Source: Nitrososphaerota archaeon
GTDB taxonomy: Archaea > Thermoproteota > Nitrososphaeria > Nitrososphaerales > Gagatemarchaeaceae
Assembly (NCBI GenBank): GCA_016200045.1
Contig: JACQFN010000002.1
Span: 1 to 64,000, forward strand
Length of the DNA: 64,000 nucleotides
Direction of reading: 5' to 3'
Shown piece after piece: positions 1 through 64,000 of the stretch. The notes under the pieces are model-generated. The model saw only the letters and a list, made by a program, of their open reading frames with translations. It made no database searches and had not been told where the DNA came from. Each line of letters starts with the position of its first letter. Within the stretch, counting starts at the first letter, position 1. The translations under genes and the position numbers were made by a program.

Positions 1-794
1 GAGATGTCCTCGATGCTCGGGTCCCTCATGAACCCGTCCAGCTCCCCGAAGCCGACCACGTCTCTTTCCGTGAAGTAGAGTATCTTCGCCCATGGGAGGG
101 CGGGCAGCTCGATTGAGTACTTCGCCGCGATCTTTCTGGACTGCTGGTCGAAGTACTCCTTCGCGTTAACTTGCTTCCTGGGGACGGCCAGCTCGGTTTG
201 AAGGGCGCTCATGAGAAGAGTGTAAGTCTCAGCCTCAGAATCCGAAAGTGGGACCTCGTCAAGGAAGTAGGTCCTGTTTGTGCCCGTTGGATCCTCCGCC
301 ACTGTCGCGTACACGAAACCGCTGTAAAGAGGGTACCTCTCTAGAATTTTCCAGCTGGGGGGGACCGGCCTTCCAGTTCGCGGGAATGTCAGCTCCTGCC
401 CATCATCCTTGCGCCCGAGTATCCTGGCGAGTGTCGGCCTCTCGGGCTTGGCAATCATGGCTCTCCTCACCTTTTCGTCCTCCTTCCTGCCTTTTTCCCC
501 GCCTTCCTCACGCTCCTTCGTTTCCTTTGCGAGGGCCTTTTCCTTACTTCGACGCTTCTGTTCCTCTAGCTTTGCGCCTTCAATCTCTGCTTTGAGCTTC
601 TTCTCTGCTTCCTTGCGCGCCTGTTCTTGCTCCCTCCTCATCCGTTCTGCTTCTTCTCTGGACTTCCTCTCCACCTCTTCGCGCCTGGACTCCTCTTCCC
701 TTCGCTGACCTTCATGCTGTTTCTTGGTTAGCTGTTCGGCGTCCTTGCGGGCCTCCTCCATCGCCTTGCGTTTTGCTTCATCGTCATTCGACAA
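1..794 (-). CDS. Type IV pilus/archaellum-like secretion ATPase (GspE/FlaI/TadA family), N-terminal part, truncated by window edge
   Basis: Minus-strand translation after a TTG start and a Lys/Glu-rich coiled segment reads ...PPSWKILERYPLYSGFVYATVAEDPTGTNRTYFLDEVPLSDSEAETYTLLMSALQTELAVPRKQVNAKEYFDQQSRKIAAKYSIELPALPWAKILYFTERDVVGFGELDGFMRDPSIEDIS, clearly paralogous to the ATPase at 15592-17310. Not in the ORF track because it has no internal stop or ATG. Confidence 0.8.
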   Translation of the reverse strand, partial: MSNDDEAKRKAMEEARKDAEQLTKKQHEGQRREEESRREEVERKSREEAERMRREQEQARKEAEKKLKAEIEGAKLEEQKRRSKEKALAKETKEREEGGEKGRKEDEKVRRAMIAKPERPTLARILGRKDDGQELTFPRTGRPVPPSWKILERYPLYSGFVYATVAEDPTGTNRTYFLDEVPLSDSEAETYTLLMSALQTELAVPRKQVNAKEYFDQQSRKIAAKYSIELPALPWAKILYFTERDVVGFGELDGFMRDPSIEDI

Positions 795-852
795 ATTGGG
801 TCAGTCCACCTTCACATGTTCCCTATTGAAGTTAGTCATTTGGTTGTCCCAG

Positions 853-1980
853 CTAGGTCCAAGTTGTGACAACGAGTGGCACACTCTGGCCATAAATTCC
901 GATTGGGCAACTCAGACCGCCAGGCCCTCCTGAAGTCGTACCGACCAAGTACATGAAAACTGAGTATATATCTCCTTGACCAGGACCTGCGCCTCCTCCC
1001 GAAGCAGATAGGCCAGGATTGAAGGTAAAATAGATTGTTTGAAGGTGTAGGTACTGGATTGGGGGGTTCGAAAGAATCGTATCAAAAGTCGTCTTAGTGG
1101 TAAGGGTTGTCGCATTGACACTTAGGATAGAATAGACCAATGCCTTTGGCGATGTCGGGGAAGCAACATTCACATCAACCAGCTCCGTTCCTTGTTTGGT
1201 GCCGCCGCCCCCCCCATTGAACAGAGGGATTGCAGCTGAGAGTTGGATACTTCGCCTGCACGAATCAAAATTCTGTACTACAATAGAGAAAACTTCCGAA
1301 GAATAATCCGAGCTGGAAACATTATAGCCTGACTGACCCGGTCCTAGGGAGCAACTGGTTGAAGGCCCTGGAGTGCAGTTCCCCAAGCTGTAAGCTAGGA
1401 ATGTCGAGAATCGGATGGAAAGCAGACCTATCCCCTGACTGAGAAACGCTTGGTTCGCTAGGGGAACAGGGATTGGCGGGTAGGTCTGAACGAAAACGTT
1501 GCCTCTCGCCGTGATGACCTTCAACGTACAGTGCTGCGTTGCTGGATCCGCATTGCAAAGCACCGTCGTATTGTAGGGAACGACAGTAATCGTGCCCTGA
1601 GCTAGTGCGAACGGCAAGTCGGAACGCTGTATATCGCACCAAGGAGGAGTAGGCAAGGCCGGACACAGGGATTTTGTCTGACCGCCTTCATCGGTAACGA
1701 ATAGAGCAACAATGACCACGTTAACACCTCCGTCGTTCGCAGCTGTAAAGAGCAGTTGTGCATTGGTGTTTACACTAGTGTCTAATATGATATTCTCACT
1801 CAAAGCGTTCTGTCGATTGATGTTCTTGACATCGAGAGCCTGTGCAACCCTCGAGTTTATGGAGTTGACGTTGAGGAAGAAACCTAGCCCTACTGTGAAC
1901 AAAAGCGTGAACATGATAACTGCAGCTAGAATCCCCGCGATTCCCTTCCGCCTCTGGTTCTTCCTCTGTTCTAGCCGCAA
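853..1980 (-). CDS. Pilin-like protein B, cassette 1 (class III signal peptide-like N-terminus)
   Basis: N-terminus RKGIAGILAAVIMFTLLFTVGLGFFLNVN; same family as the N- and C-terminal parts of the 1399-aa protein at 11264. Confidence 0.65.
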   Translation of the reverse strand: MRLEQRKNQRRKGIAGILAAVIMFTLLFTVGLGFFLNVNSINSRVAQALDVKNINRQNALSENIILDTSVNTNAQLLFTAANDGGVNVVIVALFVTDEGGQTKSLCPALPTPPWCDIQRSDLPFALAQGTITVVPYNTTVLCNADPATQHCTLKVITARGNVFVQTYPPIPVPLANQAFLSQGIGLLSIRFSTFLAYSLGNCTPGPSTSCSLGPGQSGYNVSSSDYSSEVFSIVVQNFDSCRRSIQLSAAIPLFNGGGGGTKQGTELVDVNVASPTSPKALVYSILSVNATTLTTKTTFDTILSNPPIQYLHLQTIYFTFNPGLSASGGGAGPGQGDIYSVFMYLVGTTSGGPGGLSCPIGIYGQSVPLVVTTWT

Positions 1981-3015
1981 TTACTTCACCTGAAAACTCA
2001 ATACTATTCTGCCTGCGTCTCCGAGGACCTGTACATAATACGTCCCGCCCTGGATAAAGGTCTGGCTAGGTGGGAGAGTCAAGGTGACTTTAAGGATTCC
2101 ACCAGGCGGGACTGTGGCAGGATTAGACGCCCCAGGTTGGAGTGTCGTCGTCATCGTGGCTTGGGACCCGGAAAATGCTCCGGTTTGGCACCCGGAAACT
2201 GTGCTCAAAGTATTGAGGTACAGGTTATTGACCTGTCCAAGCGTTGCAATGGAAGTCGAAGACGAGGTGGTAGTCCCACTGGAGGTGGTCGACACGGTGG
2301 TGGTGGAGGAAATCGTTGTTGTAGAAGAAATTGTGTCAGTCGTCTTTATGGTAGTCGTGGACGATATCGTGGTGGTCGAAGATATTGTCGTGGTGGAAGG
2401 AAGCGATATGGTTTGAGTTATCGTGGTGGTAGAGGACCTTGTGGTAGTGGACGAACTTGTTGTGACCGAGGTTCCTTGTGGCTGAGCGACACTAATCGTG
2501 GTCGAGGTCCTTGTGGTAGATGAGGTCGTTGTTGTCGATGAAGTGGTGGTCGTCCTGGTTCTCGTCGTTGTAGAGGTGGTAGTTGTCGCTGAGGTTGTAG
2601 TCGTTGAGGAGGTCACGCTAGTCTGAGCGCTGGTCGTAGAACTAGTGGTGGTTCCTGAAGAGGTTGTCAAGGGAAAGGTCGTAGTCGCAGAAGTCGTCGA
2701 GGTAGTCGATACGGCAGAATGTGCTTCGCCTGACAAAGTCACGCCCAGCACCCCCAGGTGTGTCTGACCCGTGTTCAATAACCATAGAGTAGCAGTAGTG
2801 TCACTCAAGGCAATGTTTACTATCGAGAACTGTTGATTCGCGCAGTTGATCCCTGCGTTGGCGGCCCGATTGTACTGAGTCTCGCTCAGAAAAGCCTGGC
2901 TGTTCACGATTGAGAATGTGATCGCACCTGCGACAAGTGTGACGCCAATCGTGATGATTGCCCCCAAAAGCTCTGAAATGGCGGGTCTTGTCATGGGCCG
3001 TCTATTGAAATTCAC
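1981..3015 (-). CDS. Pilin-like protein A, cassette 1, with long Thr/Ser-rich low-complexity stalk
   Basis: RPAISELLGAIITIGVTLVAGAITFSIVNSQ pilin-type N-terminus, then about 150 aa of STTT-type repeats and a C-terminal beta-rich domain; possible GTG start at 3015 or ATG at 2994. Confidence 0.65.
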   Translation of the reverse strand: MNFNRRPMTRPAISELLGAIITIGVTLVAGAITFSIVNSQAFLSETQYNRAANAGINCANQQFSIVNIALSDTTATLWLLNTGQTHLGVLGVTLSGEAHSAVSTTSTTSATTTFPLTTSSGTTTSSTTSAQTSVTSSTTTTSATTTTSTTTRTRTTTTSSTTTTSSTTRTSTTISVAQPQGTSVTTSSSTTTRSSTTTITQTISLPSTTTISSTTTISSTTTIKTTDTISSTTTISSTTTVSTTSSGTTTSSSTSIATLGQVNNLYLNTLSTVSGCQTGAFSGSQATMTTTLQPGASNPATVPPGGILKVTLTLPPSQTFIQGGTYYVQVLGDAGRIVLSFQVK

Positions 3016-3248
3016 GATTGCACGGTCGAAGGTAATCCATTCAAGATATGTTCTTAAGTTTTTCACAGTTCTCGAGTGCATTACCGGGTTTGTCCCATTA
3101 GCTCCGGCGAACGGTATCGACTGACCGTTCGTAAGTGTGAATAATCCAGTAAGGATTCCCAGTGTATGCCACGCCACTTGTACACGAACCCAAGGAGAAC
3201 GTTTTGCAAAAAGCATTCAGGAGCCGAGAGAAACTCAGCTTCGCTAGT

Positions 3249-3731
3249 CTAGTTGAAAGTGTTGGCGAAAGAAATGGACTGGCCACCGGTAAGGGTTGCA
3301 AATCCAGAGAAGGTATCTCCAGCAAACGCCGTCCCCGGCCCAACAGCAGTGAATGTTATGTACTTCGTAGCTCCAGCAATGAGAGTACACTCCACTCCTG
3401 TGACTGGAACGGGGCCCCCACCCGCATTAGACGAGATTGTCACCGACCTAATTGTACCTGTTCCTGTTCCAATATTGGTGAATTCCAACGACTGACCCGG
3501 TGTAGATGAAGCAGCGCAAGTAGCCGCAATTGCCCCGGGTGTCGCGAGGGTTCCCGATGATATCTTAAGCGTAATTGCTGAGTTGTAGCTAATTTGAGGT
3601 GGATTACCGAATATGCCAAAGAGGTTGAACACGAACGCCGCAATCGCAATCCCCGCAACTAGCGTGACCGCAATCAGGATGATGGTAGCAAGAATCGGTG
3701 TGATTGCTACCCTTCCGTGGCCTCTTTGCAT
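3249..3731 (-). CDS. Archaeal type IV pilin (Pilin_N/DUF1628-like)
   Basis: GRVAITPILATIILIAVTLVAGIAIAAFVFNLFG N-terminal motif typical of archaeal pilins. Confidence 0.8.
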   Translation of the reverse strand: MQRGHGRVAITPILATIILIAVTLVAGIAIAAFVFNLFGIFGNPPQISYNSAITLKISSGTLATPGAIAATCAASSTPGQSLEFTNIGTGTGTIRSVTISSNAGGGPVPVTGVECTLIAGATKYITFTAVGPGTAFAGDTFSGFATLTGGQSISFANTFN

Positions 3732-4050
3732 CTTCACAGACAGTCCGTAATTTTCGGGGAATATATACGTTTTCTCTCCAGGCGGCACGAAGCCTCTAGA
3801 GAACGGGCTCCTTGAACCTGAGGACAGTCCGAGGTCCGAAGCTAGTAGCACGAAGTGATAGGGGAAATCGACAAGACTTTGCTATGGGATTCGCGCTGAT
3901 CATAGACGCGATCTGGGCTCCACCTCTCCGGGAATTGCACCCTCGTCAAGGTATGCCAAACACTGGCATTCCTCCGTGGAGGACCGTCCCTGCGTTCTTG
4001 GCTTCGCTTTTTAGGGGCCGCTTCAGCACGAGGTGAAACAGGAGTAAGTC

Positions 4051-4365
4051 ATGGTTGTGGACACCAGTGAGAAGGCAAGGCGGATAAGCCTCGTCGTAGG
4101 AGGGGTAATCTTCTCCCTGATCATCCTTGGTTCTCTCATACTGGTCTTGCTGAATTCGTTCGACGGAACGAGAGGCACCACCACCGGCCAAAAGGAGGTG
4201 GTCGTCCTGGTGGTCATCTCCGGCAACAGTACCCACACGACTACAGTCACCACCGACCTGACTCACCAGGTAGGAGTCGAAGTCGTCGAGGAAATAATAG
4301 TGGCAATCAACGGCACGCAGACCTACACGACGACTTCTACATTCACCAGCACCTTCACCCGCTAG
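4051..4365 (+). CDS. Small membrane protein with Thr-rich C-terminus
   Basis: One TM helix (ISLVVGGVIFSLIILGSLILVLL) followed by a Thr-rich tail. Confidence 0.5.
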   Translation: MVVDTSEKARRISLVVGGVIFSLIILGSLILVLLNSFDGTRGTTTGQKEVVVLVVISGNSTHTTTVTTDLTHQVGVEVVEEIIVAINGTQTYTTTSTFTSTFTR

Positions 4366-4417
4366 CGTCTCAGCTGGAATGGAACTATCTCCCGGATTGC
4401 ACCGGAATGAGTTCCCA

Positions 4418-6043
4418 TCACTTGCCGATTAACGCCCGAAGCCACTCGGGAAGGAACCCCTTGTACGGGAAGTAGACGAAGAAGAAGACAAACGCAGCCG
4501 CCAGGTAAATGATGGCAATCTTTCTTGGGAACCAAGGACGAGTGATCAAGTATGCGGCTCCCAGTGCAAGGGCGGGGATGGCGGGGACGACGTAGAACGG
4601 GTAGCTCACTCTCCCGACGGCATAGAGAGAGACGTACGGAAGGAAGTTCCAAAGCAGCCAGATGAGGGCGAAGCCCGCAACATTGACCTGAGCCGAACGC
4701 GGCACGCCTGCGAAGTCCTTGAACCCAAAGCTGTCGAGGGAAGGCTGCCCTTTCGTAAACAATCTGAACTCCCTGCCGACGAGGTAGGCAGCAATCGGCA
4801 CCCATAGGTACAGCATCCAGGTGACCAGCAGGTTAGTTATTCCGTAGTAACCAATAGCAACATAGCTGTATTGCCCGGAGAGACAGGTTCCGTTGACTGC
4901 GTTGGGGCAGACGCTCACGCTGGTCCCGTAGTATGTCACGGGGGTGTAATACGTCAGCCAGTTCAGGGGCGTTATGTAGTTGTGGAAGGCGACGTCGGTC
5001 CAGGCGCCGCAGGAGGGGTCGTTCGCATAGAACGGCTTGCAGAGCAGGCTCCCGCCGTAGCTCAATATGAACTGGATGTGCTGGACGAAGGTCGGTATCG
5101 AGGTCGTAAGGGTATCATACACTTGAAGCCCACCGGCGAAGACGACGAAGGCCACGGAGATCATGACAGAAGAAGTCAGAACCCTCCTTCTCCGATTCCC
5201 GCTTCCGAACACCAGGTTGTAGGTGACCAGCGTGAGGGCTAGAAACGCGGCGGTCTCCTTGCTGAGAAGGGCGAGTCCCAAGAAGATTCCGGGTAGTACA
5301 TTCCTGTCAAACCTCCGAACCCTGGTCCCATAGAAGTACAAGACGAACGCGAGTAAGGCGAAGAAAACCATCTGGACATCTATCAGGGCTGCGCTTGAAT
5401 GAGAGAAGAACATGACGTCGAACGCAAGCAGCAGTGCGGCCGAGTAGGCGAGCCTCTTGCTGCCTGAGAGCTTCATCGCGAGGAGGAACAGCAGAGGTAT
5501 GCTGAAAGAGCCAAGGAGGGCCTGAAAGATTCTCCAGCCGAACGTATTGTTGCCGAAGGCCGCTATCCCCGCGGCAATGAAGGCCTTGCCGAGGAAAGGG
5601 TGCTCGACATTGCAGTTCGGTGCGAAGGGGGCGCAGCGGGTGCCGTTCACGATCGCCTGCGCGGACGGCACGTAGTAGACCTCATCCATGATGCAGCCGT
5701 ACGAGTTCTTGCTCGAGCTGTAACAATCAGATGTCGAGGGGGTATTGATGATGTATAGGTGGGCTGTCAAGGTGAATATCGTCAGCAGCGAGATGAACAG
5801 GATGGGTACCCTGAGGCTCGGATGCCTCAGGAATGAGTACGCAGTCCCCAAAATCAGGGCGGAAGCCGAAATCAACCCTAGCGATATCGCGAGGAACGCG
5901 ACTGGCGCGAGAAGACCAGGGCTTGGGACTGCGGCGTGATAGATTATGACCCCGAGCAAAAGCGCGAGGTCAAGTCCGACCGCCAGCAAGAGCATCCTTA
6001 CCACCCGGAAGAGGACCAACACGCGTTCGGATTTGGACTCCAA
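4418..6043 (-). CDS. Dolichyl-phosphate-mannose-protein mannosyltransferase-like (PMT/GT39 superfamily) integral membrane glycosyltransferase
   Basis: 541 aa, multiple TMs, MDEVYYVPSAQAIVNG..EHPFLGKAFIAAGIAAFG..GWRIFQALLGSFSIPLLFLLAMKL motifs (acidic loop plus ExxHPxxGK). Confidence 0.8.
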   Translation of the reverse strand: MESKSERVLVLFRVVRMLLLAVGLDLALLLGVIIYHAAVPSPGLLAPVAFLAISLGLISASALILGTAYSFLRHPSLRVPILFISLLTIFTLTAHLYIINTPSTSDCYSSSKNSYGCIMDEVYYVPSAQAIVNGTRCAPFAPNCNVEHPFLGKAFIAAGIAAFGNNTFGWRIFQALLGSFSIPLLFLLAMKLSGSKRLAYSAALLLAFDVMFFSHSSAALIDVQMVFFALLAFVLYFYGTRVRRFDRNVLPGIFLGLALLSKETAAFLALTLVTYNLVFGSGNRRRRVLTSSVMISVAFVVFAGGLQVYDTLTTSIPTFVQHIQFILSYGGSLLCKPFYANDPSCGAWTDVAFHNYITPLNWLTYYTPVTYYGTSVSVCPNAVNGTCLSGQYSYVAIGYYGITNLLVTWMLYLWVPIAAYLVGREFRLFTKGQPSLDSFGFKDFAGVPRSAQVNVAGFALIWLLWNFLPYVSLYAVGRVSYPFYVVPAIPALALGAAYLITRPWFPRKIAIIYLAAAFVFFFVYFPYKGFLPEWLRALIGK

Positions 6044-6198
6044 AGCTGTTGGACGTTCAGACTCCCCCGCTTAAAGGACACGGGTCCAGGCAGTTTCTTC
6101 GAAGGGTTGGTCCCACTTTGCCGGGGTCGGCGGGTCTAGACTGCAAATCGACCAAGGCCAAACTGGGGAGCCTTCTGAGGAAGAAGGCCGCCGGCGTC

Positions 6199-6957
6199 CT
6201 AGAATTGAGTGAGCTTTCGCCCCGAAACGACCTGGCCCGAGGACAAGAGCTGTCTTCGTATTCGCCGTGACGTGACCTCGACAAGCCCCTTCCCTTCGAG
6301 GAGGACGGAAGTCTCAGCGGGATTCCCCCTGACCAGAGCGAAAATCCTGCCTCCCGGTTTCAACACTCTCACCGCCTCCTCCAGTTCGAATATCCTGTCC
6401 GCGAGCTGCCTGAACCGCTTCGCCCCGAAACCTGAAATCACCATATCAAACGCCTCCCCGCGCAGGGGCAGCGTCCTTCTGTCGGCGTTCGCGGCTCCGA
6501 CAATTGTTTCCCCCTTGACTGGATTCTCAATCATGGCTTTCAGATCTCTTGCCGTTCCGTTTGCAGTGCCGAGGGAGTCGACCCCGATCACGACTCCCCG
6601 GGTCATCCGCTGGGCGACACTCGACATTACCCACCCCTTCCCGCAGCCTACTTCAGCCACTATCTCGTCTCCTCCCCATGGAAATTCCCTGACGAGCCTT
6701 GCCGCCTCGCGGGTTTTCACTATTGCATTGTCCCAGAGCAACAGAAGTGCGCCGATAGTCATGACGGAGCCCGAGGTCGCCAAGGAGTAGATCATCAATC
6801 CCGTGACCAAGTCATACGGACTGAGGTAAACCGTCGCAATTACTCCTATGGCCAGGAGGGCTTGCCCGACAACGACGAGGAGAAAGAACGGCCGGGCCGG
6901 CTCCAGGACATAGGTCGAAGATGGCCGCTTTGCCTTTCTTGATGTCAAGCTAACCAA
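6199..6957 (-). CDS. Membrane-anchored SAM-dependent methyltransferase
   Basis: Two N-terminal TM helices, then VAEVGCGKGWVMSSVA...VIGVDSLG motif; paralog of 19057-19854. Confidence 0.7.
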   Translation of the reverse strand: MVSLTSRKAKRPSSTYVLEPARPFFLLVVVGQALLAIGVIATVYLSPYDLVTGLMIYSLATSGSVMTIGALLLLWDNAIVKTREAARLVREFPWGGDEIVAEVGCGKGWVMSSVAQRMTRGVVIGVDSLGTANGTARDLKAMIENPVKGETIVGAANADRRTLPLRGEAFDMVISGFGAKRFRQLADRIFELEEAVRVLKPGGRIFALVRGNPAETSVLLEGKGLVEVTSRRIRRQLLSSGQVVSGRKLTQF

Positions 6958-7060
6958 CGAGACGTCAGGCGCCCCGTATTTCTGGATTATCGAAACGCCG
7001 CGGCTTGATTTCCGTCAAGGCTCCCCCATGGGTCAACAGTGGGACCCTCGTGCTTGCTCT

Positions 7061-7810
7061 TCAAGAGCTGGGAACAGTCACTGTCTCAGTGGATGTCTCC
7101 GTTACGGTCTCTGTCACCGTGACCGTGGGGGTGGTTGTCGCCGTCGCGGTTGTAGTCGTCGACACCGAGCTCGTCGAGGTCGTAGTGGCGGTTGTTGTGG
7201 CTGTGGTTGTGGTCGAGGCTACCGCGGTCGAGGTGGACGTCGTGGCTAAGGTCGTCGAAGAGGTGTGCGTTGTGGTGGTCGTGGTAGGCGTGACCGAAGT
7301 CGAGGTGGTTGTCGTGGTAGTCGAGGTGATGGAGGCGACTATCAGGGTCGTCGTGGAGGTGGAAGTCGTAGTAGTCACTTGTGTTGTAAGCGTGGTCTGA
7401 CTGGATGTAGTAACCTGCGTGGTTGAAGTTGTCGTGGTCTGCGTGACCGTCGTCGTCCTGGTAGGGGTCGAAATCCTCGTCGTGGTCGAGGTCGCAGTCA
7501 GCGTGCCCCCCTGGAAGACGGTCGAGGTTCGCACTGAGGTGAGAGTCTTCGTTGACGTCTGAGTCACTTCTGAAGTCTCTGAAACGAACGACGTAACGTT
7601 GTTCGTCACGGTCTCAGACAGGGTACTCGGGGAAAACGTAGTTAGCGTCGAGGTCGATGTCGTGGTGGTCGGCTCCAGGTTCGTGGTTGTCGAGGTTGCC
7701 GTCACAGTCTTCGGGACCGTGGGGACGACCACCAAGGCAGTGTAGGAAGCTCCCACCGTGAATAGAACGACTATCACCAGCATCGTCAGTGCGACGTTAC
7801 CGAACTGCAC
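7061..7810 (-). CDS. Membrane-anchored Thr/Ser-rich low-complexity protein
   Basis: N-terminal TM (ALTMLVIVVLFTVGASYTALVV) and about 200 aa of Thr/Ser repeats; the opposite-frame Val-rich ORFs are its antisense. Confidence 0.55.
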   Translation of the reverse strand: MQFGNVALTMLVIVVLFTVGASYTALVVVPTVPKTVTATSTTTNLEPTTTTSTSTLTTFSPSTLSETVTNNVTSFVSETSEVTQTSTKTLTSVRTSTVFQGGTLTATSTTTRISTPTRTTTVTQTTTTSTTQVTTSSQTTLTTQVTTTTSTSTTTLIVASITSTTTTTTSTSVTPTTTTTTHTSSTTLATTSTSTAVASTTTTATTTATTTSTSSVSTTTTATATTTPTVTVTETVTETSTETVTVPSS

Positions 7811-8104
7811 GAAGGAGGATGAAGAAACGGCGTTGAAATAGTTTCAGGATTTGAGAATGTGTTGCGTCGCTAGTCGCCACCTTGCCCCTATTGCTGCGGC
7901 GGGGCCCGATTTGGCTGACGGCGGGGGTCGGAAGGTCCTCAAGATCGGTTGGTCTTGGTAAAGGAAATTCGGTCGAAGCCACGTCCAATCGAGGTGGACC
8001 GGTGTCGATGCGGCTTCGAAATTGAGATTTTGAGTTGCGAAGTCCTGCGCGCGTATTCCGGATTCCGAAAACGGATATATGGGCGAGTCCGAGGCGGAAT
8101 CGGT

Positions 8105-10552
8105 TTGAGAGGTCACAAGGACCACGGGAGCGCCCTTCTGGCTGTCGGGCTTGTTCTCTGCTTCCTAATCTCTGTCGTTCTGAGTGGCATCCCAACGGCA
8201 TTCGCGGCGAAGAAGGTCACAGCCGCAGGGGTTCCCTACGCTCTCGGGCTGCAAGTCGTACCCTCCAAGCTTCCGTCAGACGGGGCGACGTACGCATCAC
8301 TGTTCGTCACGCTCCTTGACAGCACCTCTCGCCCTTCCATAGCGGCCTCCTACGTCTCAGTCTACCTGTCGTCATCTCAGGAAAACATAGCCACAGTCGT
8401 CCCGACCCTGATAATCCAGCCCGGGTCCAACTACGCAACTGCGAACATCACGACGACCGTGACCCCTGGCAACGCGGTCATAACGGCCTCATCTCCCGGC
8501 CTTCTCACTGCGTCCGTGGTGGCCTCCACGGCGGTACCCAGCGGCTTTCCTTCTCAACTCAAAGTCTTCCTGTCTCCGGCGACCGTACTCGCCCAGCCCA
8601 ACGTCCAAGGGTCATTGATCGTGGAGCTTTTGGACCAGAAAGGTCAACCTACGAAGTCGCCCACGGATATCATTGTCTCGCTGTCATCAAGCAACACGCG
8701 GGTGGTGAACGTCTCACAATCGTCCATCGTCCTCAAGGCTGGGAAGCTGGAAGTAGCCTCACTGTACACGTCTTCCTACATACCAGGCAAGGCCAGGATA
8801 ACGGCAGCATCTGCCGGCTTGGCCGCGGGCTCGGGGACCCTCACCGTCACCGGTCCTTCGCCTCAGATTCTCCATATGTACGCCCAACCCAACAAGATCC
8901 CTATTTCGACATCGGGGAAACTGTCGATAGTTCTCTCAGACTCGACTGGCAACCCGGCACGGGCCCCCAATGACATTACCGTTTACTTGAGCTCGACCAA
9001 CACGAGCGTCGCCAAGGTTCCGTCCTCTGTAGTGGTCCGCGGTGGAAGCATCTTGGTGGAGGCGCTCTTAAACACGACCGCCCACCCCGGGTCCGTGACG
9101 ATCACTGCTTCTTCGACAAATCTTGTGACGACCAGCACGACTCTAAGGTCTTTCGTGCCCGTCTTGACGCCTGCAAAACTGAAACTTGAGCTGTCCCCGC
9201 CAATCGTTCTTGCGGACGGAAGCAGCTACGACGCAGGAGTGTTGTCTCTTCAGAACTCCCTAGGGAGTCCAGCCGAGTCCGCTGCCGCGGTGACTGTCCA
9301 GCTCACCTCCTCCAACACCAAGGTCGGTACCGTCCCCCTGACCGTGACCTTTCCCCCGAACCGCAACTTTGTGAGGGTCGTCTTCTCAACAAGCTTTCTG
9401 TCGGGATCGACCGCAATCACGGCCTCAGGGAACAACTTGTTGACGGATCAAGTGTCGATATCCACCTTCGGACCGGTTCCTGTGAAACTCGCCCTGTCGG
9501 TATTGGCCTCGTCTAACAGCCTTCCCGCCGACGGACTAGCATACCAAGTCCTGCAGGTCGCATTGACAGACTCGGTAGGGGGGCCGGCGCCTGCTCCTGT
9601 CGACGTTTCCGTTCAACTCCTTTCAGCCTCATCGGGCGTAGTCTCGGTTGACTCGTCGATAACAATCCCGGCTGGTTCGTTTGCCGCCGTGGAAACGGTG
9701 TCGACGAGTCCACTGCCGGGCAAGAGCAACATCAGCTCCCTTGCCCAAGGCTTCTCCTCTGCCGGCGTCTCTATCACGACTCAGATTCCTGCCCCGTACA
9801 CTCTTGCTGGCCTCATCGCCCCGACTCCGAGCGTGCTCTCTGAAGTTGCGACCCCGCCAATGTTCGGCGTGCAACTCAGGGACTCCTTAGGCAATCCGAC
9901 TCGTGCGGCCCTGCCTACCCAAGTCCTTGTCACTTCATCGAACGCGAAGATGATTCCACTCCCGTTCATTCTGACCGTTCCACAGGGAGCGGATCACCTG
10001 CTGGTCCCGCTCAACGTCCCCGTGAATGGAACGACCATTCTAACGCTGTCTGCCCCCGGTTTGAAGACGTCCTCGGTGCACGTGGACATAAGAGGTCCGT
10101 CTCAGTCGGTCACTGTAACTCCCAAGACATCGAATATCTTCACTAATGGTTCCGTGAATCTTGTTGCCACAGTGAAAGTGGAAGGGCAGCCTATCTCGGG
10201 CGTGACCGTGTCTTGGAACGCCACCCTGGGGAGGCTTGACTCGAACACTTCTTTGACATCCACATTGGGGACAGCCACGAACGCCTTTCGGCCAACTCAG
10301 ACCGGTCTGGCGAAGATAACGGTCACGTTCAGCAGCCCTGCCATCGGAACAATAGTCTTGACGCCTACCGTCACCGTATCGGCGATTCCGCCAAGGGCTA
10401 CACCATCGCTCCTCCAAGTCTTGCTGGGCTATCTGATTTTCGTAGTCCCTGTCGTGGCCGTTGCGTTGGGAGTCTTCTTGTTCCTCCAGGTCAGGAAGCG
10501 TCGCCAGAAGGCCCGTGAGGAGCTCGAAGCGGGTTTCCAGACTCTCACGTAG
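8105..10552 (+). CDS. Large secreted/anchored protein with repeated Ig-like (invasin/BIG-type) domains and C-terminal TM
   Basis: TTG start gives signal peptide RGHKDHGSALLAVGLVLCFLISVVLSGIPTAFA; repeated units such as LADG..Y..L.V.L.DS.G.P..AP.DV.V.LSSSN..V; C-terminal TM plus KRRQK. Confidence 0.65.
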   Translation: MRGHKDHGSALLAVGLVLCFLISVVLSGIPTAFAAKKVTAAGVPYALGLQVVPSKLPSDGATYASLFVTLLDSTSRPSIAASYVSVYLSSSQENIATVVPTLIIQPGSNYATANITTTVTPGNAVITASSPGLLTASVVASTAVPSGFPSQLKVFLSPATVLAQPNVQGSLIVELLDQKGQPTKSPTDIIVSLSSSNTRVVNVSQSSIVLKAGKLEVASLYTSSYIPGKARITAASAGLAAGSGTLTVTGPSPQILHMYAQPNKIPISTSGKLSIVLSDSTGNPARAPNDITVYLSSTNTSVAKVPSSVVVRGGSILVEALLNTTAHPGSVTITASSTNLVTTSTTLRSFVPVLTPAKLKLELSPPIVLADGSSYDAGVLSLQNSLGSPAESAAAVTVQLTSSNTKVGTVPLTVTFPPNRNFVRVVFSTSFLSGSTAITASGNNLLTDQVSISTFGPVPVKLALSVLASSNSLPADGLAYQVLQVALTDSVGGPAPAPVDVSVQLLSASSGVVSVDSSITIPAGSFAAVETVSTSPLPGKSNISSLAQGFSSAGVSITTQIPAPYTLAGLIAPTPSVLSEVATPPMFGVQLRDSLGNPTRAALPTQVLVTSSNAKMIPLPFILTVPQGADHLLVPLNVPVNGTTILTLSAPGLKTSSVHVDIRGPSQSVTVTPKTSNIFTNGSVNLVATVKVEGQPISGVTVSWNATLGRLDSNTSLTSTLGTATNAFRPTQTGLAKITVTFSSPAIGTIVLTPTVTVSAIPPRATPSLLQVLLGYLIFVVPVVAVALGVFLFLQVRKRRQKAREELEAGFQTLT

Positions 10553-10626
10553 GCACCCTCTCCAACGAGTAGGGAAACGCCTCGCACCAAGAAGAATTGC
10601 CGATAAATAACCCATAAATATCGCCC

Positions 10627-11259
10627 GTGAGACAAAACTTTTTCCGCACTGAGAAATTGAAAGTTACCTTAGGCAATCAAAGGAAAGCAATCTCCGAGTT
10701 GATGGGGGCTCTCCTCACCATTGTCATCACTTTGACTGCCGGGACGGCTATGTTCGGATACGTTTACAGCCAACTGGGAGTGAGCGAGAGCCAGTTGGGC
10801 GGCGCCATAGGCGGGAACATCAATCAGCTTAGAGAGTCGTTCGTCATCCCGTATGCCAGTTTTCCCGTAGGTAGCCGTGGAAACATTACACTCGGAATCT
10901 ACAACAACGGGAGGGCTGCCTTGAACCTCACGACCGTTCGGGTGTCCGGCAACATATCTAGCGTTTCGGCCTGGCAGATAGGGTCGGTGACCTTCACCCA
11001 CGCGAATGTGGTCGTGGCCAGCAATTCAGGAAGCCAGCTGTGTTCCACCAGCACGAATGTGCAAGCCTACGAATTCCAGAACGGCTCCCCCCTGACGCTT
11101 GGGTCCGTCCTCTACCCATTGGGAAACTTCACGAACCTGAGACTTTCTATTCCGGATCTATGCGGGTTTGACTTCGGACTGGGGTCGTTTTCGATTCTTG
11201 CGATAGGGTCGAACGGTTACACGCTGGTCCGACCCATTCAGAACAACGGGACTGGATGA
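10627..11259 (+). CDS. Pilin-like protein A, cassette 2
   Basis: GTG start; QRKAISELMGALLTIVITLTAGTAMFGYVYSQLGVSESQ matches the cassette-1 A N-terminus. Confidence 0.7.
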   Translation: MRQNFFRTEKLKVTLGNQRKAISELMGALLTIVITLTAGTAMFGYVYSQLGVSESQLGGAIGGNINQLRESFVIPYASFPVGSRGNITLGIYNNGRAALNLTTVRVSGNISSVSAWQIGSVTFTHANVVVASNSGSQLCSTSTNVQAYEFQNGSPLTLGSVLYPLGNFTNLRLSIPDLCGFDFGLGSFSILAIGSNGYTLVRPIQNNGTG

Positions 11260-11263
11260 GGAC

Positions 11264-14200
11264 ATGAAGTTCAAGAGGTCCGTCTGGAAACGAAAGGCCA
11301 TTTCTGGGATCGTCGCGGGCATACTGTTCTTTGCCTTACTCTTCACCGCGGGCGTGGGCCTAGTCCTGTTCGTCAACGACCTGGTAGGCAAGTACCAACA
11401 GGCTCAGCAACAATACCAGTCCGATACCACTCAGCGAAACGCGGAGGCCGCCGCCCTTTCCACTTCGGGCACCGCTTCAATCTTCGTAAGCGTCAACAAC
11501 ACCGGCAGGGTCCCGTTCCAGATAGTGGGGGCCTTCATCACAAACAAGTCTGGGTCTTCGGTGTCCGGGGGTAGCGGGGTCCTACCCAGTCCCAGGGTTG
11601 TCCCAATGAACGTCGAATTCAATTCGTCCTACCCCTACTCGCTCGACATCTGGCCCGGACCGTCAAGCGTGAACATAAGCACTGGCTTTTCTCCAGAATC
11701 CGGAGCCCCGTACGCGGTCGGCATCGTCACAAAAGCTGGAAACGTCTTCTACGCGAGGTTTCCGAGCCAGACTCCCATCGGGTCTGCGGCACATTCCCCC
11801 GTCCTGGCTGAAATCGTGACAACGCTCAATGCAAGCTTCATATTCCCGGGACAGAGTGTCTTCGATCAGGCGACTCTAACCGGAGTCACTCCCGCAGCAG
11901 GAGGAACGGTGACCTACAACGTTTGGGGGCTGGGGGAACCCTGCTCGAGCTTGACGACCCCTGATGCGTCATTCATCGTCCCCGTGACAAACGGGACGGT
12001 CCCTCCGTCCCCAAGTCGGCTCTTCAACAACACCGGCTTCTACAGTTGGGACGCGTTCTACACTGGAGATTTGCAAAACGACAACGCGACTAGCGCCTGC
12101 GAACCTTTGGTGGTGACAGCAACGACTGGGATAATCACGCAGGTGATAACCACGCTCTCGGCGAGCGTGATCGTCCCTCCCGGCAGCGCGTTCGATCAAG
12201 CCACCCTCACGGGGGTCACCATCAACGCCGGAGGAAACCTCACCTACTACTATTTCGCCGATGGCACCTGCGGCTCGGGCCGGACGGCGGTGAACCAGGT
12301 GGCCGTCAGCTTTGGCGCGGCCCCGCGTTCCGACTCGGTCAATTTTCCCCTTTCAGGGCTTTACAGTTGGGATGCGGTCTACGTTGGCGACTCCAACAAC
12401 CCCGGGACGTTCACCAGCCCATGCGAGCCCTTGCTCGTCACTTCCTCCAACATCTTACCAGCCCTCGTCACTATTCTCTCATCAAGCGTCATTACCCCAG
12501 GAGACTCCGTCTATGACCAGGCGACCTTGACGGGAGCCACAAAGGGAGCAGGAGGGAGCGTCACCTTCTACTACTATGCCAGCAGTGGCATCTGCCTGGG
12601 TCTGGCTACGCAGATAGGTTCACCTGTAGGCGTCCTTAACGGCACGGTACAAGGCAACTCGGATCCGATAACCTTTAGTGCCTCTGGGTCGTATTCGTTC
12701 TATGCCGTCTACTCCGGGGACCCCAACAACAACCCAGCCACGAGCGCGTGCGAACCTCTCCTTGTGTCTCCCAAAGTTGTTCCGGGGCTTGTCACGACGC
12801 TGTCCTCCAACTTCCTGCTGCCGGGTGGGTCTGTGTTTGATCAGGCGACCCTGATCGGGGTTACGAGCGACGCAGGAGGCGACGTGAGCTACTACAGATA
12901 CGTTGCAAGCGGGACTTGTCAGGGCTCCAGAAGTTTGGTGAGCACCTCCTCGGTTAAGAGTGGAAAGGTTGACGCAAACTCAAGCGCCGTGGGCTACCCC
13001 GGTGCCGGGTCTTTCAGCTGGGCAGCCGTCTATTCGGGGGACTCGAACAACAATCCGAGCACCAGTGCATGTGAGCCCCTGTACGTGTCGCCGAATTTCA
13101 TACGCTCGATTACGACAACGCTTTCTGCAAATGTCATCAACCCCGGAGACTCGGTATCCGACCAAGCCAATCTTACTGGTGTGACCACGACAGCGGGCGG
13201 GACTGTCACATACTACAGGTACAGCAACGGAATCTGCACCACAGGCAAAACCCAGGTGTCACAGGTGACCGTCACCAACGCGGTCGTACCGAAATCCGGT
13301 TCTTTCGCTTTCGCCTCCGCTGGGACTTTCAGCTGGAGTGCAACGTACTCAGGGGACGGAAGCAACGCCGGGGCTTCGAGCCCCTGTGAGCCTTTACTGG
13401 TTGAGCCGCGATACGTGACTCAGATGGTGACGACGCTCTCCGGTTCCGTCGTAACGCCCGGGACCTCTGTGTTCGACCAGGCCAGCCTGTCCGGAGTGAC
13501 TACGACGGCGGGCGGCACGGTGACATACTACAGATACTCTAACGGGGTCTGCGGTTCAGGACAGACGCAGGTCGGGTCTGTGAAGTCGGTGAGCGGCGGA
13601 AGCGCCCCAATTTCAGACACATTCACGTTCGGATCCTCGGGAGTCTTCAGCTGGAACGCCGTATACAGCGGAGACGCGAACAACGCAGGGGTGACAAGCC
13701 CATGTGAACCTCTTCTTGTGACCAATGTCAACTACATCGTATCGGTCATCACAACCCTCTCGTCGAGCTCCGTCGTTCCCAGCACTGCCGTCTACGACCA
13801 GGCGACGTTGACGGGCGTTACGACCTCTGCAGGGGGGACGATGACCTACTACAGGTTCACTGACTCCGCCTGCACAACGGGTCAGACTCAAGTGGGAGCG
13901 GTGAAGACAGTCGCGAGCGGGATAGCCCCGAAATCTGACTCCTTCACTTTCACTACGGCCGGATCATACAGCTGGGATGCGGTCTACTCTGGAGACTCGA
14001 ACAACGCAGCGGCCACCAGCGCATGCGAGCCTCTGACGGTCTCTCACACATTCATACCAGCGTTTACGACGACTCTTTCCGCCAATGTAATCAGCCCAGG
14101 AGGTTCGGTCTACGACCAGGCAAGCCTCGAGGGCGTCACGAGTGATGCAGGGGGGACTGTGACTTACTACAGGTACACTAACGGTCTATGCTCCACCGGG

Positions 14201-15463
14201 CAAGTCACGGTCGCTACGGTGGCGGTGACCAATGGAATCGCGCCATCTTCTTCGTCTGCCACCTACCCAACTGCAGGATCTTTCTCCTGGAAGGCGACGT
14301 ACTCCGGCGACGCGAACAACAACGCCGCGAACAGCCCCTGCGAACCTCTCCTTGTGGAAGCACCCCCCTGCGGCACCAGTGCAGTCTGCTCCTCTTCGAA
14401 CAGCCTAACCACTCAGGGAATCGGCTTCATCGGTTTCAATTTCGACCACTTCATTGTCTACGATTTGGGGTCGTGCGATGTATTTTCGTTCTCCGTGGCA
14501 CACCAAGGTTGTCCCTCACCACTCACCACTCCTTCACTAGCCACTAACCAATACTCAGGATACTTCGTGAAACCCCAACAACACTTCGAGGTGTTCATAG
14601 GTCTGCTTACTAACGTCGACCCGAGCGGCCGCACGCTAATCTTGATACCTCCTACTGTCACCGGCGTCGGAGGAGGAAGCGAGCGAAGCACGGGAGGTGC
14701 TGCCTTCATCGAGTTCGCTGAGCCAAAGACAGGTGGCGGCACAATCGCCGCATGGTCATACGGACTCGTGGTCCCTGTTAACGAAACCGGGAGCGGAGGA
14801 GGTAGTTGCCCGGCATCGGGAACCTGCATCGAGCCTTTGAGAACAAGCGGAGGTGTATCTCTGAACAGAGGCGGAGTCGCCCTGCCACCGATCACTTGCT
14901 ATGATGGTGCAGGGGGAACGGGCAACATTGTGGCGTGCGGTAGCTCTACAGCAGTGTCGTTCGTCACCCATCCGACGTGGGTGTATTTTGCTGCCGCATA
15001 CCAGGAAACTGCCAACAATGCGGAGCCGGGGGCAGGGGGAAGCTCCGCTTGCACAAGCCCATGTGCGGTGGGTAACTTCTTCTATCTTCAAGGAATAATC
15101 GGGGGCAACGTATATGGGCAGAACATCCCATTCTCAATCACTCTGTGGTCGACGCAGACGCTAACAACGACAGCACTATCATGCTCTCCCTCGACACAGG
15201 CTCACGGCTCCACAGTGACTTGCACCGCCACCGTTACTGGCACAACCCCGACCGGAACAGTCACTTTCTCAACGTCCCAAGCAACCGGAACGACTTGGAG
15301 CCCAACGTCCGCCACCTGCACTCTCGCTCTGAGCGGGGGCGTCTACAAGTGTTCGGTCACCTATACCCAGAGTGTTGCGGGCACACCGACAATAACCGCG
15401 TCCTACACCGGCGACGCCAGCAACACCGCAAGTGGAGTCACGAGCACGGTGACGTTCACGTGA
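11264..15463 (+). CDS. Giant pilin-like adhesin (pilin B, cassette 2) with eight ~107-aa Ig-like repeats
   Basis: 1399 aa; KAISGIVAGILFFALLFTAGVGLVLFVND N-terminus; eight repeats with consensus ITTLSxxVxxPGxSVYDQATLTGVTxxAGGTVTYYRYxxGxC...AGxFSWxAVYSGDxNNxxxxSxCEPLLV; C-terminal Ig-like domain. Confidence 0.75.
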   Translation: MKFKRSVWKRKAISGIVAGILFFALLFTAGVGLVLFVNDLVGKYQQAQQQYQSDTTQRNAEAAALSTSGTASIFVSVNNTGRVPFQIVGAFITNKSGSSVSGGSGVLPSPRVVPMNVEFNSSYPYSLDIWPGPSSVNISTGFSPESGAPYAVGIVTKAGNVFYARFPSQTPIGSAAHSPVLAEIVTTLNASFIFPGQSVFDQATLTGVTPAAGGTVTYNVWGLGEPCSSLTTPDASFIVPVTNGTVPPSPSRLFNNTGFYSWDAFYTGDLQNDNATSACEPLVVTATTGIITQVITTLSASVIVPPGSAFDQATLTGVTINAGGNLTYYYFADGTCGSGRTAVNQVAVSFGAAPRSDSVNFPLSGLYSWDAVYVGDSNNPGTFTSPCEPLLVTSSNILPALVTILSSSVITPGDSVYDQATLTGATKGAGGSVTFYYYASSGICLGLATQIGSPVGVLNGTVQGNSDPITFSASGSYSFYAVYSGDPNNNPATSACEPLLVSPKVVPGLVTTLSSNFLLPGGSVFDQATLIGVTSDAGGDVSYYRYVASGTCQGSRSLVSTSSVKSGKVDANSSAVGYPGAGSFSWAAVYSGDSNNNPSTSACEPLYVSPNFIRSITTTLSANVINPGDSVSDQANLTGVTTTAGGTVTYYRYSNGICTTGKTQVSQVTVTNAVVPKSGSFAFASAGTFSWSATYSGDGSNAGASSPCEPLLVEPRYVTQMVTTLSGSVVTPGTSVFDQASLSGVTTTAGGTVTYYRYSNGVCGSGQTQVGSVKSVSGGSAPISDTFTFGSSGVFSWNAVYSGDANNAGVTSPCEPLLVTNVNYIVSVITTLSSSSVVPSTAVYDQATLTGVTTSAGGTMTYYRFTDSACTTGQTQVGAVKTVASGIAPKSDSFTFTTAGSYSWDAVYSGDSNNAAATSACEPLTVSHTFIPAFTTTLSANVISPGGSVYDQASLEGVTSDAGGTVTYYRYTNGLCSTGQVTVATVAVTNGIAPSSSSATYPTAGSFSWKATYSGDANNNAANSPCEPLLVEAPPCGTSAVCSSSNSLTTQGIGFIGFNFDHFIVYDLGSCDVFSFSVAHQGCPSPLTTPSLATNQYSGYFVKPQQHFEVFIGLLTNVDPSGRTLILIPPTVTGVGGGSERSTGGAAFIEFAEPKTGGGTIAAWSYGLVVPVNETGSGGGSCPASGTCIEPLRTSGGVSLNRGGVALPPITCYDGAGGTGNIVACGSSTAVSFVTHPTWVYFAAAYQETANNAEPGAGGSSACTSPCAVGNFFYLQGIIGGNVYGQNIPFSITLWSTQTLTTTALSCSPSTQAHGSTVTCTATVTGTTPTGTVTFSTSQATGTTWSPTSATCTLALSGGVYKCSVTYTQSVAGTPTITASYTGDASNTASGVTSTVTFT
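11801..14356 (+). repeat. Eight in-frame ~107-aa (~320-nt) Ig-like repeats within the giant pilin-like protein
   Basis: Manual alignment of eight units, each ending S(A/P)CEPLxV and each with two cysteines. Confidence 0.8.
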
Positions 15464-15591
15464 CATCGGAATCAGGGACCCGCGATGCACCCCATGAGGA
15501 ACGGATCCAAGTCACTCTTATATGCGAGAATAGGCTAGACAAGCTCGAAGCGGGAGATTTGGAATTTCATTCAACGCGGGGATCCGGGTAA

Positions 15592-17310
15592 TTGTCCAAG
15601 ACCAAAGAAGGCCCACCTTCTGATGCTTCTTCGCAGGGATTCGAGACAGGCGAGGGCCCAGCGCACCCACCGCAGCAGACGACTCAGCCCACGCAGGCCC
15701 CAAGCACTTCCGAGGTGAAGAAACAGCAAGAGAAGCTGTCATCGCTCCTCAGAAAGACAAACCTTCGCTTCCCCATGACTGGAACCAAGATTCCCTCCGC
15801 CTGGCGCGTCCTGGAAAGGTACCCGGTGAACAGCCCTTTCGCGTATGCCGAAGTCTCTGAAAGTCCCCTCGGGGTCAAGAAGTACTTCCTAGACGAAGTT
15901 CCGCTGTCGAAGGCCGAGGCCGGGATTTACTCGTACATTTTGGATACCCTGGAGACAGAGCTTACGGTGCCTCGGGCCGAAGTAAACCCTCGTCAGTACT
16001 TCTCAGAACAGGCACGACGAATAGTCTTGAAGTACAGCATAAGAGTCCCTGCAACCTCTTGGTCCAAGATCATATATTTCGCGGAAAGAGACCTGGTGGG
16101 TTTCGGGGTATTGGACGGGCCGTTGAAGGATCCCCAGATAGAAGACATTTCCCTCGACGGGTCCAACAGGCCGATATTCATCTACCACAAGGGCCACGAG
16201 ACGCTGGAAACGAATGTCACGATACCTAACGACGAGGCGCTCGACAACATAGTCACCCGGCTCTCCCACATGGCAGGGAAGCACGTGTCGACTGCATTTC
16301 CCATCGTCCAAGGAACCCTCCCAGGAAGGCACAGACTCATTGCGACCTTCCGCAGAGAGGTGTCTCCGATGGGAAGCAGTGCGACCATCAGGAAGTTCAG
16401 GGAGGACCCTCTCACCATCATTGACATGCTCAACCTGAATCTGGTCGACCACAAGATTGCGGCCTATACCTGGCTGCTGATGCAGAACAGGTCAACAGCC
16501 ATAGTTGTCGGAGCGACAGGAGCGGGAAAGACCACTTTGCTAAATGCAATATTGACTCTCACTCGCCTGACCACAAAGCTCGTCACGATTGAGGAGGTCC
16601 AAGAGATCAACGTGCCGCATCAGAACTGGACGCCTTTGGTTTCGAGGGAGAGTTATGCCGCCACGGAAGAGAAGGCAGGTGAAGTCGACCTCTTCGAGCT
16701 CGTGAAGGCCGCCATGAGAATGAGGCCCGACATCCTCGTGGTTGGAGAGGTGAGAGGGCAGGAGGCGTATGTTCTCTTCCAGGCAATCAGCACCGGCCAC
16801 GGTGGCTTGTGCACCTTGCATGCCGACGATGAAACGTCGGCAGTTCAGAGGCTCCTCTCAGCACCCATGGACGTACCTGCCGCCTTCTTGCCGTTCCTCG
16901 ACATCATCTTCGTGGTAAGGCGGATCTCTATCCCTACGCCATCGGGTGGGTTCAAGTCAATCCGAAGAGTGATTTCCGTCGACGAGATCGTTAGTGCGAC
17001 CCAGTTTGAGAAGGTCTTCAAGTGGGATGCAAGAACCGACTCGTTCAAGTCATCGAACCTCGAGAAGAGCCCGAGGATTCAGAGGCTCGCAAGAGATGGC
17101 GGCTTCGAGGCGAGTCAGCTTGTTCAGGAGATTGACCGTAGGGCGCTGGTGTTGAAATGGATTCAGCAGAAGGGAATCAGGAATTTCAAAGAGGTCGCTC
17201 CGATTCTGGACTTCTATGTGACACGACCTGAAGAGACGTATCAAAGGGCTCTGGCTGAAGTAAACGCGATGGGAGCACATGCTCCAACCATTCAAGAGAT
17301 TCAGAAATGA
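15592..17310 (+). CDS. Type IV pilus/archaellum-like assembly ATPase (FlaI/TadA/GspE family)
   Basis: Walker A IVVGATGAGKTTLLNAIL; MRPDILVVGEVRGQEAYVLFQAISTGHGGLCTLHADD; TTG start. Confidence 0.92.
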   Translation: MSKTKEGPPSDASSQGFETGEGPAHPPQQTTQPTQAPSTSEVKKQQEKLSSLLRKTNLRFPMTGTKIPSAWRVLERYPVNSPFAYAEVSESPLGVKKYFLDEVPLSKAEAGIYSYILDTLETELTVPRAEVNPRQYFSEQARRIVLKYSIRVPATSWSKIIYFAERDLVGFGVLDGPLKDPQIEDISLDGSNRPIFIYHKGHETLETNVTIPNDEALDNIVTRLSHMAGKHVSTAFPIVQGTLPGRHRLIATFRREVSPMGSSATIRKFREDPLTIIDMLNLNLVDHKIAAYTWLLMQNRSTAIVVGATGAGKTTLLNAILTLTRLTTKLVTIEEVQEINVPHQNWTPLVSRESYAATEEKAGEVDLFELVKAAMRMRPDILVVGEVRGQEAYVLFQAISTGHGGLCTLHADDETSAVQRLLSAPMDVPAAFLPFLDIIFVVRRISIPTPSGGFKSIRRVISVDEIVSATQFEKVFKWDARTDSFKSSNLEKSPRIQRLARDGGFEASQLVQEIDRRALVLKWIQQKGIRNFKEVAPILDFYVTRPEETYQRALAEVNAMGAHAPTIQEIQK

Positions 17311-19016
17311 GCGAAGTAAAACTGACCGAGCTCGAAGGCAGGGTGAGGAGAGAACCGCTCCTGGGTTGGTTCGACCGTTTCGTTTCCTTTACCTTCAGGA
17401 TTTTCGCTGGACCCGCCGGGCGCATAGCCAACTCGATGCCTCAACTCCGATCCCAGATTCTCAAATCGAACCTCAGAACCTCACCTGAAGGGTTGGTCTC
17501 CATGGCCCTTTTTGCTACTATGGTTGCGGGAGTGACCACTGTTTTTCTCGCGGTCTATGGGTTCTTCACCCTTCATCAGGTCTTGTTTCTCTTCTTCCCG
17601 GTGGCCATTCCAATTGTGTACCTTGTCATAACCAGTCTGCCGAAGCTGAGCTCTTCGGGCCGTGCAGCCGCGATTGACACGGAACTGCCGTTCGTACTCG
17701 GGTACATGAGTGTCTTGGCAGGTGGGGGGGTCTCGCCGATCGAGACGCTCAGGAGAATCTCTCAGATGGATGTCCTCCCCGCGTCCAGAAAGGAGGCCAA
17801 GAGGATCCTCGTCGATACCGACGTCTTCGGGTTCGACCCCATTACGGCGATGGAGAACGCCTCGAAACAGAGCCCTAGCAGGTACTGGTCGGAGTTCCTA
17901 GCCGGATACACGGCCGTCCTGAAGTCCGGAGGCAGTTTCGAGAACTACATACAGATCAAGCTGAGGGACCTCGTGGCGAACAGGTCGGCGGTAGTGAAAA
18001 ATGCCTCCGACCTCACGGGGTCCGTCGCTGAGGCGTACCTTACGATCACAGTGGTCCTCGGAATGACTCTCTACACTCTGTACATGGTCCAGGCCATGCT
18101 TTCAGGTAATCTTGGTGCGTTGCAGAACCTGTATCTCTTTGCCTTCCTGGTCGTCCCCCTGATTTCAGCGGGTTTCGTCTATCTGATCGACGCCATACAG
18201 ACGAAATGGCCTTACACCGACTACCGGCCCTACAAGTTCTTCGCTGCCATGATCCCAGTGGCCCTGGTTGTTCTTTTCATACCGATCCCGATTCCCCTTT
18301 ACCTACACGTTTCAGTCGCGTTGGGGGTGGCATCGGGCCCGCCTGCCTCCTATTCCCTCAGGATTTCGAGGGAAAGGCGACGGTTGGAACGAGCCCTTCC
18401 CGACTTCATTGGAGATGTAACCGAGGGAAGGAAGACCGGACTCTCTCCGGAACAGAGCATCGAGAGGCTTTCGAGTCGGAACTACGGTGTCCTGTCCAGA
18501 CACGTGAAGAAGATGGGCGCCCAACTTTCTTGGGGAGTCTCCCTCTCCAAAGTAATCTCCACTTTCACCGGCGCGGTTGGAAGTTGGGTAACCCGTGCCA
18601 CCGGAGTGCTCCTCATAGAGGTCGTGGATGTCGGAGGAGGGACCGTGCGGAGCTTCACCGAGATGGCGGCATTCGCGAGGACGATTAACGACCTCGAGAC
18701 CCAGAAAAGATCTGCCCTAAAGCCCTTCGTCTTCATTACTTACATTGCCGGCATAATGGTGATCATGACGACGTTCATCCTTGTCTACATGCTGTCGGCA
18801 CCGGCTACCCTCGGCTACAAGGCTGCAACCGTCGATTCTCACACGATCGACCTCCTGCTCACCACGGCGGTGTTCGATTCGTTCGTCATTGGCCTGGTAG
18901 CAGGTAAGATGGGAGAGAGCAGCCTCTCGGACGGATTCAAACATGGATTCGCGCTTGTCATTGCCAGCGTAGTCTCCGTCGCAATCGCGAGGCTCTTCAT
19001 CAACATCCCTCTGTAA
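17307..19016 (+). CDS. Type IV pilus/archaellum-like membrane platform protein (TadC/FlaJ, T2SSF domains)
   Basis: 4-nt overlap with ATPase; two T2SSF-like halves (PFVLGYMSVLAGGGVSPIETLRRIS.. and DFIGDVTEGRKTGLSPEQSIERLS). Confidence 0.88.
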   Translation: MSEVKLTELEGRVRREPLLGWFDRFVSFTFRIFAGPAGRIANSMPQLRSQILKSNLRTSPEGLVSMALFATMVAGVTTVFLAVYGFFTLHQVLFLFFPVAIPIVYLVITSLPKLSSSGRAAAIDTELPFVLGYMSVLAGGGVSPIETLRRISQMDVLPASRKEAKRILVDTDVFGFDPITAMENASKQSPSRYWSEFLAGYTAVLKSGGSFENYIQIKLRDLVANRSAVVKNASDLTGSVAEAYLTITVVLGMTLYTLYMVQAMLSGNLGALQNLYLFAFLVVPLISAGFVYLIDAIQTKWPYTDYRPYKFFAAMIPVALVVLFIPIPIPLYLHVSVALGVASGPPASYSLRISRERRRLERALPDFIGDVTEGRKTGLSPEQSIERLSSRNYGVLSRHVKKMGAQLSWGVSLSKVISTFTGAVGSWVTRATGVLLIEVVDVGGGTVRSFTEMAAFARTINDLETQKRSALKPFVFITYIAGIMVIMTTFILVYMLSAPATLGYKAATVDSHTIDLLLTTAVFDSFVIGLVAGKMGESSLSDGFKHGFALVIASVVSVAIARLFINIPL

Positions 19017-19056
19017 TGCTTATGGAGCCCACGCAAGACGGTGGGTTCAACAGGGT

Positions 19057-19854
19057 TTGGCTGGACAGACGAAAAGCGAAAGTGCGATGTCGGAGCTTCG
19101 TGAAGGCGCCGTCCGGACTGCGAAGCCCGCGTACGGAGTTGACGAGCCGTACACAATCACATCATTGACTGTCATGGGGCTAGCCTCAATGAGCAGTGGA
19201 ATCATACTCCAGGCCTACCGTGGCAGCACGGGCCAGCTGGTCGCCCTGTTTGGCCTTGTGGCAGGGTTCGTTGTCGGTTTGATTTTTCTGGTTTTTGCCT
19301 TCTCACTACTCTACAGCAGCAGACGGTGGAAACTGACTGAACTCTCCGCAATGGCATCCCGATTGCCCTTGGGCGGGGAAGAGCGCGTGTTGGACATCGG
19401 GTGTGGACGGGGGGCGTTTTCCAACCTCGTCGCAGCTAGACTGTCAGCTGGCTTCATTGTCGGCCTGGATGTCTGGAATCCGAGGCAACTTTCTGGCAAC
19501 CATCCTGCCTCCATGCTCATGAATTCTGAAATCTGCGGGACCACCAGCAAGATACTACTCGTGAAGGCTCATCCGAGCGCACTTCCATTCGTCAAGAACA
19601 GTTTCGATGTGGCAATTTCTGGAATGGCTTTCAACCGTCTGGAGAGTGGCCGTGAGCTGCAGAATGCATTCAAGGACGTCATTTCCATTCTTAGGCAGGG
19701 AGGGAGGGTCAGTTTCCTAGTCGCTGGCAGATCAGGTCCCTATGTGGACGAAATCAAGCGGACCGGGATGACTGATGTTGAAGTTGAGCGATTCAGGTTG
19801 GGTCTTCTACCTCCGGCGCACACGATAACAGGCCGAAAGCCTTACAGACAGTGA
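19057..19854 (+). CDS. Membrane-anchored SAM-dependent methyltransferase (paralog of 6199-6957)
   Basis: Two N-terminal TMs, ERVLDIGCGRGAFSNLVAARLSAGFIVGLDVW. Confidence 0.7.
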   Translation: MAGQTKSESAMSELREGAVRTAKPAYGVDEPYTITSLTVMGLASMSSGIILQAYRGSTGQLVALFGLVAGFVVGLIFLVFAFSLLYSSRRWKLTELSAMASRLPLGGEERVLDIGCGRGAFSNLVAARLSAGFIVGLDVWNPRQLSGNHPASMLMNSEICGTTSKILLVKAHPSALPFVKNSFDVAISGMAFNRLESGRELQNAFKDVISILRQGGRVSFLVAGRSGPYVDEIKRTGMTDVEVERFRLGLLPPAHTITGRKPYRQ

Positions 19855-20004
19855 CCTCCTCTGCCGTGGTCGTACATAACCCGACTCACGCCGAAGGAAG
19901 AGCATTCAGTGGCCGGGCAAGACGAAACCCCTCGCGCGGACTCTGTTTTGGTCTTGTCAACCTATTTGATGCAATTTTTCGTATCATGTCAAAATCCAGC
20001 GTCC

Positions 20005-20044
20005 ATAATGGTTATAAGGCGATTTCGGACCAAAAAAAATACAA
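20005..20044 (+). promoter_or_regulatory. Putative archaeal TATA promoter of pilin gene
   Basis: GGTTATAAGG about 30 nt upstream of ATG at 20045. Confidence 0.35.
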
Positions 20045-20458
20045 ATGGACATAAGAAGGTATACAAGAAAAAGAGCCATTTCGCCAGTTCTAGCAACAGT
20101 CATCCTCATCGCCATCACCCTAGTCGCAGCGGTAGCGATCGCAACATTCGTATTCGGTCTATTCGGGACCTCGATCTCCGGCCCCACCCTATCAATAATC
20201 TCCAGTTCAGTGGCTTGTAACGGAGGGACAGGCTCGGGCACCTGTGCCATGACCGTGCACAACGCCGGAGCCAGCGCAGGGACAATACTTACTGCAGGAC
20301 CCACCCAAACATTCAACTTTAACGGTTCAGAGCCATTCACGGTCCCAGCCAACGGGAACATCCTCGTCAACATGACTTATGCGGGAACAGGTCAAGCGAC
20401 AGGGTACCTTACCCAATCGAACGGACCAAACTTGGTCTTCTCAGTGACACTGTCGTAG
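20045..20458 (+). CDS. Archaeal type IV pilin
   Basis: KRAISPVLATVILIAITLVAAVAIATFVFGLFG. Confidence 0.85.
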   Translation: MDIRRYTRKRAISPVLATVILIAITLVAAVAIATFVFGLFGTSISGPTLSIISSSVACNGGTGSGTCAMTVHNAGASAGTILTAGPTQTFNFNGSEPFTVPANGNILVNMTYAGTGQATGYLTQSNGPNLVFSVTLS

Positions 20459-20490
20459 GGACAACAATCGGCATAGGCGAAAACAGGAAC

Positions 20491-20519
20491 GCGCACTGCC
20501 CAATTCATGGGAAGTGCGC
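20491..20519 (+). terminator. Stem-loop downstream of pilin, followed by T-rich tract
   Basis: GCGCACT-G-CCCA-ATTCA-TGGG-A-AGTGCGC: 7+4 bp perfect arms with one internal mismatch, then ttcttcatttcttt. Confidence 0.55.
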
Positions 20520-20575
20520 CTTCTTCATTTCTTTATGACCTGAAGGGCCTCTCCGGACAGGACTGAAGGGAGAGG

Positions 20576-21091
20576 ATGTCATGTTCTAATAGCCCCGCAT
20601 TTGGTCAACGACCCGTGAAGGAACTAGGGAATTCCTCAAGTCGTGGAGTTTCCGAAATCCTTGCCACTGTTCTCCTGATCGCAATAACGTTGATTGCGGG
20701 GGCCACTCTGGCATCATTCGTCTTCACTCAATTCCAAACTACTGCCTCCATTCCTGTCATTTCGATAGTCCCAGGACCCACTCCCTGCTTCCCCAGCGTC
20801 CCGGGGACCGTCGTCTCGCCCGGGGGTCTTCCGGTAACGATACCACAGGGGGACTGTGCATTCATCGTGCAGAACTCGGGAGTAAGGGCGGGAACGATTG
20901 CTGGAGTAGGTCCAAGCCCGACCTTCGCGTTTGACCAGTGCAATGGTCTATCGTCAAGCAGTTGTGTTGTCCCGTTGAACGGCTTCTCAGTGGTGGCCAT
21001 AAGATATTCAGGTTCGACCAACCAGTATGTTTCCGGGTTCCTCATCCAATCGACAGGCCCGAACCTTTACTTCTTCATATCGATACCGTAG
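20576..21091 (+). CDS. Archaeal type IV pilin, paralog of the preceding gene
   Basis: SRGVSEILATVLLIAITLIAGATLASFVFTQF; C-terminal part shares AGTI..GP..TFxF and GFLIQSTGPNLYFFISIP with GYLTQSNGPNLVFSVTLS. Confidence 0.8.
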   Translation: MSCSNSPAFGQRPVKELGNSSSRGVSEILATVLLIAITLIAGATLASFVFTQFQTTASIPVISIVPGPTPCFPSVPGTVVSPGGLPVTIPQGDCAFIVQNSGVRAGTIAGVGPSPTFAFDQCNGLSSSSCVVPLNGFSVVAIRYSGSTNQYVSGFLIQSTGPNLYFFISIP

Positions 21092-21185
21092 TTACGCGAC
21101 AGTCGAATCTCCAGCGGTTGGAATTCACACTATAACCCCTGTATAAGGTCATATACGGGGGACTTGAGACGGCCGTGGAAATACT

Positions 21186-21737
21186 TTGGTCGACTCCGAC
21201 ACCCTCGTAGGGAGGTTTGAGTGGGATCCAGAGAGCGGGACGATGGTGGACAAGACGCTTGGTGCTCGAGTGATGACGTTCACAGCCTATGGTTGGTCGG
21301 AACTCAAGAACGAGCTGGACAGCACATTCATGTCTGGCGCTTCCGTGATCTACCAGAGAATGGGCTACAGCTACGGCAGGTACGTTGCGAAAGTGGCCAA
21401 ACAGAACGCGGCAAAGGCAAAGAAGCATCTCACACCGAAGTCAATCTTCCAGATCTTGGCAGACTCAGCCAAGAATCAGGGTTGGGGAAAACTTGAGCTG
21501 AACAGCGGAGACTTTGAAACTGGCGTGGCCACAGTAGTGATGCGAGGATGCATCTTCTGCGCGGCCGACAAAAAAGGGACCGTTCCTCGCTGCAACTATC
21601 TCGTAGGCCTGGTTGGCGGTGCTGCGGACGAGATCACGGGTCTGTCTCACAGGGTAGTTGAGGGGAGATGCGCCGCAAAGGACGACGGAATATGTGAAAT
21701 CAGGCTTGAGAGGGTGACGGCCGCGACCACGTCCTAG
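21186..21737 (+). CDS. V4R domain protein
   Basis: VVMRGCIFCAADKKG...CNYLVGLVGGAADEITG....CAAKDDGICEIRLER, V4R-type cysteine pattern; TTG start. Confidence 0.65.
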   Translation: MVDSDTLVGRFEWDPESGTMVDKTLGARVMTFTAYGWSELKNELDSTFMSGASVIYQRMGYSYGRYVAKVAKQNAAKAKKHLTPKSIFQILADSAKNQGWGKLELNSGDFETGVATVVMRGCIFCAADKKGTVPRCNYLVGLVGGAADEITGLSHRVVEGRCAAKDDGICEIRLERVTAATTS

Positions 21738-21809
21738 GCCTGACTTGAGAGTGAAGAACGATTCCAGTTCCATAAAGCATTAAAGGCCGGGGGGTCCGTT
21801 TTCTGCCCG

Positions 21810-22490
21810 TTGAACCCAGAGCAGAGAGAGGTAACCGAAGCCTCGCCAGACGCATTTACCGAGTGGCTAAGCTCGATGCATGCCGACTATCTCCAGCTTT
21901 CGGTCCTGGCGGAGAAGGAGAAAGACTACGCCAAAAAAATCGCCGATGTCCTAGCGATGCTCCAGAGAGAAGCGGACGGTTTGATCCCGCTGGACCGCAG
22001 AGCGTTTGAAGGTACCGCAATCAACGTTCATTCGGCCTCTTTGGTCCCGGACGCCATGCTGCTCCTGGTCGATTCGGCGGGGAACAAATCATCCATGCCA
22101 CTCAAAGAACTCCCACCGCAGACTGTCCTGAGGATCGTCCGCGAGTCGATACTCCAGATAAGGCGGTTGATGATAGAGAAGCGTAGGATACTTGCTCGAC
22201 GCATCCATGCGCTTGAGCGCGTCGCGGCGGAGCTTGAGAATATTCAGGAGATCCCTAGGGAACTTGACGACCATCCGACGCACGTGGTGGAGGAATCGCC
22301 CAGGGACGAGGCGGGGGTTCCTGAGAGCGACAAGGTCGCAACCGTCCTAGACCAGGTCATTGAAGTCCAAAGCAGCGACTTCTCTTTCAAAGGCACTTAC
22401 GAGGAACACCGGCAGGCTCTAGACGGGCACCAATATCCGTTCACCACTTCAGGCGGTCCGAGCAAAACAAAGAAGACCCCAGCGGGCTAG
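21810..22490 (+). CDS. Conserved hypothetical, coiled-coil-rich protein
   Basis: Intact 226-aa ORF with good codon pattern between V4R and membrane protein genes. Confidence 0.45.
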   Translation: MNPEQREVTEASPDAFTEWLSSMHADYLQLSVLAEKEKDYAKKIADVLAMLQREADGLIPLDRRAFEGTAINVHSASLVPDAMLLLVDSAGNKSSMPLKELPPQTVLRIVRESILQIRRLMIEKRRILARRIHALERVAAELENIQEIPRELDDHPTHVVEESPRDEAGVPESDKVATVLDQVIEVQSSDFSFKGTYEEHRQALDGHQYPFTTSGGPSKTKKTPAG

Positions 22491-22505
22491 CCTCCAGGGA
22501 GGTGG

Positions 22506-22958
22506 GTGCGGCAGGTCATGCTTGACGAGTTCCGCAGGAGAGCGGCCGAGAGATACCACAAAGTCAAGAAACGAGATGAGGAATGGATCCTCAGGATCAA
22601 TCTCCCCTGGGTCCAGACCATGTTGTGGCTGCTCTTCGCGATACTCGTTGTACTTGAGTTCGTCGATGTTGTCTCGACTTTGGCCGCGTTGAATTTCCCG
22701 ACGATCTTCTCGGAGTTGAACCCAATCGCGGCTGGCCTCTTCCAATTGAAGTTCCTCGGATTCCTTCTCGCCTTGACGCTCAAGTATGCTCCTCTAATCC
22801 CAATAGGATACGGCGTCTTTCTCAGAGAGCCGCAGGCCAGGTCGGCTCAGGTAAGGGCGGTCAAGATTGGGACGTTGGTCGTATTGGTGACGGCGAACAT
22901 CATTTACATCGCGATCGCCACAAACAACCTGTCATACCTCGCCAGGCTCGTTGCGTAG
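22506..22958 (+). CDS. Membrane protein with about 4 TMs (DUF5658-like?)
   Basis: Hydrophobic segments; VVSTLAALNFPTIFSELNPIAA. Confidence 0.5.
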   Translation: MRQVMLDEFRRRAAERYHKVKKRDEEWILRINLPWVQTMLWLLFAILVVLEFVDVVSTLAALNFPTIFSELNPIAAGLFQLKFLGFLLALTLKYAPLIPIGYGVFLREPQARSAQVRAVKIGTLVVLVTANIIYIAIATNNLSYLARLVA

Positions 22959-23023
22959 TTGCACCCAGCAATCGGACCGAATCAGAAGCAGTTAATACAT
23001 CAAAGACGAGGGCCAAGGGTCGA

Positions 23024-23413
23024 ATGATTCCAGACGTTTCCTTCGACACTACAACGGCCATGCTAAGGTTTCAATCGGTGATAGACCTGAGGAGGCATCT
23101 GAAGAAGATGCTCGAGGACAACCTCAAGGAGCTCGACAAAGTCGGCAACATCACGGCAATGGTCATGAGGGACGAGAGCATCGACGTTTCCGAGCCGAGC
23201 GTCAAAGGATGGGTGAAGACTGGCACCGTTTTTGTGAACAAATCTGACCCGGAGAAGGCCACTCTCGACGTCTTGTTTGCGATGGTAAGAGAAATCAGGC
23301 CCAAGGTTGTGAAGATCACTGAAAGTCGGATGGGTTGGGTGCGAAATGCTCGGCATAAGAGTCCGGCTGGAGGCCGTCAATGCGAAGAAATTCTCGACCC
23401 CGGAGTCCCTTGA
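23024..23413 (+). CDS. Hypothetical protein
   Basis: 129-aa ORF, overlaps next ORF by 68 nt. Confidence 0.4.
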   Translation: MIPDVSFDTTTAMLRFQSVIDLRRHLKKMLEDNLKELDKVGNITAMVMRDESIDVSEPSVKGWVKTGTVFVNKSDPEKATLDVLFAMVREIRPKVVKITESRMGWVRNARHKSPAGGRQCEEILDPGVP

Positions 23414-23714
23414 CCAAGAAGTCAATTTCAAGGTAAACGTGTCGCTTTCTGAAACCGCCAGAACCCCTGGGGATGTCACACTCGAATTCGTCCTAGAGAT
23501 GACATCGCAACCCAACGTCGCAAGAATCGTGATTTCCGGCAGCGCAGTGATGGAAGGGACCAAACAGGAAATCCAACAGATGCTCGTCTCGGAAGACCCG
23601 AAACGAGCTCCACCCGTTCTGAACAAGATCTATGAAAGGGTCTACGGAACCGTCTACCTGCTCTGCGATGCCATGATGGTCCCCCACCCCCTCCCGAATC
23701 TGCTCAGAGTTTAG
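23346..23714 (+). CDS. Hypothetical small protein (possibly SecB-like fold)
   Basis: 122 aa, alternating beta pattern VRLEAVNAKKF...EVNFKVNVSL...VTLEFVLEM...ARIVISGSAVMEG; fold guess only. Confidence 0.4.
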   Translation: MLGIRVRLEAVNAKKFSTPESLDQEVNFKVNVSLSETARTPGDVTLEFVLEMTSQPNVARIVISGSAVMEGTKQEIQQMLVSEDPKRAPPVLNKIYERVYGTVYLLCDAMMVPHPLPNLLRV

Positions 23715-23873
23715 CGCCCCGTGTTGGGGACCGCCCAGACCGCGCTCAAAGAATCTCATACAATCCCACAACATTCGCAAGAAATAGCGCAATTCGTGTG
23801 GAACGGCGCGGGGAGCGGAATTCACATAACGAACCCTTAAAAAAGGTCATGCCGAATCCAATGGCGAAGGCAA

Positions 23874-24209
23874 TTGGCTTCCACTCAGGTGTTCGAGCTG
23901 CAGGCTCACGAGCCCACGTCAAGGCGTTCCTCCATGGAAATCATGTGCGACATCCTGGAGGCAATTTCGTCAGGAAACGAAAGACCGACCCACATCCTTT
24001 ACAAGGCAAACATCAGCTGGAAAGTGCTGAACAATTGCATGAAGACGCTGCTCTCCCAACAATTGGTGACTAAGGAAGATGACGGGAAACGCGACATTTA
24101 CCGCCTGACGGACAGGGGTTATGCCGTCTTGCACCTGTACAGGGACCTGAAGACGAAGCTGCCCGGGACTGAAAAGATCATCCCGGTTGAATTCGCGCGC
24201 GGATTCTAG
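23874..24209 (+). CDS. Winged-helix DNA-binding protein (HTH_45/ArnR-like)
   Basis: MEIMCDILEAISSGNERPTHILYKANISWKVLNNCMKTLLSQQLVTKEDDGKRDIYRLTDRGYAVL. Confidence 0.65.
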   Translation: MASTQVFELQAHEPTSRRSSMEIMCDILEAISSGNERPTHILYKANISWKVLNNCMKTLLSQQLVTKEDDGKRDIYRLTDRGYAVLHLYRDLKTKLPGTEKIIPVEFARGF

Positions 24210-24212
24210 TTT

Positions 24213-24569
24213 CTACCGCCCGCGGTATCCCAAGAGGAGTTTCTCGAGCCTAGGCTTCACGACATTGTGAGTCATTGACGCGATGAAATCGAGGTTCTGG
24301 ATCCGCAGATCTCCGGCAAGAGGCGAAGTCGCGGCGGCGCCGGTCGCAAGGTCCTCCTGCCTATCGCAGGCCGAGTGGATTCTTTGAATCGTCAGATAGA
24401 TGAACACGACTTCATCCGCCAACCCTTTCTTCAGCCTGAAGACGAATCCCTGACTCCTCAGGTTGTCGAAGGCAGTTGTATAGAATCGAGGAATTGACAG
24501 GGCGTACGGGCTGCCAGTCTTCTGAGTCTCTGCATACTCGATCATCTTCGAGGTGATCCCGAGGTTCAA
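24213..24569 (-). CDS. Hypothetical protein
   Basis: Intact TTG-start ORF, 4-nt overlap with upstream small TM ORF. Confidence 0.35.
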   Translation of the reverse strand: MNLGITSKMIEYAETQKTGSPYALSIPRFYTTAFDNLRSQGFVFRLKKGLADEVVFIYLTIQRIHSACDRQEDLATGAAATSPLAGDLRIQNLDFIASMTHNVVKPRLEKLLLGYRGR

Positions 24570-24745
24570 CCAATCTCATCGCGCAAAGCCGCCTTGGCAG
24601 AAGCGAATCTCCTCGCTCCCGAAACCTTTGCTCCGACCCAAATGACCGCCCCTAGAATCAGAATCGAGACTGCATACGGCTCGACGTAGACTTTCAAGAA
24701 ATCTAGGAAGCTTGAAACAATCGTCCCAGCTTCGATCTGAAGCAC
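24566..24745 (-). CDS. Small single-TM protein (59 aa)
   Basis: GTG-start ORF below track cut-off: VLQIEAGTIVSSFLDFLKVYVEPYAVSILILGAVIWVGAKVSGARRFASAKAALRDEIG, TTGA overlap with next gene. Confidence 0.4.
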   Translation of the reverse strand: MLQIEAGTIVSSFLDFLKVYVEPYAVSILILGAVIWVGAKVSGARRFASAKAALRDEIG

Positions 24746-24982
24746 TCTTCGCCGACCGCGGCCGGCTTCGATTTAAGCAAGATTGGATTCTGAATCCTTG
24801 TTTTGTCTCGAAACCGCCCGAATTTGCAGTCGACGGGCGGTCGAATCGCCGCCGCATGACCCAAAGTTAGAATTAGCATAGCAAAGGCCCTCGTTGCAGC
24901 CTGCCCAATCGGATTGTCTTGTTGGTGCAAAACCGATTGCGAATCCTCTTAAATCAGATTTGGGAGGTGCTCGCGGCGATTA

Positions 24983-25483
24983 TTGCTGAGTGTAAGACGT
25001 CTTGCGCTCGCACTGGCGCCACTTGCTCTAACTTTGATCGCGGTGGTGCTCGGCTACTCGTCCTTCCTGACGCTGGTCCTGTCGTCGATTTTTTTCATGG
25101 GTACCCAGATGGACCTGGAGGGGCTCGCAAAGAAGTACATCGACGCGGGCTTTTTGGCAGCGGCCTCGACGAGCTTGTCGGGCATGTCCGGGATCAAGCA
25201 CATTTTCGCCTTTGCCGTTACCTCTTCCGAAGGCGTCGTCCAGATCGTCGCCGATACCGCGCTTTCTGTCTCGGAGGTCGACGAGGTAAAGGTGCTCGGT
25301 TTCTTCGCGAAAGTGTTCGACGTGAAACCCAGGGCTTCGGTCCTTTGCGTTTCCCCCAGGTTGAGCCCTGGAGCGGCCGAGCTGGCAAGGCAGTACGGGA
25401 TCGTCGTCCTTGAGAATGAGAAGCCCGCCGAGCTGCTCAAGATGCTTTCGAAGATAATCGACAAGACCCTGGGTCTAGTCTAG
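24983..25483 (+). CDS. Membrane-anchored hypothetical protein with restriction-endonuclease-like-type C-terminus
   Basis: Two N-terminal TMs, then VKVLGFFAKVFDVKPRASVLCVSPRLSPGAAELARQYGIVVLENEKPAELLKML. Confidence 0.45.
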   Translation: MLSVRRLALALAPLALTLIAVVLGYSSFLTLVLSSIFFMGTQMDLEGLAKKYIDAGFLAAASTSLSGMSGIKHIFAFAVTSSEGVVQIVADTALSVSEVDEVKVLGFFAKVFDVKPRASVLCVSPRLSPGAAELARQYGIVVLENEKPAELLKMLSKIIDKTLGLV

Positions 25484-25530
25484 GCAAGATTCCAGCATCC
25501 CGAGCCTACCGCAGACATTTATAGGGTCAA

Positions 25531-26328
25531 GTGAAAGATTTTGCCGCAGTGAAGCGCGTCAAGAGGCATGAGTTTCCGTACGTTTACGCGAAGGGAAAGA
25601 GGCTCTTCCATATCGTCGCGACGCTTGAGGACGTGCCTGGAGCACTCGGTTCAGTGCTCGAGCTCCTGAGGAAAAGAGTCAACCTGATCGGGAGCGTCAG
25701 CTATTCTCTGAAGGGAGGAGAGGCCATCTGGAGCTCGTTCGGAGAATCTCTCTCTCCCGTCGAGACTGAGGAGAGCCTTTCTAGGCTAATCCAATCGTCG
25801 AACCTGACAAAGGAGTTCGAGGTGCATCAGAGCAAGGACGGCCTGCTGGTCGACGGCTTCCACAGCGGGATTCAGACAGAAACCGGGGAGTCCCTGGTCA
25901 TGCTCCCGAGGGAGGGCCTGTCCCACATGTTCGACCAGGTGGTTGCGGAATTCGGTAGCGGAGGTGAGCTACTGCTGTATAATCAGGGGACCCTGTTGGG
26001 GAGGGACGGAGCAGAGGTGTTCATTCGAATGCTGGGGGCGGAAGTTGCAAAGTCCAAAGTCGCCGACCTGAGGCCGGTCTTTTCTGCCAGCGGATGGGGG
26101 ATACCGACAAGACTCGCTGAAAATCCGCCGGGGACGTATACGCTCATGGTGGAGGACTGCTTCGAATGCTCATCCGGGCACGAAGTCGCGAGGACCTGCA
26201 GCTTTCTGCGTGGATACTTCGAAGGGTCCGGGACGGCCATACTGGGAATCCTAATAGCTTGTGAGGAGACAAAGTGCCGCCTTCGCGGCGACCCTCACTG
26301 TGAGTTTGTCATAGGCCCTAAGAAATAG
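25531..26328 (+). CDS. ACT domain plus V4R domain protein
   Basis: N-terminal RLFHIVATLEDVPGALGSVLELLRKRVNLIGSVSY (ACT); C-terminal CFECSSGHEVARTCSFLRGYFEGSGTAILG....CRLRGDPHCEFVIG (V4R). Confidence 0.65.
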   Translation: MKDFAAVKRVKRHEFPYVYAKGKRLFHIVATLEDVPGALGSVLELLRKRVNLIGSVSYSLKGGEAIWSSFGESLSPVETEESLSRLIQSSNLTKEFEVHQSKDGLLVDGFHSGIQTETGESLVMLPREGLSHMFDQVVAEFGSGGELLLYNQGTLLGRDGAEVFIRMLGAEVAKSKVADLRPVFSASGWGIPTRLAENPPGTYTLMVEDCFECSSGHEVARTCSFLRGYFEGSGTAILGILIACEETKCRLRGDPHCEFVIGPKK

Positions 26329-26354
26329 GACTGGCTTCGGGTGAAAAGAGGAAC

Positions 26355-26438
26355 ATGAAGTGTGAATCCTGCGGTAGGGGCGAGACTATCCCCTTCGTCT
26401 GCAACTACTGCTGTGTGTCCACTGCGGCGACCATCTGA
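26355..26438 (+). pseudogene. Truncated/frameshifted copy of AN1-type zinc-finger N-terminus
   Basis: ATGAAGTGTGAATCCTGCGGTAGGGGCGAGACTATCCCCTTCGTCTGCAACTACTGC is nearly identical to 27800-27856. Confidence 0.6.
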
Positions 26439-26695
26439 CCCGGAAAGTCCGGGAGGCGCGGAAAAGTAGCATGCCTAGACGTGGTCGAGCCAGCGTGCCA
26501 GGGGCTGCGGTGTGAGTGCTAGGCTCATGGTCTTTCTCCTCGTCCCGCACGGTGAGGAACGGCACTTGGGGGGTTGGACCCCGGGTCCAGAATCGGACCA
26601 CTCTCCCCGAGTCTCGTAGAAAATCCCCACTTCGTTTTCTTGTTTCAACTCCTGACTAGCCACCTTGAGTCTCTGCCCAGCCATCCGAAATCTTT

Positions 26696-27109
26696 CTACG
26701 ACGACTGTTTGCTGACTCCAGCCCTCTCTGACTCTCGCACCAACTCGACATCATAGGTAAGGAGCGGGAGGCCTGTCTTCAGCGCGGTTTCGAGCACCAC
26801 CTTGTCGTCGAAATTCATTAGACTCGTCCCCTCGGCGACAACGCGCGAGATGGCTCTGACAGCGAGGCGACCATCGTCGGGGAAGATTGTCACATTCGGG
26901 TCGTTTGCGATGGTTTCGACTGCACTTCTGACCTCCTCCGCCTTCACCCCTAGTCTCTTTAGGACCCAAACTAACTCGTAGAGGACTATGCTTGGGACAA
27001 CCATCCTGCTGAGACCTGAGAGCTGTTCCCTCGCGCGTGAGTGCTTCAGTGCCTCCGCTACGATCGCATCGACAAGGACGCTGGTATCAACGACCGACTC
27101 CGCTTTCAT
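26696..27109 (-). CDS. vapC: PIN-domain toxin (VapC family)
   Basis: VVDTSVLVDAIV...SIVLYELVWVLKRLG...TSLMNFDDKVVLETALKTGLPLLTYDVEL. Confidence 0.8.
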   Translation of the reverse strand: MKAESVVDTSVLVDAIVAEALKHSRAREQLSGLSRMVVPSIVLYELVWVLKRLGVKAEEVRSAVETIANDPNVTIFPDDGRLAVRAISRVVAEGTSLMNFDDKVVLETALKTGLPLLTYDVELVRESERAGVSKQSS

Positions 27110-27333
27110 CCTGAAATCTCCAACGCAGCCTCGCCTATCAGACGTTCGATTTCGGCGTCACTGACTTTCCTGCCTATCCTGACGACAGGAAGCTCGCTCT
27201 GAGATTTCTTCATGACTATGTTCTGGCCGACCAGGTCCACGGTCAGTATGTCACCTTCGCTAATATGGGCCACCTTGGCAATCTCCGCTGGAATGGTTAC
27301 CTGCCTGTTCCTAGTGACTCTTGTCCTCGGCAC
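27106..27333 (-). CDS. vapB: AbrB/SpoVT-type antitoxin (VapB family)
   Basis: RTRVTRNRQVTIPAEIAKVAHISEGDILTVDLVGQNIVMKK; 4-nt overlap with vapC. Confidence 0.8.
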   Translation of the reverse strand: MPRTRVTRNRQVTIPAEIAKVAHISEGDILTVDLVGQNIVMKKSQSELPVVRIGRKVSDAEIERLIGEAALEISG

Positions 27334-27799
27334 CGTCCTAGTATGTGGGCTAGTCCCTAATAAACGCTCCTACTTGCCGTGCTAAATTGTTGAGAGAAGT
27401 GAAGTCACGCTCGCCAGGGGGTGGAAGGAAAAGGGCGCGCGAGAAGTGCACAACGATAAAGAGACTCAGAAACCCGTGGACGGACAGGGTGCTCTACATC
27501 CGACCGGACTCGGCCCTGACGGGGCAACTACTTGACGGTGAAAGGTATTGGGGGCTCCCTTCCGACTCAGGTTCATCTCTCATGTCACGCGAACAACCCA
27601 TCAAACTGGGAATGTTGTCTCCCAAAGGTTACGAGCCAGAATATTACTAGGCTATCTCCCCGGAGAGTTACGAGAAAACGGGAGCCACGCATTCAGTTTC
27701 CTTTCTGCTCGAGGGAGTCAGCTTTGGGGTCGACGCCCGGCAAGATTAAAAACTGGCCCAAGCGGCAAAATTCGCAGTTTTCATGGGTGCCTAGTTACG

Positions 27800-28618
27800 T
27801 TGAAGTGTGAATTCTGCGGTAGGGACGAGGCTCTCCCCTTCGTCTGCAACTACTGCGGGGGGGTCTTCTGCGGAGACCATCGACTCCCTGAGTCGCACCA
27901 GTGCAAGGGGAACCTGAGCCAGAGGAGGACCATAACGGCGCCTCCCCAGACCACCTACTCTCAGGGGGAATACTCGGGATTCTTCACGACTCCGCAGCCG
28001 CAGAGGTCGTCCAACGTCTTTTCCGTGGTAGAGATTAAGGACATTTTGATCGCCCTAGCAGGACTTGCGGTCGCGTTCTCTATCAGCCTGGCGGGAGGAA
28101 TCACCGAGCTGGGGGGTCTGCTGGCAGACCCGGTCGGAGCGTTCCTGCTCTTCTCCCTTTCGCTCGTGACGGTCGGGTCTGGGTTCGTCCTCCACGAGCT
28201 GAGCCACAAGTTCGCGGCCCAAAGATACGGGTACTGGGCCGAGTTCCGCATGTGGCCATTCGGCCTCCTGCTGGCGCTCGGGACTTCGCTGATAGGGTTC
28301 ATCTTTGCTGCTCCGGGCGCGACCTACATCTCGGGGACGAACATCACCCGAAGGGAGAACGGCCGGATTTCCATCGCTGGTCCGATCACAAATGCCCTGG
28401 TGGCCCTGATCTTCTTCCCCTTCCTTTACGCCGGAGGGGGCTGGCACTTGCTCGGCGAAATCGGCGTCAGGATCAATGTATTCCTCGCACTGTTCAACCT
28501 GCTCCCTGTCATGCCACTCGACGGTTCGAAGGTCTTCTCCTGGAACAAGGCCATTTGGGGAGTGATTTTCGTCAGCATGGTGGCGACCTACGCCTCGCTG
28601 TTCTACTACTTCCCTTGA
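27800..28618 (+). CDS. AN1-like zinc finger fused to M50 (site-2) membrane metalloprotease
   Basis: TTG start; LKCEFCGRDEALPFVCNYCGGVFCGDHRLPESHQC; HELSH and FNLLPVMPLDGSK motifs. Confidence 0.85.
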   Translation: MKCEFCGRDEALPFVCNYCGGVFCGDHRLPESHQCKGNLSQRRTITAPPQTTYSQGEYSGFFTTPQPQRSSNVFSVVEIKDILIALAGLAVAFSISLAGGITELGGLLADPVGAFLLFSLSLVTVGSGFVLHELSHKFAAQRYGYWAEFRMWPFGLLLALGTSLIGFIFAAPGATYISGTNITRRENGRISIAGPITNALVALIFFPFLYAGGGWHLLGEIGVRINVFLALFNLLPVMPLDGSKVFSWNKAIWGVIFVSMVATYASLFYYFP

Positions 28619-28789
28619 TTCGCGAAGGTCGCAGAATCCACACCAATCCGTTAAGATAACTTGTTTCTCTTGGCTAACAGCGTCCTCTGCTTAGCTTAAC
28701 TGGGGTCAAGACTGCAAAAACTCGACGTCCTGTCTCTGGTTTCCGACTGGGCCGTCTCCAACCGCGCATTCAGGCGCAACAAGCTGGAG

Positions 28790-29257
28790 GTGGAGAAGAA
28801 GGTCGTCGCAGCCGCGCTGTGCAACGCCGGGTACTCATACCGGTCTGTCGCAGAAATGCTCGGGGGGATATCCTACATCGGCGCGAGGGACGCCTTCATC
28901 TCGCTGAACTCGAGCATGCCCCAAGAGTCGCAGAGGTTCAGGCGGGAGATCGCCATCGACGGGTGCGACGTAGTCCTTGGCGGCCGCAGGTTCTACCTCT
29001 GGCTGGCGCGCGACATCGACTCAGGGGAGGTGGTCTCGTTCTATGGGTCCCCGTCTGGCTCGGCGGAGGACGGGGCAAGGTTCCTAGCCTCAATCGGGAG
29101 GCAGTGCTCAAACCGTCCCCGTGTAAGGCTGGGGACTGGGTCGAACTTCCCGAGGGGGCTTCTGAACCTGGACCTGTACTTCGAGGAGAATGCCACCCCC
29201 TCGTTCATGGGCAGGATAGGGCGCCTCTTCCTGGGCTCCACGTCCCGGGTCCAATAG
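28790..29257 (+). CDS. Transposase-like DDE protein (IS6-like fold?), possibly domesticated or truncated
   Basis: HTH-like N-terminus GYSYRSVAEMLGGISYIGARDAF, then IAIDGCDVVLGGRRFYLWLARDIDSGEVVSFYGSPSGSAEDGARFL. Confidence 0.45.
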   Translation: MEKKVVAAALCNAGYSYRSVAEMLGGISYIGARDAFISLNSSMPQESQRFRREIAIDGCDVVLGGRRFYLWLARDIDSGEVVSFYGSPSGSAEDGARFLASIGRQCSNRPRVRLGTGSNFPRGLLNLDLYFEENATPSFMGRIGRLFLGSTSRVQ

Positions 29258-29276
29258 CCTGTCCAGCGAAGGCGTG

Positions 29277-30065
29277 CTAACCATTTTCCTTCGGCTTCAT
29301 AGCCACGACTGCCTCGACGGCAACCCTTGAAGCAAGGACGGTCCGGTCCCTGACCCTCTTCTCATGGAACTTCGGCACCCACTTCTTGAGCCCGAGTAGA
29401 TCTGAAACCACCTGAAGGGATGCAATTTCGACCCCCCTGTGTTTGGCCACCGTGAATACCGCGGACGATTCCATGTTGACCCCCAGCGCGCCTCTCCCAC
29501 GGAACCTTCTGACCTTCGCTCGGGTCTCCCTATAGGGAGCGTCGGTGGTCCACACTCCTCCGACGGCAAATTCGAAGCCCTTTTTCCTGAGGAAATCAGT
29601 CAAGAAGGAAGTCGTCCTCCGAGACGGGGCAACGGGGCTCGCCGTCGGCCGGTAGTGCAGAGTGGTCCCCTCGTCGACGAAAGCCTCGTCCACGACGACG
29701 AAGTCCCCCGCCGTGAGTGACGGGTCCAGCCCTCCGCAGATCCCGACCTCGAGGATCATCCTTGCGCCCGACGCTATCATCTCCTCCAGCATCATCACCG
29801 ACGCGGAACCTCCAATGAACGATTGGATAACCCCGACAGGAATTCCTCGATACTCTCCGATGGCGAGACGTTTCGGGTAGTAGTGCTTTGAATACCTCCC
29901 TCTGATGCGACGCCTGACCGTCTCGAACATCCCCCTGTGGTAAGTGGCGAGGAGGCGGCTCGGGACCGACAGCTCTGCCAAGGTCAGGTTGTTGCGCTCG
30001 GCAAGATAGGCGATGAAGTCGTTAGGGGAGAAGATGGCTGGCTCCTGTTTCATGGCTCGGGGCAA
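29277..30065 (-). CDS. Nucleoside phosphorylase (PNP/UDP phosphorylase family)
   Basis: GGSASVMMLEEMIASGARMILEVGICGGLDPSLTAGDFVVVDEAF...GVNMESSAVFTVA. Confidence 0.88.
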   Translation of the reverse strand: MPRAMKQEPAIFSPNDFIAYLAERNNLTLAELSVPSRLLATYHRGMFETVRRRIRGRYSKHYYPKRLAIGEYRGIPVGVIQSFIGGSASVMMLEEMIASGARMILEVGICGGLDPSLTAGDFVVVDEAFVDEGTTLHYRPTASPVAPSRRTTSFLTDFLRKKGFEFAVGGVWTTDAPYRETRAKVRRFRGRGALGVNMESSAVFTVAKHRGVEIASLQVVSDLLGLKKWVPKFHEKRVRDRTVLASRVAVEAVVAMKPKENG

Positions 30066-30267
30066 CAGCCAGGGTCATCACGTATCATCTTTAGACTTGG
30101 CGAAGGGCGCCGGTTCGGGAGGTTCTCCATGCTCGAGGGGCAAGGGTCAACATTGATATCAACATCGATAGGTGGCGGAAGCCCCAATCAAGACCCTCCA
30201 GGCGTGTCTAGTTGGCGTTGAATATCGGATATTATCAGCTGGGCAGGAAAGCGTTTGTCGTGCAGGC

Positions 30268-30490
30268 CGGGAAAAACGGTCGGGAAACGGTCGGGAAAAA
30301 AGCACAACCAACTTGAAAGGGGTCTACCTGACTGTTTCCCGACCTCTTTTCCCGAGTGTTTCCCGATTTTTCCCGAGCACGTTTCCCGCCCAAAAATGGG
30401 GCTGGACTAAGAGGAGGATTCGACTCGATGTCAACTGCCGACCGACACCGACCCAGCTCGGCGTTCCTTTCCCGGGCCCTTTTCCCGACC
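30268..30490. repeat. Clustered CGGGAAA/TTTCCCG short repeats in both orientations
   Basis: Three GGGAAA-type copies then seven TTTCCCG-type copies within about 220 bp, read by eye. Confidence 0.6.
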
Positions 30491-30505
30491 TCGCCAACCC
30501 CCTGA

Positions 30506-30802
30506 AGACCCGTTGGTCTAATACCCCCTGCCTCCATCGGGTCAGTTCGAGGCGCTGAGGGTCGGGCTGAGAGGCTCGAAGGGAAGGAGAAGGACACCAG
30601 GGCCCTCGTCCAGCTCGCCTCGGCGTCCGAGGCGGTCCTGAAGGGCATCTCCACCACGGGCCAGAAGCCGGGGTGCCTCGCAGGGATGGCCCTCTACGTC
30701 GCAGGGAGGGGGTCCCAGTTCCGCCTGACGCACGGGAGGGTGGCACGGCTCTTCGGCATCAGCGAATACTTCCGAACCTTGAGGTCCGACGATGACTCAT
30801 AG
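30506..30802 (+). pseudogene. TFB-like C-terminal cyclin-fold fragment
   Basis: Open frame without usable start: LVQLASASEAVLKGISTTGQKPGCLAGMALYVAGRGSQFRLTHGRVARLFGISEYFRTLRSDDDS*, resembles TFB [45 protein letters not shown]. Confidence 0.5.
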
Positions 30803-31374
30803 GTGTTTGGTTTGAACAAGTCCATTTCGGAGGCGAAAAGAATCGAAGGGTCTCTGATGGTGCGGATCCCGTCGGCCACGAACCCGAGGGATTCCATTCC
30901 TTGACTCAAGAGTCCGAGTCACCCGCAGTCCGGCCTTTGATTTCGAGTCCGGTTCGAGCTGCGAAATTGGTGTGAGCCCCTTCCGGCCTATTGAATCCCC
31001 TCGGTTCCGAACCCTCGGTTCCGAATCCATCTCCAGCGGCAATAACGCCTTCGCGTCCCGGCGGAAGCAGCCCGAGAAGAAGGGATTCAAGAGGACGACA
31101 TGGTCGAACTTCAGTTCAAGAAGGCTCGCAAGTCCTGGTAGATGCGGGTTTCTGGGTAAAGACTGGAGGCATTGTGGCTAAAGCGGCGCCCGAGACTCCA
31201 CAGTCTAGGAAGGACAAAGAGGTCAAGGACTCCACCGGGGCGAAATTCGACCCCCAGATACCAATCCAGTACGTCATAACCGACCAGGCGAGCTTCGACC
31301 AGGTCCTTTCACCGGCGACCACTCCCCTTTCGTCCCTGTGGTCTTCGGGGTCGTACGGATTGGCGGGAGCAATC

Positions 31375-31476
31375 TCAGACAACGAGCTCCCTCCGGTCGT
31401 ACTTCTCGAGGGCTTCGAGAATCCCGGCGTTCTTTCTCATCAGTTGGTCGACTATCCTTTCGATACCTGGCGTCAT
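31375..31476 (-). CDS. Small ORF (33 aa) downstream of Fic/Doc gene
   Basis: MTPGIERIVDQLMRKNAGILEALEKYDRRELVV*, starts 16 nt after the Fic stop. Confidence 0.3.
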   Translation of the reverse strand: MTPGIERIVDQLMRKNAGILEALEKYDRRELVV

Positions 31477-31492
31477 TGGACTATCTCTACCT

Positions 31493-31858
31493 TCACTCGG
31501 CGACTTTTAAATGCGTTTTCAGCCATGCTTCTAAGGAAATCCTATCCACTCGGCCGTTAGCCACGCCTGTGAGTTTGTCTATGACCTCTTGAGGCCACAT
31601 CCCTGAAAGGGTATAACCATTGAGCAGCAAGAACGTCTCTGCTATTTGATAGGCGCTTCTCTTGTTGCCGTCTAGGAAGGGGTGGTTTCTGATGACACAA
31701 TAAATCAAGAACGCAGTCTTTTCTGTCAACATCGTTCCTGTACTCCGCATGGCGTCCAAACAGTATCGAAGATTCCCAGAGCTGAGCATGCCTATCTTCT
31801 GACTTGAGAGAACACGCTTGTTGATGTAGACCGCATCGTCAAAGTCGGGATAGTTCAT
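31493..31858 (-). CDS. Fic/Doc family protein (Doc-like toxin)
   Basis: NHPFLDGNKRSAYQIAETFLLLNGY motif; likely start MNYPDFDDAVYINKRVL. Confidence 0.8.
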   Translation of the reverse strand: MNYPDFDDAVYINKRVLSSQKIGMLSSGNLRYCLDAMRSTGTMLTEKTAFLIYCVIRNHPFLDGNKRSAYQIAETFLLLNGYTLSGMWPQEVIDKLTGVANGRVDRISLEAWLKTHLKVAE

Positions 31859-31959
31859 CGATTCCCTTTTATCAGGCAACCTAAAGAGCCTTCTCAGCCT
31901 TGGCTTGGCTTGAAAGACGGACAGGAATAACCCTCGCCTGAATGGACCGTCGGAACGTG

Positions 31960-32111
31960 CGACGTTTGCAGGATCCTCGACAACGACCAGCGCCCCAAGC
32001 GGGTGACGTTCTGCGACTTCCCGCGGGGCCAACATCTGCGAGAGCGACCTCTACTCGACACGGAGGGTGAAGGCGTTCCTTTCGGCTCTCGCTAGGGAAG
32101 ATGGTCTATGA
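31960..32111 (+). pseudogene. Frameshifted small zinc-finger protein remnant
   Basis: TCDVCRILDNDQRPKRVTFCDF in one frame continues as RGANICESDLYSTRRVKAFLSALAREDGL* in the next frame across CCCGCGGGG. Confidence 0.4.
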
Positions 32112-32588
32112 CCGACTACTGGAAGTGCGGGACATCTTCAAAGTCAAGAAGATGGTCGATGGTAAGGAGGTCGAGATCGACATCTGGGAGTACCGAGTTC
32201 AACAGAGAGGCCCAGCTCAAGACGACCGTGCCTGGTTGGAATACCTCTCGGGGTCGAACGCAGGAAAGCAAGTGAGCCGATATGTCGACGGGGGTAAGGT
32301 GTTCACGCACTTTGGTTTCCATAGCAGAAGTGGCTTCGAGACTCAAAGAGAGCGGGGAAGGACTACGCAATGGCGGTCGAAAGGATTTCCTCGCTATCCA
32401 GTGTTGTCGGCGGTGACAGGTCAGACGCCATGATGGCAGGGATCATCCATGCCGAGATTCGAAGGGAGGTGCCCAACTTCAGCCTCGCCGACGCTTTTTC
32501 CCTGCAGCTCGCGAGGAAGCTCGGAGGGATAGTAGTGACAGGAGATCCGGACTTCAAGGATGTCAAAGAAGCAGATTTCCTAGAGTAA
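32101..32588 (+). pseudogene. PIN-domain (VapC) gene broken by two frameshifts
   Basis: AWLEYLSGSNAGKQVSRYVDGGKVFT (frame 1), TLVSIAEVASRLKESGEGLRN (frame 2), MAVERISSLSSVV..NFSLADAFSLQLARKLGGIVVTGDPDFKDVKEADFLE (frame 3). Confidence 0.7.
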
Positions 32589-32659
32589 CGCCAGAGGGCC
32601 AAACCGACGGGCTCGTTAAATGCCGCGAGCATGTTAGCTTGGTACGAACGAGAAAGTAA

Positions 32660-32880
32660 TTGGCGATCTGGTCGCTCTGAAGGTCTACATCGATGAAGAT
32701 ACTCTGTTCAGGATGAAGCAACTGGGGGTGCGGCCCTCTAGGGTTGCAGAGGCATTCGAAAGACGCCTGAAGGCGAAATTGGAGGAAGAAGCCAGGGTGC
32801 AGGGGAGAAGAGATCTGTTGCGAGAGGATTACAAACACAGGCTCGAGAAGAGGGGTCCTTGGAGGCTTGAACGCCAGTAG
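32660..32880 (+). pseudogene. CcdA/VapB-like antitoxin remnant without clear start codon
   Basis: VALKVYIDEDTLFRMKQLGVRPSRVAEAFERRLKAKLEEEARVQGRRDLLREDYKHRLEKRGPWRLERQ*. Confidence 0.35.
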
Positions 32881-32963
32881 CCAGGGCGGATAATTCGGGA
32901 ACAGGCACGGGAGGACGCTTGGCCCCGCACGAATTCTCGTCGCACCCGGCATTAATCGCTTCC

Positions 32964-32979
32964 TGACACCATGGTGTCA
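32964..32979. repeat. 16-bp perfect palindrome TGACACCATGGTGTCA
   Basis: Direct reading; intergenic. Confidence 0.6.
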
Positions 32980-33288
32980 CGGGACGAGAAATAGGTATCC
33001 AGAAAAAGAATTCATTCTTGCGTCGCTGCAGATGTCTGCCCGCGCGGACCCGGCACGAGCCGTTCCCCTGTGGGGTCACTGGCTGACCCGCAAAAAAGTG
33101 CTTTCCTGGGCAGGGTGCTGCTTTGCTCTCAGGGGGCTGTTTGTGTCCCCCCAGGATACACTATACAGTCAGAGGGAACGACTTTGAAAGTTCCCTCGAA
33201 GGGGAACTAAGTCCAATCAGTGACCAGCTGTCAAAGGCAGCCTTCGCGGGAAGGTGGAACCAGAGAAAGAAGGAATTGGTCGGGAGAC

Positions 33289-33957
33289 TTACGATGTCGT
33301 CGTCTCGTACGTCACCGTCTGAGTGTAGGTCGTTGCGGGTTGAGTCACCGTGTAGCTGTACGTGTATGCAGACTGAGTGAAGGTGTAGCTCCCGGTCTGA
33401 GTGTAGGTGACCGTCGTCCCGGTTACTGTGTACGTCTCTGGCGGATAGTACTCGCAGTCTATCGTCCCGCCCGACCAGGTGAACGTGGTCCCCGTTATCG
33501 TTTGGGTCGTGGTTATGGCCGAGACCGTGCGAGTGGTGGCGTTGACGGTGTAGTAGACTGTCTGCGTGGAGTTGGCCCTCGTCGTGGTAATCGTGGTGGT
33601 CACGCAGGTGGTGTAGACGGAGTTAGTGGTCACTGTCGTGGGGGTGGTCGAGGTGCTGTTCTCAGTGCTTGTAGCAGAAGAGTTCGAGAGAGTCGAGGTG
33701 GTCTCGTTCGACGTGGTCTCCTGCGTAGTTGGGCCTGTGGATGTCCCTGGACTTGTTGTGGTGCTAGTATGAGTCGTTGTCGTAGTGGGCCCTGTCGTGG
33801 AGGTGGGATGCGAGGAGGAGCTTCCCGCGATGGGGGTCGCCGAGACGAACAGGTAAGCTATGACGGCGGCTATCAGCACGAGCACGATAACAATCCCAGC
33901 GATGACAACAGTGGAAATCCCTGAAGATCGGCGGCCTTCGGCGGCGCCTATTTGCAA
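33289..33957 (-). CDS. Membrane-anchored Thr/Ser/Tyr-rich low-complexity protein
   Basis: N-terminal TM STVVIAGIVIVLVLIAAVIAYLFV, then Thr-rich region and YTxTxTYTQT repeats. Confidence 0.55.
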   Translation of the reverse strand: MQIGAAEGRRSSGISTVVIAGIVIVLVLIAAVIAYLFVSATPIAGSSSSHPTSTTGPTTTTTHTSTTTSPGTSTGPTTQETTSNETTSTLSNSSATSTENSTSTTPTTVTTNSVYTTCVTTTITTTRANSTQTVYYTVNATTRTVSAITTTQTITGTTFTWSGGTIDCEYYPPETYTVTGTTVTYTQTGSYTFTQSAYTYSYTVTQPATTYTQTVTYETTTS

Positions 33958-34024
33958 TTATGAAGGGCGGCCCCTGACGCTCATATAAAGCGTTGCAACG
34001 GGTGAGGGGACTCTTCTCTAGTCC

Positions 34025-34390
34025 TCAGGCAGATGAATCGTCTGCGAACATGTTCGTCATGGCGGCCTGCTGCCTCGCGAGCGCCTCCTGTTCATCCAGC
34101 TCATCAAACCTCGTCAACCATGGGCCCCTCGTGTAGATCGCGTCTATCGCGTTGTCGTAACCCACCAGGGGCCACATCGACCCCCAGGTGTCCGACTCCC
34201 TTGAAGGGATGAGCGCGGCGAATAGGAGCGCGAACATCGCGACCGTCCCTGTAAGTGATAGGGCGAGGACGGCCACAGGACCGAGCGCGAAGTACAGCAG
34301 AGGATACATCGCGCCAGTGAGATTCGAGATCACCAGTAGAGCGACGCCGACCTGGGCAACACCTTTGCGGGACAAGGGCGGCCGCAACAA
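34025..34390 (-). CDS. Hypothetical membrane protein; 5' end uncertain
   Basis: AQVGVALLVISNLTGAMYPLLYFALGPVAVLALSLTGTVAMFALLFAALIPS. Confidence 0.45.
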   Translation of the reverse strand: MLRPPLSRKGVAQVGVALLVISNLTGAMYPLLYFALGPVAVLALSLTGTVAMFALLFAALIPSRESDTWGSMWPLVGYDNAIDAIYTRGPWLTRFDELDEQEALARQQAAMTNMFADDSSA

Positions 34391-34470
34391 GACTACCCTG
34401 AGGCTACCCGAGAGGCGCCTCGGAATCCGACTAACCCGACGATCATGATGGCGCCTGCAACAATCGAAAC

Positions 34471-35160
34471 TTAGGCTCCGACCCCGGCAGACGGGCCCAG
34501 AAGGGCCAGCATACATCCCCCCGCAACCACAGCGAGAGAGCCCGAGACGAGGGACAGCCGGCGCCTAACCAGGCCTACTGCACCCAGGGCGAGTGAGAAC
34601 GGGGGGAGGAACACTGCAAGCAAGGCCAGAACTACCTGCGCGGGTTGGATCGAAATCGCCGGGAGGCCGGAATGGCTCGCCAGGGCAATGTAGAATCCGA
34701 CGATAGAGATAGACGCGTCGGCTGTTGAGAGCCAAGGGAGGAGCATCGAGACCACCACTGCGAGGACTCCTGCAAACACCAGTATCCTGTAGTTCCTCGT
34801 TATGGGGACGGGAGGGTGCGCCGCCAGCTCCTCCGCGGTCTTCTTTTCCCCGAGAGTAGCCAGTATGACGATGTCAAGGAATAGGAAAGCGAGCACCGGC
34901 TGGAACAGGCCTCCGAACAGGCCCAGGATTGGGAGCTGCACTATGCCGTTGATGTAGAAGTACGCCTTGCGCTTGACGTTCTTCGCGACGAGGATGACGT
35001 CGACCAGTGAGAGGGGGAACAGGGGGGCCGCGAGCCCGAATACGATGTAAAAAATCGGGTCGTTCACCCACTTGCCGTACGAGGAACCGGCTATGACGAA
35101 GGAGAAAACCAGGAGCCCGACGTCCCTCACGGCCAGCAGGGCACGGGATACTCTTCTCAT
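34471..35160 (-). CDS. Hypothetical multi-TM membrane protein
   Basis: 229 aa, about 6 hydrophobic segments. Confidence 0.6.
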   Translation of the reverse strand: MRRVSRALLAVRDVGLLVFSFVIAGSSYGKWVNDPIFYIVFGLAAPLFPLSLVDVILVAKNVKRKAYFYINGIVQLPILGLFGGLFQPVLAFLFLDIVILATLGEKKTAEELAAHPPVPITRNYRILVFAGVLAVVVSMLLPWLSTADASISIVGFYIALASHSGLPAISIQPAQVVLALLAVFLPPFSLALGAVGLVRRRLSLVSGSLAVVAGGCMLALLGPSAGVGA

Positions 35161-35324
35161 CTGGTTCCGACCTCAAGGGGGCCTTCCGACTATCTCTTAT
35201 CGGTATTACAACGACTGAAGACGACTCGCCGGCGGGCCACGCAGTCAGGTGGAGTCTAAGTTGAGCTTCTGCTGAAGGTTTTTGGCTCTCGCACCAATTT
35301 AGACCCTGAAGGGGAACCGGCTCC

Positions 35325-35750
35325 GTGTCCTCCAAGAGCATCAAGCTGTGGTGGTCGGACAGGCTGATGAGCTCAGGGAACATCCTCGGCTTCCTTTACG
35401 GGGAGAGGAAGGACACGGTGGCGGCGGCAAACCTGATGGTAACGAGAATGAAAACCAGCCCGAACCTCTCCATGACGAAGCGAGAGATGAGGTTCTTCGC
35501 AAAGGACCTCGAAACCGGGAAGGCAGGGGTGAAGTACAGCTACCACAACTTCTACACCAAGCTTCTGCGGAAGCTCTTGGACATGGGGTTCGTAGAGAAG
35601 GACGTTCTGGTCTGGGACGCCAGGCGCAAGAAGACGGCGTCGGTCTATCAGCTCAAGATCCAGCCCGCGTCTGAGCGCGCGCCGCAGGGCGGGTTCGTAA
35701 AGCACGCCTGGCACATAGCGAAGGGTTGGAACGACCTGATACAGGGCTAG
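35325..35750 (+). CDS. Hypothetical protein, winged-helix-like
   Basis: Intact ORF, YHNFYTKLLRKLLDMGFVEKDVLVWDARRKKTASVYQLKI. Confidence 0.45.
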   Translation: MSSKSIKLWWSDRLMSSGNILGFLYGERKDTVAAANLMVTRMKTSPNLSMTKREMRFFAKDLETGKAGVKYSYHNFYTKLLRKLLDMGFVEKDVLVWDARRKKTASVYQLKIQPASERAPQGGFVKHAWHIAKGWNDLIQG

Positions 35751-35787
35751 GAAATCTAATACGGCTCCTCCCCCCGACGGAGAGGGC

Positions 35788-36174
35788 ATGATAGTCATAG
35801 ACTGCAAGGAGATGTCGACAGACGAGGAGATTGCGCTTGCGTCGACGATCTCGGACGGGCTCGAAGGCGTCGCGTTGGGCCTTATCCGGAACGGCGAAAT
35901 CGTCATCGACCCATTTCCGGGGTCCGAACCTGACTACAACAGGGTCCTGGAGATAGTAAGGGGGTTCGTTTCTCGGAGAAAGCGCCCTGAAGACTACGGG
36001 ATCGAAGAGGACGGCGAGACGATCACGGTGCACCCTCCGGTCCCGCTCCCTCGCAAGAGGGTCAGGAACCCCCAGGTGCTCCCCCCGAACCTGTTGAAGT
36101 GCCCGTATTGCGCGTTCGTCACGCCATACGAGGAGATGTACGTCGTCCACACGCGGGCGCATGTCCCGCCCTGA
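35788..36174 (+). CDS. Hypothetical protein with C-terminal zinc-finger-like motif
   Basis: C-terminal CPYCAFVTPYEEMYVVHTRAH. Confidence 0.55.
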   Translation: MIVIDCKEMSTDEEIALASTISDGLEGVALGLIRNGEIVIDPFPGSEPDYNRVLEIVRGFVSRRKRPEDYGIEEDGETITVHPPVPLPRKRVRNPQVLPPNLLKCPYCAFVTPYEEMYVVHTRAHVPP

Positions 36175-36180
36175 TGAAGC

Positions 36181-36513
36181 CTAGAGATACGTCCGGGTCT
36201 TCAGCGCCCCGATGATCAGGGCTATCCCGAGTATCACGAGCATGAGGGGGAGGAACGAAGGAGGTGGTATCCTGAAGAACACAATTGGCGCGTAGAAGAA
36301 AGTCACTATGACTCCCAGGCCCAGCGTTATCACCCCTATCCTGAGCCTGAGGAAAGACCTGACCAGGTTCAAGATCAGGAGCATCACTCCGGTCCCGAGT
36401 GCGAAGAACTGATCGTCAAGTGCCCCCTCGACGCTCCCCTGGAGGACGGATATCATCCCGAGCCATATGAAGAAGAGCCCCCAGAAGATGTTCGTTACAG
36501 TTTCATTCTGCAA
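36181..36513 (-). CDS. Small membrane protein
   Basis: 110 aa, four hydrophobic segments. Confidence 0.5.
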   Translation of the reverse strand: MQNETVTNIFWGLFFIWLGMISVLQGSVEGALDDQFFALGTGVMLLILNLVRSFLRLRIGVITLGLGVIVTFFYAPIVFFRIPPPSFLPLMLVILGIALIIGALKTRTYL

Positions 36514-36563
36514 CTTCGACTCTCCTCGTGCTCAATTTCCGTTCTATAAGGTTGACACATGAA

Positions 36564-37274
36564 CTAGACGCGGAGGGGTCCTTCGCGAAGGACTCTGACA
36601 AGAACGTCCTCACCCCGGGACGCGACCTCTCCCAGATAACGCGTGCCGACTACGTATCCTATCATCGCGATGGCGGTCCCCAATCCGACCCCTCCGAGAA
36701 CGTCGGACGGGAAATGGACCCCTACGTAGACTCTTGAGAAGCACACCATGGCGGCCTCGATGGCGAGCACCCCTGCGAGCCACTTCCGACTGAACGAAAG
36801 GAAGCAGTACGAGGCGCAGATCGAGACGATCAAGGCATGTCCCGATGGGAACGACGAATCCAGATCGAGCGGGACCCTGACGACAAGGGCATCCGCCTGC
36901 GTGATCCCCTCGGTCCCGACGACACTGGCGAAGAGGGCGGGGGGCCTGTCGACGAGTATCACGGCCTTCGCTACGTCGCCCGCTGCCACCCCCAGGACTA
37001 TCAAGACAGCGAGGCCGAGGGCGACCCGCTTCGTCCTGCCGTCCCCGAGCAGGGCAAGTAAGATCGCGATTGCACCCCAGAAGTACTCCCTCCCAAAGTC
37101 GGAGGCGAGCACAAGCAGGGAATCGAGCGGCTTGCCGGGGTCGGAATGGTTTATCAGAATAGTCTCCTTCAGGTCCCATATTCTGAAGGCAAGGGATGAT
37201 TCTGACGCGGCTGCGAGTGCCAAAGACAGCGGGATGCCGACAAGGACGACGACGGCCATTGACCTCGACCTCAT
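36564..37274 (-). CDS. PAP2-family phosphatase
   Basis: SFPSGHALIVSICASYCF...SRVYVGVHFPSDVLGG. Confidence 0.85.
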   Translation of the reverse strand: MRSRSMAVVVLVGIPLSLALAAASESSLAFRIWDLKETILINHSDPGKPLDSLLVLASDFGREYFWGAIAILLALLGDGRTKRVALGLAVLIVLGVAAGDVAKAVILVDRPPALFASVVGTEGITQADALVVRVPLDLDSSFPSGHALIVSICASYCFLSFSRKWLAGVLAIEAAMVCFSRVYVGVHFPSDVLGGVGLGTAIAMIGYVVGTRYLGEVASRGEDVLVRVLREGPLRV

Positions 37275-37486
37275 CCTCCCAGCCTCCGGGAAGTTCCTAT
37301 TTCTCCTTGTCCGGAGTCATATCGGCGCCGTTAGGATAGCGCGGACGACCGGTCGACTGCATCCGAACTTGTTATCTTAACACCTGAAGGCGACTCTGGG
37401 AACGATAGGATGGTGTCTTCGTCCGGACCGAAGGCCCGCATTGCGGAAGGCATATAATCAATGGAAGGGGCGCGAAATCAAGCGCC

Positions 37487-38704
37487 ATGCCCATCAGGAT
37501 GCTGACGCTCGAAGACCTGGAGTTGGAAGGAAAGCGGGTCTTTCTGCGTGTCGACATAAACACACCCGTGCATCCTGAGACGGGCAAGCTAATCGAACAC
37601 GCCCGCCTCGAAGAGGCTGCGCTCACCATCAGGGACCTGACGGACTCAAAAGTGATAGTCGCGTCTCATCAGGGCCGGGTAGGGAGGCCTGACTACATCG
37701 GGCTCGCCCCTCACGCAGCAGCCCTTCAGCAGATACTCGGTAAGCCAGTGAAGTTCGTCGAAGACGTCTTCGGGCCGGCGGCACTTGAGGCTGCGGACTC
37801 CCTCGGCGAGGGCGAGGTCCTCATGATCGACAACCTCAGGTTCACGGCGGAAGAGAACCAGGAGTACAAACCCGCTGCCGCCCAGAGCACGCACCTGATT
37901 CGGAAGCTCTCCAAGCACGTCGACGCCTGCGTCCTCGATGCCTTTTCCACAGCCCACAGGTCCTCTCCCACCATAGTCGGGTTCGCCGAGCTCGTCCCCA
38001 CGTGCGCCGGCCGGACGGTCGGGAGGGAACTGAGGATGCTCGACAGGATCGTTTCGGTGGAGAAGGGACCATACGTCACTGTGCTGGGAGGGGCGAAGGT
38101 GAACGACAGGATGGAGGCCATCGACGCGCTGATCGCGAACAACCGGGCCGACAAGGTGCTTCTCTCCGGCCTGGTCGGGCTCGTCTTCCTGAAGGCACTT
38201 GGGAAGGTCAGGGGAGACCTTGGAGTTGACGGGGAGCAGAAGCTCGTATTGAAGGCGCGGCAGCTCATCGACGAGGACCCGGAGAGATTTGCGGTCCCTA
38301 TCGACGTAGCTATCAAGGTCGATAGTGGCAGAAGGGAGGTCTCTGTGTCAGACCTCCCCCCGAACGCGGCCGTCCTGGACATAGGCTCGAAGACGGTCGA
38401 GCGCTACGAGAGGTTCATCAAGGGAGCAGGGACGGTCTTCATGAGCGGGCCTCCGGGCGCGTTCGAGTGGGAGGAGTTCAGCTACGGGACGGAAAGGCTG
38501 CTGAAGGCGATGGGGAGCTCCCTCGGTACCACCATTGTCAGCGGGGGGCACCTCTCCTCGGCGCTCAAGAAGTACGGGATCCACGACCAGATAGACCACA
38601 TGAGCACAGCCGGAGGCGCGCTCGTCCAGTACCTGGCGGGAAAGCGGCTCCCGCTAATCGAAGCACTGGAGCGAGCAGCGGACAGATGGGGGGCCAAGCG
38701 GTAG
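37487..38704 (+). CDS. pgk: Phosphoglycerate kinase
   Basis: KRVFLRVDINTPVHPETGKL...ASHQGRVGRP...DAFSTAHRSSPTIVGF...GGAKVNDRMEAI...GGHLSSAL. Confidence 0.93.
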   Translation: MPIRMLTLEDLELEGKRVFLRVDINTPVHPETGKLIEHARLEEAALTIRDLTDSKVIVASHQGRVGRPDYIGLAPHAAALQQILGKPVKFVEDVFGPAALEAADSLGEGEVLMIDNLRFTAEENQEYKPAAAQSTHLIRKLSKHVDACVLDAFSTAHRSSPTIVGFAELVPTCAGRTVGRELRMLDRIVSVEKGPYVTVLGGAKVNDRMEAIDALIANNRADKVLLSGLVGLVFLKALGKVRGDLGVDGEQKLVLKARQLIDEDPERFAVPIDVAIKVDSGRREVSVSDLPPNAAVLDIGSKTVERYERFIKGAGTVFMSGPPGAFEWEEFSYGTERLLKAMGSSLGTTIVSGGHLSSALKKYGIHDQIDHMSTAGGALVQYLAGKRLPLIEALERAADRWGAKR

Positions 38705-38742
38705 GAATCGTTTATGAGCTCTCGGAGAGGCGGGTTTCTAGC

Positions 38743-39759
38743 ATGATCAAGGTTGGCGTCAACGGGTACGGGACCATAGGCAGGAGGGTCGCGGACGCAG
38801 TGATGAAACAGAAAGACATGGAGCTCGTGGGTGTCACGAAGACGAAGCCCGACTACAAGTCCGCGGTCGCCGAAGGCAAGGGGATACAGGTCTATGCGGT
38901 CGACATGAAGAGCCTCGAGGGGTTCAGGAGCACGGGAGCGAACGTGCGCGGGACCCTGAACGACCTGCTGCAACGGGTGGACGTGGTCGTGGACGCAGCC
39001 CCCGAAGACACTGGCCCGGTCAACAAGCCCGTCTACCAGTTGGCGGGGGTGAGGGCGGTCTTCCAGGGGGGCGCGGGGGACAACCTGGCCGACGTCTCTT
39101 TCGTCGCCCAGTGCAACTTCGAGGAAGCGGTCGGAAAGAGGATGGTCCAGGTCGTCTCCTGCAACACCACTGGACTCTGCAGGACCATACATGCCGTAGA
39201 CGAATCATTGGGGGTCTCGAAAGCCAGGGCGGTGCTCGCAAGGAGGGCCACCGACCCCGACGACGTCAAGAAGGGTCCCATCGACGCGATCGTGCTCGAC
39301 CCGACCACCCTTCCCTCGCACCACGGCCCAGACGTGCAGGCGGTCCTCAAGGGGATGAACATCGTCACCATGGCCTTCAAGGTTCCCACCACGCACATGC
39401 ACCTGCACAGCCTGATCCTGTCGCTGAAGAAGCCGGCCGGGAAGGACGACGTCGTCTCCGCCATCTCCAAGGCCCCGAGGATGTCCCTTGTCGACGGGAA
39501 GTCCGGGTTCAAGTCCACGGCTGCGATAATGGACTGGGCGAGGGAGATGGGGAGGCCGAGGAACGACGTCTACGAGGCGACCGTCTGGAGGGACTCCGTC
39601 ACGGTCGTCGACGGGGAGGCGTACATGTTCCTGGCCGTCCATCAGGAGGCGATCGTGGTCCCCGAGAACGTCGACGCGATACGGGCCCTGGCGGGAGGGT
39701 ACAAGCGGGAGGAGTCGATGAAGCTCACCGACGAGAGCCTGGGCATCAGGCACCGCTAG
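38743..39759 (+). CDS. gap: Archaeal glyceraldehyde-3-phosphate dehydrogenase (phosphorylating, type II)
   Basis: MIKVGVNGYGTIGRRVADAVMKQKDMELVGVTKTKPDY...QVVSCNTTGLCRT. Confidence 0.93.
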   Translation: MIKVGVNGYGTIGRRVADAVMKQKDMELVGVTKTKPDYKSAVAEGKGIQVYAVDMKSLEGFRSTGANVRGTLNDLLQRVDVVVDAAPEDTGPVNKPVYQLAGVRAVFQGGAGDNLADVSFVAQCNFEEAVGKRMVQVVSCNTTGLCRTIHAVDESLGVSKARAVLARRATDPDDVKKGPIDAIVLDPTTLPSHHGPDVQAVLKGMNIVTMAFKVPTTHMHLHSLILSLKKPAGKDDVVSAISKAPRMSLVDGKSGFKSTAAIMDWAREMGRPRNDVYEATVWRDSVTVVDGEAYMFLAVHQEAIVVPENVDAIRALAGGYKREESMKLTDESLGIRHR

Positions 39760-39760
39760 G

Positions 39761-40966
39761 TTACTGCAGTTCCTTCGGGGTCGACCTTAGGACGAACTTC
39801 GGCTCGTGGAACTGCCTGGTCAGGCTCTTCACGGACTTCGCCACGAGGTCGGCGGGCTTCTTGCCCAGCATGACGAGGCTCATCAGGTCTGCGACCTCGT
39901 CCATCTCCTTCGCCCCGTAGCCCATCCTCGTGAGCTCCGACGTCCCCACCCTCCCCCCGTTGTCCACGATGATGTTACCTTTCTCCAGCCTCTCCGCGAA
40001 CCCCCCGAGCCTTCCGAGGTCGTAGTCGAGGAGGACCTGGTGAGACTTCGTATAGCCGAGGTGGGCGCCGCGGACCTTTATTCCCCTCGAGGCCAGCCCC
40101 TTCGCGAGCGCCTGGGAGTTCTGGACGACCGCCTTCGCGTAGGCCTTCCCGAACTGCATCATCTCCACCAGGGCAACGGCCAAGGCGGCGACGCGGTTCA
40201 GGTGCACGTTGTCCACGATGCCGGGGTGTATCTTTCCGGCGACCTTCGAGAACACCTCATCGCTGTTCGAGAGGATGATCCCTCCCTGGGGGCCGGGGAG
40301 GCTCTTGTGCGTCGAGCCGATGAGGAGAGAGCAGCCTTCCCTCAAGGGGTCCTGGAACTCGCCGCCCGCTATGAGCCCGAGGACGTGGGACCCGTCATAG
40401 ACGCGCACCGCGCCCCCGCTCTGGGCCGAAAGCGACTTTGTGGGATGGGGGAAGGGGATGAAGCTCGACCCGAAGATGACGACCCGCGGCTTCTTGGCCT
40501 TCAGCGCCGCAGCGGCCAGCCTTGGGTCGATGTTCACCGCGTGGTCGTCGTAGGGGAAGTACAGGTTCTCGAGGCCCAGGAGCTTCCCGAGGCCCAAGTG
40601 GGTGACCCCCGGGTATCCGCCGTTGTCGGGCGACACCGACATTACCCTGTCCCCCCGTTCGGTCATGGATAGGAGGACCGCCATGTCGGCCGTGTGCCCC
40701 GAAAGCGGGCGGACGTCCGCGTAGCGCGCGTTGAACACCTTGCGGGCGATCTCCTCCGCCAGCGCCTGGAGCTCGTCGAGGTACCTGGTTCCTCTGTAGA
40801 ACCTGTCCGGAGCCGAGTACCTGTTTCCCAGGTCGGTCATGAACATTGATCGCATGAGCTCGCTCCCGCGGTTCTCGGAAGGGATCAGGTTCAGGCATTC
40901 CTTCGTCCGCCAGGTCTCGTGGTCCTTTACCGTCTTCTCCAGTCTTTCGAGGTAGCGGAACGACAA
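39761..40966 (-). CDS. glyA: Serine hydroxymethyltransferase
   Basis: ECLNLIPSENRGSELMRSMFMTDLGNRYS...YDGSHVLGLIAGGEFQDPLREGCSLLIGSTHKSLPGPQGGII. Confidence 0.88.
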   Translation of the reverse strand: MSFRYLERLEKTVKDHETWRTKECLNLIPSENRGSELMRSMFMTDLGNRYSAPDRFYRGTRYLDELQALAEEIARKVFNARYADVRPLSGHTADMAVLLSMTERGDRVMSVSPDNGGYPGVTHLGLGKLLGLENLYFPYDDHAVNIDPRLAAAALKAKKPRVVIFGSSFIPFPHPTKSLSAQSGGAVRVYDGSHVLGLIAGGEFQDPLREGCSLLIGSTHKSLPGPQGGIILSNSDEVFSKVAGKIHPGIVDNVHLNRVAALAVALVEMMQFGKAYAKAVVQNSQALAKGLASRGIKVRGAHLGYTKSHQVLLDYDLGRLGGFAERLEKGNIIVDNGGRVGTSELTRMGYGAKEMDEVADLMSLVMLGKKPADLVAKSVKSLTRQFHEPKFVLRSTPKELQ

Positions 40967-41010
40967 TCGAGTCCAGAGCCTCTAGAAATCGTATTTTAGC
41001 CTTGGAGCGT

Positions 41011-41531
41011 TCACTCGCGTTCCAGGGCGATGACGCACCTCGACCCACCCTTCCGCATGCATTCGTGCTCGCTCGCCTTGAATTCGGCGTTGAAGGCCTC
41101 CCCTGCGACCCCGGCCGTCACCCCGGCGATGAAGTGGCACCTGGACTCCTGGGACTGCTCCCCATCGGAGCAGAACGCGCAGTTCCTGATGAACACTTCG
41201 ATGACCTCTCCCTTCCTCAGGTCCCCCCTGACGTCGACCTGCCCCCACCCTGCGGCCGAAGCCAGCCCTTCGAGGACCTTCAGGACGATTTCAGGGTCCG
41301 GTGCCATCGACATCACTTCCTTCGCTATCATCCTCCCGTAGGACCTTCCCATCTCGCTGAGCATCACCGCGGCCCCGCTCGCGAAGACCCTGAACAGCTC
41401 CTTCTCGATGACCGCCCACCCCCTGGTCCCGAAGAAGAAGACCCGCGCCCCCGCTGCCCGGGTCTTGATGACCCCCCCTCCTCGAACTGGAAGAACTGTT
41501 CTAGTGTCACGATGAATCGCCCCTTCGGCAT
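41011..41531 (-). CDS. V4R domain protein, apparently frameshifted at a G7 homopolymer near the 5' end
   Basis: MPKGRFIVTLEQFFQFEEGG then frame change to VIKTRAAGARVFFFGTRGWAVIEKELFRVFASGAAVMLSEMGRSYGRMIAKEV...CAFCSDGEQSQESRCHFIAGVTAGVAGEAFN; colinear with 21186-21737. Confidence 0.6.
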
Positions 41532-41564
41532 CGAGGCTTTATCCTTTCGGTGAATTTCGGCAGT

Positions 41565-43232
41565 TCAACCGAACTTGTACCTGACCCCGTGCCCGTCCTT
41601 TTCGTGCCCGAAGTCGACCATCGTGCCCGGTCCTATTGCTCCGCAGGTCCCGCAGGCCACGCAGGCGACGTGGTCGAACCTGAGCTCCCCCGCCGCCACG
41701 TCCTTTAGGGTCTGCGAGAAAGCCCTGTTCCTTTCCCTCCCGCCTTCTCCCGCCTTCAGGGACGACAGGTTGTGTTCGAAGAGGTCCCTGTAGGAAGCGA
41801 AGACCCCCTTCGGCGTCAGGATGGTATAGCAGTTCACCGGGCAGGTAGGGACCCACGGCTTGGTCAGGGACTTCGATGCGAGGGCCTGGTCGACCGCGAT
41901 GTGGGAGTAGGCCTCGTCTTCGTCGTAGTCCAGAGTGCTCGTCCCCTCCTGCACGCGCTGGATCGAATCCTTTGCCTCGGGACCCGGCGGGTTCGGCTTG
42001 AACCTGTAGGTGCGGGACATGAACCGTGTGCCGAAGATCAGCCTCGGGATTGTGTTGTACACGATAGAACTCTCTGAGAAGAACCCGTCCCTCCCGGACC
42101 GCCCGACGTCCTCGTAGACCGGGTTCAGGAGGTCCCTGTAGCGCGACAGGTTCTTCCCCCTGAATGAACCTGAGCCGCTTGCCTCGAAGAACGTCCTTGC
42201 CGCCATCATCCCCGAGGAGATGGCCCTCCTCATCCCGTCGATCATCGGCCCGATCTTTACGAATGCACCGAGGGCATCCCCGGTGACGAGAAAGCCGTCC
42301 GCATACGGCTTCTTCAGGATCGTCTTGTAACCCTTCGGGATGTTGTGCGCCGAGTACTCCAGGCACTGGGCGCCTTCGAGGAGCTCAGCCACCATCGGGT
42401 GGGCCTCGAACTGGTCCTGCAGGTCGAGGAGCTTGCCGACGCGGTCGAACCTCTCGGTGGTCGCCCGGATGAGCGAGTCCAGAGAGACCACCAGGCCTAC
42501 AGAAAGGGTGTCCCTGTTAGTGTAGATGAACGCCCCTCCCCCGACACCCTGCATGAAGTCCCCCAGGAAGAAGAGGGCCTTCCCCAGACCAGGCTTCGTC
42601 CTGAACCTCTTTTCGACCTCCGACTCCCCGAGCCTGTAGACCTTCTTGATCCCGTGGTAGAGCTGCCTGGGGACCAGGCCTCCCCTCAGGCCCGCCTGCT
42701 CCACCAGCTTTGACGTCACCCCCGAAGAATCCACGACCATCTTCGCCCTGAGGTCCTCCTTCGTGGTCCGGACGCCGACGACCGCGCCGCCTTCCATGAT
42801 GAGCGACTCGACAGTGGTCTCCGTGGAGAGCATCGCGCCCGCCTGGACGGCCTGGTTGGCGAACCACCGGTCGAAATGGCGCCTCAGCACGGAGTAGTCG
42901 TGCCCGGTGTCGAAGTCCAGGTAGAACATGCCGACCCGGGCGGGGAGGGACGTGTTGGACAGCCTGTAGTACCTGCTCGTCCCCTTCTTCATGTCGGGCC
43001 TGTCCAGCACCACGACCTCGTTGGTTGTGATCCTCCGCTGAAGCGGGGCGGTGACTTCGAAATCGGGCATCAGGTTGATGAAACCCCACTGACCGTCGTA
43101 GTCTCCGTACAGCACCCCTCCGGTCATGTTCCGTTCTCCGGGTATCTTCGACTTCTCCAGCATGAGTACGTTCGCGCCTTTCCTTGCGAGGGAGAGGGAG
43201 GCGGCGGAACCTCCTGGCCCTGCCCCTACCAC
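41565..43232 (-). CDS. fixC: FixC-like ETF-quinone oxidoreductase with C-terminal FixX-like ferredoxin domain
   Basis: VVGAGPGGSAASLSLARKGANVLMLEKSKIPGERNMTGGVLYGDY; C-terminal CPVNCYTI...CVACGTCGAIGP; true start may lie upstream (LPEFDVIVVGAG). Confidence 0.88.
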   Translation of the reverse strand: MVGAGPGGSAASLSLARKGANVLMLEKSKIPGERNMTGGVLYGDYDGQWGFINLMPDFEVTAPLQRRITTNEVVVLDRPDMKKGTSRYYRLSNTSLPARVGMFYLDFDTGHDYSVLRRHFDRWFANQAVQAGAMLSTETTVESLIMEGGAVVGVRTTKEDLRAKMVVDSSGVTSKLVEQAGLRGGLVPRQLYHGIKKVYRLGESEVEKRFRTKPGLGKALFFLGDFMQGVGGGAFIYTNRDTLSVGLVVSLDSLIRATTERFDRVGKLLDLQDQFEAHPMVAELLEGAQCLEYSAHNIPKGYKTILKKPYADGFLVTGDALGAFVKIGPMIDGMRRAISSGMMAARTFFEASGSGSFRGKNLSRYRDLLNPVYEDVGRSGRDGFFSESSIVYNTIPRLIFGTRFMSRTYRFKPNPPGPEAKDSIQRVQEGTSTLDYDEDEAYSHIAVDQALASKSLTKPWVPTCPVNCYTILTPKGVFASYRDLFEHNLSSLKAGEGGRERNRAFSQTLKDVAAGELRFDHVACVACGTCGAIGPGTMVDFGHEKDGHGVRYKFG

Positions 43233-43245
43233 GATGACGTCGAAC

Positions 43246-44328
43246 TCAGGCAGTCACTCCGCCTCCGATCAGCTCAATCAGCTTGGGGAGCTCCTCGTAG
43301 AGGTCGCCCACAATCGGGTAGTGCGCTATCTTGAAGATCGGCGCGCTCGGGTCGGTGTTTATGGCGACAATCTTCTGCGACCCCCTCATCCCCACCCTGT
43401 GCTGGAGAGCCCCGCTTATGCCCACTGCAAAGTACAGCTGCGGGTTCACCGTCGTCCCGGTCTGGCCGACCTGGTTCGCCTTGTCGATCAATCCCTCCAG
43501 CTCCTTCACCTCTGCGTAGATGAGGGCGCGGGTCGCCCCGACTTCGACCTTCAGGTGGTGGCGCTTCTCGACGGCGTCCTTCAGCTTCAGGGCGTACTGG
43601 TACGCTTCTCGGGGGTCGCGAGGCCTCCCCGACCCATCCTTCAGTACCCCCAGTCCCAGGCTTATCACCACGTCGGCACCCCTGAGGTCGACTTCGGGGG
43701 GAGGAAGCTCCACGACTTCCTTCACCTTGGCCGGGTATTCCTTGACTGGGGGGACGAACCGTTCCATTTTCCCTCTCCTCTTCTGGTCGGGTCTCAGAGG
43801 AGCGAAGTTCCCGGCCCGGATTGTAGCCATCTGTGGCCTGTGCCTGGGGGTGTAGATCCTCGCAAGCCTCGTGCCGAAGTCCGGCCTCACCTGGATGAGG
43901 AGGTCCTTGAAACTTCCAAGCACAGGGTTGGTGTAGTCTTCGACTTCGAGCTGCACGTTGTCGGTGGCCAGCCCAGTCCCGGCACGGAATGCGATCCGCG
44001 CGGCGAGGTCCTTACCTAGCTCGTTGGCTACGAAGAGGAATGCGTACGGTCTCCTTTCGGCCACCATTGCGCTTATCGCGTCGATGTACCTGAGGTTGAA
44101 GTAGGTCTCGTACGCGGGGTCGTCCACGTAGAGCACTTCGTCGGACCCGTATGCGACCGCCTCCTTCGCCATCGACCCGACCTCAAGCCCGATGAGTATG
44201 GCGACGACCTTCTGACCTAGCTTGTCGGCCACCTTCCGGCCGGCAGCGAGGACCTCGTAGGAATCGGACGTCAGCCCTGATTTCGTGTGCTGCAGGTAGA
44301 CCCACACGTCCTTGGGCTCTGCGCTCAA
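43246..44328 (-). CDS. etfA: Electron transfer flavoprotein alpha subunit (FixB)
   Basis: GADVVISLGLGVLKDGSGRP...GQTGTTVNPQLYFAVGISGALQHRVGMRGSQKIVAINTDPSAPIFKIAHYPIVGDLYEELPKL. Confidence 0.92.
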   Translation of the reverse strand: MSAEPKDVWVYLQHTKSGLTSDSYEVLAAGRKVADKLGQKVVAILIGLEVGSMAKEAVAYGSDEVLYVDDPAYETYFNLRYIDAISAMVAERRPYAFLFVANELGKDLAARIAFRAGTGLATDNVQLEVEDYTNPVLGSFKDLLIQVRPDFGTRLARIYTPRHRPQMATIRAGNFAPLRPDQKRRGKMERFVPPVKEYPAKVKEVVELPPPEVDLRGADVVISLGLGVLKDGSGRPRDPREAYQYALKLKDAVEKRHHLKVEVGATRALIYAEVKELEGLIDKANQVGQTGTTVNPQLYFAVGISGALQHRVGMRGSQKIVAINTDPSAPIFKIAHYPIVGDLYEELPKLIELIGGGVTA

Positions 44329-45503
44329 GCGAAGATCTCCTCGACGAGCATTTCGTATGAGAAGACGCCCAATGCGCCGTCTGCCTTCAGGCCCGCCAAC
44401 ACCCCTTCTGGGAGCCCGTCAGCAAGGTCTCCCTTCTCGAACGGTCCGTAGTCCTTGCCTCCGAACTCGACCTTGGGGTTCTTCGTGATGAACACAATAC
44501 TCCTGCCGAGTGCCTTCTGGACTGGGGGCTTACCTACTTCGACTCCACTCCCCACGATGGTCGGAGAGCCGGCAAGCCCGAGCCTCTTCGGGTCTGCCCC
44601 GAGGTCCTCGGCTGTCCATTTCGACGCCTGAAGGGACTTGCCTCTGTAGCTGTTGCGCCTCGCCTCCTCCTGGCCCGACGCCACCGGCTCTCTGGGCCTG
44701 TAATCAGGGGAGATGGTAAGCAGGGCGGGGAGCTCCATTTCCAGCTTCTGCGACAGCTGCCCGATCCTTCTCTGAGAGACGACAGCCAGGGACGACGGCT
44801 CGATGTCGAAGTCTTCGACGTATGTAGCGTGCGGGACCGTCCTGCCCGTGAGCTCCGAAAGCCCTTCCGCGACCTGAGGTCCGACGCTCCCGGTCTCCCC
44901 GTCTGTAGTCTTCACCCCTGACACGACGATGTACCGGGATAGTTTTTCCTTTTCGTTCTCGAGCGACCTGATAGCCTCCCCCGCCGTTGTCTCCCCGCGA
45001 ATGAACCTCTGGACGACGCTGTCGGTAATGGCAGGGATCTCTGAGTAGACAGAATTCGGAAGTAGGTTCGCCCCGTAGAGCTCGGCAGCAAGGGACCGTA
45101 CCGAGTCAGAGTAGCCCGCCTTCTTCACCTGCGCGGTCAACTTGTCGATTGCGTCGACATGCCGCTTCACCACGTTCCTTACCCCTAGGGAGACCGCGTA
45201 GGAGGTGGCGAGGGTGTCCGAACCGGCCATCTTCCTGTCGCTCAGGACGTACTCCTCGTCGACCCCCAGCACTTCGGCGTCAAAGAGCGGTTTCATCAGG
45301 GGGATGAGCTTCATGTCGGGTCCCATGCTGAGTGCGACTATCTTGCCGCCGACCCTTCGCTTGAGGAAATCGGCCGCTTCGATCGCCTTGGAGTCGTGCG
45401 GGTTCAACACGAGGTCCATCGCCTCCCTGTTCAGGACCCCGCCGACCTGGGCGACCTGGGTAGTCCTTGCAGGCACGCCCTTCAGGAGAGCGATGATGAG
45501 CAA
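44325..45503 (-). CDS. etfB: Electron transfer flavoprotein beta subunit (FixA), unusually long
   Basis: VLNPHDSKAIEAADFLKRR..KIVALSMGPDMKLIPLMKPLFDAEVLGVDEEYVLSDRKMAGSDTLATSY; 4-nt overlap with etfA. Confidence 0.88.
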   Translation of the reverse strand: MLIIALLKGVPARTTQVAQVGGVLNREAMDLVLNPHDSKAIEAADFLKRRVGGKIVALSMGPDMKLIPLMKPLFDAEVLGVDEEYVLSDRKMAGSDTLATSYAVSLGVRNVVKRHVDAIDKLTAQVKKAGYSDSVRSLAAELYGANLLPNSVYSEIPAITDSVVQRFIRGETTAGEAIRSLENEKEKLSRYIVVSGVKTTDGETGSVGPQVAEGLSELTGRTVPHATYVEDFDIEPSSLAVVSQRRIGQLSQKLEMELPALLTISPDYRPREPVASGQEEARRNSYRGKSLQASKWTAEDLGADPKRLGLAGSPTIVGSGVEVGKPPVQKALGRSIVFITKNPKVEFGGKDYGPFEKGDLADGLPEGVLAGLKADGALGVFSYEMLVEEIFA

Positions 45504-45657
45504 GAGAATTCGTCGGCCATCGATGTCTGTTTTTTAGGGTTGTGATTTGGAACGAGCCAGCGGCCCCGCTGCGGCTTGGCTAAACGAGCGAACGCCGGCA
45601 GAGTGTCGGTCGCAACCTCGACAAATTGGTCTTCGTCATCAGACACTGATGAGAGTC

Positions 45658-46569
45658 TCAATGATTCAGGGACGAAATTGCTTCCCTGAGCGTGTCTGCG
45701 CCCTTATTGAACCAGTCTCGTTCCCGGTCGGAGAGTCTGAGCTCGTATACCTGTTCTACTCCTGCTGAACCCAGCTTGACCGGTACACCTATGCAGATGT
45801 CTCTGAGCCCGTACTCCCCCTCCAGAAGCGTCGAGGCAGCGAGGACCTCCTTGGTGTCGTTGACAATGGCGGCCGCCATCCTGGCTACCGACCTTCCCGG
45901 CGCGAATATTGTCGCACCCTTCTTCGTTATGACATCGGCCGCCACCTTGCGCGTGTCCTCGATGGCCTGCTGGACTTCTTCGTCGTTCAGGAGGTTCCCA
46001 AGAGGAACCCCGCCCACGTACGTGTGGCTCGCCACCGGAATCATGTTCTCCCCGTGCTCTCCCATCACAAGGGACGTTATGGATGACCTCGAGACCCCGA
46101 GCCTCTTGGCCAAGACGTACTTGAACCGAGAATTGTCCAGGACCCCTCCCTGTCCCACGACCTTCTGCTTCGGGAAACCCGATGCCTTCAGTGCGACGTA
46201 GGTCATCACGTCCATCGGGTTGGTCACCATCAGGATGACGCACCCGGGCGCGTTCTTGGCGACCTGCCTTGCCACGTCGCTGATGATCGACGAGTTCTTG
46301 GACAGGAGGTCCATCCTCGTCATCCCGGGCTTGCGGGCGAGGCCCGCGGTAATCACCACTAACTCCGCCCCCTGAAGAGCCGAGTAATCTGACGAGCCTG
46401 TCACCTGGACATCGATCCCCGCATCGGAAAGTCTGTGGCTGATGTCGAGTGCTTCCCCCTCTGCCAGACCTGGAACTATGTCGACGAGCGCCATGTCAGA
46501 GAGGCCCGCGGACGCCACTTCAAGGGCTGCCTGTGCCCCTACCTTCCCCGCTCCTACGAAGCCAATCAA
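45658..46569 (-). CDS. mdh: Malate dehydrogenase (LDH/MDH family)
   Basis: MIGFVGAGKVGAQAALEVA...VVITAGLARKPGMTRMDLLSKN...MVTNPMDVMTYVALKASGFP...MGEHGENMIPVASHTYVGG. Confidence 0.92.
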   Translation of the reverse strand: MIGFVGAGKVGAQAALEVASAGLSDMALVDIVPGLAEGEALDISHRLSDAGIDVQVTGSSDYSALQGAELVVITAGLARKPGMTRMDLLSKNSSIISDVARQVAKNAPGCVILMVTNPMDVMTYVALKASGFPKQKVVGQGGVLDNSRFKYVLAKRLGVSRSSITSLVMGEHGENMIPVASHTYVGGVPLGNLLNDEEVQQAIEDTRKVAADVITKKGATIFAPGRSVARMAAAIVNDTKEVLAASTLLEGEYGLRDICIGVPVKLGSAGVEQVYELRLSDRERDWFNKGADTLREAISSLNH

Positions 46570-46651
46570 CTAAGAACGCCCCTCGGTCGGAGTATAAACC
46601 GATTTCGGAGCTGACTGCATCCGGCACACTTTCGCCGGTATTCGTGTTGCT

Positions 46652-46897
46652 CTAGAGCCTGAGTCCGAAAGAAGTCGCGAAGTCCTCGAACTGGTAGTAG
46701 GCCGCCAGGAACTGCAGCCCCTTCGGTGAGATCGTGTACTTCGAGATCTTCTCGTTTGTAAGCTGCACCAGCAGCCCTGACCCCACCAGCTCTCCGAGGA
46801 GCTTGCTCATCCTGACATAGGACATGTTCCCCTTCCTTAGCAGGGTGGTGATGCCCACGCCGCTACCCTCCGTGTTCATGTCGCGCGCCGTGCTCAA
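46652..46897 (-). CDS. Winged-helix transcriptional regulator; likely 5' extended (YRTQVRIIADVL...)
   Basis: GITTLLRKGNMSYVRMSKLLGELVGSGLLVQLTNEKISKYTISPKGLQFLAAY. Confidence 0.65.
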   Translation of the reverse strand: MSTARDMNTEGSGVGITTLLRKGNMSYVRMSKLLGELVGSGLLVQLTNEKISKYTISPKGLQFLAAYYQFEDFATSFGLRL

Positions 46898-46925
46898 GAC
46901 GTCGGCGATTATCCTGACCTGGGTC

Positions 46926-47570
46926 CTATATTGGGCCGTCTAGCTTCACTCCTACTCCTTTCCTCGCAAACCCTAGCACCGGTATGAACAGGATGAGCAA
47001 ACCGACTTCTTTGATTATAATCTGAAGTAGTGAAAGAACGTCCACTTGTATGTACAATAGTGATAACCACTGTACGAAGGTCCCGACCCCCAAGAGCGAC
47101 AACCCGATGGCTATTACCAATGTGTCAGGCTTTCTTGTCCTCGCGTAGGAGTAGACCGTCTCGACCACGCCGTAGAGAACGAAGTAGAACGAGAGAATCC
47201 CAAGAACGTTCGCCAACTGGGTGGCCGAGAGCGTGACAACCGGCAGCACGAGCAGAGCCGGACCCAGCCGTTTGGCCAGCATGACGTCGACCGCATGAGA
47301 GAAAGCCAGGAAAAAGTACCCTGTCGTCTGCAACAGGAGCCCGGCTATCACGACGGTCGCTAGGGCGGGGGAGGTGGCCAGGATTGAGTTCAGCCCTACT
47401 ACACCCTCCACCAGAAACCCGAACCCGAGGAAGGCGAAGGCGGTGGCGAGTCTGAGTAGAGAGGAGCTCTCGGTCTGCCTGACCCCGCGGTAGGAGACGT
47501 AGGCTATGGATAATGAGACGAAGACTCCTATGAACTGCAACATGACTTCTATGATAGCCGTATCTGTCAT
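46926..47570 (-). CDS. Multi-TM membrane protein
   Basis: About 7 hydrophobic helices; adjacent to winged-helix gene. Confidence 0.6.
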   Translation of the reverse strand: MTDTAIIEVMLQFIGVFVSLSIAYVSYRGVRQTESSSLLRLATAFAFLGFGFLVEGVVGLNSILATSPALATVVIAGLLLQTTGYFFLAFSHAVDVMLAKRLGPALLVLPVVTLSATQLANVLGILSFYFVLYGVVETVYSYARTRKPDTLVIAIGLSLLGVGTFVQWLSLLYIQVDVLSLLQIIIKEVGLLILFIPVLGFARKGVGVKLDGPI

Positions 47571-47855
47571 CGCGGTTCCGGAATTCCTTTGACGACTTCG
47601 TTCATCTGGTATAAAAGCGTGATGCGGACTGAACGGAATTTGTCCACTCCATCGGAGATTCCCGGGTGCGTCCAAACGCGATCGACAGCCTAACCTTGAT
47701 CAGTCAAAATGGCAGTACGAATGACCAGTGTTCAAGTCGGGGCCATCCGCATCGCCGAACGGACGGCGGTCTTGACTCCATGGGCCTTCCTCGAAACGGG
47801 TTCAAGCAAGGCACTCTACTTCGCGGGGCCAATCTGCCTTGGACCGTCATCGGAT

Positions 47856-48953
47856 TCACTTTGTCACTATGGTGAGGACATCCTGATCCATGAGCTTGTG
47901 CGCTATGCCGACCCTCTGGCCCCCGAACCTGACGCTCTTGCCCCACACAAGCGCGTATCGAAAGTCCTCCTTCATCCCCCTGTGCACTTTGTCGCAAATC
48001 TGAAGGACGGTCGACCCGTTCTTCACTATCATCGGCTCCTCGAAATCGGTTTCCCCAGTCCTTCTGCGCATGTAGATTCTGACGAAGTCCAGCCGCTTGT
48101 AGATCTCCTCCTTGAGCGCCTCCACGTTGACGTTCCCCTCTGCCGAAATAGGTACGAACTTGTACTTCAGCTTCTTCGAAAGCTCTGTCGTGAACCCAGT
48201 GTTCACTAGGTCGATCTTGTTCATCACCGTGAGCGACGGGGCGTAGACCCGGTTTCCGAGAAGAACGTCGACGAGTCTCTCATCGTCGATGTCCTCCCTG
48301 ACCATCACCCGGGCGCTGTTGACGTCGTAGACTCTCAGGATCTCCTTGACAAGCTCCTCGGTCATCCTGGTCATCCTCGTCAGCTTGGTCACCGTGATGC
48401 CACCTCCGCTGGTCGGCTCGATGACCACGTTCGGGGGCTCCTGGTCGACCCGTATGCCCGTGGTCCTGAGCTCCCGTTCCAGGAGTCCCCGAGCTTCCGG
48501 CTGGAAGACGTCGACAATGAATAGCACGAGGTCCGCGCTCCTTGCAACTGCGAGGACCCTCTTGCCGAGGCCGCGGCCGGACGAAGCGCCCTTGATGATT
48601 CCGGGGAGGTCCAGCACCTGGATCCTCGCCCCGTTGTACTCCATCATTCCCGGTACCACTTCCAGAGTGGTGAACTTGTATGACGCTACCTTCGACTTCG
48701 CGTTGGTTAGACGGTTGAGGAGGGTCGATTTCCCCACGCTCGGGAGGCCGATCAGGACGACGGTAGCGTCCCCGGACTTCTTCACGTCGTATCCGACCGA
48801 GCTTCCGGAGCGCCTGGACTGCTGTTCTTCCTGTTCGGACTTCAGCCTCGCGAGCTTCGCCCTCAGCAGGCCCACATGATGCTCCGTCTTCTTGTTGACC
48901 TGGGTCTTCAGCAGGTCGTCTTCTATCTTCTTGATCTTCTCTGGAAGCCCCAA
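47856..48953 (-). CDS. DRG/OBG-type GTP-binding protein with TGS domain
   Basis: VLIGLPSVGKSTLLNRLTNAKSKVASYKFTTLEVVPGMMEYNGARIQVLDLPGIIKGASSGRGLGKRVLAVARSADLVLFIVD. Confidence 0.92.
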   Translation of the reverse strand: MGLPEKIKKIEDDLLKTQVNKKTEHHVGLLRAKLARLKSEQEEQQSRRSGSSVGYDVKKSGDATVVLIGLPSVGKSTLLNRLTNAKSKVASYKFTTLEVVPGMMEYNGARIQVLDLPGIIKGASSGRGLGKRVLAVARSADLVLFIVDVFQPEARGLLERELRTTGIRVDQEPPNVVIEPTSGGGITVTKLTRMTRMTEELVKEILRVYDVNSARVMVREDIDDERLVDVLLGNRVYAPSLTVMNKIDLVNTGFTTELSKKLKYKFVPISAEGNVNVEALKEEIYKRLDFVRIYMRRRTGETDFEEPMIVKNGSTVLQICDKVHRGMKEDFRYALVWGKSVRFGGQRVGIAHKLMDQDVLTIVTK

Positions 48954-49005
48954 TGGCCGTTTCTTTGAAGACCGGGCCCCGCGCCAGTATTAAGGTGTCA
49001 GAGAG

Positions 49006-49779
49006 TCAAGGCGGGCACTGACCCGAGCAGTACTCGATGACTATGGTGTGCCCGGTCCCGAACGGGTAGCCGGTGCTGCCTCTCCAGGAAGGGTTTCCTA
49101 CAGCGGTCGGGGAACACGGTGTAGTTGTCGTCGAAGCGCTGCAGTAGTCGAGGGTGTCGAGGACGAGGTTTTCCCAGGCGCTGGAGTTCTGCCCGTCTAC
49201 CAGGAGCTCTATTTGATGCGTGGCGTCCGCCTTCAGGCCCAGGATGTCGGTGCTGTTGAACTCCACTGGGTGCTCCGACCCATTGAAGTTCGCCGTGTGG
49301 AAGGTCGCCTTCCAGATCGAGAAGAATTGGCCTAGTGTGAAGTTCTGGTAAGTGGACGTTTCGATGTGGATGATCCCGGACGAATCATGGGTGTGCATCG
49401 GCTCAAAACTCCCCCCCGAGCAGAGTCCGATGTTTCCCGGCACTGTGACGTCCTGTCCGTCCACTACTATCCGGAGGTAGGGGTGGATGTGCATGTAGGA
49501 ACCCTCTTCCCCGCACGGAAACGGGAACTGTGTGAAGGTAGGAGCAACGACGTAGTACATTCCTATCCCGAGCACAATCGCTACTACGGCCAGGCTTATC
49601 GCCACAGGGTGCCTGTTCTTCTTTCGGAGGCTCTTGGGCCTCGATTTCTGCTCTGGTGCAGGCGAGGTTCCTGAGGCCGCGTTGGCTTCGGACAGGGAGG
49701 TACCGTGCTTGTCCCTCATGTGCTGGGACAGCGCCTTATCTGTAGCAAACTCGTTCCCGCAAACGCCGCACTTTTGCAT
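49006..49779 (-). CDS. C2H2 zinc finger - TM - His-rich extracytoplasmic domain protein
   Basis: MQKCGVCGNEFATDKALSQHMRDKHG; TM AISLAVVAIVLGIGMYYVV; MHIHPYLRIVV, EPMHTHDSSGIIHIE. Confidence 0.7.
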   Translation of the reverse strand: MQKCGVCGNEFATDKALSQHMRDKHGTSLSEANAASGTSPAPEQKSRPKSLRKKNRHPVAISLAVVAIVLGIGMYYVVAPTFTQFPFPCGEEGSYMHIHPYLRIVVDGQDVTVPGNIGLCSGGSFEPMHTHDSSGIIHIETSTYQNFTLGQFFSIWKATFHTANFNGSEHPVEFNSTDILGLKADATHQIELLVDGQNSSAWENLVLDTLDYCSASTTTTPCSPTAVGNPSWRGSTGYPFGTGHTIVIEYCSGQCPP

Positions 49780-49864
49780 TGTCCGAGCGCCCCCGGAGAA
49801 CACGCATTAAGAACGTTATCGTCCGGGTCCCGACCGCAAGACTAAAGTTCCACCAAAGGTCGCC

Positions 49865-50302
49865 GTGAGACAAATCGTGTCAACGCAAAGGAGGGGGATT
49901 GGAACCACTGCGACTGTTGCGATAGTGGTCGTCATTATCGCGGTTGCCGCGGTCGCGTACTATGCATACAAGCCAGTGCCACCGACGCAGCAGAGCTCGA
50001 CAACTCCAACGACCTCCGCCCACATCAAGACGGTGAACGTCAACATGCCCCTCGGTGCCGGAGGGACCCAACGGCTCAATTTCGTTCCAGAGAAGATCAT
50101 CGTCGTCGTCGGAGTAAACAATACCGTGAGGTGGACGAACCACGACTCGGCGGCCCACACCGTCACCGGCTCCACCTTCGATTCAGGTGGAATGGCCGTA
50201 GGGGCTAACTTTACCCACACGTTCGACGGGCAGGGGAACTACTCCTACCGCTGCTCGTACCATCCTTGGATGATGGGCTCAGTCCTCGTCAGGAACGGAT
50301 AG
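49865..50302 (+). CDS. Membrane-anchored cupredoxin (plastocyanin/amicyanin-like)
   Basis: TM anchor; WTNHDSAAHTVTG...YSYRCSYHPWMMGSVLV type-1 copper ligands. Confidence 0.88.
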   Translation: MRQIVSTQRRGIGTTATVAIVVVIIAVAAVAYYAYKPVPPTQQSSTTPTTSAHIKTVNVNMPLGAGGTQRLNFVPEKIIVVVGVNNTVRWTNHDSAAHTVTGSTFDSGGMAVGANFTHTFDGQGNYSYRCSYHPWMMGSVLVRNG

Positions 50303-50388
50303 GCATCCATCCGGCAATTGTCTTCTTCGACCTCGACACCGTTGGGGCGCTTATATCTCCCTGGATTCGGCAGCTCTCATGTGGACAG

Positions 50389-51423
50389 TTGAAGTCGGTC
50401 GTCCTCAGAGCGAATGCAAGGGGAAGAAGACCGAGGGCACTCCTCGTAGACGGAGAGGCCCCCATGCTCCATGACGGCGATGTCCTCGTCGAAATGCGGG
50501 CCTGTGGGCTCTGCGGTACAGACATCGAGAAGCTCAAAGGGGAGTACACTGCAGCGATGCCGGTCCTGGGCCACGAGGCTGTCGGGGTGGTCGCGCGTTT
50601 GGGGCCCAGAGTCAAGGGGTTCCACGTCGGAGATAGGGTCTTCCCTCATCACCACGTTCCTTGCGGTAGGTGCGGCTATTGCCTTCGCGGCAGCCTGACG
50701 ATGTGCGACGACTACAGGAAGAGCAATCTGTCCCCGGGAGGATTCTCCGAGTTCTTCAAGGTCCCTGGCCGGAACGTCCTGAAGGGCGGGGTTCTGGCTC
50801 TTCCTCCCGGACTGTCCTTTCAGGAAGCGGCGCTGATCGAGCCGGTAGCGTGCTGCCTGAGGGCGATCGACAGATGCGGGGCGAAGCGTGGTGATTCAGT
50901 CCTGGTAGCCGGGGCGGGCCCGGCAGGGATGGCTCATGCGCTGCTCCTCCGGTCGATGGGCGCAAAGGTGATGATCAGCGACGTGAGCGAGTGGAGGCTC
51001 TCGTTCGCCAGGAGGCTTGGGTTCAGGCATGCACTCGACGCGAAGTCAGAGGTCGAAGAGAGCGTCATGCGCGAGACCGAGGAGAGGGGAGCGGACGTCG
51101 TCATCGTGGCTTCGGGAAGCCCGAATGCCGTGGTCCAGGGCATGAGATCCGTCAGGAAAGGGGGTACAGTGTGCCTGTTCGGGATACCTGTTGAGGGCTC
51201 CTCCCTGGAATACAGCCTGAGTGCAGTCTACAACAGAGAGGTCTCCATCATCCCGAGCTATGGGGCCACGGAGGCCGACACCAGGCGGGCCCTGAAAATC
51301 GTCGCATCAGGACGGATCAACTTCAGGTCTTTGATAACAGGGCGCTACACCCTGGACCGTTTCGACCAAGCGGTTGAGGCCGCGAGCGGGGGCGGTCAGA
51401 TGAAAGTGATAGTCCTTCCTTGA
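50389..51423 (+). CDS. Zinc-dependent medium-chain alcohol dehydrogenase
   Basis: TTG start; ACGLCGTDIEKLKGEY..MPVLGHEAVGVVARLG...VPCGRCGYCLRGSLTMCDDY. Confidence 0.9.
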   Translation: MKSVVLRANARGRRPRALLVDGEAPMLHDGDVLVEMRACGLCGTDIEKLKGEYTAAMPVLGHEAVGVVARLGPRVKGFHVGDRVFPHHHVPCGRCGYCLRGSLTMCDDYRKSNLSPGGFSEFFKVPGRNVLKGGVLALPPGLSFQEAALIEPVACCLRAIDRCGAKRGDSVLVAGAGPAGMAHALLLRSMGAKVMISDVSEWRLSFARRLGFRHALDAKSEVEESVMRETEERGADVVIVASGSPNAVVQGMRSVRKGGTVCLFGIPVEGSSLEYSLSAVYNREVSIIPSYGATEADTRRALKIVASGRINFRSLITGRYTLDRFDQAVEAASGGGQMKVIVLP

Positions 51424-51523
51424 TGGCGTCGTGCGGGGATTTCGGTCTGGGCGGCGTTGCGCGCGATAGTGGCGAGGCTGACTGTCTTCCGCGTGACTTT
51501 TTAGTCCTGCGCGAAGTCGTTGC

Positions 51524-51652
51524 TCATCTTATGGGCCACCCGAGCACCATGAAGATGTAGACCGCGACGAGGACGAACGCTCCCCAGAGGGCGATGCCCA
51601 CCCACCAGTAGCGGCCCTTGACACGGTGTACGCGCTTCGTCAGGAGCGTCAT
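51524..51652 (-). CDS. Small single-TM protein (42 aa)
   Basis: MTLLTKRVHRVKGRYWWVGIALWGAFVLVAVYIFMVLGWPIR*, below track cut-off. Confidence 0.45.
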   Translation of the reverse strand: MTLLTKRVHRVKGRYWWVGIALWGAFVLVAVYIFMVLGWPIR

Positions 51653-51783
51653 GCCTGCGCCTCCTTGGGGAGGAGCCCTTCAAGAACATTGAGGGCTTCC
51701 TCCGTGGGGAAATGAAGAACCGCTAACGCGCGGGGTCAGGCTTAAAACGCCACCTCAGGCCGATTGAACCTCGAGGGAAAATA

Positions 51784-52563
51784 ATGGACTTCGGGATGGG
51801 CAATCGGCTCTCAAGGGTGATGGGGAAGGGTCGTACCGTAATGCTCGCGGTAGACCATGGGTACTTCCAGGGCCCGACGACCGGGCTTGAGAATCTGAAA
51901 AGGAGCCTCGCGCCCCTGATCCCGTTCGCAGACTCCTTGATGCTCACGAGGGGGGCCCTGAGAAGCTCGGTGGACCCCGCGGAAAAAGTCCCGATCGTAC
52001 TTCGCTCCTCTGGGGGGACCAGCGTCCTGAAGGAGCTTTCCGACGAGGGCGTGACGACCTCGATAGAGGAGGCCGTCCGGCTGAACGCCTCCGCCGTCGC
52101 GGTGTCGGTTTTCGTCGGGTCCGAGAGGGAAAAGCAGACCCTCCTGAACCTCTCGAGTACAGTCGACGAGGGGGAGAGGTACGGGATGCCCGTCCTTGCA
52201 GTCACCGCCGTGGGGAGGGAGATGAACAGGGACTCTAGGTATCTGGGGTTGGCCTGCAGAATCGCCGCTGAGCTTGGCGCCCGGGTGGTGAAGACCTACT
52301 ACTGCGAGGACTTCGAGAAGGTGGTGGATGCCTGCCCCGTCCCGGTCGTGATAGCGGGGGGGAAGAAGGTCCCCGAAAGGGACGCTTTGCAGCTCGCCCA
52401 TGACGCCGTTTCGAAGGGGGCGGCAGGGGTCGACATGGGAAGGAACATCTTCCAGTCGGCGGACCCTGTCGGGATGATAAAGGCCGTGAGGGCCGTGGTG
52501 CACGAGGGGGCGGACGTTGAGTCTGCTCTAGCCATGGTCAGGCAAATCGCAGCCGGACGCTAG
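51784..52563 (+). CDS. DeoC/LacD/FbaB-type class I aldolase (archaeal FBP aldolase or LsrF-like)
   Basis: MLAVDHGYFQGPTTGLEN...RVVKTYYCEDFEKVVDACPVPVVIAGGKK...GAAGVDMGRNIFQS. Confidence 0.88.
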   Translation: MDFGMGNRLSRVMGKGRTVMLAVDHGYFQGPTTGLENLKRSLAPLIPFADSLMLTRGALRSSVDPAEKVPIVLRSSGGTSVLKELSDEGVTTSIEEAVRLNASAVAVSVFVGSEREKQTLLNLSSTVDEGERYGMPVLAVTAVGREMNRDSRYLGLACRIAAELGARVVKTYYCEDFEKVVDACPVPVVIAGGKKVPERDALQLAHDAVSKGAAGVDMGRNIFQSADPVGMIKAVRAVVHEGADVESALAMVRQIAAGR

Positions 52564-52994
52564 CCGCCTGGGGCCGACCCATAGAAAGACGCCGACGAGC
52601 CGTTGTCAAGATACAGAACGCCGGTGAAACTGGCCCCGGCGGGAAGAGAGAAGTTGTCCACCGTGCAGATTACGCTTTGGGGCCCGTCCCCCGCCGCCAA
52701 GGTCGAAGAGCCTGAAATTTCGCAGTGTACAGTATTCCGCGTCTGAGGGGTCTCGTACGTGATGGCGCAGTCAATGACAGCTACACTAGCGGTCCCGGTG
52801 TTCAGGGCTTGCACGGTGCACACGAGGTTCCCCCGGACTTCCGCGCACTCAACCCCCGAAACGGACACCTGTGCGGTGCCACAGAATCCTTCGCAGAATG
52901 GTTTGGTCGTCGATTGGACCGTAAGAAAGAAGATTCCCACCGCCGCCGCACAACCGAGGGTGAGAATCGCCGCGGTCAATCTCGAAGACATCAT
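52560..52994 (-). CDS. Secreted/anchored Cys-containing hypothetical protein
   Basis: Signal-like N-terminus MMSSRLTAAILTLGCAAAVGIFFLTVQS, beta-rich body. Confidence 0.55.
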   Translation of the reverse strand: MMSSRLTAAILTLGCAAAVGIFFLTVQSTTKPFCEGFCGTAQVSVSGVECAEVRGNLVCTVQALNTGTASVAVIDCAITYETPQTRNTVHCEISGSSTLAAGDGPQSVICTVDNFSLPAGASFTGVLYLDNGSSASFYGSAPGG

Positions 52995-53119
52995 GACTCT
53001 TCTACACTGGAGCGGCGCCACGTTCCTAATTGAGGGTGTCGGGGGAACCTGATTTGCCCCCTCTAGTCGTTCCTGACAACTGGCTCAAACTCATAAGCCG
53101 ACGATGGGAACCCCATGTC

Positions 53120-53563
53120 ATGGACCCGAAGACGCCTTCCGCAATGGTCTTCTTCGCAAGCGGCCTGTATCTTATGTTCGGATTCCTTTCTGTCGGAGCC
53201 CTTGCAACCATGACTACTTCGTACTACTACTTCCCCACCGTTTCGGCTGCAACCTGGGTCGAGGTAGGCCTGTCCGTTATCTTGTCCTTCTTAGTGCTGG
53301 TCTCGGGCCTCCTGATAGGGTCCAAGAGCCCCGGCAGGATTCAGAGGGGGAGCATCCTTGGGTTCGTCGCGTCGACCGCCGGGGTCCTGGACGCGATGGC
53401 TTTGATGTCGATCAACCTCGGCTACACGGGGATTCTGATCCAATTCCTTCCAATAGGCGGGTTCGCCCTGTTCTTCCTCGGGTATCCGCTGACGGTTACG
53501 GGGTCCATCGCCTCGCTGCTGACCATCAGCAAGCCCGAGGAGCCCTCTACTAACCCGCCCTAG
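53120..53563 (+). CDS. Membrane protein
   Basis: Four TM helices. Confidence 0.55.
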   Translation: MDPKTPSAMVFFASGLYLMFGFLSVGALATMTTSYYYFPTVSAATWVEVGLSVILSFLVLVSGLLIGSKSPGRIQRGSILGFVASTAGVLDAMALMSINLGYTGILIQFLPIGGFALFFLGYPLTVTGSIASLLTISKPEEPSTNPP

Positions 53564-53584
53564 GTCTTCCTTGACGGTCCCCGG

Positions 53585-53707
53585 TCACAGAGGAAGCCCC
53601 GACACGTCCTCGCAGTCCAGCAGAGCCCCACAGTTCGGGCACCTGTACTTGCAAACCTGGATTTCCACCATTTTCGACCCGCACGCGTAACACATCTCCT
53701 CCGGCAA
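53585..53707 (-). CDS. Small zinc-ribbon protein (40 aa)
   Basis: TTG start: LPEEMCYACGSKMVEIQVCKYRCPNCGALLDCEDVSGLPL*, below track cut-off. Confidence 0.5.
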   Translation of the reverse strand: MPEEMCYACGSKMVEIQVCKYRCPNCGALLDCEDVSGLPL

Positions 53708-53795
53708 CAGTCAACCCCGAATCCACGAAGTCTAAAGAATCTAGCGAACAAGTAAGACGGCATCGTTTAAAGCCACTTCGAAGGGCTGGCAACTT

Positions 53796-54020
53796 GTGAA
53801 GCCAGAGGAGAACCCGGAGGACACTGGGCTCCGTCTGACCCGCAAGAGCCCCCTTGCACTCTCTCGAAAGTTCTGCCCGCGATGCCTGACCCCTTTGCAG
53901 GCCGGGAGCAAGCTCGGGGGCTGGCTGGTCCCCCAGGACTACTACTGTCCGAATTGCGGATACCAGGGGACCGTCTTCCTAGAGAAGGAGCCAGAAAAGC
54001 GAAGCGGTGACCAGCCGTGA
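53796..54020 (+). CDS. Zinc-ribbon protein
   Basis: KFCPRCLTPLQ...YYCPNCGYQGTVFLE. Confidence 0.65.
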   Translation: MKPEENPEDTGLRLTRKSPLALSRKFCPRCLTPLQAGSKLGGWLVPQDYYCPNCGYQGTVFLEKEPEKRSGDQP

Positions 54021-55072
54021 GCGACTTGGCTCCGCCAGCGCCGACGCGCGACTGGTTTCAGGTCACCCTCGTGGTAGCATTCCTGTTCCTGCTCACCCTG
54101 ACCGCCTACCTTGTCATCCTTTCGTTCCCTGCGGGCGTTTACGCAGTCTTCTTCACCCATCTCTCCAACACATCGTCTGCGGTGACCGTGGTCCATTGGT
54201 ATCTTTGGATTGGTCCAATCGCCGTGACGACCCCATTTCCGGCTTCGCTGGGCGCAATTTTCCTCGCGATGACTGCCGTGTACGTCGCCATGTTCGTTTA
54301 TGCGGCAAAGCAGGGGAGGAGCATACCTTCTTCCCTCGTCTCGGCCGTCAGAGAGGACATCCTGTCCGTCTTCTCCAACAGGGCGCTTCTCACTCTAGTC
54401 TCAATTGCGTTCCTCCTGTACACCGCGAACACGCTCGACTCCTTCGTCGAGGCGACCGGCTCATCGATCGGGGACCCGTTCACCCATGCCGACCCCCTTT
54501 GGACCTTGGTGGGCTTCTCCGTCGCCCCCATCAGGGAGGAATTCGGTTTCAGGGTCATGCTGGTCGGCGTGGCTGCCGTCCTGGTCTCGAGGGCCAGCGC
54601 CAGGGCCGCGCTGAAGTCTCTCTGGAGGCCCTCGGCTTCATTCATGTCCGGAGGGGCCGTTGCGATGTACGCGGTCTGGGGGGTCGCCGTAGGGAGCTCC
54701 CTACTCTTCGGCGCCTGCCACGTCGGAATCGGCTGCGGGGGAGGCTGGGACCTCGGGAAGCTCCCGGAGGCGACCTACGGGGGCCTGTTCCTCGCGTTTC
54801 TCTATGTGAGGTACGGGTTCCATGTGGCAGTCCTCGTGCACTGGGGGGTGGATTACCTTACGAGCGTTTTCGCCTTCTTCGGCCAAGGGGCCGCAGGAGT
54901 CCCTTGGCTCTCGGGCAACGCGTACGCTCTGCAGGAACTTCTGGTGCTTGACGTGTTCCAATTCTTCGGAATCGCGACTTTCCTTCTTGTGATTTACGCA
55001 GGCATCCGCAAGGTCCAGGACAGGCGCAAGATCAAATCGGCTCCGCTCGGACCTGTAGCGTTGGCCTCCTGA
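54017..55072 (+). CDS. CPBP (Abi/CAAX-like) intramembrane protease
   Basis: APIREEFGFRVMLVG..., HVGIGCGGG, VLVHWGVDYLTS. Confidence 0.8.
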   Translation: MSDLAPPAPTRDWFQVTLVVAFLFLLTLTAYLVILSFPAGVYAVFFTHLSNTSSAVTVVHWYLWIGPIAVTTPFPASLGAIFLAMTAVYVAMFVYAAKQGRSIPSSLVSAVREDILSVFSNRALLTLVSIAFLLYTANTLDSFVEATGSSIGDPFTHADPLWTLVGFSVAPIREEFGFRVMLVGVAAVLVSRASARAALKSLWRPSASFMSGGAVAMYAVWGVAVGSSLLFGACHVGIGCGGGWDLGKLPEATYGGLFLAFLYVRYGFHVAVLVHWGVDYLTSVFAFFGQGAAGVPWLSGNAYALQELLVLDVFQFFGIATFLLVIYAGIRKVQDRRKIKSAPLGPVALAS

Positions 55073-55113
55073 AGTTCTTAAGCCCCCTACCAAGAGCGAC
55101 GGGGCGATAAGAT

Positions 55114-55644
55114 TTGACGGTCCTGGGTTCCTCGGTCCTCAAACAGCTCGTCGAGAAGTATCGCGTCATCCATCCCATCGATCCTGGAGCCTTCGACGGG
55201 GACGGCTACGTCCTGACAGTCAGAGAGGACAGGACTCTGCACTACCTCGAGCACAGGAACATGGTGTCCCGGGAGATCGTATTCACCCCGCCCGACTGCG
55301 TGGCGCATCTCACTTCGAAGAGCAAGTTCGGGAGGCTCGGACTGTCATTCCTGAATTCTGTCAAGGTGCACAGCGGGTTCGTCGGGCGGCTTGCCCTGGA
55401 GCTCGTCAACCTGAGCAATGAAAGGACCCCCATAACCATCCGCCAGGGGGACCCCCTGATCCACATAGAATTCCTGAGGAGGGAAGGGGAGCCGGCCCCG
55501 TACGCGGGGAGGTACATGTTCCAGTTCATGGATGACTCCGAGAGCCAGATGTACGTAGGCATCCTCTCCGAGGGATTCCCGACTCTCTTCCCCAGAGAGA
55601 AGCTCGAAGCGATTAGGAACGAACGGCTGCTGAAGGAAGACTAG
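55114..55644 (+). CDS. dcd: dCTP deaminase/dUTPase family
   Basis: YVLTVREDRTLHYLEHRNMVSREIVFTPPDCVAHLTSKSKFGRLGLSFLNSVKVHSGFVGRLALELVN. Confidence 0.82.
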   Translation: MTVLGSSVLKQLVEKYRVIHPIDPGAFDGDGYVLTVREDRTLHYLEHRNMVSREIVFTPPDCVAHLTSKSKFGRLGLSFLNSVKVHSGFVGRLALELVNLSNERTPITIRQGDPLIHIEFLRREGEPAPYAGRYMFQFMDDSESQMYVGILSEGFPTLFPREKLEAIRNERLLKED

Positions 55645-56579
55645 ATTCCGAGGGCCGACCTTAGGCCCTTGTACCTGTTCCTGATCGTGACTTCGGTGAC
55701 ACCCGCGGCCTCTGCGACGTCCTTCTGGGTCTTGTCCTCCCCTTCGAGGGTGCAGGCCACATAGAGCGCCGCAGCCGCCAGACCCATAGGGTCCTTCCCG
55801 GCCGAGATGCGCGTCTCCTCTGCCCTCTTCAGGATCTCGAGCGCGCGCCTCTTCGTCTTCTCGGATAGCCCTGCCTTCGAGGCGATCCTCGAAACGCACT
55901 TCGTCGGGTCGACCACAGGCATCTTGATGTCCATCTCCTTCAGGAGGAGCCTGTAGCACCTTGCGATGTCCTTCTTCTTGACGTTGCTGACCGCGGCTAG
56001 GTCCTTCAGCGTCCTGGGCGTCTGGGTGTCTCTGCATGCGGCATAAAGTGAAGCAGCGATTATCGCCGATATCGACCTACCTCTGACGAGGCCCCTCTCC
56101 AATGCCTTCCTGTATACGTACGCCGCCTTCTCCACCACGGCGTCCGACACCGAAAGCTTGTCCGACAGCCTGTCGAGCTCGCTGAAAGCCTGCCTCAGGT
56201 TCCGGTCGACCGGCTCGTGCACCTGGCTCCTGCTGTCCCACGTCCTGAGCCGCTCCACGGTCGCCTTCATCGAGGCCGAAAGCGACTTCCCGGAAGCGTC
56301 CTTGTTGACCCCCCCAATCACAGTGGCCAGGCCCATGTCGTGCATCGCGATAGAGGTAGGAATCCCTCCCCTGCTCCGGTCGTCCTTCTCCTCCTTGGAG
56401 AATGCCCTCCACTCAGGCCCTATCTCCTCGATCTTCTCCTTGACCACGAACCCGCAGTTCCCGCAGAACAGCTCTCCGCCAGCCGTGTCGACGATCATCG
56501 GTCCCTTCGCGCAGCGAGGGCACTTGTCCAGAGCCTTTTGCAACCGCATTAGTCTTGAGTAATCTTTGTCTGAAAACAT
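55641..56579 (-). CDS. tfb: Transcription initiation factor IIB (TFB)
   Basis: Zn ribbon CPRCAKGPMIVDTAGGELFCGNCGFV, two cyclin repeats, KDPMGLAAAALYVACTLEGEDKTQKDVAEAAGVTEVTIRNRYK. Confidence 0.95.
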   Translation of the reverse strand: MFSDKDYSRLMRLQKALDKCPRCAKGPMIVDTAGGELFCGNCGFVVKEKIEEIGPEWRAFSKEEKDDRSRGGIPTSIAMHDMGLATVIGGVNKDASGKSLSASMKATVERLRTWDSRSQVHEPVDRNLRQAFSELDRLSDKLSVSDAVVEKAAYVYRKALERGLVRGRSISAIIAASLYAACRDTQTPRTLKDLAAVSNVKKKDIARCYRLLLKEMDIKMPVVDPTKCVSRIASKAGLSEKTKRRALEILKRAEETRISAGKDPMGLAAAALYVACTLEGEDKTQKDVAEAAGVTEVTIRNRYKGLRSALGI

Positions 56580-56689
56580 AGCAATCTCTACCTAAATTGC
56601 AACTTCTACAACTAACGATTTCCTTTCTCCTAATTAAGCGTTGTGGCGATTCCTCTCTCATCGGAGTCCATATTGCGATTTCTACAACT
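56580..56689 (-). promoter_or_regulatory. Three direct repeats upstream of tfb
   Basis: TTGCAACTTCTACAACT (56597-56613), TTGCGATTTCTACAACT (56673-56689), partial AGCAATCTCTACC (56580-56592). Confidence 0.5.
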
Positions 56690-56867
56690 GTTCTTGTAAG
56701 TATTGAGGGGCCATCTCCTCGTCCGCCTACGAAATTCGAGGACTGACCCGGGACTCCTAGGACTTGAAACGTATCGATCGCAGGTGAATGCCCGAATCAA
56801 TTGGGCAGCTAATTGACAGAACGAGCACATCAATGGTTTTATCCAGTCCGGGGGTTTCCGCCCGACA

Positions 56868-57866
56868 ATGCTAGACGCTGCACCCGCGGCTTCAGTACTC
56901 AGGCCCCTCCTTGACCAGTACAGAAACGCCCCGGTCGGCCTCTTCGGATGCCACTCTGTCGGCCTGCAAAGGCAGGGGTGCGAGCTCGACGTGCTCGTGA
57001 TAACAGAGGAAACAGAGCGCCCAACTTCGGTCAGGTTCGGAGATACCTACGCCGACATAATGTACTTCCGCGAAGCCGACCTGATGGCTCCGGCGAGCCC
57101 TGAATTCGCCCTTGCGATATCGACCGCCAAGCCTATCCGTGACAATTCGCTGGCGATTTCCACGGCAGCAGCCGCGAGCGCCGCGATGTCTGACGCAAAC
57201 TCCCGAAAGAGCGCCCAGGCCCGGCTCTCCTCAGCCGTGAAGGCTCTGGGGAGGGCCGATGAATCACTTGGAAGGAAGGCAGCGGCGGACGCCGACTTCT
57301 GGCTGCTGCGGGCCTCCTACGACTTCGCCTTCGCCTGGCTGTATTCCGGTGGAACCGTCCCTGCACCGAGCCATATTCTTCGACAGCTGAGGGACAGGTC
57401 CGCAGGGGCTTCGAGCGCGTTCGAGGCCTTTTCGAAGGGTAGCGGCCTGCAGATGGCCTCGAAGTCATCATGCTCGACCAGACTCGAGGGGATATCGCTC
57501 CTGCACGACGCTCTTCGTTCGAGGGAACCTGAGCCCGGGACCAAGGTCTTCCAGTGGTCGGTCGCCCAGCACGACATCCTCAAGGGAAAGGCGGAAGTGC
57601 TGATATCTTCCTCGGACACGGCCGGCTGCTACGCTTTTCTCGGACTCGAAGCCGTAAATGCGCTCGACGCCGCATCTCCCCTCGAACCCGGGAGAGGAAG
57701 CCTTGGGGACAAGGTCCTGCCCATATCGAAGATGACAGGAGGAAAGGAACGGATCCTCGGCGAGCGGCTCGTAGCCGGTCTCGGGCTCGCTCGAAGCAGC
57801 ACATCAATGGAGGGTGCGCTTAGGCCCTTGAAGGACCAGGTAGCAGGTCTAGCCAAGACCATCTGA
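56868..57866 (+). CDS. Hypothetical protein, nucleotidyltransferase-like N-terminus
   Basis: GLFGCHSVGLQRQGCELDVLVITEE resembles an MNT-type GSxxxG...D.D motif. Confidence 0.45.
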   Translation: MLDAAPAASVLRPLLDQYRNAPVGLFGCHSVGLQRQGCELDVLVITEETERPTSVRFGDTYADIMYFREADLMAPASPEFALAISTAKPIRDNSLAISTAAAASAAMSDANSRKSAQARLSSAVKALGRADESLGRKAAADADFWLLRASYDFAFAWLYSGGTVPAPSHILRQLRDRSAGASSAFEAFSKGSGLQMASKSSCSTRLEGISLLHDALRSREPEPGTKVFQWSVAQHDILKGKAEVLISSSDTAGCYAFLGLEAVNALDAASPLEPGRGSLGDKVLPISKMTGGKERILGERLVAGLGLARSSTSMEGALRPLKDQVAGLAKTI

Positions 57867-57923
57867 ATTTCGAATTGCATCGACAAAGGCTTAAAGGCAA
57901 TTAGTCAAGAGGCGAACATTCTG

Positions 57924-58622
57924 ATGGAATCCGGTTCGGTTGACGCGCTCGAGAAGATTGCCGGAAACATCGTGGCCGGCTCGGACCCCGGCAGGTCGAT
58001 GAAGGCCTGGAGGGAGAAGCTGGGAATCAAGCAAGTGCTGCTCGCCAAGACGCTCAAGATTTCTCCGTCAGTCCTGAGCGACTACGAAAGCGGCAGGAGG
58101 CCGTCTCCGGGCGTCCAGTTCGTCCGCAAGTACGTCGACGCCTTGGTGAGGCTCGACGAGGGGAAGGACAGGGTCGTCTCGAAGCTTGTGTCGAGCGAGA
58201 AAGACGAGGCAATCCTTTCGATAGGGGAGTTCCAGACCCCAGTACCAGCGTCCCGGATCCTGGAGGCGGTGGGAGGGTCTGTACTCATCGGGGACGAGAA
58301 ACCAATCAAGCTTTACGGCTACACGGTGGTCGACAGCATCAAGACCATCTACGCGCTCTCTGGCTACGACTTCTACCGCATCTTTGGCGCAACTACCGAG
58401 AGGGCCCTGATATTCACGAAGGTCGGCATGGGTAGGAGCCCCTTGGTCGCGATCAGGGTTTCTCAGCTGAAACCCAGGGTCGTGGTCATCCACGGACCGA
58501 AGGAGGTGGACCCTCTGGCCGTCGACCTCGCTAGGAGGGAGGGGATCGTCCTGGCCCTTTCCAACGCTCCGGACGAAGAATCGCTCATTTCCGCGCTCAA
58601 CGCGGTTCGTCCGCACTCCTAG
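57924..58622 (+). CDS. XRE-type HTH transcriptional regulator
   Basis: WREKLGIKQVLLAKTLKISPSVLSDYESGRRPSPGVQFVRKYVDAL. Confidence 0.85.
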   Translation: MESGSVDALEKIAGNIVAGSDPGRSMKAWREKLGIKQVLLAKTLKISPSVLSDYESGRRPSPGVQFVRKYVDALVRLDEGKDRVVSKLVSSEKDEAILSIGEFQTPVPASRILEAVGGSVLIGDEKPIKLYGYTVVDSIKTIYALSGYDFYRIFGATTERALIFTKVGMGRSPLVAIRVSQLKPRVVVIHGPKEVDPLAVDLARREGIVLALSNAPDEESLISALNAVRPHS

Positions 58623-59674
58623 GACGCAGCGTCCGCGGCTCTCCTCAGGAGGGAGGCTATCAGGTCGGCTGCCTTCGCCCCCCCGTCACCTGTGCGCGGC
58701 TCCGTTCGGGAACCGAGCCGGGCAGATATCAGTTCGCCGATCCTGTCGATGTCGTCGGGACGGGTACCGTTCCCTGCTGCGTTCCTCTCCTGCTCCGCGT
58801 GATGCCTGATGGGTATCGGGACGACCGGAGTGCCGTACCTCTCCGCCTCGTCGATGGTGCTCTTCCCGGCGGTCGAGACCACTACGTCCGCCGCCGCCAC
58901 CAGGTCCTGGTTGTCGAGGACGACTCCGAGGTCGTAGACTCCCTCCCCCGAGACTCTCTCGCCCCGGTTTCCTGTGATGACCAAGTGCGCTTTGTCCGCA
59001 CCTAGGCCCGTGACGGCCGCCACGGTTCGTTCGACGAGATGTCCCCCGACCCCGCTCCCGCTCATGCTCAGGAGGACCATGTTGCCAGAAGCCGGCAGCC
59101 CGTGTCTCTGTAGGACAGCAGTCCTGTCTCCTGCAAGAGGTCTCACCACCGGACCGACGAATCGGATGTTGCCCCGATCTGTTCCCCCTGATGGTACGAT
59201 TAGGATAGACACTTCAGATTGAAGCCTCCGGTACCATCTTAGTATCCGCGCCTCGACCTTCCTCGCCGCCCAGGTTCTCGCGAACCCGAGCTCGAGTTCG
59301 TCCGTTATCATTGTGGTCGGGAGCCCCATTTCCAGTCCGACGGAAATCGTCGAGAACTCCTCGTCCCCTACGACGAGGTCCGGCCGTAACTCTCGGGTCA
59401 GAGCCCTCACCCGTCGCTTCGCCGTCCTGAAGGACAACCATGAGCGGAGATACCACCCCAGGACCCCCCGCATTTCCCCGTCAACGACTTTCGGCGCTGG
59501 GTCTGGGACGAGGTCAACGACCTTGGCACCCGCACTCCTCATGAAATCGGCAGCCTTTCCCCCCGAGACCACCGTGACGTCGAAGCCTCGGTAGACCAGG
59601 AGCCGGGTGATCACAATCGAGCGGGTGGCGTGCCCGAGGCCGATGGGACTGACGCCGTAGACGATTCTGGGCAC
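58619..59674 (-). CDS. GT28/MurG-like glycosyltransferase
   Basis: VYGVSPIGLGHATRSIVITRLLVYRGFDVTVVSGG...VVSTAGKSTIDEAERYGTPVVPIPIRHHAEQERNA. Confidence 0.8.
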   Translation of the reverse strand: MPRIVYGVSPIGLGHATRSIVITRLLVYRGFDVTVVSGGKAADFMRSAGAKVVDLVPDPAPKVVDGEMRGVLGWYLRSWLSFRTAKRRVRALTRELRPDLVVGDEEFSTISVGLEMGLPTTMITDELELGFARTWAARKVEARILRWYRRLQSEVSILIVPSGGTDRGNIRFVGPVVRPLAGDRTAVLQRHGLPASGNMVLLSMSGSGVGGHLVERTVAAVTGLGADKAHLVITGNRGERVSGEGVYDLGVVLDNQDLVAAADVVVSTAGKSTIDEAERYGTPVVPIPIRHHAEQERNAAGNGTRPDDIDRIGELISARLGSRTEPRTGDGGAKAADLIASLLRRAADAAS

Positions 59675-59767
59675 GGACCAGGTGCATCGGAGGAGACCGT
59701 ATTTATCGGAGCGAGGGCACCTCTCACTCAAGGTTTTTTACGGTAGTGCGGACGGCGAGGCAAGACC

Positions 59768-60598
59768 TTGCTCCCCTTCCTTTCCTACTTCGGGGAGTTC
59801 GCCCTTGTCGTCCTGGTGGCACTCGCAGCGGTGCTATTGAAGACGATAGACGGACGTGGTTTCCTCGCCAGCGTCGGTGTAGGTCTGGCCATCATCTTCG
59901 GCGGAGGGCTGAGCTGGTTCGTCCTGGTAGCCGTCTTTTTCATCACGGGGGTCGCGTTCACTCTCTACAGGTACGGGTACAAGAGACATCTAGGAGGCGC
60001 CCAGGAAAAAGGGGGCGCGAGAAACTGGCCGAACATACTCGCGAACGGGGGGCTTCCCAGTCTATTCGCAATCGGCCAGCTCGTGGCGCCCTCCCCCTGG
60101 TTCGTGGCCCTGTTTCTGGGTTCTATATCGGCTGCAGCGGCTGACACCGCGGCGACGGAACTCGGGCTCCTGAGTCGCTCCAAGCCTAGGCTGATCACGA
60201 ACCCTTCCCGGGAGGTGTCTCCGGGGACGTCCGGAGGGGTAACCTCCCTTGGCTTCGGGGGCGCCTTGCTGGCCGCGGGAATAATGGGAAGCATGGCCTT
60301 CCTGCTTGGGATCGCCGAGATGCAAGGGAGAGGCCTCTTCGGTTTCGCCACTGTCATGGCAGGATGCCTGGGAGCGGGGTTGGGGGGTGCGCTGGTCGAC
60401 AGCCTGATAGGCGCCGTGGTGCAGAGGAAGGGCTACTGCCCGGCGTGCCTGAAACCGACGGAAGCGACCAGGCATTGCGGCGAGAAGACCAGAGTGGTCG
60501 GAGGGACCTTCTTCATAGAAAACAACACTGTGAACGTGGTGGCCACATTCGTCGGAGGGCTCGCGTGTCTTTCTGTGTTCGTCCTTGGCTCTTCCTAG
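59768..60598 (+). CDS. DUF92 family membrane protein
   Basis: ARNWPNILANGGLPSLFAIG...SAAAADTAATELGLLSRSKPRLITNPSREVSPGTSGGVTSLG. Confidence 0.88.
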   Translation: MLPFLSYFGEFALVVLVALAAVLLKTIDGRGFLASVGVGLAIIFGGGLSWFVLVAVFFITGVAFTLYRYGYKRHLGGAQEKGGARNWPNILANGGLPSLFAIGQLVAPSPWFVALFLGSISAAAADTAATELGLLSRSKPRLITNPSREVSPGTSGGVTSLGFGGALLAAGIMGSMAFLLGIAEMQGRGLFGFATVMAGCLGAGLGGALVDSLIGAVVQRKGYCPACLKPTEATRHCGEKTRVVGGTFFIENNTVNVVATFVGGLACLSVFVLGSS

Positions 60599-62064
60599 CC
60601 CTCTAGGAGGAGCCTGGGAAAGGAAATGGCGCCTGCGATGACCCCTCTCAGGTCTGATATCTGGACCCGCTCCTGTCCACTCGTGTCTCTGCTCCTGAGC
60701 GTCACGCTGTTGTCCTTCAGGGAGTCGTAGTCGACGGTGATGCAGACTGGGACCCCAGCCTCGTCTGCCCTCGCGTACCTCCTCCCGATCGACCCGGAAT
60801 CATCGTAGAACGAGTCGAAGTCCTCCTTGAGCGACCGCTCAATCTTCTCAGCCAGCTCTGGCAGCCCGTCCTTGTTGACAAGAGGGAAGACTCCTGTCGT
60901 CCGCGGGGCGAGATAGGGTTTCAGGCGCAAAGTCCTCCTTTCGCCGTCGACCGCCATCGAAGTTTCCAGCAGCGCGTAGAGGCTCCTGTCGACCCCGAGG
61001 GAAAGCTCGAAGATGTGAGGGACCACCTTCTCTCCTTCGTCGTCCACTGAGAAGTCTGTTCCGCTGATCCGGGAGTGCCTTGAGAGGTCGTAGTCTCCCC
61101 TGTAGTTGCAGGCGACCAGCTCGACCCATCCCACCGAGAGCTCCACTTCGAGGTCGAAGGCTCCGAGAGAATAGAACGCGCGGTCCTCCTCGGCGAGCAT
61201 CCTAAACCTCACTCTGTCCGGGGGGAGGCCGGCCCTCGCATAGAACGAATTGACTAGCGCGAGGTAGTATCCCACAAGCGCGTTCGGGACTAGTCCCTGC
61301 TCGACTGCCCCCACCACGGTAGCGGTGGTCTTCTTCCCGTCAGGCGCGACAAAGTTCAGCACGACTTCCTCCGCCCTTTCGAATCTCTTTCCGTCAATCT
61401 TCTTGGGGTTGAAGAAGACCTCCACTTCTGCCTGGTTCAGCTCCCGAAGCCTGAGGAGGCCCTGTCTAGGGGCGATTTCGTTCCGGAAGCTTTTCCCCAC
61501 CTGGGCGACCCCTATCGGCAGCTTCACCCTCTGAGTCTTGAACAGCAGAGGAAAGTCCACGAATATGCTCTGACAGGTCTCCGGCCTCAGGTACGCCTCC
61601 TCCTGCTGCGGCCCAACTCCGACCCGAAACATCATGTTGAACCTCCCGGTCCCGGACAGCTTCGACCCGCACTTCGTGCACTTCACTCCTTCTTTCTGCA
61701 TCAGTTCGTCGTATTCTCCGTCTGTGAGCTTTTCAGGGACGGGCCGCTTCGATTTTTCTTCGATCAGTTTGTCTGGCCTGAACACCGATCCGCAATTGCC
61801 GCATTTGACAAAAGGGTCTGTGAATCCCGAAAGGTGGCCGGATGCCTCGAAGACTCCTTTGGGGAGGATCTGGGCGCCGTCGATCTCAAGCATCCCGTCT
61901 CTCTTCACGACCTCTCTCCGCCAGAGCTCGACGAACTTGTTCCTCATCGACACGCCAAGGGGACCGTATTCCCAGAACCCAGCGGGAGAGTTGGGATAGC
62001 TCTCGGCCGACTTGAAGAAGAACCCCCTCTGCTGGGCGAGCCTCATCGCGTCTTCGAATTTCAT
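60595..62064 (-). CDS. glyS: Glycyl-tRNA synthetase
   Basis: RGFFFKSAESYPNSPAGFWEYGPLGVSMRNK...YLRPETCQSIFVDF...GVAQVGKSFRNEIAPRQGLLRLRE. Confidence 0.95.
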   Translation of the reverse strand: MKFEDAMRLAQQRGFFFKSAESYPNSPAGFWEYGPLGVSMRNKFVELWRREVVKRDGMLEIDGAQILPKGVFEASGHLSGFTDPFVKCGNCGSVFRPDKLIEEKSKRPVPEKLTDGEYDELMQKEGVKCTKCGSKLSGTGRFNMMFRVGVGPQQEEAYLRPETCQSIFVDFPLLFKTQRVKLPIGVAQVGKSFRNEIAPRQGLLRLRELNQAEVEVFFNPKKIDGKRFERAEEVVLNFVAPDGKKTTATVVGAVEQGLVPNALVGYYLALVNSFYARAGLPPDRVRFRMLAEEDRAFYSLGAFDLEVELSVGWVELVACNYRGDYDLSRHSRISGTDFSVDDEGEKVVPHIFELSLGVDRSLYALLETSMAVDGERRTLRLKPYLAPRTTGVFPLVNKDGLPELAEKIERSLKEDFDSFYDDSGSIGRRYARADEAGVPVCITVDYDSLKDNSVTLRSRDTSGQERVQISDLRGVIAGAISFPRLLLEG

Positions 62065-62210
62065 GTGCGCTTGCGAGCCCCGTCACTCGGCCATAAATGC
62101 TGTTTGAGGAGCCAAACGGCCGCCTACAGAGCGTCGGAGCAGCGAAGCTTCAAGTACGAACCCGAGGTCGAGTGCCGGTTTTGCGTCTATAGGCACGAAC
62201 CGTCGTCCCC

Positions 62211-63455
62211 TTAGCCTGTGACTTCGTCCTGATTCTCGCTCCCTGTTTCAGTCTTTGCCGCACCTCTCGGTGGCGCGGGCTCTGGGACCAGCGAGAACGC
62301 CCTCCACCCTGCCTTGACCACGAAAGCGGACAGGAAGGTCGTTATCAGCGTGACCACCCCTATCAGGGGAAGGAGGGCAGTGCTGGCCGGTTGCACGTCT
62401 GCTCCCCCCTTTGCCACGACAAGACCCACCTCACCGCCGGAGGCGGACAGTCCGAACGCAGTCCGCAGCGAGACCGAGCTTCCGTATTTCACGGCCCTGG
62501 CCGAGCTGAGCACTGTGAATAGCTTCATCGAAATCGAGATCAGCGAAAGAATCACGGCAGGGATGATGAAGACCGGGATCAGGGTCACGTCCATCAGCGC
62601 ACCCATGGATACGAAGAAGAGGGCCGCGAACATGTCCCTGAGAGGGGTCGCAAGAATCTTGAGGGTCTCGTGGTAGCTGGACCTGGCCACGAGGACCCCC
62701 GCGAGGAAGGCGCCGGTTGCGACCGAGATGCCGATCACAGTGGCGACTATCGACAGGCCGAACGCGATCGCCAGCATGACGAGGATCAGGAGCTCGTCGT
62801 TCCGGTAGTCGCCGACCAGGTTGATCGCCCGCGGAACAACCCTCGAGCCAAGGACGAGAGTCCCGATTATGAAGAAGAGGGCCAATCCAAGCGACCAGGC
62901 CAAGTCGAAAGGCTCCAGGGTCCCGACCGAGACGACGGACTGCAGTATGGCAAGGAACGACAGCACAATGACGTCTTCCACTATCGACACGGAAATGATC
63001 AGGGCGGAAGCTTCATGGTCGATGAGCTCCATCTCACTGAGAAACTTCGAGGCGACGACCGTGCTCGTCACCGTGATGGCGAGCGCTATGAACAGGCTGT
63101 CGAACAAGGTGAAACTGAGGAACGTCGTCACCGCCAGCGCCACTACAAAGGTCCCGGCCACCTTGAACGACGCCATCGTGAGGACCTTGCGGAGGGTTCC
63201 CTCCAGCCGGTCGGCAGGAAACTCGAGCCCCACGACGAAGAGGAGCATCGCCACTCCGACCTGGGCCAGAGAATTGACGACCGGCAAGTCCAGGATGATG
63301 GCGCCCGGCCAAGTGCTCGGGCCTAGTATTATTCCAGCGAGGAGGTAGCCTATTATCAGCGGTTGCTTCAGCTTGTGGAACAGGATTGCCATCAGGCCTG
63401 AGACGATCATGATCACGGCCAGGTCCTGGATCAGCTGGTAGGCCTGAATCGCCAA
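62211..63455 (-). CDS. CPA2-family monovalent cation/H+ antiporter
   Basis: KLKQPLIIGYLLAGIILGPSTWPG...GVAMLLFVVGLEF...EDVIVLSFLAIL. Confidence 0.88.
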   Translation of the reverse strand: MAIQAYQLIQDLAVIMIVSGLMAILFHKLKQPLIIGYLLAGIILGPSTWPGAIILDLPVVNSLAQVGVAMLLFVVGLEFPADRLEGTLRKVLTMASFKVAGTFVVALAVTTFLSFTLFDSLFIALAITVTSTVVASKFLSEMELIDHEASALIISVSIVEDVIVLSFLAILQSVVSVGTLEPFDLAWSLGLALFFIIGTLVLGSRVVPRAINLVGDYRNDELLILVMLAIAFGLSIVATVIGISVATGAFLAGVLVARSSYHETLKILATPLRDMFAALFFVSMGALMDVTLIPVFIIPAVILSLISISMKLFTVLSSARAVKYGSSVSLRTAFGLSASGGEVGLVVAKGGADVQPASTALLPLIGVVTLITTFLSAFVVKAGWRAFSLVPEPAPPRGAAKTETGSENQDEVTG

Positions 63456-63521
63456 CGGGAAGGTAGCGAAATGCGTGATTATAATTCATCCGCGCAAGCC
63501 GGTTTCCCGTCGGGCTTGGGG

Positions 63522-63911
63522 TTACCTGTCTACGACGAACTTGTACCCGTAGATTATCTGCCCTGACTCTCCGTCCACCTTCATCCTCCTTACCGTCGCC
63601 TTTACCCTTGCGCCGGTCTTCACCGATTCGTCCGGGGAATCGACGACCTGGCTCAGCACCCGGGCGCCGTTCTTCAGCTCGACGACCGCAAGGTAGAACG
63701 GGGCCTGCGCCTCAAAGCCCGGGAGGGGTTCGTGCAGTCGAGTGTATGTGACGATCTTGCCGCTCTTGGGCATCTCCTTGTCAACTATCTTCTCCGACCC
63801 GCATCCCCTGCACCTGTATACGGGAGGGAAGAACTCGTCACCGCAGTTCTGACACCTGCTCCCTATCAGCCTGTAGTATCTGTCGCGGTTCCTCCAGTAC
63901 TCTATTGCCAA
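63522..63911 (-). CDS. DUF35 OB-fold/zinc-ribbon acyl-CoA-associated protein
   Basis: YYRLIGSRCQNCGDEFFPPVYRCRGCGSEKIVDKEMPKSGKIVTYTRLHEPLPGF. Confidence 0.9.
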   Translation of the reverse strand: MAIEYWRNRDRYYRLIGSRCQNCGDEFFPPVYRCRGCGSEKIVDKEMPKSGKIVTYTRLHEPLPGFEAQAPFYLAVVELKNGARVLSQVVDSPDESVKTGARVKATVRRMKVDGESGQIIYGYKFVVDR

Positions 63912-64000
63912 CTATGACGCCCTCCCCAGGACCTGAATTGCGCTCGTCGTGTCCACCCCTCCCACGTTCTGGGTGACTGCATACTCTACCCCCTCCACCT
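63912..64000 (-). CDS. Thiolase/acetyl-CoA acetyltransferase-like, C-terminus (truncated by window edge)
   Basis: EVEGVEYAVTQNVGGVDTTSAIQVLGRAS* directly upstream of DUF35 gene. Confidence 0.65.
   Translation of the reverse strand, partial: VEGVEYAVTQNVGGVDTTSAIQVLGRAS

Follow-up and report, generated by a model that had tools for sequence, protein, structure and literature searches.

A giant archaeal pilin-like protein with eight Ig-like repeats that separate its pilin domain from a second conserved domain

The window, by which we mean the whole 64,000-nucleotide stretch that was analyzed, is the start of a contig in a thaumarchaeal genome, not that of an ammonia oxidizer, of 1.54 Mb assembled in 25 contigs. 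It carries a cassette of four genes, A2, B2, E2, and F2, encoding a single-domain pilin, a giant protein, a secretion/assembly ATPase, and a membrane platform, respectively (Table 1). A second cassette, cassette 1, contains B1, a paralogue of B2. E2 and F2 overlap by 4 bases, and their products score above the Pfam cut-offs for T2SSE and T2SSF; together with the pilins they give the combination of ATPase, platform, and pilins that characterizes an archaeal type IV pilus locus. The pilus ATPase and platform that a first-pass annotation of this DNA had placed next door to B2 do lie directly downstream of it. The A-B pair is kept across the class, and the gene order A-B-E-F is conserved. Homologues of the 867-aa Ig-like protein encoded upstream of A2 adjoin cassettes in L039, L046, L048, L050, L051, and L173. 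Elsewhere in the genome there is a Peptidase_A24 match, the best candidate for the prepilin peptidase, which scored 24.9 bits, marginally under the Pfam cut-off of 26.5. No RNA elements above the Rfam thresholds were found within the window. An invertible switch behind the inversion of the cassettes was considered and rejected, as no clear inverted repeats were found at the cassette borders.

Table 1. Positions in the window of the B proteins, their domains, and the neighboring genes, with the evidence for each.
Feature	Positions	Strand	Size or evidence
B1, paralogue of B2 in cassette 1, lacking the Ig array	853..1980	-	375 aa
Ig-like protein with C-terminal hydrophobic helix	7949..10552	+	867 aa; homologues beside A-B-E-F cassettes
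A2, single-domain pilin upstream of B2	10627..11259	+	4-base gap to B2; weak UpsB/UpsA matches; N half of B HMM, E 2e-6
B2, putative giant modular pilin, CDS	11264..15463	+	1399 aa; open ORF, ATG start
B2 N-terminal pilin domain, aa 1-170	11264..11773	+	Class III-type signal KRKA/ISG, hydrophobic alpha1 helix, beta-sandwich; B-family HMM, 79.2 bits
B2 Ig-like repeat 1	11816..12145	+	Repeat HMM; Pfam Big_3_5
B2 Ig-like repeat 2	12146..12466	+	Repeat HMM
B2 Ig-like repeat 3	12467..12790	+	Repeat HMM
B2 Ig-like repeat 4	12791..13111	+	Repeat HMM
B2 Ig-like repeat 5	13112..13426	+	Repeat HMM
B2 Ig-like repeat 6	13427..13747	+	Repeat HMM; AF2 pLDDT ~85-90
B2 Ig-like repeat 7	13748..14065	+	Repeat HMM; AF2 pLDDT ~90
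B2 Ig-like repeat 8	14066..14371	+	Repeat HMM; AF2 pLDDT ~90
B2 putative head, the C-terminal domain conserved in the B family (QGIG...YGQNIPFSITLW), aa 1038-1296	14375..15151	+	HMM, 36.6 bits; hhalign probability 99.0
B2 terminal Big_3_5 Ig-like domain, aa 1306-1397	15179..15454	+	Pfam
E2, secretion/assembly ATPase	15592..17310	+	Pfam T2SSE, E 6e-36; NCBIfam FlaI 331 bits and BasE 228 bits, both under cut-off
F2, membrane platform (TadC/FlaJ/UpsF-like)	17307..19016	+	Pfam T2SSF, E 2.9e-19; UpsF 122 bits, under cut-off

B2 begins with a class III signal (KRKAISGIVAGILFFALLFTAGVG), as a modular type IV pilin does; of the 141 matches to the B-family profile, 122 have a class III motif close to their N terminus when a loose pattern is used. 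The Ig array occupies aa 185 to 1036 of B2, with repeats starting at aa 185, 295, 402, 510, 617, 722, 829, and 935. An earlier estimate of about 107 aa per repeat was close, the exact range being 102 to 110 aa, and 28 columns are invariant across the eight copies. Big_3_5, which scored 117.3 bits in B2 against a Pfam gathering cut-off of 35.5, is not specific to pili and supplies the extra module by which a modular pilin is recognized. The further Ig-like domain expected at the C terminus is also present; it is a divergent copy of Big_3_5 (i-E 0.03 with the repeat HMM) and lies outside the eight-repeat array. A domain scan recognized no ligand-binding domain in B2 itself.

The nature of the N-terminal half of the B proteins is evident from both sequence and predicted structure. 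Searched against the PDB sequences, the B-family HMM gave a single match, 8fk7, a type IV pilus subunit of Pyrobaculum calidifontis (E 1.1e-9); this match spans HMM positions 11 to 165, which is the whole N half, and nothing beyond. An AF2 model of B1, made with 31 sequences, has a helix at residues 2 to 60 and a beta-sandwich at residues 64 to 167 with pLDDT mostly about 90, followed by a short helix (172 to 184) and a second beta domain (187 to 373) modeled at lower confidence. When this model was submitted to Foldseek, the top PDB match was again 8fk7 (E 1.9e-4, TMt 0.66), and an archaellum filament and FlaF were among the lower-ranked matches. Because 8fk7 is matched by both profile and fold, and given the B1 model, the N half of the B proteins constitutes an entire archaeal pilin, to which the C half adds a further domain. 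B2 has the same complete module, its N part scoring 79.2 bits against the family profile, and the pilin-type N terminus noticed at first reading is thus a true pilin helix with its fold. The short B1 is not a plain pilin but a member of a two-domain B family, which is spread over Nitrososphaeria and Bathyarchaeia. In an AF2 model of B2 aa 722 to 1399 the repeats were well modeled and the C domain had a pLDDT of about 35, so that the putative role of this domain as a head rests on its sequence. The PDB matches to the latter model (complement and macroglobulins) had very large rmsd values and were set aside as showing only a generic Ig-like likeness.

Judged by sequence, both of the halves that flank the array in B2 are homologous to B1. 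With the full protein as query, blastp aligned B2 aa 4 to 167 with B1 aa 5 to 168 (E 5.8e-10); B2 aa 1044 to 1127 matched B1 aa 175 to 247 (E 3e-5), and the B2 core with the repeats spliced out matched B1 with an E value of 4e-19. The profile used to score the halves was built from 14 B proteins. Against it the N part of B2 had an E value of 1.7e-26, and the C part scored 36.6 bits (E 1.4e-13); the best of 500 shuffles reached 7.0 and 4.9 bits, respectively, and none of the 500 equaled either score. The B2 repeats themselves did not match the profile (-3.1 bits). In a profile-profile comparison with hhalign, a profile of the C regions from four long B proteins matched one of the C domains from ten short B proteins with a probability of 99.0 and an E value of 3e-18. 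The homology of both flanks to B1, as claimed in the first-pass annotation, is thus upheld by the alignment and by the family HMM, and the motif pairs that it listed as common to the two proteins (ITARGNVFVQTYPP/VTKAGNVFYARFPS, QGIGLLSIRFSTFLAYSLGNC/QGIGFIGFNFDHFIVYDLGSC, and IYGQSVPLVVTTW/VYGQNIPFSITLW) were all found, in the order given there.

The repeat HMM and the B1-B2 alignment also place the eight repeats exactly between the GNVF and QGIG blocks, as had been proposed. The accompanying idea, that the repeats were inserted into a pilin-B scaffold, needs to be divided: they do lie between the two halves of the B protein, but the pilin fold itself is uninterrupted. Because the array starts right after the end of the pilin domain, it forms a spacer that separates the complete pilin domain from the second conserved one and does not break into the fold of the pilin.

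With a repeat HMM built from the eight window repeats, Ig repeats were found at the junction of the pilin and C domains in four species. There are 8 in the window, 13 in genome G018, 4 in G033, and at least 5 in G009, a count that is a lower bound because the contig ends inside the array. In all four species the array is sited between positions ~170 and ~179 of the B profile; repeat number therefore differs among related genomes at one and the same junction, in keeping with the suspicion that the protein might vary in length. The G018 orthologue of B2 has 2007 aa and is 56% identical to it over the N part and repeats; the Ig-bearing B protein of G033 has 1703 aa. In a tree of the repeats, window copy 3 grouped with G018 copy 3 and window copy 4 with G018 copies 4 and 12, each at 97% support, which indicates that the register of copies 3 and 4 has been kept. 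G018 copies 6 and 7 pair with copies 8 and 9 (amino acid identities of 96 and 92%), and because the former were duplicated as the latter, growth of the array was internal. The two duplicate pairs have dN values of 0.024 and 0.071 and dS values of 1.2 and 1.0, giving dN/dS ratios of ~0.02 and ~0.07. Since dN is far below a dS of about 1, the repeats have been under strong purifying selection and the duplication was not recent. Two Cys residues per repeat are found in all G018 copies, in all four G033 copies, and in seven of the eight window copies, the eighth having three; from these sequences, one disulfide per Ig domain is plausible.

Short two-domain B proteins (about 320 to 390 aa) occur across the genus, across the family, and in Bathyarchaeia, usually adjoining a single-domain pilin A and often also an ATPase and platform. 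Of the 401 genomes from the class, 152 had matches to the B-family profile at E <= 1e-4, a threshold that lets in some A-type pilins too. Inserts of other kinds were also found. The B protein of G003 has 2138 aa, with an insert of ~1690 aa, DUF2341 included, between its halves; G371 has two B proteins of 760 aa with inserts of ~260 aa somewhat deeper into the C half, and one Bathyarchaeal B protein has about 125 extra aa.

The ammonia-oxidizing relatives have another arrangement. Two ammonia-oxidizer families were represented by 14 genomes, every one of which had the amoA gene; the gene was absent from the window genome and from four relatives of its family. In ammonia oxidizers pilin A is commonly paired with a protein of 600 to 1055 aa that has the same pilin domain, and the B-family C domain was undetected in these proteins. 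Among the long B proteins scanned, a LamG/ConA-like lectin domain scored above the Pfam cut-off in 7 of the 10 from the largest ammonia-oxidizer family and in none of the 3 from the second. PilC, a modular pilin of Streptococcus sanguinis, relies on the same fold class (PMC8179133), an analogy that speaks for an adhesive role of the B proteins. A search of the open literature for lectin-domain pilins in Nitrosopumilus gave nothing relevant. It is possible, and we propose it tentatively, that the inter-domain region is a socket in an ancient two-domain pilin B of Nitrososphaeria and Bathyarchaeia, into which Ig stalks of 4 to 13 repeats, the DUF2341-containing insert of ~1690 aa, and other modules entered independently, with the lectin placed behind the same base in ammonia oxidizers. 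The pili would then be fitted with interchangeable, length-tuned adhesive tools.

We consider it probable that B2 belongs to the modular type IV pilins as a stalked accessory subunit, assembled by E2 and F2 and displaying a head some 30 to 35 nm away. Its signal and pilin domain would allow the prepilin peptidase to process it and E2/F2 to assemble it, and it would enter the filament beside ordinary pilins. An Ig domain is about 4 nm long, and eight Ig-like domains capable of forming disulfides would make a rod of ~30 to 35 nm. This rod would hold the C-terminal domain, and with it the terminal Ig domain, at a distance from the filament or the cell surface, and the displayed end, which may sit at the pilus tip, would most likely bind a surface, a partner cell, or a polymer. 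Stalk length would evolve through tandem duplication within the array, with base and head both retained, and the number of repeats would set the reach of B2.

At 1399 aa, B2 is very large for a filament subunit, which counts against its being a stalked pilin, as do the low-confidence model of its C domain, the lack of a recognized ligand-binding domain, and the score of the prepilin peptidase candidate just short of the cut-off. The large size of B2 favors the main alternative, which is that B2 is not polymerized: its pilin-type signal would serve for membrane insertion, and the protein, held in the membrane by its N-terminal helix, would be a free-standing fibrillar adhesin, or would span the S-layer with the stalk lifting the head through it. 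Repeats like those of B2 are also found in surface-type proteins of the family that are not pilins (the L038 peptidase A4 and L045), and an Ig-like protein ending in a hydrophobic helix recurs beside the cassette. Yet the pilin domain is complete and matches a filament-forming pilin, and in several species the gene lies between pilin A and the ATPase and platform, so we regard this alternative as unlikely. Less likely still is that B2 is a major or co-major subunit and the whole shaft is coated by Ig rods, on the model of the Ups pilus, of which UpsA and UpsB are both building blocks; the array would then be a coat and not a tip device. The conservation of A-B pairs, usually with one copy of each, beside E-F would agree with this, as would the weak similarity of A2 to UpsA and UpsB, but an appendage of ~1200 aa on each subunit would be a steric load. 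Moreover, up to three tandem B genes of differing length (L042, L052, and L055) resemble alternative accessory subunits, and smaller classic pilins (20045, 20576, and 3249) are encoded nearby.

The remaining alternative concerns the array rather than the filament. The unequal copy numbers among the four species and the internal tandem duplication in G018 could be taken to mean that the array switches its length rapidly, as a phase-variable device of the kind seen in the Periscope proteins of bacteria, whose repeats are nearly identical at the DNA level. We think this very improbable. The window repeats share at most 63% DNA identity between copies, and TRF reported no tandem array in the window DNA; even the closest G018 copies are only 80 to 82% identical at the DNA level, with dS values of about 1 or more. 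Because of the low identity in the window and the absence of a TRF array, ready slippage or rapid length switching is unsupported, and phase variation by slippage was rejected; the near-identical tandem repeats of a Periscope protein are not found in B2.

Little is known about how the archaea of soil and ocean cling to surfaces or to one another. Should the B proteins be adhesive pilus subunits, attachment factors of a major archaeal class, many ammonia oxidizers included, could be recognized from sequence, and comparison among species with 4, 8, and 13 repeats could show what stalk length does. With 4, at least 5, 8, and 13 domains in the same place, evolution appears to have altered how far the B subunit reaches. 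The modular-pilin principle would then extend to archaea by a different plan, that of a spacer between base and head.

Of the known archaeal systems, the Ups pili and the bindosome (Bas) of Sulfolobales resemble the B2 locus in having pilins, ATPase, and platform in one cluster. To our knowledge, the Ups and Bas pilins have no Ig stalk. Among NCBIfam models, the best or near-best matches to A2, E2, and F2 are parts of the archaellum, the bindosome, and the Ups pilus, all far under the equivalog cut-offs, and membership in either of the latter two systems was rejected on the scores (UpsB, 19 versus 70 bits; UpsF, 122 versus 400; BasE, 228 versus 1000; BasF, 84.5 versus 1300). The flagellar-like archaeal type IV pilus subunit of P. 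calidifontis, 8fk7, is a homologue of the entire N half of the B proteins, but it is a single domain of 144 residues with neither the second domain nor the Ig array. Periscope proteins and fibrillar adhesins (PMC8201768, PMC9210967) likewise project a head on a stalk of tandem domains whose length is given by copy number; unlike B2, they are bacterial, carry wall-anchor motifs, and have no pilin base. In the Kil/Tad pilus tip complexes of Myxococcus (PMC12075869), large pilin-like minor pilins also have extra modular domains that customize the tip, but these belong to another pilin family, form a heterotrimeric tip with a genetically tested role in predation, and have no Ig stalk.

The nearest likeness is to the modular type IV pilins established in bacteria, such as PilB and PilC of S. 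sanguinis (Raynaud et al. 2021, PMC8179133). These, like B2, have an N-terminal class III signal and a pilin module with a large non-pilin module behind it, and for the bacterial proteins adhesion has been proposed or shown. The most extreme modular pilin in that survey has 860 aa and 12 copies of its repeat. The literature that we searched contained no description of the pilin spacer arrangement or of lectin pilins of ammonia oxidizers. B2 differs from the bacterial modular pilins in that it is archaeal, its array is Ig-like, is longer, and lies between the pilin and a second domain conserved in the lineage, and the copy number differs among related species. B2 would thus be an archaeal variant of the bacterial modular-pilin principle, and a new one.

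When the region around cassette 2 was compared with the corresponding locus of G018, a relative whose B2 orthologue has 13 repeats, the block of pilin A, pilin B, ATPase, platform and methyltransferase genes was in the opposite orientation in the two genomes. The Ig protein flanking the cassette was collinear, as were pilins and downstream genes. No clear inverted repeats were found at the borders of the inverted cassette in this comparison.

Each cassette in the window is accompanied by one of two methyltransferase-like paralogues with N-terminal membrane helices. In cassette-1 pilin A, the pilin part is followed by a long Ser/Thr-rich, mucin-like stretch; a separate gene encodes a Thr-rich protein. 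The same genome has an additional ATPase-platform pair at the start of a contig, and its ATPase is distinct from that of cassette 1, which is cut off by the left edge of the window. Also in this genome, a Peptidase_A4 family protein carries the same type of Ig repeat as B2.

At three other loci, pilin A is followed by three tandem B genes of differing length (the longest up to 1969 aa) and then an ATPase gene. At L173, the N and C halves of a B protein lie on two neighboring ORFs, as if a giant B gene had been split or had lost its reading frame.

Coordinates of the features described
Feature	Location
Cassette 2 comparison	window 7949-21091; L039 (G018)
Cassette-1 pilin A	window 1981-3216
Thr-rich protein	window 7061-7810
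Methyltransferase-like paralogues	window 6199-6957, 19057-19854
Additional ATPase-platform pair	G000:C12:1-3447 (L170)
Peptidase_A4 protein	G000:C22:214021-216120 (L038 6010-8120)
Tandem B triplets	L042 1302-9625; L052 3164-12411; L055 1756-9457
B halves	L173 3660-7867

In amoA-bearing genomes (L175, L176, L186-L189 and L193), pilin-domain proteins of 800 to 1055 aa bear a LamG/ConA-like lectin domain, and in most of these loci pilin A precedes them. These proteins are candidate lectin pilins of ammonia-oxidizing archaea.
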